Made by a program: the position numbers and the translations under genes. From Bacillota bacterium (GTDB lineage: Bacteria; Bacillota; SHA-98; Ch115): 44,868 nt of DNA. Of the stretch, positions 1-44,868 are shown in pieces. The stretch lies in contig DUSO01000037.1 of NCBI GenBank assembly GCA_012842565.1, positions 1 through 44,868 on the forward strand. Reading direction: 5' to 3'. The notes beneath the pieces were generated by a model. That model was not told where the DNA came from and searched no databases. It worked only from the letters and a program-made list of their open reading frames with translations. Within the stretch, counting starts at the first letter, position 1; each line of letters opens with the position of its first letter.

Positions 1-497
<497 letters not shown>

Positions 498-583
498 GCC
501 CCCTCCCCGCTCGGTTTCATTCCAAGCAGCGCAATCGAACAAATGCTGAACGACTTCCGGACAGCCGCCCTTCCCACCGCACC

Positions 584-592
584 ATTATACCA
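584..592 (-). promoter_or_regulatory. Extended -10 promoter for the ABC ATPase gene
   Basis: Read on the minus strand this is TGGTATAAT, a consensus -10 hexamer with the TGn extension. No good -35 is seen at 17 bases, as is usual for extended -10 promoters. It would start a transcript near 577, leaving about 80 bases of leader before the ATG at 497. Confidence 0.45.
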
Positions 593-938
593 CTCGCGCA
601 TACCCGTGCGATATCTCTCAACACCCTCGTCGCGCCTCTAGTGCTCCATTTCATGAATTTCAATAGGGTATCAGGCCACCAACTCCAATGACCTGAGGTA
701 GTCATATGTAAATCGATCCAGTATGACCTCCGCGAACTTATGAAACAGAGTACTAGCCGGCCCAAGCCTCTTGTGGAGTATCAGCAGGATTGGAACAGAA
801 TCTGTCGAAGTAGTTGGCTAGTTGACGGAAGATGTTGGGTTGAATCAGAACACCATACAATGTGGTTCTGCTGTTGCTTTTATTTGTCTTCCTGGTGTTC
901 TAACTGGCGCTTCCTCACCGGCGGATACGTGGGTGCCG
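593..938. other. Intergenic stretch with no gene seen
   Basis: Between the leftward ABC ATPase promoter and the rightward hemerythrin gene. Open frames here are short, lack ribosome sites and resemble no family I know. I see no convincing promoter, hairpin or repeat, though the hemerythrin promoter must lie somewhere here. Confidence 0.5.
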
Positions 939-950
939 ATGTCCCACCTA

Positions 951-1388
951 ATGACTGACGCGAATAGAGGGGTGGCGGAGAAGTTGCTCAAATGGACCGA
1001 GGATCTTTCCACCGGTATTGGAGTCATCGATGATCAACACAAAGAGCTGTTCAAAAGGGTCAATAGCCTGCTCTCATCTATGAGCCAGGGCAAGGGGAAA
1101 GAGCAGGTAGCTGCGGTGCTGGGCTTTCTCAGTGACTATGTTGTAACTCACTTTGGCACCGAGGAGCAGTATATGGGGGCCCATGGATATCCGGGGCTGC
1201 AAGCCCATAAAGGCGAACACGCTTCGTATGTCGAAAAGCTCTCGCGCCTCCGAGAGAGGTTCGACCGGGAAGGGCAGAGTTCCCTTCTGGCTATTGAGTC
1301 CCAACGCCTTCTCGTAGACTGGTGGTTAAATCACATCGGGAAGACGGACAAGGCCTTGGGAGCCTTTTTGAAAGCGAAGGGTATCTGA
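951..1388 (+). CDS. Bacteriohemerythrin (oxygen-binding hemerythrin domain protein)
   Basis: Single-domain bacteriohemerythrin that binds O2 at a non-heme di-iron site, usually for oxygen sensing, storage or protection in anaerobes and microaerophiles. The iron-ligand pattern is visible in order: IDDQH, then THFGTEE, then AHKGEH, and finally NHIGKTD near the C-terminus. The family usually begins at the LKWTEDLS segment. ATG 951 is given here, but GTG 972 and TTG 984 are also in frame, and TTG 984 follows a GGCGGAG. The start is therefore uncertain by about 11 residues; the stop is firm. It stands alone, with azlCD downstream on the same strand. Confidence 0.85.
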   Translation: MTDANRGVAEKLLKWTEDLSTGIGVIDDQHKELFKRVNSLLSSMSQGKGKEQVAAVLGFLSDYVVTHFGTEEQYMGAHGYPGLQAHKGEHASYVEKLSRLRERFDREGQSSLLAIESQRLLVDWWLNHIGKTDKALGAFLKAKGI

Positions 1389-1503
1389 CTGGAAGTCCGT
1401 CGCAAACCCCCCATATGAGGCATAACAAGCAGGATCCGGTCGTCTTTGCGGATGATGACCATTCCCTTACCTCTACTTCACTCAAGGAGGATTTGCGGCG
1501 TAC

Positions 1504-2223
1504 ATGTGGTCGAGTACTCGAACGCAGTCTCCTCGCCTCCAGTTGTTTCTATTGGGCGTGCAAAGTGCTATCCCGATTATGGCCGGCTACATTCCGGTTG
1601 GATTTGCATACGGGGTACTGGCAAGACAGTCCGGGCTTTCTCTCCTCCAGTCAACGGCGATGTCCATAGTTGTATATGCAGGCTCCTCCCAGTTCATCGC
1701 CGTAAGTATGCTCGCGGGCGGCGGGGCAGTCGGTGCGGTCATATCTACGACCTTGTTGGTCAACCTGAGGCATTTGCTTTTCAGCGCATCCCTCGCGCCC
1801 TATTTCCGTCGTTTTCCTTCACCGGTGCTGGCATTCCTTTCATTCGGTATCACCGATGAAACATATGCAGTCGGCATCGGACAATACCCGGATCGCGAAC
1901 CCCGGGGAGCCCAGGTCTTGGGCCTTCACCTTGCCTCTTATCTTTCCTGGATCATAGGCTCATGTATCGGGGCTGCGGCCGGGGGAATCGTCGGGGATGG
2001 CGCGAGATGGGGGCTCGACTTTGCCTTACCCGGGATGTTCATTGCCCTTTTGATTGGCCAAATCAAAGATGGCATTACGCTGATCGTCGCTATGCTATCC
2101 GGCCTGATTTCCATAACACTTGCCAGATTCCACAGCGCAACCTGGGGCGTAATCCCGGCTACGATAATCAGTGCTGCGGTGGGGGTGGTCTTCAAGCAAT
2201 GGATTCAAAGACATTCGCCTTGA
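1504..2223 (+). CDS. azlC: AzlC family branched-chain amino acid exporter subunit
   Basis: Membrane protein of 239 residues. AzlC is the large subunit of the AzlCD pair, which exports branched-chain amino acids and analogues such as 4-azaleucine. Family features seen are the early segment IMAGYIPVGFAYGVLA, the YAGSSQF motif near residue 60, NLRHLLFSASLAPYF near residue 88 and the TDETYA motif near 120, with several hydrophobic spans. GGAGG lies 13 bases before the ATG, a little far. The azlD start lies inside the end of this gene (25-base overlap), which indicates translational coupling. Confidence 0.93.
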   Translation: MWSSTRTQSPRLQLFLLGVQSAIPIMAGYIPVGFAYGVLARQSGLSLLQSTAMSIVVYAGSSQFIAVSMLAGGGAVGAVISTTLLVNLRHLLFSASLAPYFRRFPSPVLAFLSFGITDETYAVGIGQYPDREPRGAQVLGLHLASYLSWIIGSCIGAAAGGIVGDGARWGLDFALPGMFIALLIGQIKDGITLIVAMLSGLISITLARFHSATWGVIPATIISAAVGVVFKQWIQRHSP

Positions 2224-2531
2224 TGCTTGGGGGAATGTTTTTAGTCACCTATGCTTCACGTGTCCTGCCCATTATGGTTCTCAGCAGGCTGAGGATGCCG
2301 CAGTGGCTGCTCAACTGGTTGAGCTTTGTGCCTGCAGCCGTCCTGACAGCACTCCTCGCGCCGGCAATTCTCATGCCCGACGGATCCGGCGACCTTATCC
2401 TGGGCCTGAATAATCAATACCTCATTGCTTCCATTCCCACCCTGGTTATGGCGATCCGGACCAGGAACCTCATTCTCTCGGTAGCTGTCGGAGTAGTCAC
2501 GATGGCCATTCTAAGGTACTATCCGGGCTGA
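2199..2531 (+). CDS. azlD: AzlD family branched-chain amino acid exporter small subunit
   Basis: 110-residue membrane protein with about four hydrophobic spans. The TYASRVLPIMVLSR motif near the N-terminus and LSFVPAAVLTALLAP in the middle are typical of AzlD, the obligate partner of AzlC. It begins at ATG 2199 inside azlC in another frame, so the two are probably made in a fixed ratio. Its length matches the usual 100-110 residues. Substrate specificity cannot be read from the sequence. Confidence 0.9.
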   Translation: MDSKTFALMLGGMFLVTYASRVLPIMVLSRLRMPQWLLNWLSFVPAAVLTALLAPAILMPDGSGDLILGLNNQYLIASIPTLVMAIRTRNLILSVAVGVVTMAILRYYPG

Positions 2532-2563
2532 ATATAATCCACTAATCCACACTATACATCCCC

Positions 2564-2590
2564 GTTATTGATAACCTGGTTCTCGGGAAC
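2564..2590. promoter_or_regulatory. Two adjacent GTT-N6-AAC dyads upstream of the efflux operon
   Basis: GTTATTGATAAC at 2564-2575 and GTTCTCGGGAAC at 2579-2590 are both perfect palindromes in their outer four or more bases, with centres 15 bases apart. They lie about 130 bases before the first tolC. The arrangement suggests a tandem operator for an efflux-pump repressor. No regulator gene is adjacent, so the partner is unknown. Confidence 0.3.
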
Positions 2591-2721
2591 TTAATGCCCA
2601 CCTAATTCGTTATTACAATTTTGGAGAGCAAAGTCTCCCTCCAGAACCTTTATTTCCCGGGGCGCCCCATTTCGTCGCTGAAGAGCCTCTTGTCAAAAGG
2701 ACTGCAGAAGGGTGATGGCCA

Positions 2722-4122
2722 ATGCATGTATCAAGGCAACCGGCACCGGTGCGTGGCGTGATCTTAGCATTTTCCCTTTTATGCCTGTGGATCTATCCAC
2801 ACCCTGCCCTCGCCAGTCAGGGTTCAGAGGCTCTCTCCTTGAAGGAAGCAATCGATCTGGCCCTCGCGGCAAGCCCCAATGTCGCTAATGCCGAAGATGC
2901 CCTGGCAATCGCACGCTCCAGCTTTTCACTGGTGGCGCGGGAAAAGCCTATTAATCCAGTGGTGAAGCTCGATGCCGGAGTGGAGGCTCGTTGGGATACA
3001 GGCTGGAAGCCTTACGGAGATACGAAGCAGATCTCCTTGAGCATTGAAGACTCGGTCCCGACCGGTAGGTACCTGAACGGGCCGTCCAGTGAAGAAAAAC
3101 TTGCAGCCTTGCGCGTGAGAGATGCAGAAAGGAACCTTGAACTCGCGAAAGAGGACATCATATATAAGACCCTGTCCGCCTATATAGCCGTCCTCAAAGC
3201 CCAGAAGTCCCTGGCATTAGCCCAAGAATCGTTTGATCTGGAGCAAACCTTGTTTCTGGATACAAAGACCAAACTGGAGCTGGGGGTTGCTTCAACCCCG
3301 GATCTCATCAAGTCCCAGCAGGCACTGGATGAGGCTAGGGCCAGCGTTTCCAGGGCCCAGGCCGCTTTGGAGGTATCATGTTTTCAATTCAACCAGCTCA
3401 CCGGGCGCCCACCTGAAACCCCGGTGATCCTGGTAGACCAGCTTAAGTACAATCGTTCGTCCTATAACCTTGACCAGATGATCGCAAGTGCGCTGGAAAA
3501 ACGCGCCGAAATCCAAAAGGCAAGAGATGATCTGACAAAGGCGAAGGTAAGCCTTGATGACGTGCTGCAGTCTCAAAAACCCGTCGTGACAATCTCGGGT
3601 GGCTACGCCGGGGAGGATTGGTCCTTTGGCCTCTCGACCAAGAGTCCCAGGTGGGACCTGGGCTGGCAGGCAGGTGGCCGCTATAGTGAGGGTAAAGTCG
3701 AGGCTCCTGAGACTTGGACTGGATGGCACGTTGGACTTGATATCTCCTGGACCCCTTTCGACGGTGGGATAAGCAAGGAGAAGGAAAGAGAAGCCCGAAT
3801 AACGGTCACCCAGATGGAGCGGCAGATCCGCGAGCAGGAGTCCCAGCTAGCCCTTTCGGTACGCCAGGCCTACAATGACCTCAAGGCTGCGCAAGATGCG
3901 GTGCTGAATACCGAAACCTCGCTAAGGCTCGCCCAGGAGAACCTGAGGATTATAGAGTTGCGCCGCCAGGGGGGGTATGCCACCGACCGGGACGTGAAAC
4001 AGGCGGACCTTGCCGTACTCCAGGCAAGGATTAACAATGAGTTTGCCATATACGACTGTATACTGGCTGAGGCCAGATTGCGACGGGCAGCAGGCCAACC
4101 ATTTGGGGTGGAGGAAGGATGA
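2722..4122 (+). CDS. TolC family outer membrane efflux protein
   Basis: 466 residues with an N-terminal signal peptide (hydrophobic core about 12-25, cleavage near ALA-SQ). The usual TolC duplication is visible: two helical halves, each starting with an amphipathic coiled-coil helix and interrupted by a stretch of strand-like residues (about 75-115 and 285-345, the second ending SWTPFDGG). Those strands form the outer-membrane barrel in TolC, which argues for a diderm cell envelope. A ribosome site AAGGGTGA precedes the ATG at 2722. The stop overlaps the adaptor start by four bases (ATGA), so this is the first gene of a tolC/macA/macB/macB/tolC operon. Confidence 0.92.
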   Translation: MHVSRQPAPVRGVILAFSLLCLWIYPHPALASQGSEALSLKEAIDLALAASPNVANAEDALAIARSSFSLVAREKPINPVVKLDAGVEARWDTGWKPYGDTKQISLSIEDSVPTGRYLNGPSSEEKLAALRVRDAERNLELAKEDIIYKTLSAYIAVLKAQKSLALAQESFDLEQTLFLDTKTKLELGVASTPDLIKSQQALDEARASVSRAQAALEVSCFQFNQLTGRPPETPVILVDQLKYNRSSYNLDQMIASALEKRAEIQKARDDLTKAKVSLDDVLQSQKPVVTISGGYAGEDWSFGLSTKSPRWDLGWQAGGRYSEGKVEAPETWTGWHVGLDISWTPFDGGISKEKEREARITVTQMERQIREQESQLALSVRQAYNDLKAAQDAVLNTETSLRLAQENLRIIELRRQGGYATDRDVKQADLAVLQARINNEFAIYDCILAEARLRRAAGQPFGVEEG

Positions 4123-5483
4123 ATATCATGAGGCCCTCCCGGAGGAAATCGGTGATAATTGTATGCCTGATAATAGCAGTGGTTGCGGTTGTGGGAGTTT
4201 TGGGGTGGCAGAGACTTCACAATAACCGAAATGCCCGGGCATTATCGACCAGTATGGAGGAGATACCTGTTCGTGCCGGGGATGTGGCGGCTACTGTCTC
4301 TGCTCTGGGCAACCTCGAGCCATATGTGAGGGTGGAGGTCAAGTGTGAGGCTGCTGGCAAGATAGAAAGGGTATTCGTCGAGGAGGGAGATCCTGTTAAG
4401 AAGGGCCAACCTATTGCAAGAATCGACCCAGGAGACCTGCCGGTCAAACTCAAGCAGGCGGAGGCTGGCTACCTTTCGGCCCGGGCAAAGCTCAATAAAC
4501 TACTGGCGGGACCTGACGCATCTGACCTTGCTCAAGCTGAGGCATCCTATGAACAGGCTCGTATCTCCCTTGAAGACGCCAAGAAGCAATTGTCCCGTGA
4601 TGAGGCCCTGTTCCGCACCGGTGCCATATCAGAACAGCAACTCCAGGAGAGCCGGTCAAGGGTCAAGCTGAATGAGCAGCAATTCCTGGCTGCCAAGGAA
4701 AAGCTCGAGTCCCTGCGCCGGGGGCCGGATAAAGAAGATATCGAGGTCGCGCGCGCGGAGCTGGCTCAGGCTGAAGCAAATCTCGATTCAATTCGGAGCC
4801 AGGTGAATTCCCTGACCGCTACGGCCCCCATAGATGGTACGGTAACAGATATCAAGGTGCAGGTCGGCGACGTCGTTAAAGAGGAAACAAGCCTGGCCGT
4901 GATCGCTGATCTCACCAAGATGAAAGCCGTGATCCCCGTAAACGAGATCGATATACCCAAGATAGCCCCTGGACAACAGGTATTGATAACACTGGATGCT
5001 CTGCCAGGTCAGAGATTCCAGGGTAAAGTCTCCTCAGTCGGGTACGAGGGGCAAATCAAGGACAATATAGTTACTTACGAGGTGACAGCCAGTATCCCCA
5101 ATCCCGGCGGGAAGCTCAGAGGGGGTATGACGGCGGATGTAACCGTGGTCTTGCAGTCCAAAGAGAATGTCCTGGTTGTCCCCATAGAGGCCCTCCAGGA
5201 AAGACGCGGGCAAACCATTGTGCTTGTCCCGGGCGATGACGGCCCCACCCGCAGACCGGTCAGGGTCGGCCTGAGAAATGACTCGGTTGCGGAAATCGTG
5301 GATGGCCTTTCCCTGGGAGATCGTGTCCTGGTAAGAAGGGTTAACCAGGTGACATCACCAGGTTCCACCGTCCCTCGCGCGCAGTTCGGAAACCCGTTCG
5401 GAGTGACACCACCGGGCTTCTCTACCCCTCGCACGCCATCCGGAAACCGATTCGGAACGGATATGTCCGAGGGGCGTCGCTAA
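4119..5483 (+). CDS. HlyD/MacA-type periplasmic adaptor of an ABC efflux pump
   Basis: 454 residues. One N-terminal membrane anchor (about 9-29) is followed by a lipoyl/biotinyl half-domain ([20 protein letters not shown]), a long helical hairpin (about 105-215), the second lipoyl half ([19 protein letters not shown]) and beta-barrel and membrane-proximal domains. This is the membrane fusion protein order. Such adaptors bridge an inner-membrane ABC pump and TolC. The last 35 residues are a Pro/Gly/Phe-rich tail not typical of the family. It overlaps tolC by ATGA and is followed after 50 bases by the ATPase gene. Confidence 0.93.
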
Positions 5484-5533
5484 CTGACTGCCGGCAGACT
5501 GCCCCGTGGATACAGTGTGCCAGGCGCCAGAAT

Positions 5534-6352
5534 ATGCTGAAGGCGGTGACTCAGGGCTTGACAGAGCAATCAAGACCAGCCCTCATCGAAGTCAGAGACC
5601 TGGTCAAAATATACAGAATGGACGGGGTCGAGGTAAGGGCGCTCCGGGGCGTATCCTTTTCCATATACCCGGGCGAGTTCGTAGCCATAATGGGGCCATC
5701 AGGATCCGGCAAGTCGACCCTGATGAATATCCTGGGATGCCTCGATGTGCCTACGCAGGGTACCTACAAGCTTGAGGGTCAGGAAGTCTCCAGTTTCAAT
5801 GAAAACCAGCTGGCGGAGATAAGAAACCGGAAGATAGGGTTTGTGTTCCAGACCTTTAACCTTCTCCCAAGGCTCACTGCTTTGCAGAACGTCGAGCTCC
5901 CACTCCTGTATGCAGCGGTGCCCCGCGCCAGGCGCAAGGCCATCGCCATCGAGGCACTCGAAAAGGTGGGCTTGAAGGAAAGGATGTACCACCGGCCGAA
6001 CCAGCTTTCCGGAGGGCAAGCCCAGAGGGTGGCCATTGCCCGGGCTCTGGTCAATGACCCTTCAATTATACTCGCCGACGAACCTACCGGCAATCTCGAT
6101 ACGCGCTCGGGCGAGGAGATCATGCAGATATTCCAGGCCCTTAACCGCCAGGGAAAGACTATCCTGATCGTAACCCACGAACGGGACATTGCCCTTCATG
6201 CAGAGAGGATACTCCACTTTAGAGACGGGCTCTTGCTATCCAATGAAACCGTCGAATCCCCGGTCGATGCATCCACATATCTCACTGAGCATGCCGGGCA
6301 TGAGAAGGACGGGGATTCGGTGGCGCCAGCTGAGGGAGTGGTGATTCAATGA
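5534..6352 (+). CDS. MacB-type ABC transporter ATP-binding protein
   Basis: 272 residues. Walker [11 protein letters not shown]-loop FVFQTFN, signature [15 protein letters not shown], Walker [13 protein letters not shown] and H-loop VTHE are all present, so it should be an active ATPase. It pairs with the separate permease that overlaps it by ATGA at 6349. E. coli MacB carries both parts in one chain; here they are split, as is common in Bacillota. The N-terminal 15 residues before the core are poorly conserved, and the ribosome site at ATG 5534 is weak, so a slightly later start is possible. Confidence 0.93.
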
Positions 6353-7560
6353 ATCTGGCCGAAAGTCTCATGACGGCCATATCAAGCCTGAGCAGCAATA
6401 AGCTGCGGTCATTCCTCACCATACTCGGGGTAATCATTGGTGTGGCGGCGGTCGTAGCCATGGTGTCTGTGGGGGAAGGGGCCCGTACGCGGGTTACATC
6501 TCAGATAGGGAGCCTTGGATCGAACCTTGTGACCGTCACCCCCGGCCGTATCCGTGCCCTGCCCGGTATGGCCTTCGGTGCCCGGGGGGCATTCAATATC
6601 CTGACATATTCCCATTTTACGGAACTCAAACAGGCGGGATTACCGGGCGTTGCAGCCATCCTTGCTGAAGCCTCGACAAGGAAGGTAATCAGGTATGGGA
6701 AAAACAGCACCACTACGATGGTAGTCGGCACAACCCCTGAATACTGCGATGCCCGTAATTTCCACGTTGAATCCGGCCGTTTCTTTACGCAATATGACCT
6801 TGACCAGATGACCTGCGTGGCCGTTTTGGGCCGCACGGCTGCGGAAGACCTTTTTGGGATCGCTGACGCGGCGCTTGGCGCTACGATCCGGATAGGAAAT
6901 GTAAATTTCAGGGTTATCGGCGTGATGGAGAGCAAGACAATGGGAGGAAGGGATCTCGGTGACCAGATTTTCGTGCCGATTACTACTGCACAGATGCGGC
7001 TCACCGGAAACCGCTACCTGCAGAGCATCACCGTCCAGGCCACATCAGCTGAGAATACCGGGCCTGTTTACAACCGGCTCTATGAATTCTTCTTGCGGAA
7101 ACTAAAGGATCCCGAGAAATTCACGGTCACGAACCAGCAGGACATCCTCAATACAATTGAAGGCGTCACAGGGACGCTTACCCTGCTCCTCGGGGCTATC
7201 ACGGGCATTTCGTTACTCGTTGGCGGCATAGGGATAATGAATATCATGCTGGTCTCAGTTGCCGAAAGAACACGGGAAATAGGCCTGCGCAAGGCCATTG
7301 GAGCAAAACCCCGGGACATACTCATCCAGTTCATAATCGAATCCTCGACGCTCAGCGGGGCTGGCGGAGTCGTCGGGATCCTCTCGGGAATCGGACTTGC
7401 AAGGCTGATCGCCCGCTTCTCCAACTGGTCGACTACGATATCTCTTGCTTCTATTGCAATTGCTCTATGCGTCTCTATTGGGGTGGGGCTTTTCTTTGGC
7501 ATTTATCCGGCGCAACGTGCGAGCCGTCTCAGCCCAATCGTCGCGTTACGCTATGAATGA
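6349..7560 (+). CDS. MacB/FtsX-type ABC transporter permease
   Basis: 403 residues with the MacB layout: one N-terminal membrane span ([22 protein letters not shown]), a large extracytoplasmic MacB_PCD domain (about 45-245), then three C-terminal spans of the FtsX domain, including [21 protein letters not shown] and a final [15 protein letters not shown]. The conserved [14 protein letters not shown] segment contacts the ATPase. Substrates of such pumps include macrolides, peptides and lipids; none can be assigned here. It overlaps the ATPase gene and lies 34 bases before the second tolC. Confidence 0.94.
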
Positions 7561-7594
7561 CCATAGACTGCAGGTATTTGGAGGTGTTTGAGCC

Positions 7595-8740
7595 ATGCCA
7601 TTCCTATCTCCCCGGGTATTCCGCAACCGTAAACTGGCGTGTATGTTTATCGCAGCATTAATGAGCCTTGCCGTGATCACGGCCCCCTCCCTGGCACAGG
7701 ACCAGAATCCCAAAGACCAGGGAAAAGGCCTCACTTTGCAGCAGGCGGTGGAGCTTGCCTTAAGGCAAGGGAGTGCAATAAGGCTGGCTTCTCTCGATCT
7801 CAAAGACGCAGAGGTGTCATACAGACAGGCGACGGCTGACCAGCTCCTGAAGCCATCCGTCCTTACCGCACTATCCGCTGAAACAGCATGGGTTGTTGCA
7901 CAGAGGAACTACGAAATGGCAAAGGCGGATATAGCGACCCAGGTGGAACAGGCGTATTACGATGTGCTCAAGGCGGAACGAGGCCTGGTTCTTGCTCAGG
8001 AAAACCTGGAGCGGGCAAGAGAGCAGCTCAAGACCGCGGAGAGCAAATTCAAGCTCGGCATGGTGGCACAGATTGATGTCATCGCCGCGGAGGCGGAAGT
8101 TGCAGGTGCAGAAGCCAATCAAAGCAGGGCTGAGGCAGACCTCGCGCTAGCCAGAATGAAGTTCAACCGTGTTATAGGAGTCGCCCTTGATTCGCCGGTG
8201 AAACTTACAAGCCAGTTCTCGTATGATCCCATCCCTCTAGATCTAGAGAAAGCCATTCAATATAGCCTCTCCCACAGGCTCGAGATCAAGAAGGCCGAGG
8301 ATGCAGTGGCGCTAAAAGAGAAAGAGGTGGAAGTTTACAACAATGATTTCACCCCGTCTCTGGTCCTGGAGAAGTCCCGGATCGGCCTTGAAACTGCGCA
8401 GGCTGAGCTTGATGATACGAAGACTAACATCATTCTCGAGGTAAGGCAAAACTTCGAGAGCCTCAAGGACGCTGAAAGACAGGTGCCCCTCCAGGAGAAG
8501 GCACTGGCGAAGGTTAAGGAAAACCTCCGAATCGCTAAGGCCCGCTACGATGCAGGGGTTATCACAGCAATGGAACTTGCAGATGCGCAAAGGGCCGTAT
8601 ACCAGGCAGAGACCGACTATCTCAAGGCGATGTTTGACTATAACGTGGCCAGGGCGAAGTTCTATAAATCCCTCGGGATGCCCCTGGAAGAAAGGCCGAA
8701 TGCTGCAAGCCAGCTTGGGGCAGGTGGTACAGGGAGGTAG
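7595..8740 (+). CDS. TolC-like protein lacking the barrel-forming strands
   Basis: 381 residues with a signal peptide (core about 15-30, cleavage near SLA-QD). GGAGGTG precedes the ATG. The helical repeats of TolC are clear: LTLQQAVELALRQG at the start, a long coiled-coil middle, and a second repeat with the ARYDAGVITAMELADAQ motif near the end. The two places where TolC chains normally insert 40-60 residues of beta-hairpin hold only short linkers (around KPSVLTALS and NNDFTPSLV). It can therefore form the alpha-barrel but no obvious membrane barrel. It is last in the operon that begins with a full-length TolC. Confidence 0.85.
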   Translation: MPFLSPRVFRNRKLACMFIAALMSLAVITAPSLAQDQNPKDQGKGLTLQQAVELALRQGSAIRLASLDLKDAEVSYRQATADQLLKPSVLTALSAETAWVVAQRNYEMAKADIATQVEQAYYDVLKAERGLVLAQENLERAREQLKTAESKFKLGMVAQIDVIAAEAEVAGAEANQSRAEADLALARMKFNRVIGVALDSPVKLTSQFSYDPIPLDLEKAIQYSLSHRLEIKKAEDAVALKEKEVEVYNNDFTPSLVLEKSRIGLETAQAELDDTKTNIILEVRQNFESLKDAERQVPLQEKALAKVKENLRIAKARYDAGVITAMELADAQRAVYQAETDYLKAMFDYNVARAKFYKSLGMPLEERPNAASQLGAGGTGR

Positions 8741-8831
8741 CTCTCCCCGAGCACTGGATAGACCTCGCTCCGTGTCAACTCACAACGTGATGGGGAAATC
8801 AAGATGGCGACAACACATGGCGGAATAGGCA

Positions 8832-8860
8832 TTGACTTTCTGGATTCCCAACCGTACAAT
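8832..8860 (+). promoter_or_regulatory. Sigma-A promoter of the thiamine operon
   Basis: TTGACT at 8832-8837 and TACAAT at 8855-8860 are separated by exactly 17 bases. Transcription would start near 8867, some 20 bases before the TPP riboswitch. Confidence 0.8.
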
Positions 8861-8887
8861 ACTGATAGATATTGAAGATATACGTTG

Positions 8888-9012
8888 CTCGCAGGGGGAG
8901 CCCCACATTGCGGGGCTGAGAGTGCGGGGCTGACTCGCAGACCCTTTGAACCTGATATAACATGGCCGCTTGTGGCTATGTTTCTGGGTAATACCAGCGC
9001 AGGGATTGACGG
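8888..9012 (+). promoter_or_regulatory. TPP riboswitch (THI element)
   Basis: The conserved thi-box parts appear in order: GGGGGAGCCCC, GGGGCTGAGAG, GACCCTTTGAACCTGAT, a variable arm (CATGGCCGCTTGTGGCTATG), and CTGGGTAATACCAGCG-CAGGGA. These form the TPP-binding aptamer. It is followed by an intrinsic terminator and by thiE and thi4, so excess thiamine pyrophosphate should shut down thiazole and TMP synthesis. Confidence 0.96.
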
Positions 9013-9030
9013 AGCCCAAGACACAAAGCA

Positions 9031-9065
9031 ACCGCAGACCCAAGCTGGGCTGCGGTATTTGTTTC
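9031..9065 (+). terminator. Riboswitch-controlled intrinsic terminator
   Basis: A hairpin ACCGCAG-A-CCCA / TGGG-C-TGCGGT (stem 9031-9056, one bulged A) runs into TATTTGTTTC. It lies between the TPP aptamer and the thiE start, where an expression platform acting by premature termination is expected. Confidence 0.8.
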
Positions 9066-9164
9066 GCGGTCTACCGTGAGAGGCGACCTGCCTGGAGGGC
9101 GCAGCGCGAGTTGGCGCGCACGGGCGCGGCTTGGCGGGCACACGACCCGCTGGAGGCGATTCTT

Positions 9165-10274
9165 TTGAAATTCGGCCTTTACGTGATTCTTGATGGTAGT
9201 TTCGTCCGTGGGGGACCTCATCGTGGGACATCGTACGAGGACCTCGCCAGGGCAGTCCTGCTCGGCGGGGCAAGGGTCGTCCAGCTCAGAGACAAGGAGA
9301 TGCCTACGCGAGACCTTATCAACGTGGCAAGGCGCCTAAAAGAGATCGTCCACGCGCAGGGAGGCATCTTCATAGTGAATGACAGGGTGGACGTCGCGAT
9401 GGCCGTAGACGCTGACGGCGTACACCTGGGGCAAGAGGATATGCCTGTGGAGGTCGCTCGGCCGCTACTTGGGTATGGGAAAATCATCGGTGTATCGGCT
9501 CGCACTGTAGAGGCCGCCATCCGGGCGGAGAAGTCCGGAGCGACATACATAGGGACTGGAGCCATCCGGTCAACCTCAAGCAAACAGGATGCCACTGTGA
9601 TAGGTATCAACGGGCTGCGGGAGATTTGCAGGGCGACGGAGATACCCGTGGTCGCCATCGGGGGAATCACGACAGAAATGGTTGAGCCGGTAATCGAGGC
9701 CGGCGCCAGCGGGATTGCTGTCATCTCCGCCGTGCTGGGGGCACCTGACATCACGGGAGCTACTATGGAGCTGTATGCCAGGGTTGATGCAGCATTAGCC
9801 GCGAGGGACCGTGAGCGGATGCGGAGGGAATACCCCCAGGGCCCCAGGGTGGCTGCAAGTGTCCTGGTGTTTGACGGCACTGGACGGGTATTGCTTGCCA
9901 GGAGGGGGTGTGACCCGAATTACGGGAAGTGGAGCCTGCCCGGCGGGCTGGTAGAGCTCGGAGAGCGGGTGGAGGAGTGCGCGGCCAGGGAAGTATACGA
10001 GGAATGTGGCATAGAGGTGGAATTAAGAGGAATAGTGGATGTGGTGGATGCCATTATCCGCGATACAACAGGGCGGGTAAGGTTCGATTATGTGATAGTG
10101 GTCTTTAGAGGAATGCGCCGGAGAGGGGATCTCAGGCCTTCACTTGAACTCCTCGAGGCAGCATGGGTGCCGTTGAATGAAGCACAGGGGCTTGACCTCA
10201 CCGATACCACGCGGGATGTGCTGCAAAGATATGTCGGGTCGACGCCCGATGGCGCATTAACGAGGGGGGATTAG
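9165..10274 (+). CDS. thiE: Thiamine phosphate synthase fused to a Nudix hydrolase domain
   Basis: 369 residues from TTG 9165, chosen because GGAGG sits 8 bases upstream and the ThiE fold starts at once (KFGLYVILD). Residues 1-215 are a TMP synthase TIM barrel: VVQLRDKEM (39-46), NDRVDVA (72-78), DGVHLGQED (84-92), [10 protein letters not shown] (131-140) and AIGGIT (164-169). It joins HMP-PP to thiazole phosphate. Residues 228-357 are a Nudix domain with a perfect box (G261-x5-E267-x7-R275-E276-V-x-E279-E280-x-G282-I283). The fusion lies one base before thi4 under TPP-riboswitch control. The likely Nudix substrate is Thi4's ADP-thiazole product (inference). Confidence 0.93.
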
Positions 10275-10275
10275 T

Positions 10276-11067
10276 ATGCCACTTGATGACATCGTCATTT
10301 CGGAGGCCATAATCAGGAGGTACTTGGATGACCTTATCTCCTATCTCAAGTCCGTTGTCGCGATCGTGGGGGCCGGGCCGTCCGGGCTTACCGCAGCGTA
10401 CTACCTGGCCAGGTCGGGGCTCAAGACGGTGATTTTTGAGCGCCGGCTCTCGATAGGCGGCGGCATGTGGGGCGGGGGAATGATGTTCAACCATATAGTT
10501 GTGCAGGAAGAGGCCAGGGAAATCCTAGATGAATTTGGAATCAACTACAAACCGTTCCAACCCTGTTATTATACCGCAGACTCCATTGAAGCTGTAACCA
10601 CGCTGGGCTCCAGGGCAGTCAAGGCCGGAGCCAAGATCTTCAACCTCCTGACGGCGGAGGACGTCATGCTCCGCGACGACCGTGTAACCGGTCTCGTCCT
10701 CAACTGGAGCGCCGTAGATATGGCTAAACTACACATAGACCCTCTCACCATCGAGAGCTCGTTCACCGTAGACGCTACAGGTCACGACTGCCAGGTCGTG
10801 CGTATCCTTCAAGACAAGCTCAGGCTGAAACTCGCTACGCCCAGCGGAGGGATCGAAGGGGAAAAGGCAATGTGGGCTGAACGGGGCGAGGGCGCTATCC
10901 TTGCCAATACCAGGGAGGTTTACCCCGGCCTTTTCGTAGCAGGTATGGCGGCAAACGCGGTCTTCGGCTCTCACAGGATGGGCCCGATTTTTGGCGGAAT
11001 GCTCCTCTCAGGCAGGAGGGTTGCTGAGATAATCCGCGAACAACGTGAAAGGGAGAGCCGGATTTGA
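10276..11067 (+). CDS. thi4: Thi4 family ADP-thiazole synthase, sulfide-dependent (His) type
   Basis: 263 residues. It has an N-terminal dinucleotide-binding motif VGAGPSG (31-37), the E-R-R and [12 protein letters not shown] segment (55-72), and a C-terminal [20 protein letters not shown]. Thi4 builds the thiamine thiazole from NAD and glycine. In yeast and plants a Cys in the DPxx loop donates its own sulfur (suicide enzyme). Here that position is H153 in KLHIDPLT, as in methanogen Thi4, which uses free sulfide and Fe(II) and turns over. That fits an anaerobe. GAGGGGG precedes the ATG, and the gene is coupled to thiE. Confidence 0.93.
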
Positions 11068-11149
11068 TAAGAGCTATCTCAGAGAGCCTCGACACAGGGT
11101 ACTTCTTTCGGGATGATCCTCTATTTTCGATGGGAAAAGTGGATTTGAG

Positions 11150-12670
11150 TTAGCCCGGCGCCGGGCTGGGGCCTGGTCCTGTCCTCTCCAACAACGCCAC
11201 AGACTCCACGTGCGAAGTCTGCGGGAACATGTCTACAGGCTGGATCACTCTCACCCGGTAGCCGGACAAAGTGAGCCGTTCGAGGTCGCGGGCGAGGCTC
11301 GCGGGATTGCATGATACATAGATAATGCGGGGAATCCCGGCTCTCGAAGACGCCTCGACCACAGCCCTGTCACACCCCGACTTGGGGGGGTCAAGCACCA
11401 GGACGTCGACCTTTACCCCCTGTTCGAGGAGTTGCCCCAGCGCCGCGGCGGCATCCCCCTGGAGGAATTCCACGTTATCTATGTGGTTCAAACCCGCGTT
11501 GACGCGCGCATCCTCTATGGCTGAAGCCACGGCCTCCACGCCATAAGCCTTTTTGACCCTTTGGGCGAGAAAAAGCGTTATGGTGCCGACGCCGCAATAG
11601 AGGTCAAGGGCGACCTCATTGCCAGATAAACCTGCGAACTCAACGACTTTGCGATAGAGTACCTCCGCCTGTGCTGGATTGACCTGGTAAAAGGACCCGG
11701 CTGATATCCTGAAACGGAGCCCTCCCAAGACGTCTTCGATGTGATCCTTCCCCCAGAGCACCCTGAAACGGTCGCCGAGGATGACGTTTGTACGCCGGGT
11801 GTTGATATTCTGGACGACAGAGCACACGGCAGGAATAGCATCGTGAAGGGATTTGCCCAAGGCCTCGCCATGAGGGAACCCCTCCCCGTTGGTGACAAGG
11901 ACCACCATGGCCTCGCCGGTAAAAAAGCCTATCTTGATTATGACGTGCCGGAGGAAGCCCTCTCCCGTCTTCTCATCGTAAGCCTCGAGCCCTGCCTGTC
12001 CGGCCAGGGCCAGCGTCTCCCGCAGGATCATGCCTGAAAGCGGGTGCTGTATCCGGCAATCCTCACAGGGCACGATTACATGGGTCCCCCTGGCATAAAA
12101 GCCGCCTACGAGGCCCTTTCTTTCTCCTGTGAGGCCCTTCCCCTTTTGTGCGGTCCTTTCCCTCTCAATACGGCCTCCGAGCACCCTACCGGGCCCCGCT
12201 CCAGCCACTGCTACGGACTTCACAGGGTACTGCGCCTTGTTGCGATAGCGCCACGGCTCCTCCATCCCCATCGTGGGCTCGACCCTGATCCCCTTGAGAT
12301 GTCCGATGCGCTCCAAGGCATCGGTCACCAGGCGCCGCTTGAGCTCCAACTGTTCACTGTAGTCCAGGTGCTGCAGCTGGCATCCCCCGCACTCGCCAAA
12401 CACCTGGCATACCGGGGATGTCCTGGCGGGCGAGGGAATCATGATCTCTAATACCTGACCACGCCCATAATTCTTCTTTACCGTCGTTATCCTGGCGCGT
12501 ACCCTCTCGCCAGCCAGCGCCCCGGGGAGAAAAAGGGCGAAGCCGTCTATGCGGGCAACGCCCTCACCCTCGTGGTTTAACCCGGTCACACTGACCTCTA
12601 TAGTCTCACCATGTCTTACCGGAGGTACAAGCCTAGATGACCGATTCAAGCTCGTAGAATTCGAGTCCAT
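11150..12670 (-). CDS. rlmD: 23S rRNA (uracil-C5)-methyltransferase, RlmD/RumA family
   Basis: 506 residues. It has an N-terminal TRAM RNA-binding domain (about 20-80), the iron-sulfur cysteines in [10 protein letters not shown] plus a later Cys in CEDC, and a SAM-binding Rossmann fold with [15 protein letters not shown]. The catalytic motifs are LDPPKSG and [11 protein letters not shown] (nucleophile Cys), with a final FPQTSHVES. It methylates U1939 or U747-type uridines in 23S rRNA; the subtype is not certain. A loop of about 30 residues rich in Gly/Arg/Lys (around 155-190) is inserted where the family is short. The start overlaps the end of ald by 38 bases. Confidence 0.93.
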
Positions 12671-13748
12671 GTGCTTCCGCGACGCCCCTGTGGACTATCT
12701 TGCCGCCCACAACATTTACCCCGCGGGCAAGCGCCTTATTCTCTTTGATAGCCCTGATATATCCCTTATTTGCGATCTCCAACGCATAGGGTATCGTTAC
12801 ATTGGTCAGCGCATACGTAGATGTCCGGGCTACAGCTCCCGGCATGTTCGCGACCGAGTAGTGGATTACTCCGTATTTCACATAGATCGGGTCGCTGTGA
12901 GTGGTAGGGTGGTCGGCAGTCTCGACACATCCTCCCTGGTCAACAGCGACATCTACGATTACAGAGCCCGGCTTCATCTGCTTTACCATGGACTCTCTGA
13001 CGAGCTTCGGGGCTCTTGCCCCGGGAATCAGCACGGCCCCGATCAGTAGGTCTGCGTATCTAACTGCCCTCTCGATATTGTAGCTATTGGACATTACAGT
13101 TATAACATTCCCGTGGAGTATCTCATCGAGATACCGGAGGCGGTCCGCGTTCTTCTCGATTATGGTCACATGAGCACCCATTCCTATTGCGATCTTGGCG
13201 GCGTTGGTGCCGACGGTACCCCCGCCGATTATGACTACCTCGGCCGGGGGCACGCCGGGAACGCCACTCAGGAGGATGCCCCTGCCTCCGTGGATATTCT
13301 CGAGGTATTGAGCCCCGAGCTGCACGGCCATGCGACCTGCTATTTCGCTCATGGGCGTGAGGAGCGGGAGCGCCCCGCTATCCAGCTGGACGGTTTCATA
13401 GGCAATGGCGACTGTCCTGGATTTCATCAGTGCCCTGGTGAGTTCTTCGCTGGCAGCCAGATGAAGGTAGGTAAAGAGCACCTGTCCCTCGTGTAAGAGG
13501 CTATATTCCTGCGGCAAAGGCTCCTTGACCTTGAGGATCATCTCCGCGGCCTCATACACGGCCCGGGCATCCTTTACCAGGTTCGCGCCTGCCTCTGCAA
13601 ATGCCGTGTCGGGAATGCCACTTCCCTCACCTGCCCCGGACTCAATTATGACTGAATGGCCCGCTCTTCGAAACTCTTCGACTCCTGCCGGAGTGATGGC
13701 TACCCGGTTTTCATTGTCTTTTAGCTCCTTCGGGACCCCAACGATCAT
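12633..13748 (-). CDS. ald: Alanine dehydrogenase
   Basis: 371 residues, the usual Ald length, from ATG 13748, which has AGGAAGG just upstream. It begins [17 protein letters not shown] and shows the catalytic Lys segment LKVKEP, the His in TYLHLA, and the NAD-binding [13 protein letters not shown], with VDQGGCVE and [11 protein letters not shown] near the C-terminus. It interconverts L-alanine and pyruvate plus ammonia with NAD, linking amino-acid use to central metabolism and, in spore formers, to sporulation. It lies 199 bases after the DAHP-synthase-like gene and overlaps rlmD, so the three are probably partly co-transcribed. Confidence 0.96.
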
Positions 13749-13947
13749 CCTGACCTTCCTCCCATGAGCCATGATACCCGCCGTATAAGGCAAGTGATGC
13801 TGCCATGAGACGACACCCATACTAACGTTCGACGGTATCTCTCATGTTCCTCCTTGTCACCGGGCGAGCCATCCGGGCCAGGCACGAGGGTCAATATGGC
13901 AAGTCAAATCCCGGCGGTTGCTCTCTGAAGGAGGGACCCTCTAAACC

Positions 13948-14955
13948 CTAAACCCGCTTCCCTGCCAGCCGGGCTACTTGAGACAGATCCTGAATCAATT
14001 CCTTGAGCGCCAGCTCCACCAATTCAGGATCGGGGTTCGGGCATTCCGCTTTGCCTTCGTGTATTCTCATTACGAGCCCGTCAGCCCCGGCAATGATAGC
14101 TGCCTTTGCAATAGCGGGAGCAATGTTGGCTGGACGCCCCGTGCCCGGGGCTCCCGCTCCGGACCAGGCGCATGACCCACCTTCCGCAAGCCGGGCGTAG
14201 GGTAATCCAACTATAAGCGGGAGGGAGCAGAGACTCTTGGCTGTCGCGACAGCCACCAGGTCAGGTGCCCCGGCCGGGTCCCGGAGACCCACAAAAGCAG
14301 TATCTTCATATAAGACTACGTTGCAATTGCCTCCCGACACAATACAATCAGCAGCTTCCAGCCATTCCTCTATCCCATGGGTGCCCCCGCGGGCGAGCAA
14401 CACCGGTTTCCCTGCCCCTATGACTGCATGAGTCATATCCTGGCTTGCCAGGTCGTGCGCGCTGACCTCCAGGACATCCGCATAGTCTTCGACCGCTGCA
14501 ATATCCCCGGGGCTTTGGACTCCTACTACCACTGCAAGCCCCGTCGCCCGAGAGACCTCCGCCAGCACCTTCATCCCGCCCAGGGAGACCCCCACAGCTC
14601 CGGGCCCTGCGGCACCACCGGCGCCCTTAACTGCCGCAGCTGCCCCATCTTCGGGCCCCACATGATTACCGGCATAGGGCCCGCAGTATATCCCGGTGCA
14701 GCCGGCCCCCAGGAGAGCCTCCGAGATTGCCACAAGGAAGGACCTATTCTCGTATTCTGCGGCTGGCAGCGGCCCTGCCATATAGACCAACTCGTTCCCG
14801 CCTATCGAGACATCCAGGAGCGCTTCCCGGATAATCTGCCGGGCGGCCCCTATCATACTCTCTGCACCGAGGAGCGATTCGAGACTTGTGCCTATATACT
14901 CCGAGTCCTGCGGCTTCGACTGCCTTAACCTGACTGCACATCTCCTACGGGCCAT
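13948..14955 (-). CDS. DAHP-synthase-like protein with degenerate active site
   Basis: 335 residues from ATG 14955, chosen for GGAGGGGTGAT directly upstream; a GTG at 15060 with GGGAGGGAG is also possible. The middle follows the AroF/KdsA-like DAHP synthase fold: LGGMKVLAEVSRATGL, DYADVLEVSAHDLASQDM, KPVLLARGGTHGIEEWLEAA, SLPLIVGLP and AAIIAGADGLVMRIHEG. The catalytic motifs are changed. GPCS is GPLP, KPRTSPY is missing, LKRG is LARG, CERG is YEDT, DPSH is GLPY and EVHP is RIHE. The four metal ligands of the family (Cys, His, Glu, Asp) seem lost. It may be a pseudoenzyme or have a new activity. A T-box lies upstream. Confidence 0.75.
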   Translation of the reverse strand: MARRRCAVRLRQSKPQDSEYIGTSLESLLGAESMIGAARQIIREALLDVSIGGNELVYMAGPLPAAEYENRSFLVAISEALLGAGCTGIYCGPYAGNHVGPEDGAAAAVKGAGGAAGPGAVGVSLGGMKVLAEVSRATGLAVVVGVQSPGDIAAVEDYADVLEVSAHDLASQDMTHAVIGAGKPVLLARGGTHGIEEWLEAADCIVSGGNCNVVLYEDTAFVGLRDPAGAPDLVAVATAKSLCSLPLIVGLPYARLAEGGSCAWSGAGAPGTGRPANIAPAIAKAAIIAGADGLVMRIHEGKAECPNPDPELVELALKELIQDLSQVARLAGKRV

Positions 14956-15189
14956 ATCACCCCTCCCTCTACCAGGCCTTGCTATGGCCTCATCACCATT
15001 AGCCCCCAAGTCGTGGCATTTCATATCATAGTAATCCTTAAAAGATAGGCATCCTTGCACGGACACTCCCTCCCAATATGGACAAAATCCAAATATACAA
15101 ACAAAACCCAAACCCGGTTCACCGGTCGAGCATAGGCCCTCCTCAGCCCGGGACCCCATCCCGGCCCAGGGCGTTCTCGGGGGATTACG

Positions 15190-15620
15190 CCCTGGTACAA
15201 ACCAAGCTCCCGCCCCGGAAGGGACGGGAGCTACTTGCTCTCGTGGTACCACCCTACTTGACCTGTGCTAAGTGCCGGCCCGGCGCCTGCCGTCCCCGGG
15301 ATCTGTCCGGGAAACCCCACACCGGTCCCGCTGTAATCGCCGCTCGCAACACAGGTCCGCTCATGCCAGGTACGGGGCGCGCGAGCCACCCGATACCCGC
15401 TTTCATATAACGGTGAAAGTGCCGGCCCAGCCTACTTGCCCCGCACCGGTCACACCATTCAACCAGCCTTCTGGTCAAGGGTTGAACCAGCCATTCGAGG
15501 TTTCAGCCGGCGGCTCCCGGGAGAACTTCGCCCGACCCGCCCGTACCGCACTTGCACCTGACCGCGGCTCTCTATACGTTAGACTCGGGCTACTTTTCCC
15601 GTTCAAAGCCTTTCTCTCGA
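15190..15620 (-). promoter_or_regulatory. T-box leader, probable Phe specifier
   Basis: Read on the minus strand. The T-box sequence AGGGTGGTACCACG (15242-15255) precedes a terminator hairpin. Upstream, stem I is recognisable: CGGGA-AAAGTA-GCCCGA pairs with TCGGGC-GAAGTTC-TCCCG, an AGTA loop strand facing GAAG-TTC, and AGAGAGCC...GGTGCAAG matches the distal part. The triplet in the specifier position reads TTC (Phe). The UGGU bulge would pair with a tRNA whose discriminator is A, as in tRNA-Phe. About 430 bases is long for a T-box; an extra GC-rich segment lies between stem I and the antiterminator. It controls the DAHP-synthase-like gene. Confidence 0.85.
15204..15233 (-). terminator. T-box terminator hairpin
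   Basis: On the minus strand AGCTCCCG-TCCC / GGGG-CGGGAGCT forms a stable stem followed by TGGTTTGT. It directly follows the T-box motif, the normal position of the terminator that competes with the antiterminator. Confidence 0.75.
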
Positions 15621-15901
15621 CTCCGCTTGTTGGGATGCCAGTATTGATTTATTTAACCTTACCACGATGGCGGGCCGGTATTCAAACGCCCAAAGCGGGC
15701 TGGCAGAGGGGCCAGAGGCCATTTCTTGACGGCACAGGGAAATCTCTTGCAGGATCTTACCCTGGATCATCAGGGCTAGCTCCTATGCGCTGACAATATT
15801 TTATCATGGCATATGAAGGAGTTGGGCAATGCGTGTAGAAGAATTTATTTGTAGTCTACTGTCCCTGGCTATTTGTTGTGTAATTATGTATTGCGTCGTT
15901 T
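15621..15901. other. Intergenic stretch between divergent T-box and LacI operons
   Basis: The first part should carry the promoter of the T-box transcript on the minus strand, but I find only an AT-rich patch (TTAAATAAATCAATACT, minus strand, near 15635-15657) without a clear -35. On the plus strand CTGACA near 15790, 16 bases before TATGAA, is a weak candidate promoter for the LacI operon. No gene is supported here. Confidence 0.4.
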
Positions 15902-15915
15902 TGCAACCGGTTACA
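15902..15915. promoter_or_regulatory. LacI-family operator
   Basis: TGCAACCGGTTACA fits the LacI-family consensus TGnAAnCGnTTnCA at every fixed position and has the central CG. It lies 55 bases before the LacI gene, so the repressor probably controls itself and the inositol genes behind it. Confidence 0.75.
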
Positions 15916-15969
15916 GCAAGCTATCGCGATCCCTCTACCTTCTAACCCAGGCTAGGAGGACACTTTCCG

Positions 15970-17007
15970 ATGCCGGTTACGATCAAAGATGTGGCCAGGC
16001 GTTCCGGCGTTTCAAAGGCCACTGTATCACGGGTACTCAACAATATCCCGGTCGTGAGGGAAGATACGCGCCGTGCAGTGCTGGAGGCTACAAGGGCTCT
16101 GGGGTATACCCCCGATGCCCTTGCACGCGGTCTCACGACAAAGAAGACCAGGACCGTAGCACTCGTGGTCTCTGATATCCGAAACCCCTTCTTCCCCGAG
16201 GTGGCGCGCGGGGTCGAGGACCTTTTGAACAACTATAATTACAATGTCATGCTGTGCAACACCGACGGGCGCCCAGAGAAGGAGGAGGCCTACATCAGGC
16301 TCCTCCTGGAAAAGCGCGTGGATGGCATAATCTTCGCCTCGGTCAAGATGGGAGCAAGCGACCTGTCCCGGCTTCAAAAGAGAGGGCTCCCGTTTGTCCT
16401 TGCCGGCCGTACCCTCCCCGGCGCTGATGCCGATGTGGTGGTGGTCGATAGCGTGCTCGGGGGTTACCAGGCAACCATGCACCTCCTGCAGCTTGGCCAC
16501 ACGCGCATAGGTTATGTAAGTGGCCCGGCTGGTGTCTCTGCCTCGGTTGACCGCCACAGGGGGTACGAACAGGCGTTAAGGCATAATGGCCTGGACCCTT
16601 CGCCGGAACTTGTCGCAGTGGGGGACTTTACACAGGAGGGTGGATATGCCGGCGCAAGTCGCCTTCTCTCCCTTGAGAAGCCCCCAACTGCAATCTTCTG
16701 TGCAAATGACATAATGGCCATCGGGGCCCTCGAGGCCATCTACGAGAGAGGCCTCAAGGTGCCCGAAGACGTGGCTATTGTAGGTTTTGACGATATACCC
16801 TTCGCCAGGCTCAGGAATATCCAGCTCACGACTGTTATGTATCCCAAATATGATCTCGGAGCGATCGCGGCCCGGATGCTCATCGAGAGGATCGAAAACC
16901 CGGCTCCTGATAGGCTGGCGAAGCAGGTCATCCTGCCACCCAGGCTCATCATACGGCGTACTTGCGGCTTCCACCTGGGCAGGAGTACGCCTGGGGCGAC
17001 TACATAA
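15970..17007 (+). CDS. LacI family transcriptional regulator
   Basis: 345 residues. An N-terminal helix-turn-helix and hinge (TIKDVARRSGVSKATVSRVL, then LGYTPDALARGL) precede a periplasmic-binding-like effector domain from about residue 60 (TVALVVSDIRNPFFPEVARG, GIIFAS, PTAIFCANDIMAIGALEA, DVAIVGFDD). GGAGG lies before the ATG. A perfect LacI operator is just upstream, and the next four genes form an inositol-type catabolic operon, so the effector is probably inositol or a pathway intermediate (inference). It is unlike the ROK-type regulator I recall for the Thermotoga inositol genes. Confidence 0.93.
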   Translation: MPVTIKDVARRSGVSKATVSRVLNNIPVVREDTRRAVLEATRALGYTPDALARGLTTKKTRTVALVVSDIRNPFFPEVARGVEDLLNNYNYNVMLCNTDGRPEKEEAYIRLLLEKRVDGIIFASVKMGASDLSRLQKRGLPFVLAGRTLPGADADVVVVDSVLGGYQATMHLLQLGHTRIGYVSGPAGVSASVDRHRGYEQALRHNGLDPSPELVAVGDFTQEGGYAGASRLLSLEKPPTAIFCANDIMAIGALEAIYERGLKVPEDVAIVGFDDIPFARLRNIQLTTVMYPKYDLGAIAARMLIERIENPAPDRLAKQVILPPRLIIRRTCGFHLGRSTPGATT

Positions 17008-17107
17008 CCAGCGGCCGTATAAACCGGCGCGGGTGTGCCCAGGCCCGTTATGCATGCCCGTGCCGGTTGGATATAAATGCCGTGCAGGCATACGAGGAGG
17101 GTACCGG

Positions 17108-18289
17108 ATGAAAACAGTTACATTATTTGCGAAGTGGGATCCCAAACCGGAATTCAAGTTGGGATCCAAGGACATCGAGGGCAAACTTACCTACCTCGGC
17201 AGCAAAGTATGGCGCTACCCGGAGCTTAAGATCGTAGAAAAGGACATCCCCAAGATAGGCGCGGAAGAGGTGCTGATCGAAGTCAAGGCGTGCGGTATCT
17301 GCGGTAGCGACGTCCACATGGCACAAGCAGACGATGACGGGTATATCCTCTACCCGGGGCTTACGGCCTTCCCGGTCACACTCGGACACGAGTTTTCGGG
17401 TGTCGTTGTAGAAGCGGGAGAAGGCGCTATCAACAAGAGAACCGGTAAACGGTATGAAGTGGGTGAGCCGGTATGTGCCGAGGAGATGTTCTGGTGTGGT
17501 TCGTGCCGCCCCTGCGCAGACGGGTTCCCCAACCAGTGCGAGAGGCTCCAGGAGATAGGATTTAGCGTGGACGGCGCATTCGCCAAGTATGTCAAGGTCC
17601 ATTCCCGCTACCTGTGGAGCCTCGATGAACTGAGGGACAGGTACTCCGGCGACGATATCTTTCTCGCAGGTAGCCTCGTCGAACCCACGTCAGTGGCATA
17701 TAACGCCGTCATTGAATGCGGGGGGGGAATAAGGCCGGGCGACAACGTGGTGATCTGCGGCGGTGGCCCCATCGGCCTTGCAGCTGTGGCAATACTAAAG
17801 CGAGCGGGAGCTGCAAGGGTGATCCTGTCCGAGCCATCCGACAGCCGGGCAGAGCTGGGCAAGAAAATGGGTGCTGACTATGTGATCAACCCCATAAAAG
17901 ACAACTTCACCGAGGCGGTCCTCGAGCTCACCAGGGGTCTCGGAGCCAAGCTCTATCTCGAAGCCAGCGGCCTGCCCCACAAGGTGTTCCCGGACATCGA
18001 GAGGACTATCTGGGAGGGCAAGTTCATCGGCTCTACAGTCGTCATTGTAGCCAGGGCAGATGCCAAGATGCCTGTAACAGGCGAGGTATTCCAGGTAAAG
18101 AAGGCCACGATCGCCGGCGCGCAGGGACATTCCGGCTATGGGACATTCCCCAGGGTTATAAGCTCAATGGCAACCGGGATGAATATGATTCCCCTCATTA
18201 CCAAGAAGATCACCCTGGATGAGCTCCCCGAGAACATCATCAGGCTCCAGACAGACAGGTCGGAGTGCAAGATCACGGCACTTATGTAG
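17108..18289 (+). CDS. iolM: Zinc-dependent scyllo-inosose 3-dehydrogenase (IolM type)
   Basis: 393 residues from ATG 17108, with GAGGAGG upstream. It is a medium-chain dehydrogenase: catalytic zinc motif CGICGSDVH and GHEF, structural zinc cysteines in WCGSCRPCADGFPNQC, and NAD-binding GGGPIGLAAVAIL. The N-terminus (KTVTLFAKWDPKPEFKLG) and the HMAQADDDGYILYPGL segment match my memory of Thermotoga maritima TM0412, scyllo-inosose 3-dehydrogenase, which oxidises 2-keto-myo-inositol to a diketone. The presence of iolN- and iolO-like genes downstream supports that role. The exact substrate is inferred from similarity and context. Confidence 0.85.
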   Translation: MKTVTLFAKWDPKPEFKLGSKDIEGKLTYLGSKVWRYPELKIVEKDIPKIGAEEVLIEVKACGICGSDVHMAQADDDGYILYPGLTAFPVTLGHEFSGVVVEAGEGAINKRTGKRYEVGEPVCAEEMFWCGSCRPCADGFPNQCERLQEIGFSVDGAFAKYVKVHSRYLWSLDELRDRYSGDDIFLAGSLVEPTSVAYNAVIECGGGIRPGDNVVICGGGPIGLAAVAILKRAGAARVILSEPSDSRAELGKKMGADYVINPIKDNFTEAVLELTRGLGAKLYLEASGLPHKVFPDIERTIWEGKFIGSTVVIVARADAKMPVTGEVFQVKKATIAGAQGHSGYGTFPRVISSMATGMNMIPLITKKITLDELPENIIRLQTDRSECKITALM

Positions 18290-18318
18290 ACCGCGGCGCT
18301 TACAAGGGGGGAGGAAGC

Positions 18319-19350
18319 GTGTCTTTTCCTGAAAAAAAGATGCTCGGAGCCATTTTTGAAGGGGAGGGGAAGCTCACCCTAAAAGAAGTCGATGTCCCCC
18401 GGGTAAGGAACGAGGACGATGTGCTGCTAGAGGTGGAAATGGCCAGCATCTGCGGCACAGACGTCCACATCCTGGCCACCCCGCCCGGCCATCCGGCGAC
18501 GCCAGGCTCGATCCTTGGGCATGAATACGTGGGGAGAGTGATTGAGATTGGCAAGGGGGTCACTTCCCTCTTGCCAGGGGACCGGGTGGTAGTCGACCCT
18601 AACCTCACCTGTGGCCTGTGCAGGTACTGCCAGATGGGGCTACGCAACATGTGCGAAAACATGACCACGCTCGGCATCTTCATCGATGGCGGTTTCGCCA
18701 GGTACAACGTCGCCCCTGTAAAGGCCCTATACAAGATCTCGCCGAATCTACCCAGGGACCTCGCAGTATTTGCGGAGCCGCTATCATGCGTTATCAACGG
18801 AACGCGCAAAGTGGCACTCCATCCCGGTGAATCGGTGGTGGTCCTGGGGGCGGGGCCGATCGGTCTCCTCTACACCCAGATGTTCAAGGCAGCCGGCGCA
18901 GGAAAGATCATCGTATCGGAGGTAAGCCCCTTGCGTGCTGACCGGGCGAGGGCTTCGGGCGCGCACCTCGTAGTAAACCCAAGGGAGCAAGACCTCGCGG
19001 ACGTGGTAAAACATGAGACCGGCATAGGAGCAGACCTCGTTGTAGACGCAGTCGGGGCGCTCTTTGGAGAGGCATTAAGACTCGTCCGCCGCGGAGGCAA
19101 GGTCCTTCTCTTTGGGATGAACCAGCAAGCCAAGAGCGAAATAAGGCAGTATGATATCACCCGCTATGAAGTGGATGTGATGAGCGCCTATATATCCAAG
19201 AATACCTTCCCGCCCGCCATCAAGGTGCTCGAAAGCGGCGTGATAGATCCGAGGGTACTTATCACTCATAGAATCAGCCTCGAAGATATTTCATCCGGGA
19301 TTGAGGCCATGAGGAATGGCGAGGCGATCAAGGTCGTGATCACTCCGTAG
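18319..19350 (+). CDS. Zinc-dependent medium-chain alcohol/polyol dehydrogenase
   Basis: 343 residues from GTG 18319, preceded by GGGGGGAGG. Catalytic zinc motif ICGTDVH and GHEYVG, four structural cysteines in CGLCRYCQMGLRNMC, and NAD-binding GAGPIGLLY are present. It belongs with sorbitol, threonine and galactitol-phosphate dehydrogenases. It sits between iolM and iolN, 29 bases after iolM. The Thermotoga pathway needs a myo-inositol 2-dehydrogenase (IolG, normally a Gfo/Idh protein), and none is seen here, so this enzyme may fill that step. It could instead reduce tagaturonate further down the pathway. Specificity is unproven. Confidence 0.85.
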   Translation: MSFPEKKMLGAIFEGEGKLTLKEVDVPRVRNEDDVLLEVEMASICGTDVHILATPPGHPATPGSILGHEYVGRVIEIGKGVTSLLPGDRVVVDPNLTCGLCRYCQMGLRNMCENMTTLGIFIDGGFARYNVAPVKALYKISPNLPRDLAVFAEPLSCVINGTRKVALHPGESVVVLGAGPIGLLYTQMFKAAGAGKIIVSEVSPLRADRARASGAHLVVNPREQDLADVVKHETGIGADLVVDAVGALFGEALRLVRRGGKVLLFGMNQQAKSEIRQYDITRYEVDVMSAYISKNTFPPAIKVLESGVIDPRVLITHRISLEDISSGIEAMRNGEAIKVVITP

Positions 19351-19405
19351 GCGAAGCCCGGGCGAGGCGGGTGGTCAGAATAGATGGAGAAAGGAAGAGG
19401 AGAGA

Positions 19406-20380
19406 ATGGGTCTCAAATGGGATCTCCCGCCAAAGGGCGGGCACATGGACAAGGACACTGGAGTATATCTTCAAAACATGACCTGGAAAGAGATTGAGGA
19501 CCGGCTAAAGAAGGACGACATCCTGATCATCCCGGTCGGGTCGACGGAAGCCCACGGCCCGCATGCCTGCATTGGCGAGGACACCTTCCTCGTCACGCGA
19601 ATGGCCGAACTCGTGGCCGAAAAGACAGGGTGTACCGTCGCCCAGCCGGTGTGGTACGGCTCACACCCATATCACCACATGGGCATGCCCGGCACTGTCA
19701 TCGTCCCGGAGGAGATATTCTGCGGCCTGCTCAAGTCGATGATGGCAGGCTTCTGGAACATGGGCTTTAGAAAGATGATCCTACTAAACGGCCATGGCCA
19801 GGAATACGTGATCCCAACCGCCATTCACCAGTTCGCCAAGACGTACCAGGTGCCGGCCATATTGATCAACCTCAACTGGTACCATGCGATCCAGGACCAG
19901 TTCAAGACAAAGGATCAGGGCGGGCCATATGAAACTCACTTCATACACGCCGACGAGGTAGAGACATCGTGGTCCCTGGCCCTATTCCCTGAAATGATCA
20001 AGATGGAACATGCGGTAGACACCAAGGTAAAAGGCTATCTCCCCGACGGCCACATTGACAAGGCCGGCAACCTCCTGCACCGGCCTATTGCGTGGTATGG
20101 CCAGGTGGGCTGCGGGCCCATAGAGGTATTCGCCTATCCCGAGGGGGTTGTAGGCAAGGCAACCCTTGCCAGCGCGGAAAAGGCGCGGCCAGGTGTGGAA
20201 GCCTTCCTCGACTACATGGTAAAGCTGCATGATGACATCCTGAAGACATTCCCGCCGGGCAAGCTACCACCCATCGAGGAGATCACCCAAAGGCCAAAAG
20301 AAGAAATCGAGGCGGCCCTCAAAGGGCCTCTTGCGCCTGGAGGCAGGAGCATCTATTCGTTGCACTACCCTCCGGCTTAG
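19406..20380 (+). CDS. iolN: Creatininase-superfamily 3-dehydro-scyllo-inosose hydrolase (IolN type)
   Basis: 324 residues; AAGAGGAGAG precedes ATG 19406. Creatininase-fold metal motifs are visible: PVGSTEAHGPH followed by EDTFLV (about 47-65), a YHHMGMPGT segment, LLNGHGQE (about 130) and HADEVETS (about 180). In the Thermotoga inositol pathway the ring of the diketo-inositol is opened by IolN, a creatininase-superfamily hydrolase, to 5-keto-L-gluconate. Position between iolM and iolO supports that assignment. By family alone it could be another amidohydrolase-like enzyme. Confidence 0.82.
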   Translation: MGLKWDLPPKGGHMDKDTGVYLQNMTWKEIEDRLKKDDILIIPVGSTEAHGPHACIGEDTFLVTRMAELVAEKTGCTVAQPVWYGSHPYHHMGMPGTVIVPEEIFCGLLKSMMAGFWNMGFRKMILLNGHGQEYVIPTAIHQFAKTYQVPAILINLNWYHAIQDQFKTKDQGGPYETHFIHADEVETSWSLALFPEMIKMEHAVDTKVKGYLPDGHIDKAGNLLHRPIAWYGQVGCGPIEVFAYPEGVVGKATLASAEKARPGVEAFLDYMVKLHDDILKTFPPGKLPPIEEITQRPKEEIEAALKGPLAPGGRSIYSLHYPPA

Positions 20381-20410
20381 CTCCCTTATGTCGTAGGCGG
20401 TAGATTCAAC

Positions 20411-20441
20411 TGCGGTAGGCTGTTGTGTTGAGCCTACCGCA
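20411..20441 (+). other. Perfect 11-bp hairpin between iolN and iolO
   Basis: TGCGGTAGGCT (20411-20421) is fully complementary to AGCCTACCGCA (20431-20441) around a 9-base loop. No T-run follows, so it is not a standard terminator. It may stabilise or process the polycistronic mRNA, or attenuate iolO. Confidence 0.6.
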
Positions 20442-20466
20442 ACCTTCTCAAAGGGGGGCTTGCCTT

Positions 20467-21288
20467 TTGAAGATAGCGGCGGTGATATCAGTCCAGAAGG
20501 CCAAGTTTGAGGCGGTGGTCTTTAAGGAAGACCTGGAGGGCTCAATTGAACGCATAGCATCTCTGGGTTTTGACGGGGTGGAACTCGCCGTCCGGAATCC
20601 CGACGTCCTCAAAGTCGAAGTCATAAGGGACCTCGTGAAGAGCCACGGGCTCGTGGTACCTGCAATCGGGACGGGCCAGGCATATGGAGAAGACGGGCTC
20701 AGCTTCGCAGACCCGTCGGAGACGATAAGGCGCGAGACCAGGCGTCGCGTCCGGTCCCACATCGAGCTTGCCTCATACCTAGGGGGGGCGCCTGTTATAA
20801 TAGGCCTTATAAGGGGCCGGGTGCAGCCTGGCGTGACCAGGAAAGAAGCTCTCGGATGGGTGCAGGGAGAGCTTGCTGAGGCAGCTTCCTATGCCGCCTC
20901 TCGGGGAACCAGCCTGGTGATAGAGCCTATTAACCGGTACGAGACGGACATCGTAAACACCGTTGACGAGGCCATCGAGCTTATAGAGACTGTCGGGAAG
21001 CCCAATGTCGGGCTTCTCCTGGATACCTTCCATATGAACATCGAGGAGCCGGACATGCTTCTCAGCATCAGGCGCGCGGCGCCCTACATAAAGCACGTCC
21101 ACTTCGCCGATTCCAACCGGTGGGCTCCCGGATGCGGGCACCTGGATTTTGCCGAGATTACCCGCCTCCTGAGGGACGTGGGCTATGAAGGCTTTGTGTC
21201 TGCGGAGATACTTCCCAGGCCGGATCCCGTTAAGGCCGTGGAGGCTGCTGCGGCCACCATGAAGTGGCTTAGGGATTTCAAAGTCTAG
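20467..21288 (+). CDS. iolO: 5-keto-L-gluconate epimerase (IolO type), Hyi/AP-endonuclease-2 fold
   Basis: 273 residues from TTG 20467, chosen because GGGGGG lies 8 bases upstream and the protein fold begins KIAAVIS. It is a TIM-barrel sugar isomerase/epimerase with metal-binding motifs VIEPINRYE (about 145), LLLDTFHMNIEE (about 180), HVHFADSNRWAPGCGHLDF (about 215) and a final VSAEI. The AIGTGQAYGEDGL and SNRWAPGCGH segments resemble Thermotoga IolO (TM0416), which turns 5-keto-L-gluconate into D-tagaturonate. It is the last gene of the LacI-iolM-dehydrogenase-iolN operon and ends three bases from the convergent helicase gene. Confidence 0.85.
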   Translation: MKIAAVISVQKAKFEAVVFKEDLEGSIERIASLGFDGVELAVRNPDVLKVEVIRDLVKSHGLVVPAIGTGQAYGEDGLSFADPSETIRRETRRRVRSHIELASYLGGAPVIIGLIRGRVQPGVTRKEALGWVQGELAEAASYAASRGTSLVIEPINRYETDIVNTVDEAIELIETVGKPNVGLLLDTFHMNIEEPDMLLSIRRAAPYIKHVHFADSNRWAPGCGHLDFAEITRLLRDVGYEGFVSAEILPRPDPVKAVEAAAATMKWLRDFKV

Positions 21289-21291
21289 ATC

Positions 21292-24200
21292 TCAGAGTCT
21301 AAATAGCCTTAGTTGGGCCTCTCTTCGCCCTTTCTTAGGGACGTCCGGCCTTTCTTCACGCTCGAGAAGGCCGGACGGTATCTCCTGCAGGAAAGGCGAC
21401 GGGCTGGAAGGCCTGGGCGCCCCGAACCTGCGGCGCCTGACCGCACGAAGGAGGATCAATTCCTCTCTTGCGCGGGTCATCGCCACGTAAAAGAGTCGAC
21501 GTTCCTCCTCCGGAATGGCCTCGTCTTCCGCGTCCCTGAGCGGGATCAGTCCATCTTCAAAGCCGGTGACAAAGACGACGGGAAATTCCAGGCCCTTGGC
21601 GGCATGCATTGTCATAAGTGTCACGGCCTCCGGCACAAGGCCCTGGCCACCGGGACGGAGGGCGTCCCCCTCTTGCTCGAGCCCCACCCTCGAGACCAGC
21701 GACTCTAGATCCGGGAAGCGGGTGGCCACCAGGAGGAGGCGTTTTATCCCTTCGTCCTCTGAAATCCCGACTTCTTCGGCCCACCTGGCGATCAATTGCC
21801 GGGGAGGCAAGGTGCGGGAAAGCTCTTGATACCGCGCGAGGAGGGACTCCAGAGATGCCTCCGCCGGGCATTTTAACATACCGCCCGAATTGGGTACCGC
21901 CCCGGAACCGGGCGCTACCTCGGAACCGGGCAACCGCATCTGTAGGCACCGGCCCCTGTGAAAGGCGTCTAACGGATTCAACACGCATCGCATGAAAGAG
22001 AGCGCGTCCCGCACGGGCTGTGATTGCAGGAACCCTTCCCTGCCGACTACTCTGTATGGGATTCCTTCTTTTATAAAGCATTCCTCGAGGGCCTCGACTT
22101 GCCTTGAGGTGCGGAAAAGCACTGCGAAATCGGAGAATCCTCTCCCCTCCATAGATGCCTCCCGGTTTGCCCCGGCCGCCTTGCCTCTCCTACTGCGACC
22201 GCTCCTGTCATGATAACCACCCTGCCCATGGGCCTCGAGCATAGTGGTGCCACCGACCGCGCCGGCTATCTCTTTTACCACCGCGATGCCCTCCGATAGC
22301 TCGCCAGGCAACTCCAGATATCTGATCTTAGGGCCCCCGGGTCTCAAGGCAGAGATTGAATACGGGAAACGATCCCGGTTGTTTGCTATCACAGAAGATG
22401 CTGCGATTACTATCTCCGGCGTAGACCGGTAATTGATACGAAGCTCGACGAGACGGGCCCCGGGGAAGTCCTCACGTAACCTGGCAAAAAACCGGTGGTC
22501 TGCGCCGCGAAACCCGTAGATAGCCTGGTCCGGGTCACCGATCACAAATAGCGTCCCTCCATCCCGGGCCCACTGCTTTACAAGTCGGTATTGGACGGGA
22601 TTCACGTCCTGAAACTCGTCGACCAGGATATGGCCGAATCTCTTCAGACTTGCTGGCTGTACCAGTCCCTGCTCCATGAGCCTGAGGGTCTCCAGGAGGA
22701 TATCATCGTAATCGAGTGCGCCGTATTCTCGTAGCTTCTCCTGATAGGCCCTGTATATACCCCGAAGGTCCGGAGGGACATCACTGGAATCCGCATCAAT
22801 GCCCCGGCTCTTCAAGAGGGATATCCTTTTCTGGATATCTCTCGACCGCAGCGAACCCGTCTCCCTTGATTGGGGTGAGCCCGTCTTTTCGACACGGCCA
22901 TCGCCTGACAGCGCATCCAGCGCCTCCTCAAGCACGGAGAGGGAGTCGAATTCGTCGAGGACGTTGAGAGCAGCCTCGCTAGTGAGGCCGGCCTCCTCGC
23001 GGAGAATCTGGAGGCAGATGCCGTGAAATGTGCCGATAGTCAGCTTATCCAGCGGCACGGTCGGGCCGGCCTCTTTGGCAAGACCAGCGCCCCTATTTGA
23101 GCCGGCCTCGCCCAGGAGTGCGGAAATCCTGGCTTTCATCTCGGCTGCCGCCCTGTTTGTAAAGGTGACTGCCGTGATCTCCTCGGGCGGCACGCCCTTC
23201 TCCAGGATCAGGTGAGCGACCCGGCATGCGAGCGTCATCGTCTTGCCGGTGCCGGGCCCCGCCATGACGACGACCGGCCCGGACTCAGCGTTGACGGCCT
23301 CGACCTGGGCAGGATTGAGGCCCTGTACGAGGCTGGAATAAGTCCTATGCGGCACCTGCGGTGCTGCCTCCCCCTGCGAAGAGGCCTCTACCCTTAGGGG
23401 AGTCTCCACCTGCTGCGGGGGAGTCTCCGGTTGCGTATGCGTAAAAGCGCCTGCCTGAGGAGGAACCTCGGCCTGCAACGGAGCCCCAGCCCCCGAGGTC
23501 CGCCTGACAGAGAGGCTGGCCGTAGCAGCTTCCGCAGCAGCCTTATCTCCAGCGAGTCCCCCGGCAAACTCAACAGGCTCCACGGCAAAGAGGACAGCCT
23601 GGCCGCCAGCCCTGGTGCGCTCTGTCTCTCTCATCACTGATACCTTGCCATACTGGCCGTCAAAGCCCGGGATTACCTCAACCTCTCTCTCCCTGACCCT
23701 TCGAATGGCTTCCGCTACAACAGGGCCGGCGATCTCCTGTAATTCCCCGAGAGGGGTTTTCCGGAGCGCGGTGAGCTCTGAGCCCACATTGTTTATGATA
23801 TCCAGGTAACGCCTGCGGACCTGGCGAGCCTCCGGACCCGATCCCAGTGCCGAGGCTATCAATTCCTGGAGAGGGATAAGACTCTCATAATGCCTTGCAG
23901 CATCGGGGACCACCCCTTCATCCCTGTCGGCAAGCTCCTCAACCCTGTGCAACACGCCCACAGTAACCCTCCGCCCGCACACGGGGCAGATCCCCCCGGC
24001 CGCCCGGGTCTCCCGCGGGTGCCAGCGGATGTTGCAGTTCCTATGACCGTCATAATGGTATTTCCCTTCCTCGGGAAAGAACTCGATGGTCCCCAGGAAG
24101 CGCTTCGGATCCCGGTCTTTGAGTGCATCGCGGATACCCGAAAACGATAACTCTGTGTCGAACAGGTTAGCCTCGCGGGCCAGATTGGCGGGCGAATGGG

Positions 24201-24858
24201 CGTCGGAATTAGATACAAGCGCAAAGCGGTCCAGGGCTGAGAGACGCCAGTTCATGGGAGGATCAGACGAAAGGCCCGTCTCAACCGCAAGTATCTGGCC
24301 GGTGAGGTCCTCAAAACACTCCTCTATTGCGTCAAACCCCGAATTGGATCCAAAGAGCGAGAAATGTGGCGTCCAGATATGGGCAGGGATGAAGATGGCT
24401 TGCGGGCACACCTCCAGAGTCATCTCGAGGAGCCTGCGACTATCCAGGCCGAGGATGGGCCTCCCATCGGAACGAATATTCCCGACTGTTTCCAGGCGCT
24501 GGCTTAACGTGTCGGCAGCCTCCAGGCTCGGTAGAAGTATCAGGTGGTGAATCTTGCGGGTTCGGCCCGCTTTTTTGTAGATTGTGCTTATCTCCCCCGA
24601 GATCACAAAGCGAACGCCGTCCCGATTGCCGACGTTCTGATTGCCGGAGGGACCATCCTTCAACCTGTAGAGCCCTTCTTCCGCCGGTTCGAGCTTGTCT
24701 CTGAGCTCATCTCGCCACCCGGGGTGAGTAAAATCCCCGGTGCCCACCACCGTGAGCCCCTTGTAGGCAGCCCATGTGAGAATATTCTCAGGGTTACAAT
24801 CTCTGCTGGTCGCCCTCGAGAAATGTGAATGGATATGGAAATCCGCAATAAACTCCAT
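21292..24858 (-). CDS. Endonuclease Q-like PHP nuclease fused to a UvrD-type helicase
   Basis: 1188 residues from ATG 24858. Residues 1 to about 410 match the TIGR00375/EndoQ family: PHP metal motif DFHIHSHFSRAT, VVGTGDFTHP, SNSDAHS, and a zinc finger with CNIRWHP and ICPVCG (about 275-297). EndoQ cuts DNA beside deaminated bases. A Pro/Gln-rich linker (about 460-505) follows. The rest is a UvrD/PcrA helicase: Walker A AGPGTGKT near 535, TFTNRAAAEMK, TFHG, LVDEFQDVN, GDPDQAIYGFRGA, and C-terminal [14 protein letters not shown] and VAMTRAREEL. Several low-complexity loops are inserted in the helicase. It may unwind and incise damaged DNA in one chain. Confidence 0.93.
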   Translation of the reverse strand: MEFIADFHIHSHFSRATSRDCNPENILTWAAYKGLTVVGTGDFTHPGWRDELRDKLEPAEEGLYRLKDGPSGNQNVGNRDGVRFVISGEISTIYKKAGRTRKIHHLILLPSLEAADTLSQRLETVGNIRSDGRPILGLDSRRLLEMTLEVCPQAIFIPAHIWTPHFSLFGSNSGFDAIEECFEDLTGQILAVETGLSSDPPMNWRLSALDRFALVSNSDAHSPANLAREANLFDTELSFSGIRDALKDRDPKRFLGTIEFFPEEGKYHYDGHRNCNIRWHPRETRAAGGICPVCGRRVTVGVLHRVEELADRDEGVVPDAARHYESLIPLQELIASALGSGPEARQVRRRYLDIINNVGSELTALRKTPLGELQEIAGPVVAEAIRRVREREVEVIPGFDGQYGKVSVMRETERTRAGGQAVLFAVEPVEFAGGLAGDKAAAEAATASLSVRRTSGAGAPLQAEVPPQAGAFTHTQPETPPQQVETPLRVEASSQGEAAPQVPHRTYSSLVQGLNPAQVEAVNAESGPVVVMAGPGTGKTMTLACRVAHLILEKGVPPEEITAVTFTNRAAAEMKARISALLGEAGSNRGAGLAKEAGPTVPLDKLTIGTFHGICLQILREEAGLTSEAALNVLDEFDSLSVLEEALDALSGDGRVEKTGSPQSRETGSLRSRDIQKRISLLKSRGIDADSSDVPPDLRGIYRAYQEKLREYGALDYDDILLETLRLMEQGLVQPASLKRFGHILVDEFQDVNPVQYRLVKQWARDGGTLFVIGDPDQAIYGFRGADHRFFARLREDFPGARLVELRINYRSTPEIVIAASSVIANNRDRFPYSISALRPGGPKIRYLELPGELSEGIAVVKEIAGAVGGTTMLEAHGQGGYHDRSGRSRRGKAAGANREASMEGRGFSDFAVLFRTSRQVEALEECFIKEGIPYRVVGREGFLQSQPVRDALSFMRCVLNPLDAFHRGRCLQMRLPGSEVAPGSGAVPNSGGMLKCPAEASLESLLARYQELSRTLPPRQLIARWAEEVGISEDEGIKRLLLVATRFPDLESLVSRVGLEQEGDALRPGGQGLVPEAVTLMTMHAAKGLEFPVVFVTGFEDGLIPLRDAEDEAIPEEERRLFYVAMTRAREELILLRAVRRRRFGAPRPSSPSPFLQEIPSGLLEREERPDVPKKGRREAQLRLFRL

Positions 24859-24975
24859 GATATCGGTGTCTCCTTGCTGCCGCAAGCACCCTGCTGCCAA
24901 GAGCGGCGGGGCCCCGCCCGCCCTGAAACGGCGGGGATATAAGCCAGGTCATGGCGATCGTCTCTTCTTTATTCA

Positions 24976-24984
24976 AGTATACCA
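24976..24984 (-). promoter_or_regulatory. Extended -10 promoter for the EndoQ-helicase gene
   Basis: TGGTATACT on the minus strand is an extended -10 element about 110 bases before the ATG at 24858. No good -35 is seen. Confidence 0.35.
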
Positions 24985-25183
24985 GAACCGGACAGCCCGT
25001 GGTGATCGTCCCTACCCGTTCTTGTGTTTCATTCCCTACTTTCCATCCAGCGCTAAGCAGGAATTGGGCGTAGATGGCTAGAATTAGTCTTTTGTTACTC
25101 ATATCAGCAAATACTGGCTCCAATTGAAGGAATAGACGCGGATATACTCCTTCGGAGCAATCTTCATCAGGGGGAAGTCGGAC

Positions 25184-26107
25184 GTGCCAGAAGAACTAGA
25201 CGAAATCAACCTATGGGATTATTGGATGGTCATCAGGAAAAGGGCCGGTATCATCATGACGATATTCGGGGCTGCGGTCATCGCCAGCGCTGTATTGAGC
25301 TTCTTCGTATTGCCCCCGGTATATGAAGCGACTGTTGCCATCATGGTCCAGGACCCCGGGGGGGAAGGCACCCCGCAATGGTCCCTCGAGACCTATTCGA
25401 GCGTGATGGAGGGTTCCGCCGTCAGGAGGGCCGTGGTAGAAACGCTCAAGCTGGATGAGACTCCGGAAGACCTTAAGGAAATCGCCTCGACAGAGATCTT
25501 GAAGGGTACCAATATACTGCGGCTCAAGGTAAAACGCAATTCGGCACAGGAGGCAAGTGAGATAGCCAACACATGGGCACGCCTCTTTGTAGCCAAGGTC
25601 AACGAGATCAAGATGAATGACCTGTCCCGGGCCATAAACCTCCGGAAGGCCGCCCTCGAGGCGGCCCTGGCCGAGATCAAGGACCAGCGCCCCACAATAG
25701 AATTAAAGCGCTCCCTGGTAGATGAACCCATGGCCTATGAGGCGGTCAAGAGCCTGGTTGGCAACCAGGCCAGGAGGCTTGCAGCAATCCAGGTCAATGT
25801 CGAGGAGCCCAACCCGACCTACCAGGACCTTATAAGCCGGATTGCCGATAGCAGGCTTGCTTTGAAAGACCTCGAGACGAGGCTCGAGTTGCTTAAGACT
25901 GACTCTCAGGTATTCGTGAGGGTGTTATCTCCGTCCCTGCCGCCTGAGTCGCCGGTCGCCCCGAGGAAGCTCCTAAACATAGCCGTAGCTGCCATGTTGG
26001 GGCTCATGGTGGGTGTATTCCTGGCTTTTGCCATGGAAGCGCTGGAGGCGGGGGCCAACAGCCACTCCCCCGGCGCCAAGGCGGGCGCCTCCCAGCCGGT
26101 ATCATAG
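25184..26107 (+). CDS. Wzz/chain-length-determinant domain membrane protein
   Basis: 307 residues from GTG 25184, preceded by AGGGGGAAG. A Wzz N-terminal domain (INLWDYWMVIRKR, a span at about 24-45 ending VLPPVYEATVAIMV) and a second span near the C-terminus (IAVAAMLGLMVGVFLAFAMEAL, preceded by PESPVAPRK) enclose an extracytoplasmic coiled-coil region. This is the topology of proteins that set polysaccharide chain length or co-polymerise exopolysaccharide. No tyrosine kinase domain and no glycosyltransferase or flippase genes are nearby, so its partner system is elsewhere and its role is unassigned. Confidence 0.88.
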   Translation: MPEELDEINLWDYWMVIRKRAGIIMTIFGAAVIASAVLSFFVLPPVYEATVAIMVQDPGGEGTPQWSLETYSSVMEGSAVRRAVVETLKLDETPEDLKEIASTEILKGTNILRLKVKRNSAQEASEIANTWARLFVAKVNEIKMNDLSRAINLRKAALEAALAEIKDQRPTIELKRSLVDEPMAYEAVKSLVGNQARRLAAIQVNVEEPNPTYQDLISRIADSRLALKDLETRLELLKTDSQVFVRVLSPSLPPESPVAPRKLLNIAVAAMLGLMVGVFLAFAMEALEAGANSHSPGAKAGASQPVS

Positions 26108-26174
26108 GAAGCCAAGAGGCGCCAGCACCCCAGATGCGCGCGAGCTAGAGGTCTCTTCAAGCGGACCTGGCGCC

Positions 26175-26432
26175 CTACTCAGGCGGCCGGGCCTCGACCC
26201 CTGCAACCAGGACCGCCCTGGAGATGCTCTCATCGCAGGCAAACTCACTTTCGCCCACTCTGAAGACACAGACCGGCGCCCTCCGGACCAGGGTAACTAT
26301 AGTCCCGGGCAGGAGGCCCATTGCGATGAGCTTTCGGAGTTGAGAGGGGTCGTTCGTCTTTATCTCTACAACCCTCGCCTCCTGCCCGGGGTGCATTTCA
26401 GACAAGCTAGTCCGAGTCCTGCATGTCTTCAA
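26175..26432 (-). CDS. feoA: FeoA family ferrous iron transport protein
   Basis: 85 residues. The SH3-like FeoA fold is recognisable in LSEMHPGQEARVVEI, LRKLIAMGLLPGTIVTLVRRAP and the final ISRAVLV. FeoA is a small cytoplasmic partner needed for FeoB-dependent Fe(II) uptake. The TTG at 26432 overlaps the feoB stop (TTGA) after GGGGTGA, so it is translationally coupled. The gene order feoB-feoA is the reverse of the more usual one. ATG 26396 is a possible internal start. Confidence 0.9.
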   Translation of the reverse strand: MKTCRTRTSLSEMHPGQEARVVEIKTNDPSQLRKLIAMGLLPGTIVTLVRRAPVCVFRVGESEFACDESISRAVLVAGVEARPPE

Positions 26433-28522
26433 GAGAATGTCACCCCTAACAAGTTAAGCACTGTGTTAGCTATAAAGCCGCAGCCGAAGGCCAGGGCGAA
26501 TACCGCCACCGCTATTCCAAGCGCCACCTTCATACCGCGCTCCTTCACCATTATCGAAAATTGGGCCACGCACGGCACGAAGAGGGTGAGCGATATGCTT
26601 GCCACCAGGAGCTGGTTGGGGGTGAGCGCGCCTGCGCGGTCAAGGTCGAAGAGGCCGGCCGCTCCATAGTCACGCCTGAAGAAGCCAAACAGGAAAGCAG
26701 TCGCCGCCTCCCGTGGCAGGCCTATGGCGCTCACTAGCGGCTCTAATGCACTTGTCGCGACATCAAAAAGCCCGGTTAGCTTTCCGCCCCAAATTAGGAT
26801 GCTGGCCAGCACAAAAACAGGCACCACCTCAGAGAAATACCACTTCATCCGGGCAAAGGTCTTCTTCAATATGTTGCCGAGCCCGGGAACGCGGAGCGGA
26901 GGCAGCTCCATATAAAAGGCCGGAGGGTTTCCGGGCAGTATCCGCGACAGGAGCCATCCACTGGTCGCGAAGGCCCCACCGACGAAAGCCACCCAAACCA
27001 GGAGCGCCCCGGGGTGCCCTGCCAGAAGCGCCATTATGACGCCCAGCTGGGCCGAGCAAGGAATCGCGAGAGCCATGAGAAAGGTTGCGATAATCCTTTC
27101 CCTCTCCGTTTCGAGGGTACGGGTCACAATGGTCGCCATAGTATCGCACCCGAGGCCCAGAGTAAGCGGCACTATTGCGCGGCCGCTCAAGCCGACCACC
27201 TTAAGGAGCCTATCTGACAGCATCGCAAGGCGCGGGAGATAGCCGGAGTCCTCAACCAGCGAAAATGCCAGGAAGAACGTCCCGACAATCGGCAATACGA
27301 TGGCAATCGCGTACCTCAGTCCCAGGGTGATGATCCCATAGTCGCCGGCTATCAAGAGCCGCAGGGGTTCAAAGGGCACGAACGACCCAACGAAACGTTC
27401 TACCAGGGGATTTACCGCGTGGACGAAGACCCGTTCCTCGATGAAGTCCACAAGGGTACCGGCCCCGAACTGCCCCACGAATTTGTAGAATACAAAGTAG
27501 AGAACAGCCAGGAGAATGGGAAATCCCGTCACAGGGTTCATGGTAATCCGGTTGAGCCATGTCCCGACAGGGCTGCGTCTTGTCCGCGACTGCGTGGTTA
27601 TCCCGCGCAGGATCCAGTTGACGTCCGCCTGCCTCCTGACCGTGAGATCATAAGCGAGGGAATGCCCGCTCTTGCTTTCGTACCTCCTGTTCAACTCGTC
27701 TGCATACCGGATGATCTCCTTCCCGCGAGGTTCGCTGTTTTGTAGCAGGTCAAGCGCCCACGCATCCTGCTGCAGGGCCAGCAAGGCCATCATGCGCCTG
27801 CTGAAGGGATGGTCTAACTCCATCATGCTGGTGAGGCTGGCTATCGCCTCCTCAATCTCACGGGTATAAGTCACAACCTGGATGCCCCGGGCGGTTGCGC
27901 AGTCCCGTGCGACCGCACATCCCCGGGCGCCGGGGTTTGGACGCCCTGAAGGTGTCGAGTACGCCCTGATAACGGACTTGAGCCGGTCGATTCCCATCCC
28001 GGATATAGAGGCTGTGCCTACGACCGGTATCCCGAGCCTTCGCTCAAGTTCTTCCAGGTCAATGGTGAAACCTGCCCTTTCGGCCTCATCCATCATATTG
28101 GCGACCAATATCACGGGCAAGCCTGCCTCGATGCACTGGATCGTCATATTGAGCATCCGGGGCAGATTCTTGGCATCTACCACGTGGAGCACAATGTCGG
28201 GCTTCTCCGAAGCCAGCACATCCCTCGTCACCCTCTCCTCGTCCGATATGGGAAGGAGTGAATATGCCCCCGGCGTATCCACGACCTCGTACACACCTTG
28301 TCCGATCAGGCAGTGTCCCCGCGACACATCTACCGTGGTACCCGGATAGTTCGACACCGTCGCATAGAGCCCCGTGAGATTGTTAAAGAGCATGCTCTTG
28401 CCGACATTGGGGCTCCCGACCAGGATGATCTTCTTCGCAACATCGCGTCTGGCTTTCCCGTGTCGGTGGCGCCACCTGTGGCAGTGGCCCCTCCCTGCCC
28501 CGTACCCTGCACCAGGAATCAA
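26429..28522 (-). CDS. feoB: Ferrous iron transporter FeoB
   Basis: 697 residues from TTG 28522, chosen because GGAGGGG lies 7 bases upstream and just after the fur stop. An N-terminal G domain shows G1 GSPNVGKS (about 35-42), G2/G3 region NYPGTTVDVSRG and VDTPGAYSL, and a GDI-like helical domain follows. The C-terminal membrane part holds two Gate motifs (LTLGLGCDTMATIVTRT, VPCVAQFSIMVKERG) and about eight or more spans. Before the G domain are about 33 residues with the His/Cys cluster GHCHRWRHRHG. A loop near GARGCAVARDCATARG looks like an insertion. Operon fur-feoB-feoA. Confidence 0.95.
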   Translation of the reverse strand: MIPGAGYGAGRGHCHRWRHRHGKARRDVAKKIILVGSPNVGKSMLFNNLTGLYATVSNYPGTTVDVSRGHCLIGQGVYEVVDTPGAYSLLPISDEERVTRDVLASEKPDIVLHVVDAKNLPRMLNMTIQCIEAGLPVILVANMMDEAERAGFTIDLEELERRLGIPVVGTASISGMGIDRLKSVIRAYSTPSGRPNPGARGCAVARDCATARGIQVVTYTREIEEAIASLTSMMELDHPFSRRMMALLALQQDAWALDLLQNSEPRGKEIIRYADELNRRYESKSGHSLAYDLTVRRQADVNWILRGITTQSRTRRSPVGTWLNRITMNPVTGFPILLAVLYFVFYKFVGQFGAGTLVDFIEERVFVHAVNPLVERFVGSFVPFEPLRLLIAGDYGIITLGLRYAIAIVLPIVGTFFLAFSLVEDSGYLPRLAMLSDRLLKVVGLSGRAIVPLTLGLGCDTMATIVTRTLETERERIIATFLMALAIPCSAQLGVIMALLAGHPGALLVWVAFVGGAFATSGWLLSRILPGNPPAFYMELPPLRVPGLGNILKKTFARMKWYFSEVVPVFVLASILIWGGKLTGLFDVATSALEPLVSAIGLPREAATAFLFGFFRRDYGAAGLFDLDRAGALTPNQLLVASISLTLFVPCVAQFSIMVKERGMKVALGIAVAVFALAFGCGFIANTVLNLLGVTFS

Positions 28523-28563
28523 GTATCGTCCCCTCCGCAGTTGCCCATTGTCCTCAGCTATTG

Positions 28564-29040
28564 TCAGCTTCGTGATGTCTCTCCGCCCTTCGCTGCCTCG
28601 CGGCATTTAGCGCAATACCCGTAAAACCTCAGGCTGTGGTCGGTTATCTGAAACCCTGTGCTGTCCTCGATTTCCTTCTCCAGGTGTTCAAGCAGGTCCT
28701 GGTTGAACTCGGTGATCCGGCCGCAGCCAATGCAGATCAGGTGATGGTGGAAATGCCCACCCACGTCCGTATTCAACTCATACCTGCTGCCGCTGGCACC
28801 CAATTCCAACTTGGAGACGATGCCCACGCGTTCGAGGGCGTCCAGGGTTCTGTAGACCGTTGCAAGCCCGATGCCGGGATGCCTCTCCATCGTCGCCAGG
28901 TATATATCCTCCGCGCTGGGGTGGGCCCCTATGTTTTCAGCAAGGACCTCGAGGACAGCCTCCCTCTCCGGCGTGACCCTGAGGTCGTTATCAGACATAA
29001 GGTTTATTGCGCGAGCAACCTCCCGCTTTACATCCCCCAT
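28564..29040 (-). CDS. fur: Fur family metal-responsive repressor
   Basis: 158 residues; GGAGGGCG precedes ATG 29040. An N-terminal winged helix (RVTPEREAVLEVL, SAEDIYLATMERHPGIGLATVYRTL) and a C-terminal dimer and metal domain with GGHFHHHLICIGCGRITEF and YGYCAKC, giving two CxxC pairs for structural zinc. It heads fur-feoB-feoA, which makes it the likely iron sensor that represses its own operon in Fe(II)-replete cells. A strong promoter with an overlapping Fur box lies directly upstream. PerR or Zur function cannot be fully excluded, but the FeoB context favours Fur. Confidence 0.93.
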   Translation of the reverse strand: MGDVKREVARAINLMSDNDLRVTPEREAVLEVLAENIGAHPSAEDIYLATMERHPGIGLATVYRTLDALERVGIVSKLELGASGSRYELNTDVGGHFHHHLICIGCGRITEFNQDLLEHLEKEIEDSTGFQITDHSLRFYGYCAKCREAAKGGETSRS

Positions 29041-29071
29041 GAGACGCCCTCCAATTCATACCAGTCTATAT

Positions 29072-29090
29072 GAGAATGAATATCACTTTC
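29072..29090 (-). promoter_or_regulatory. Fur box
   Basis: On the minus strand GAAAGTGATATTCATTCTC matches the 19-base Fur consensus GATAATGATAATCATTATC at 15 positions. It begins just after the fur -10 hexamer, where bound Fur would block transcription start. Confidence 0.8.
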
Positions 29091-29096
29091 GATTTG

Positions 29097-29125
29097 ATTA
29101 TACCCTGTTCAATATTGGAAGTCAA
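29097..29125 (-). promoter_or_regulatory. Sigma-A promoter of fur-feoB-feoA
   Basis: On the minus strand TTGACT (29125-29120) and TATAAT (29102-29097) are spaced by exactly 17 bases. The start point, near 29090, falls at the edge of the Fur box. Confidence 0.85.
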
Positions 29126-29294
29126 CAGACCAGGCGCCCGAAGCCGGGCAAATGAGACGCGACAAAAAGGGTTGGACGGGGACATCGAGAATACTAAACC
29201 AGGATTCAAAACCCCGGAGCCCATAACATGCAACATGGTAATGCAAGATGACCGGGGTGTAAGCTGCAATATCCGTGGAAGGGATGGATCGAAC

Positions 29295-30275
29295 TTGAAA
29301 CTCGGCACATTCATGTACAACGGGCAGACCTTTACCGGGGGTGTTATCGAACCCGGGATAGGAAGGGAGATCATTGTGGACCTCCAGGCAGCATATGCCC
29401 TCTATCTCAAGAGAAAGGGTGAACCGGACCCGGTTCGCCTGGCAGAGGCCCTTATGCCCGGCGATATGGTGGCTTTGCTAAAAGGCGGTGAGCGTTGCCT
29501 CTCCAACGCCAGGATTGCCGTTGAACTGGTAAGTGAGATGCTCTCCTCAGGTGCCGCCGCCGGACTCACCGGCCTCGACGGCCGCAGGTTGGCCTACGAC
29601 CTGGAGGAAGTAAGGCACCTCGCCCCGCTTCCCAACCCCACCAAGCTCATCTGCATAGGGCTCAACTACAGGGACCATGCAATGGAAATCGGGGCGGCCC
29701 TCCCCAAGGAGCCGGTCCTCTTTTCCAAGTTTTCTAACGCGGTGATCGGGCCCGGCGAGGCGATCATCATCCCGGAGGCATCCAGGGAAATCGACTATGA
29801 GGCCGAGCTTGCCTGCATCATTGGCAAGGCAGGCAAGAACATCCCCAGGGAGCGCGCCCTCGAGCACGTGGCCGGCTATACGATATTGAACGACGTGAGC
29901 GCAAGGGACCTGCAGTTCAGAGACGGGCAATGGATCAAGGGCAAGACCCTCGATTCGTTTGCCCCGATGGGCCCCTACTTGGTTACGGCCGATGAGGTAG
30001 GCGACCCGGGGCATCTGGACATAAAGCTATGGCTAAATGATAAGCTCATGCAAGATTCCAACACCGACCAGCTGATTTTCGATGTTCCCGGTCTTATCGA
30101 ATATATCTCGCGCCTTATGACCCTGACTCCGGGCGATGTCATAGCCACCGGTACCCCGTCGGGGGTGGGCTTTAAGCGAAAACCCCCGGTGTTTATGAAA
30201 GACGGGGATGTGGTGAGGATCCAGGTCGAAAAACTGGGCGTTCTCACAAACCCTGTGTCCTCTTCGACCCACTAG
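29295..30275 (+). CDS. Fumarylacetoacetate hydrolase (FAH) family protein
   Basis: 326 residues from TTG 29295, chosen because the family begins near KLGTFMYNG; upstream in-frame codons show no similarity. The catalytic C-terminal FAH domain starts near residue 105: CIGLNYRDHAMEIG, FSKFSNAVIGPGE, EIDYEAELACIIGK (metal-binding E residues), NDVSARDLQ, KTLDSFAPMGP and TGTPSGVGFKR. The family cleaves C-C bonds in acylpyruvates and 2-oxo acids or hydrolyses related compounds; acylpyruvase or a ring-cleavage product hydrolase is most likely. It stands alone, divergent from fur, so its pathway cannot be fixed. Confidence 0.9.
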   Translation: MKLGTFMYNGQTFTGGVIEPGIGREIIVDLQAAYALYLKRKGEPDPVRLAEALMPGDMVALLKGGERCLSNARIAVELVSEMLSSGAAAGLTGLDGRRLAYDLEEVRHLAPLPNPTKLICIGLNYRDHAMEIGAALPKEPVLFSKFSNAVIGPGEAIIIPEASREIDYEAELACIIGKAGKNIPRERALEHVAGYTILNDVSARDLQFRDGQWIKGKTLDSFAPMGPYLVTADEVGDPGHLDIKLWLNDKLMQDSNTDQLIFDVPGLIEYISRLMTLTPGDVIATGTPSGVGFKRKPPVFMKDGDVVRIQVEKLGVLTNPVSSSTH

Positions 30276-30465
30276 CTGCCCAATGCAGCGGCAGTCCGGC
30301 CGGGCCGGTAGGACGGTGGCCCAATCACCGAGCGCCACCTATGCTCTGTAATAGTGCAGGTAACACCGAGAGCCACCCTCTCATACAGTGGTGGAGGGAG
30401 GGTGCCTTTCCCGGATCTTTATCCCGTTAAGGCCGAGACCCGCCCTTCTCGAGGGGTGAGAAAGG

Positions 30466-31449
30466 TTGGTCCATAACCGCGCAGCCGAGGTATGGGGCTA
30501 CTTTGGCGAGGAATCGATGCCGTCCCTGGAGAAGTATTACAATCTGCTGAATGGAATCTTCGGGTGGTGGTTTCTACTTACAAGCGAGGGTTTTTTACGG
30601 GAAAGCGTGAACCTGCGCGCCCTGGAGTTTGCAAGGTCCCATGGCCTCTTGGTCCAGGGTACCGTACACAATTTTGTGCAGACCAGGTTTGTCCGCGAGA
30701 TTGCCCATTCAGTCCTGACCGACCCGCGCGCAAAGGGGAGAGCTATTTCGAATATCATAGCCGCGATGGCGAGATACAGGCTGGATGGAGCCCATATCGA
30801 CCTGGAGAATGTCGATCCCAATGACAGGCAAGCCCTCACCCAGTTCATGAAGGATTTGAGCGAGGCGGCAAGACGGCAGGGCCTCATGGTAACCCAGGCC
30901 GTACCGGGCAAGACAGAAGAGAATCCTCGCCATCCATGGTCTGGGGGTTTCGATTACCGGGCCCTCGAGCCGAGCTCGGACTGGCTGGTGATCATGGCAT
31001 ATGAGGAACATTCGGCTACAGGCCCTCCGGGCCCCCTCGCATCATACAACTGGTACCGCCGGGTGAAGGACTTTGCCATCTCGCAGCTCCCACTGGACAA
31101 GATAATGATTACGACCGGGGTATATGGGTACGACTGGCCAGTCGCGCCGGTAGAGACCGCGACCACCGTAACCTATGCCGATATCCTCCGGATAACCGAG
31201 GTCTACCAGGTCCCGCTCACCTTCGCACCCGATGTACGAGAATGTACCCTTGCCTATCGTGCGCCTGATACCCCCGAAGGCCGGTGGCATGTTGTCTGGT
31301 ACCAGTGCCCCGAGGCAGCCGAATGGAAATTCCGCCTGATAAGGGAAAACGGGGTCAGGGGTACCGCGATCTGGCAGATGGGGCAAGAGGACCCCCGCGT
31401 ATGGGAGCTGGTTGCGAGCATCCTTCTGGCGCCCCTCTCCCAGTCATAG
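30466..31449 (+). CDS. Glycoside hydrolase family 18, spore-hydrolase-like
   Basis: 327 residues from TTG 30466; GAGGGGTG lies 7 bases upstream and a stop codon closes the frame just before. The GH18 active-site strand DGAHIDLE is present, with VTQAVPGKTEENPRHPWSGGFDY, LVIMAYEEHSATGPPGP and a C-terminal GVRGTAIWQMGQED. It resembles the catalytic domain of YaaH/SleL-type N-acetylglucosaminidases that degrade spore cortex fragments. It has neither LysM repeats nor a signal peptide, so it may act inside the cell or in the mother cell. A hairpin terminator lies 54 bases downstream. Confidence 0.85.
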   Translation: MVHNRAAEVWGYFGEESMPSLEKYYNLLNGIFGWWFLLTSEGFLRESVNLRALEFARSHGLLVQGTVHNFVQTRFVREIAHSVLTDPRAKGRAISNIIAAMARYRLDGAHIDLENVDPNDRQALTQFMKDLSEAARRQGLMVTQAVPGKTEENPRHPWSGGFDYRALEPSSDWLVIMAYEEHSATGPPGPLASYNWYRRVKDFAISQLPLDKIMITTGVYGYDWPVAPVETATTVTYADILRITEVYQVPLTFAPDVRECTLAYRAPDTPEGRWHVVWYQCPEAAEWKFRLIRENGVRGTAIWQMGQEDPRVWELVASILLAPLSQS

Positions 31450-31502
31450 CATAACCTCGCGGTTTTCTTGCCGTGAAAGGCCCCACCGCGGCGCAAAATT
31501 GG

Positions 31503-31536
31503 AGGGGGCCGGTCCACTTTGCTGGACCGGCCCCCT
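31503..31536. terminator. Strong hairpin between convergent operons
   Basis: AGGGGGCCGGTCCA pairs perfectly with TGGACCGGCCCCCT around a 6-base loop (14-bp stem). It lies between the rightward GH18 gene and the leftward housekeeping run. On the minus strand CCAATTTTGC follows, so it may act mainly in that direction or as a bidirectional stop. Confidence 0.75.
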
Positions 31537-31560
31537 GTCCGAGGGCCTGTTTGCCATGCC

Positions 31561-32106
31561 CTAATCCCGCCTGCTGCGCACCGCCGCCTGTATCGCGCCC
31601 GCCACCGCCAGCGCGATTACACCACCCGTAAGGGCGGTGAAAAGCTGCGGTAACTGCATAGCCCTGGCAATGGGGGGCTTCACCTCAACTACATATCTCA
31701 CTGCCGATGAGAGTATCAGGAACTTGACAACAGCACCTGCCACAACACCTGTAACCCCGGCCCACAAGGCCTTCCTGCCCGCATTCCTGACCGCGCTGAA
31801 TACCAGCACAAGCGCGGCGTTTCCTATCATTATAAAGGGGATCATTGGACCGAGAGGAGCAGCGAGAATTCCCCTAATAAAGGCGATCCAGGGAGTGAAA
31901 AGCCCTATCACAGCGCCACCGAGGGCGCCCACAAATATGGCAGACAAAAGGAGCATAGCGTTGACGGCGGGACCTGTTACAGGCTGAGGCAAGCCCAACA
32001 TCTGAAACGCAAGGGTGAGCGCGAGCAGCACCGCCGTCCTGGTCAGCCAGCGCAGGCTCTTTTGCCAGGTTTCCTCCTGTTTTTTCAGCCCCTTTTCTTC
32101 TTGCAT
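31561..32106 (-). CDS. ECF transporter S component family protein
   Basis: 181 residues from ATG 32106, with GGGGGTG 6 bases upstream. About five to six hydrophobic spans make up most of the chain, and the pattern AVLLALTLAFQMLGLPQPVTGPAVNAMLLLSAIFVGALGGAVIG is that of ECF-type substrate-binding subunits. S components capture vitamins or metals and need the shared EcfA/A'/T module, which is not in this window. The substrate is not identifiable. It is the last gene of the long leftward run and is followed by the strong hairpin at 31503-31536. Confidence 0.75.
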   Translation of the reverse strand: MQEEKGLKKQEETWQKSLRWLTRTAVLLALTLAFQMLGLPQPVTGPAVNAMLLLSAIFVGALGGAVIGLFTPWIAFIRGILAAPLGPMIPFIMIGNAALVLVFSAVRNAGRKALWAGVTGVVAGAVVKFLILSSAVRYVVEVKPPIARAMQLPQLFTALTGGVIALAVAGAIQAAVRSRRD

Positions 32107-32146
32107 AGAAATCACCCCCGACCTAGTGTTAATGTGTTATCGCACT

Positions 32147-33013
32147 CTAGAGCCCCTCAACGGTGCCCTTCTTAAACCCGACTTCCAATTCTGCGATCAG
32201 CATGCCTACGAGGATCAGTAACGCGCCGATGACACCCTTGCGGCCCAGGCTCTCCCCCAGCCAGAGCCACGCGAAGATGGCCGAGAATATGGGCTCTGTT
32301 GCCAGTATGATGGCTACGCGAGTCGGGGAGGTGACTCTCTGGGCTGCATTCTGCACGAAGAATGCCCCGGCTGTTGCAAAGGCCCCGAGATACAGTATCG
32401 AGAGCCAGGAGCGTATTCCCAGCTCAGATGCCCTGAAAACCGGCCCAAGTTGCCCGGTTACAGCCGTATAGGCTATGCCGATGACTGCCGTTGTGGCTAC
32501 CTGCACCAGGACTAGAAGCGGGACATCCATGACCGGAGCATAGCGGCCGACGAATACTATGTGAAGCGCAAACCCAAGCGCGCAGAGGAGGACCAGCATG
32601 TCCCCGACCTGCGGCACCAGACTGCTCCCGGGCTCCATGGTCATCGAGCCAAGCCCAAGCGCGGCGAGTGCGGCCCCAATCAGCGCAGCCCGCCTCGGCG
32701 GCCTGTTCAGGATAAGCTTCGATAAAAATGGCACCATGACTACCGAAAGCCCGGTTATGAACCCCGCCTTGGAGGCGGTGGTATATTTTAGCCCCACCGT
32801 TTGCAAGACATACCCTGAAAACAGGAACCCGCCCAGCACGGCGCCAGCTATTAATGTGTGCCTGTCCAGCCGCCTGAGCCGCCCCAACATCCCGAGGGCC
32901 ATAAGGATCGCGGCCACCGTAAACCGCGTAGCGATGAGCACCATCGGGTCAAAGTATGCTACAAGGCTCTTTACCAGGGGAAAGGTAGAACCCCAGATCA
33001 GCGTTACAGCCAA
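32147..33013 (-). CDS. EamA/DMT family transporter
   Basis: About 288 residues with ten hydrophobic spans in two EamA repeats: LIWGSTFPLVKSLVAYFDPMVL in the first, and LYLGAFATAGAFFVQNAAQR followed by ATEPIFSAIFAWLWLGE in the second. Such proteins usually export amino acids or metabolites. The start is unsettled. TTG 33013 is given, but family-like residues (RRWLADSSLLAV) continue upstream in the same frame with no ATG, GTG or TTG before the gatB stop at 33071. A CTG at 33046, or a one-base error, may be involved. It follows gatB closely and is probably co-transcribed. Confidence 0.85.
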   Translation of the reverse strand: MAVTLIWGSTFPLVKSLVAYFDPMVLIATRFTVAAILMALGMLGRLRRLDRHTLIAGAVLGGFLFSGYVLQTVGLKYTTASKAGFITGLSVVMVPFLSKLILNRPPRRAALIGAALAALGLGSMTMEPGSSLVPQVGDMLVLLCALGFALHIVFVGRYAPVMDVPLLVLVQVATTAVIGIAYTAVTGQLGPVFRASELGIRSWLSILYLGAFATAGAFFVQNAAQRVTSPTRVAIILATEPIFSAIFAWLWLGESLGRKGVIGALLILVGMLIAELEVGFKKGTVEGL

Positions 33014-33070
33014 TAGCGAGCTGTCCGCCAGCCACCGGCGATCCAGACCATATAATCGAGTCGTCTTGCA

Positions 33071-34555
33071 TCATGCCCTTTCCAGCCTATCTTTGAGCAA
33101 CTTGTTCACCAGTCGGGGATTCGCACGGCCCTTCGTCTTTTTCATCACCTGCCCCACCAGGAAGGTCAGCGCTTTTTCCTTGCCCGCAGCGAAATCCGCG
33201 CATGGGCCCGGATTTTCCCGGATTACCTCGGCAATCACACCGGCCAGTTGAGATTCGTCGGAGATCTGGACGAGCCCGCGCTCTTCTATTATTGCCCCGG
33301 GCATCCTGCCTGTCCTGAATGATTCTTCAAAGACTTCTTTGGCGATCCGCCCGCTTATGGTCCCCTTAGCCATGAGGTCCAGTACCTGCACAACGTATTC
33401 AGGAGTTACCGGAGATTCCTCTATGGACTTGCCCTCAGCGTTCAGGAGGCCGAGGAGTTCGCTCATCACCCAGTTGCTTACAGCCTTGGCATCATGATGC
33501 CCTTTCACACATTCCTCGAAGAAATCCGCCAGCGCCCTGGATTCAGTGAGGAGCTCCGCGTCATACTCCGGGAGGCCGTATTCCTTGATAAAACGCTCGC
33601 GCCTCGCCGCGGGGAGCTCCGGAAGCGTTGACCGGACCTGTTCTACCCATTCCCGGTCGATAACCATCGGGACAAGGTCGGGCTCCGGGAAGTAACGGTA
33701 GTCGTGCGCTTCTTCCTTGCTGCGCATTGAGACGGTTACGCCCCTTGCCTCATCCCAGTGGCGGGTCTCGCGGACAATCTCCTCCCCTCGCTCCAGCGCC
33801 CTTATTTGCCTTACCCTCTCGTATTCGAGGCCCTTCTCCACAGCCCTGAATGAATTCAGGTTTTTTAGCTCCGTCTGGGCGCCGAAAGTGGTCGACCCGG
33901 CCCGCCGCACAGAGATGTTGGCGTCACACCGGAGTGAGCCTTCCTCCATCTTGCAGTCAGAAACCCCGATATATCTAAGAATATTCCGCAGGGTGTTGAG
34001 GTAGACATAGGCTTCCCGTGGCGAACGTATATCCGGCTCGCTTACGATTTCCAGCAGGGGTATGCCTGCACGGTTGTAATCCTCGAGAGAATAGCTGGCA
34101 CCCACGATATCCGAGCCCTCATGAATCGACTTGCCCGCTTCTTCTTCAAGGTGCACCCGTCGGATACCTATTCGCCTCACCTCCCCGTCGTAGCTTATGG
34201 TCAGGTGCCCTTCAAGTCCAAGTGGGAGGTCATACTGGGATATTTGGTAGTTCTTGGGAAGATCGGGGTAAAAATAGTTCTTGCGGTCAAACTTGCTGAA
34301 TTCGCTTACCTTACAGTTGAGAGCCAGCGCCGTCCGGATTGCGAATTCCACCGCCCGTTTATTCACGACCGGAAGCACGCCGGGCAGCCCAAGACATATG
34401 GGGCATGTGTGGCTGTTCGGTTCCGCTCCGAACTGCGTGCTGCAGTTACAGAATATCTTGGACGCCGTCAGGAGCTCCACGTGGACCTCGAGTCCTATAA
34501 CCGTTTCGTATTTGAGTTCGACCTCCTTAGAAAGGCCGTGTTCTACAGTCGTCAA
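33071..34555 (-). CDS. gatB: Asp-tRNA(Asn)/Glu-tRNA(Gln) amidotransferase subunit B
   Basis: 494 residues from TTG 34555; GAGGGGG lies 9 bases upstream. [15 protein letters not shown], the zinc-binding region ([20 protein letters not shown]) and [22 protein letters not shown] mark the GatB catalytic kinase domain, and a C-terminal YqeY-like tail follows. GatB phosphorylates the misacylated Glu or Asp on the tRNA and amidates it with ammonia delivered by GatA. It is third in the gatC-gatA-gatB run, 71 bases after gatA. Confidence 0.97.
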
Positions 34556-34626
34556 TCCGGGTTACCCCCTCGTCATGCCCGCTGCCGGTCGATGTGCTCG
34601 CGTTGTCGCGGGAACTACCGGCAGGG

Positions 34627-36141
34627 CTAATCGTCGCTAAAACTGCCAGCCGGGATACTCGCCCTGTCGCGGCCGCCTGTCTGGAGAGGCGGCTTGGGCG
34701 ACCTTGGCCCCCACGCTGTCTCGAATGCATATGCGGCACGGATCAGGGTAGGCTCGTCAAAATGCTTGCCCAAAAGCTGAAGCCCCACCGGCAGCCCATC
34801 CTGCCCGAAACCGCAAGGGAACGATATGCCAGGAAGTGCGGCGAGGTTGGCAGTTATAGTGTATATGTCCGACAGGTACATGGACAGTGGGTCTTTTGTC
34901 TTCTCTCCTATCCTGAAGGCTACAGTAGGCGATGTGGGCGACAGGACCACATCGCATGCCTCAAAGGCCCGTTCGAAGTCCTGAATGAGGAGGGTACGGA
35001 CCTTGAGGGCCTTTAGGTAATAGGCGTCATAGTAGCCCGAGCTCAGGGCATAAGTCCCCAGCATTATGCGTCTCTTTACCTCAGCGCCGAAACCCTCCTT
35101 GCGTGTCCTCTTGGCCATGGTCACTGAGTCGGGCGCGCCCTTCGCCCTGAGGCCATATCTCACGCCGTCATAACGAGCCAGGTTGGAGCTGGCCTCCGCC
35201 GTTGCCACAAGATAATAGGTCGCAAGGGCATATTCAGAATGCGGGAGCGAGACGTCCACGAGGATGGCCCCCATATCCTGCAGCCTGTTCATCGCCTGTT
35301 CGATGGCCTCCCGGACATCAGGAGCAAGTCCCTCGCCGAAATACTCTTTCGGCACACCTATCTTCAATCCCTTGATATCCGGTATCAGGTACTGTGTATA
35401 GTCGGGGTATTCTCGATTTACCGAGGTTGAATCGCGAGGATCATACCCTGCAATTGCGTTCATCAGGATGGCACAATCAGTCACATCCCTGGTGATCGGG
35501 CCTATCTGGTCGAGCGATGAGGCAAAGGCCACGAGCCCGTAACGCGATACGCACCCGTAAGTGGGCTTTAGCCCCACCACACCGCAGAATGACGCGGGCT
35601 GGCGGATGGAGCCACCCGTATCAGACCCCAGCGCCAGGACAGCTTCTCCGGCACTGACCGCGGCGGCGCTGCCGCCGGATGAGCCCCCCGGCACCCGGTC
35701 CAGGTCCCACGGGTTGCGTGTCGTGAAGAACCCCGAGTTCTCCGTGGAAGAACCCATGGCAAATTCATCCATGTTGGCCTTTCCCAGCATGACCACACCC
35801 TGCGACATGAGACGCTCCACAACGGTGGCGCTATAGGGCGGGATGTAATTTTCTAAAATCCTGGAAGCACAGGTGGTCTTGATGCCACGAGTAGAAAGGT
35901 TGTCCTTTAGCGCGATGGGGATACCGTCAAGCGGGCCGATCTCCTCCCCCCGGGCTATCCGTGCATCGGTGGCACCGGCTGCGGCAAAAGCCTCCTCACG
36001 GGTGAGAGTGATATAGGCCCGTACCAGCGGCTCGACTTCATCGATCCTCCTGAATACCGACTCTACAATCTCGCGTGCACTGGCCTCCTTGCGAAGGAGG
36101 ATGTCGTGCAACTCATGCGCTGTATATTCATATAACTCCAA
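34627..36141 (-). CDS. gatA: Asp-tRNA(Asn)/Glu-tRNA(Gln) amidotransferase subunit A
   Basis: 504 residues from TTG 36141, preceded by GGTGA at 6 bases. It is an amidase-signature enzyme with the catalytic Lys in [12 protein letters not shown] and the Ser cis-Ser-Lys motif region [15 protein letters not shown] followed by [25 protein letters not shown]. It hydrolyses glutamine and channels ammonia to GatB. Length and motifs are normal. It lies 85 bases after gatC on the same strand, with no terminator seen between them. Confidence 0.97.
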
Positions 36142-36226
36142 TCGTATTCACCATCCCCAGCTCGAGCACCTCAACACAGATCCTTGGCCTCATGGCCGAC
36201 CTGCGTTGCTCCGCAGGAGCCTCGCA

Positions 36227-36534
36227 CTATAACTCCGTCTCCATTATCCTCGGCACCTTGAAAAAGCTCCCACTGCGGTCAGGCGCGTTCTTTAAAGCCT
36301 CTTCAACCGGGAGGGACGGGCGCACCTCGTCCTCTCTAAAGACATTTCTCAGGGGCATCGGATGAGCCGTCGGGCTCACCTGGTCTGTATCGAGCTGCTT
36401 TAGTTTGTCCGCATATTCAATTATGCTGGCCAGCTGTCTCGTGAAGCTTTCCTTTTCACCCTCATCCAGCTCAAGCCTTGCCAGGTTTGCTACGTGCTCA
36501 ACGTCGCGTCTTGAGATCGGCTCCCCGAAATCAC
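36227..36534 (-). pseudogene. gatC: gatC with an apparent one-base frameshift near the start
   Basis: From about 36519 down to the stop at 36227 the minus strand encodes a full GatC: ISRRDVEHVANLARLEL at the start and SFFKVPRIMETEL at the end, about 96 residues. This small subunit holds GatA and GatB together. That frame has no ATG, GTG or TTG before an in-frame TGA just upstream. A GTG at 36534 with GAGG 6 bases upstream would be ideal but is one base out of frame. If the run of four G (36523-36526) had five, the reading would be continuous (GTG ATT TCG GGG GAG CCG ATC). A homopolymer error is likely, a non-standard start is possible. Confidence 0.8.
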
Positions 36535-36606
36535 ATCAATCCTCATCAATGAGATTATCGCCGGAATAGTACACGGCCATCTCGTGCCCTGCGGCCCCTG
36601 GGCGTA

Positions 36607-40757
<4,151 letters not shown>

Positions 40758-40760
40758 ATA

Positions 40761-42080
40761 TCAGTATTCTGTGACCCCCGTGAAATTGAAGCCCTTGACC
40801 TTTATCCTGGGGACGTAGGCCCCTCCACCCATCATATCATGTAACCGGCGTTCGCGTGAAATCAATTCAACCCGCGAAAGCGCCTCGAGGATCCCCTGGG
40901 TAAACCTGAGGTTTTTGAGAGGCCTTGCTATCTTCCCGTTCTCGATGAGAAACGTCCCGTCCCGGGTCATTCCCGTGAATATCGTCTTAACCGGGTGGAC
41001 CGGGTTTGTGTAGTGGAACCTGGTCACAAATATCCCGCGCCCCATGGAATCGATCATCTCGCCAAGGCTCGATGTGCCGGATTCCATAAACAGGTTGGTG
41101 GCGTAAGGACCTACGGCAAAAGAAGGAGACACTGCGTGTCCGGTGGACTCCCTGCCCTCGATACCGGCAGTATAGGAGTCATAGACAACCCCCCTGGCAA
41201 CCCCGCCGGTTATGAGATCCACTCTTGACTTTGGGACGCCTTCGTAATCGAACCGCGTCGCAAGGCCCGGCTCCGAGAGGCCGTCATCCCAGATCGTGAT
41301 GTTCTCCCCGGTTATTTGCTTCCCGAGGTTGCCGGTCATGAAGCTTCGGCCCTCCTGAAAGGCCAGGGCCCCGAACCCCATATAGGATAGCATGCCTATC
41401 ATGTCCGCTACCGCATATGTGTCCAGGATCACATCATACTCACCCGGCTCAATGGCCTTGGCACCCCTGGATAGGAGGCACCTGTTCACGGCCTCGTCCC
41501 CGGCGGCCTCCACGTCGATGTCCGCGACATTTCGGGAGAGGCGGTCAGCATATCCCGAACCGCCGTCGCCCATAATGACCGTCACGAGGCTGGCAAGGCT
41601 TGTCTTCCCTGAAGCCCTGACACCAAGGGAATTGACCGTGGCGACCTCATAGGAGGCGGTGCTGAAAGAGCCCGATGCGACAAGCCCTGCCTTCCTGGCC
41701 TTTTTTATTATAACATTTACGGCGTCTGCGCGATCCTCCGGGGTAAACTCGTCGGTCTCGCGAAAGAACGTGGCAGCCTCACGGTATTGCCCCGGCCCGG
41801 GCAGCGACACAAAGGAGTGGTTTTCCGGCTGTCTTTCAGCAAAAGCGATGGCTCGCGAGATAACCTCCTCGAGCGACACCTCATCCGTCCGGTTTGTTGA
41901 GGCAACCCCCACCCTCTTGCGGATGACGCACCGGACCGTGATCGTCATATCGCGTTCAGCGGTATTCTGGTGTATTTCTGAATTGGCGAATCGTGTAAGG
42001 AAGCTCCTGCCGCGAACACAGTGCACCTCGGTCTGGTCGCTCTTGGAGAGATTCAGGACCTTCTCGGCAGTAGCCAGCAC
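40761..42080 (-). CDS. pmbA: TldE/PmbA family metalloprotease subunit
   Basis: 439 residues from GTG 42080, chosen for GGGAGGGTGAT directly upstream; this places it 20 bases after the tldD stop. It has the TldD/PmbA fold (EVHCVRGRSFLTRFANSEIHQN at the start, SLGVRASGKTSLASL in the middle, and ESGTSSLGEMIDSMGRGIFV followed by FLIENGKIARPLKNLRFT at the end). It lacks the HExxxH zinc site, as expected of the non-catalytic partner TldE. With TldD it forms a protease that degrades unfolded or modified peptides, known for microcin B17 and CcdA processing. Confidence 0.94.
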   Translation of the reverse strand: MLATAEKVLNLSKSDQTEVHCVRGRSFLTRFANSEIHQNTAERDMTITVRCVIRKRVGVASTNRTDEVSLEEVISRAIAFAERQPENHSFVSLPGPGQYREAATFFRETDEFTPEDRADAVNVIIKKARKAGLVASGSFSTASYEVATVNSLGVRASGKTSLASLVTVIMGDGGSGYADRLSRNVADIDVEAAGDEAVNRCLLSRGAKAIEPGEYDVILDTYAVADMIGMLSYMGFGALAFQEGRSFMTGNLGKQITGENITIWDDGLSEPGLATRFDYEGVPKSRVDLITGGVARGVVYDSYTAGIEGRESTGHAVSPSFAVGPYATNLFMESGTSSLGEMIDSMGRGIFVTRFHYTNPVHPVKTIFTGMTRDGTFLIENGKIARPLKNLRFTQGILEALSRVELISRERRLHDMMGGGAYVPRIKVKGFNFTGVTEY

Positions 42081-42100
42081 ATCACCCTCCCACGCTTCGT

Positions 42101-43567
42101 TTACCACCGGCCGACACCCACTCTCACCCTGCGAAAGCGGGCTGGGGACGCACCATGTCCCACATGTGCTATCTGCAGGGGCTCGCCCTTGCCGCAGGAG
42201 GGGAGGCCCCACAGGTGCCAGAAATCCTCGTTGGCTATGGCATCACAGCTCCTCCAGAATTCGGGCGTAATGCCGGTGTATGTAGCATTCTTCAACATCC
42301 GGCCCATTTCCCCGTTCTTGATCTCCCATGCGATCTCTGTCCCAAACTGGAAGTTTAGCCTCTTGTCATCTATGCTCCAGCTCTTGTTCGTATCCATGAA
42401 TATGCCGTCTTTGGTATCCCGGATGATCTCGTCCAGGGTCCAATCACCGGGCATGAGGTTGATGTTGGTCATGCGAATTATAGGCATCCTGTTCCACCCG
42501 TCGGCCCGCATGCAGCCGTTGCTCCTCTGGTTTACCCGCCCGGCAGTTTCCCTTGACGTGAGGTAGTTTATAAAGATACCCTTTTTGACCAGCTCCGTAC
42601 GCTGAGCCGGGACTCCCTCGTCGTCATAGCCAAAAGTGCCAAGGCCCCCCGGGACAGTGGCATCAGCTACGATCGTTACCTCAGGAGAACCATACCTGAA
42701 CGTACCCTGTTTCTCCGGGGTAAGGAAGCTCGTGCCGGCATAGCTGGCCTCGGTGCCGAATACCCTGTCGAGCTCGCTGGGGTGCCCGCACGATTCGTGA
42801 ATCTGCAGAGCCAGCTGATTGCTCCCGAGGATGAGATCCGTCGTCGTGCTCGGGCACTGTGGCGCGTCCAGGAGGTCTATGGCCTGCTGGGCTATTTCTT
42901 CCGCGTGCCCGGCAAGGTCGAGGCTCTTTACGAATTCATATCCTTTGGCCGCAAAGTCCCCTCCGAATCCCCCGGGATACGAACGCTCCTGGATGTCATT
43001 GGCATCTGCCGCAACAGCAGATATCCCGGCCCCTGATTCTACGATCTCCTGGGCGATCTCCGCACCATCGCTGCTCAAGAATATCTTCTCCTCCCGCCGG
43101 AATCCCATTGTGGCGGTGGAAACCCGTATCCCCTTTTTCCCTCTCATCAGCCTCTCGGCATCCATGAGGAGCTCTATCTTCTCGTCGATAGAGACCGTAA
43201 AGGGGTCGATGTCGTAACTGGTCTTATATGAATCGCAAATGGCATCGACGGGGCTCAAGGTGACGTCCTCCGTCTTTGCCCTGGCGCTCGCCCTTGCGAT
43301 CCTCACGGCAAGCTCGGCGGTCTTTTCGATTTCCTCGTCATCGAGCTTAGAGCTGGAGGCGAAGCCCCAGCGTCCGTTTACGAGGGCCCGCACTCCAAAG
43401 CCCGATTCCTCCGAGGATTCCAGGGCATCGACCTTGCCGTTCTTGACTACTATGTTTTCGTCCCGCCGGGTCACTACACGGATATCCGCATAGGAGGCAC
43501 CCAGTGCCCTCGCGGTCTCCAGAGCTATTCTAAACCGCCTCAAAGCCGTATCACCAGGCTTTCGCAA
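42101..43567 (-). CDS. tldD: TldD family metalloprotease
   Basis: 488 residues. The zinc-binding HExxxH motif reads HESCGH (about residue 258), with GTFGYDDEGVPAQRT, RMTNINLMPG and EIAWEIKNGEMGRMLKNATYTG downstream, as usual for TldD. It is the catalytic half of the TldD/TldE protease; tldE (pmbA) follows. Start TTG 43567 is four bases after GGGGGCCC; a TTG at 43543 with GGTGAT is also possible. The last 20 residues (Arg/Val/Gly-rich) look unlike the family's usual end. It heads the leftward housekeeping run; I see no clear promoter. Confidence 0.94.
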   Translation of the reverse strand: MRKPGDTALRRFRIALETARALGASYADIRVVTRRDENIVVKNGKVDALESSEESGFGVRALVNGRWGFASSSKLDDEEIEKTAELAVRIARASARAKTEDVTLSPVDAICDSYKTSYDIDPFTVSIDEKIELLMDAERLMRGKKGIRVSTATMGFRREEKIFLSSDGAEIAQEIVESGAGISAVAADANDIQERSYPGGFGGDFAAKGYEFVKSLDLAGHAEEIAQQAIDLLDAPQCPSTTTDLILGSNQLALQIHESCGHPSELDRVFGTEASYAGTSFLTPEKQGTFRYGSPEVTIVADATVPGGLGTFGYDDEGVPAQRTELVKKGIFINYLTSRETAGRVNQRSNGCMRADGWNRMPIIRMTNINLMPGDWTLDEIIRDTKDGIFMDTNKSWSIDDKRLNFQFGTEIAWEIKNGEMGRMLKNATYTGITPEFWRSCDAIANEDFWHLWGLPSCGKGEPLQIAHVGHGASPARFRRVRVGVGRW

Positions 43568-43648
43568 AGGGCCCCCAACGAGTACCCGGCCCTGAAAGTC
43601 ATTCCCGCATAGAAAACATCCTTGGACTATTATTCCACATAGAGCGCT

Positions 43649-43831
43649 CTATCCCTGCCGCACTCCGGCGGGGAGCATCTCGAAACCCATCTGGTGGAAG
43701 TGAGGGTCAAATGTGAAGGCCTTTTTACAGCCGAGCCTGGACATGATGACAAAGCTTAAGCAGTCGACAAAGCTAAAGTCCTTATCATGATATCTCTGTG
43801 CCAATGGCCAAGCAGCTTCTTCGTCGGCTGG
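43649..43831 (-). pseudogene. PIN-domain (VapC-like) toxin remnant, C-terminal part only
   Basis: In the minus frame ending at the TAG at 43651 about 60 residues read ADEEAAWPLAQRYHDKDFSFVDC, split here as two neighbours of the pattern, then LSFVIMSRLG and AFTFDPHFHQMGFE. The D-K-DFSFVDC and FTFDxHF elements are the typical last third of a PIN ribonuclease. The N-terminal two thirds with the first catalytic Asp are missing, and the frame has a stop just upstream and no start. The fragment sits right behind a VapB-like sequence, so an internal deletion probably removed the middle of a vapBC pair. Confidence 0.7.
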
Positions 43832-44112
43832 ACCCGGAGAACATAGACAGGTGGGTTGGATCGTTGTCGGTAGATATAGCGGTCATGATCTGTAGATCCG
43901 TCCAACCGTCCTGTCCGCACGGCAGAGGAGGCCATGCGAAACAACGGATCGTCTTCCTTGACCGATTCCCCGCCTCCCATCTCCCTGTCAATGAGGTTTC
44001 TGACCACACCGGCAATGCCGGTATTGTATTTTGCTGCGCTCTCCTTGAGAACGAGGAGGTACTGTGCCTCATCCAGGGTGCACAAGCTCAGGGCTCCCGT
44101 GCCAAGGCCCAC
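43756..44112 (-). CDS. VapB-like antitoxin remnant, read through into deleted toxin
   Basis: 118 residues from GTG 44112. Residues 12-45 (TLDEAQYLLVLKESAAKYN, then GIAGVVRNLIDREM) look like a ribbon-helix-helix antitoxin, and 55-82 (DPLFRMASSAVRTG, then STDHDRYIYR) match the tail that VapB-type antitoxins often carry before VapC. After residue 82 the chain continues into the toxin region in the wrong frame, so the natural stop has been lost. The start directly follows the stop of the GH130 gene and lacks a clear ribosome site. It is probably a decaying gene, though the DNA-binding part could still be made. Confidence 0.6.
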   Translation of the reverse strand: MGLGTGALSLCTLDEAQYLLVLKESAAKYNTGIAGVVRNLIDREMGGGESVKEDDPLFRMASSAVRTGRLDGSTDHDRYIYRQRSNPPVYVLRVQPTKKLLGHWHRDIMIRTLALSTA

Positions 44113-44868
44113 CTAAAACCTCACATCTTCTTTCGAAACATATGCCACCCCGATACAAGTATCTGCGGCTCCGTAGTAGACCAGGTAACCGTCCTCGGTC
44201 TCAGCCTGGCCGCAGCTAAAAACCACGTTGGGGACCAGGCCGTTTCGCTCCCATTCGAGCTCGGGCTCCAGGATGGGCTCATCCTGGCGAGCAAGAACGA
44301 CGGTAGGATTAGCCGGATCCAGCAGAGCTGCACCCAGCCTGTAGGTCCGCGATTCATCTACACCGTGATAGAAAAGCAGCCATCCGTGCCTGGTGCGCAC
44401 CGGGGGCCCTGCTATGCCGATCCGCTGCGACTGCCAGGTACCCGGTATGGGCCTCATTATAATCTGGTGGTCGGTCCAGTTGATGAGGTCATTGGAAAAG
44501 GCAATCCATATGTCCGGCAGCCGGCGGTGAAGAATCACGTACCGCCCCCCGACCTTTTCGGGGAATAGGGCCACGTCTTTATTCGGCTCGTCCAGGAGGA
44601 TGCGACGTCCCTCCCACCGGACAAGGTCAGGGGATCCGATGATAGTTGGCCGCACGTCAAACCAGTCCCTCCCGCCAAACGCGGTATAAATCATGTAATA
44701 GCGGCCGTCCAGGAGGGTGATGCGTGGATCCTCCACCCCCCACATCTCCTGGCTGGTCTCCCCCACCAGAATAGGCACGCTGTATCTCTTGAAGTGTATG
44801 CCGTCTGTGCTCACGGCATAGCCAATCGATGAAGTGTACTTGTGCTCCTCGACCGGACGTTCAAGTCC
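44113..44868 (-). CDS. Glycoside hydrolase family 130-like protein (5' end outside window)
   Basis: About 251 residues of the C-terminal part; the frame stays open through the right edge (upstream residues read EEHKYTSSIGYAVSTDG). Five-bladed beta-propeller motifs are visible: GVEDPRITLLDGRYYMIYTAFGG, NKDVALFPEKVGGRYVILHR, PDIWIAFSNDLINW and GWLLFYHGVDESRTYRLGAALLD, ending NVVFSCGQAETEDGYLVYYGAADT. This matches GH130 enzymes, which are mannoside phosphorylases or related mannosidases. The subfamily and substrate cannot be told from this part. The decayed VapB-like frame starts immediately after its stop. Confidence 0.88.
   Translation of the reverse strand, partial: GLERPVEEHKYTSSIGYAVSTDGIHFKRYSVPILVGETSQEMWGVEDPRITLLDGRYYMIYTAFGGRDWFDVRPTIIGSPDLVRWEGRRILLDEPNKDVALFPEKVGGRYVILHRRLPDIWIAFSNDLINWTDHQIIMRPIPGTWQSQRIGIAGPPVRTRHGWLLFYHGVDESRTYRLGAALLDPANPTVVLARQDEPILEPELEWERNGLVPNVVFSCGQAETEDGYLVYYGAADTCIGVAYVSKEDVRF

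Follow-up and report, generated by a model that had tools for sequence, protein, structure and literature searches.

The open reading frame at 14955..13948 on the minus strand of the window (the whole stretch of 44,868 nucleotides analysed here) encodes a protein of 335 amino acids which has the type Ib DAHP synthase barrel without its catalytic residues, as judged from alignment, Pfam and NCBIfam matches, PDB structures and an AlphaFold2 model. It is almost certainly a pseudoenzyme, one that has lost its catalytic residues and been kept by selection, and the T-box leader in front of it places the gene, with equally high confidence, under phenylalanine control. We consider the chances evenly balanced that this conserved, dead paralogue of DAHP synthase is made in phenylalanine shortage, joins the intact AroF and relieves its feedback inhibition.

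The reading frame starts with an ATG at 14955 and is open throughout, and the Shine-Dalgarno-like sequence GGGAGGGG (14960..14967, minus strand) stands directly 5' of the start codon, in agreement with the intact frame and strong ribosome site described in an earlier note on this DNA. The predicted protein matches the Pfam family DAHP_synth_1 with 52 bits against a cut-off of 25.5 and the PDB entry 1vs1 with an E-value of 4e-21; the NCBIfam matches (E-value 8e-27) stay under their curated cut-offs (94 bits against 335 and 83 against 268). Taken together, these matches put the likeness to type I DAHP synthase beyond chance. Identity as a KDO8P synthase was rejected, the KDO8PS score being 40 bits and the DAHPS score 94 bits. 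The AlphaFold2 model, built from alignment rows without the orthologue described below, has a mean pLDDT of 72.5, with most barrel strands and helices at 85-96, and contains the (β/α)8 barrel of the DAHP/KDO8P synthase family, also seen in the PDB matches, with the eight strands, in order, at residues 57-63, 88-94, 141-145, 161-165, 185-188, 213-217, 247-256 and 293-299. The best Foldseek matches to this model in the PDB were type Ib DAHP synthases, and barrel and strand order are those of T. maritima TM0343 (1rzm/1vr6), a type Ib enzyme with an N-terminal ACT-like domain; the type I fold proposed earlier is thus borne out. The N-terminal part before AGP comprises 59 residues, compared with about 98 in intact enzymes such as TM0343, and model confidence is low over the first 50 of them; a reduced regulatory domain may lie there.

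All 17 available genomes of the small class to which the source genome belongs were searched, with 399 genomes in the comparison across the phylum, and one other genome of the window's family, G001 from a different genus, was available. It carries an orthologue (G001:C1, L032:8465-9352) with 37 % identity to the window protein, so that the orthologue sample consists of two sequences. The orthologue scored 508 bits with a model built from the pair, a value raised by construction, and the next best protein in the 399 phylum genomes scored 104 bits. The two proteins form a supported clade (100/99), as do the two leaders (95/92). Orthology is further supported by common neighbours, namely FeoB (26429-28606 in the window) and a Wzz-like gene (25184-26107), both named by inspection, and a gene for a PHP-UvrD fusion of 1202 amino acids (21292..24900, minus strand; L032:3602-7234 in G001), of which Pfam matches only the helicase half, the PHP/endonuclease-Q-like N-terminal part being recognized by inspection. 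In the window an additional metabolic gene cluster (16-21 kb) lies between the pseudoenzyme gene and these neighbours. A separate feature of the window is a thiamine phosphate synthase-NUDIX fusion at 8970-10274 (plus strand), with a Thi4-family gene (10276-11067) directly after it. Scanning genome contigs with peptide patterns of the pair, narrow enough that near records may be missed, gave no further pseudoenzymes, and a similarly narrow DNA-pattern scan for YED...GAPDL matched 16 stretches, none of them a pseudoenzyme and one adjoining an ordinary canonical DAHP synthase. A scan of viral contigs found none either, nor did the scans with these narrow patterns find one outside the window's family.

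The window protein and its orthologue were aligned with 41 intact DAHP synthases, of which one is from Enterococcus and the other 40 belong to the phylum of the source genome (n = 43). Residue numbers of the intact enzymes are those of T. maritima, and the metal, PEP and E4P roles of the catalytic residues were taken from PMC6362186. C102, H272, E298, D309, R126, K131, R133, T134, R186, K207 and R237 are kept in 41 of the 41 intact rows. In the window protein Cys102 corresponds to A66 or L63, His272 to Y253 and Glu298 to R297, and the equivalent of D309 is P308, with an Asp one column away (residue 309 of the window protein) that is aligned with D267 of the orthologue. Three metal ligands are clearly lost, and the fourth, the Asp, may have been retained; the earlier impression that all four appear lost holds for Cys102, His272 and Glu298 and is uncertain for the Asp, this being perhaps the only ligand conserved at a shifted position. 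R126, K131, R133, T134, R186, K207 and R237 are all replaced (A112, G117, G119, A120, H167, A188 and D218), and the alignment as a whole confirms that the catalytic motifs are changed. In the orthologue the KPRTSPY loop is wholly absent and H272, E298, K207 and R237 have become M, G, S and D. The window copy retains a single one of the 12 catalytic positions, and eight of them are missing from both proteins. Of 113 nearly invariant columns, 30 are kept by both pseudoenzymes, mainly Gly, Pro, Leu, Ala and Asp. Compared with TM0343, the window protein is without the metal, PEP and E4P residues and has a new motif in the loop of strand 6.

The T-box leader noted earlier was recovered with the Rfam model RF00230 as a full-length match (88.3 bits, E-value 1e-19) at 15615-15217 on the minus strand, and the leader of the orthologue scored 84 bits. 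Both scores are just below the Rfam gathering score of 93, and a default scan therefore overlooks the window T-box. The leader has a Stem I with specifier loop, an antiterminator with GGUGGNACC and a terminator, and it is predicted to bind tRNA. The specifier codon UUC (Phe) is at 15523..15525 (minus strand) in the context GAA-G-UUC-U-CCCGGGAG, which is the same in the orthologue. From the sequence and RF00230 the antiterminator core AGGGUGGUACC was assigned to 15244..15256 (minus strand, ends approximate), and a stem resembling a terminator, CTCCCGTCCC/GGGGCGGGAG, whose U-tract is weak, lies at 15197..15230 (minus strand). tRNA-Phe carries A73, and the UGGU of the antiterminator fits an A73 tRNA such as tRNA-Phe. 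The specifier was read as the three bases ending one base 5' of the conserved CC, a rule calibrated with 21 leaders drawn from both genomes, the downstream genes being named by inspection of their translations. It agreed with the downstream gene in 19 of the 19 other leaders (cysE UGC; trpS/trpE/trpB-like UGG; serS UCC; proS CCC; leuS/leuA/ilvB CUC; valS GUC; ileS AUC), the two pseudoenzyme leaders being the only Phe leaders among the 21. The same rule has been reported for tRNA ligases and experimentally verified genes (PMC2494555). With a Phe specifier, and the rule matching in the other leaders, the pseudoenzyme very likely functions in phenylalanine supply. The window protein contains two Phe residues and the orthologue one, where about 10 and 9 would be expected; these are the smallest numbers among the proteins sampled in each genome, and the Tyr content of both is normal. 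This scarcity fits, if weakly, translation under phenylalanine shortage; some of the Phe residues had been in the lost motifs.

The earlier note had proposed to look for a second, canonical aroF, and each genome was found to have one intact type I aroF, within a full aro operon that reads aroH-aroF-tyrA-aroA-aroE-aroC-aroKB, with at most slight differences in order. AroH is thus encoded beside the intact aroF, and the pseudoenzyme gene is located outside the operon. Type II DAHP synthase was searched for and is absent from both genomes. Prephenate dehydratase is present in both, in the source genome (G000) apparently split over two contig ends. A further reading, in which the pseudoenzyme stands in for a chorismate mutase or prephenate dehydratase that the genome lacks, was rejected since AroH and prephenate dehydratase are both present.

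Intact DAHP synthases are also found behind Phe T-boxes. In G003, from the sister family, an operonic DAHP synthase is accompanied by a second, intact one, which a Phe T-box (UUC) precedes by 50 bases, and similar genes occur in G049, G050 and G058, which belong to three further families. These isozymes (L021, L025, L029, L031) have the leader type and the UUC codon of the window gene and, unlike the two pseudoenzymes, keep all catalytic motifs. The H-x-S segment found in operonic enzymes is absent from their regulatory domains, so that they resemble a separate isozyme, and the changed segment suggests a phenylalanine-controlled isozyme with another effector response. No T-box was seen in the 330 bases upstream of the second DAHP synthase copy of G002. 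In the protein tree the pseudoenzymes, on very long branches, are unplaced among the intact copies, and in the leader tree their leaders are not firmly joined to the G003 Phe leader. From the leader type in common and its distribution, the pseudoenzyme probably descends from an active DAHP synthase isozyme controlled by a Phe T-box, and the intact relatives in other families look like the ancestral state. By the simplest account, in the ancestor of the window's family the isozyme would have lost catalysis and much of the N-terminal domain and retained the leader. T-boxes of different specificity precede DAHP synthase within the phylum: those at the DAHP synthase regions L012 and L047 read UAC (Tyr), the L047 leader being about 950 bases upstream and possibly belonging to another gene. 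At L031:797-1200 there is a tandem arrangement, with another antiterminator-terminator unit after the Phe T-box of the intact DAHP synthase.

For a dead paralogue induced by phenylalanine shortage the most likely target is the intact AroF, and a role as allosteric partner, one of two suggested earlier, appears to be the best available reading; action through AroF is, in our estimate, a proposition that could fall either way. Uncharged tRNA-Phe would stabilize the antiterminator and turn the gene on, and the pseudoenzyme, with the barrel kept but no complete N-terminal ACT-like domain, would form mixed oligomers with AroF. In T. maritima DAHP synthase, pairing of ACT domains forms the Tyr site (PMC5493349), and a subunit without this domain would break the latch and relieve feedback inhibition of AroF. 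That the pseudoenzyme acts by breaking the ACT-domain latch is a tentative suggestion, as is the fuller picture of a bacterial shikimate 'prozyme', in which a latch-less dead subunit made by a riboswitch may enter the live tetramer and free AroF from tyrosine feedback. Mixed oligomers could equally inhibit AroF.

HisZ is a paralogue of histidyl-tRNA synthetase. It is comparable with the pseudoenzyme in being non-catalytic and, as the regulatory subunit of ATP phosphoribosyltransferase, it activates the first enzyme of an amino-acid pathway and mediates its feedback control (PMC9734150); unlike the pseudoenzyme, a paralogue of its presumed partner AroF, HisZ is no paralogue of its target. The trypanosome AdoMetDC prozyme (PMC5201418, PMC6221367) and the dead paralogue of deoxyhypusine synthase (PMC3663545) are also dead paralogues of pathway enzymes, and expression of the prozyme responds to the state of its own pathway (PMC5201418, PMC6221367). 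The trypanosome systems differ in being eukaryotic, in having activation shown experimentally and in being induced without a T-box. In these precedents a dead paralogue or regulatory subunit raises the activity of a first or key enzyme (PMC9734150, PMC5201418, PMC6221367, PMC3663545).

The T-box links the pseudoenzyme to phenylalanine only, and DAHP synthases bind chorismate mutases, as in the M. tuberculosis complex (PMC6435475), so the dead homologue might serve phenylalanine supply through the AroH chorismate mutase, prephenate dehydratase or a transporter instead of AroF. This seems rather unlikely, as the AroH gene adjoins the intact aroF and dead paralogues whose function is known are often partners of the enzyme they derive from (PMC5201418, PMC3663545).

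Where strand 6 ends, YEDxAxxG...GAPDLV has taken the place of the canonical CERGxRT...NTLDLS, and many of the derived residues shared by the two copies cluster at this strand end and its loop; the window protein also has an acidic set, E163, E217 and D218. These features would suit a new enzyme in which DAHP chemistry was lost and another reaction, or a small-ligand site at the barrel mouth, is useful in phenylalanine metabolism. Non-metal KDO8P synthases show that loss of the metal by itself need not be fatal to this fold. The Lys and Arg residues that bind PEP and phosphate are, however, replaced in both copies, the KPRTSPY loop is missing in G001, and neither a new Schiff-base lysine at the barrel mouth nor any other new lysine or metal set common to both was found in the alignment and the AlphaFold2 model, which is poor near residues 98-119, 221-228 and 260-275. 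The aldolase-like role suggested earlier is accordingly not supported, and a new enzyme appears improbable.

A slowly decaying pseudogene, with its frame open by chance, could account for the very long branches and for the 37 % identity of the pair, as aroF of the same two genomes is 82 % identical. Identities between the window gene and its orthologue at codon positions 1, 2 and 3 are, however, 0.50, 0.62 and 0.29 (expected 0.31, 0.26 and 0.26), so that third positions are saturated and positions 1 and 2 conserved, and in 109 columns where both copies depart from the intact enzymes the same new residue is found in 37, against 7.8 by shuffling. With frame, Shine-Dalgarno sequence and T-box intact in two genera, and the orthologue equally dead, these data argue that the gene is retained under purifying selection in both genera, as the earlier note had supposed, and decay is very improbable. 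No intact orthologue marking the window copy as decaying was found in the window's family; the intact relatives with a Phe T-box belong to other families. The one Asp perhaps kept in the window copy, and in the G001 copy the Asp, a Cys close to the metal site and the single Arg (of GARN) kept by alignment, would favour a DAHP synthase that is still active and whose catalytic residues have moved. This is hardly credible, because the survivors differ between the two copies and His272, Glu298, K131, K207 and R237 are missing from each.

DAHP synthase is a classic example of allosteric control, and the literature searched revealed no dead paralogue of it and no account of a DAHP-synthase pseudoenzyme. 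Pfam scores the pseudoenzyme as a DAHP synthase above the cut-off, which calls for caution in annotation. The intact isozymes of the neighbouring families and the pseudoenzyme may represent the states before and after a transition from enzyme to regulator. Both presumed partners should be ordinary soluble proteins. If the pseudoenzyme tunes AroF, an RNA switch would set the feedback sensitivity of an amino-acid pathway through subunit exchange.
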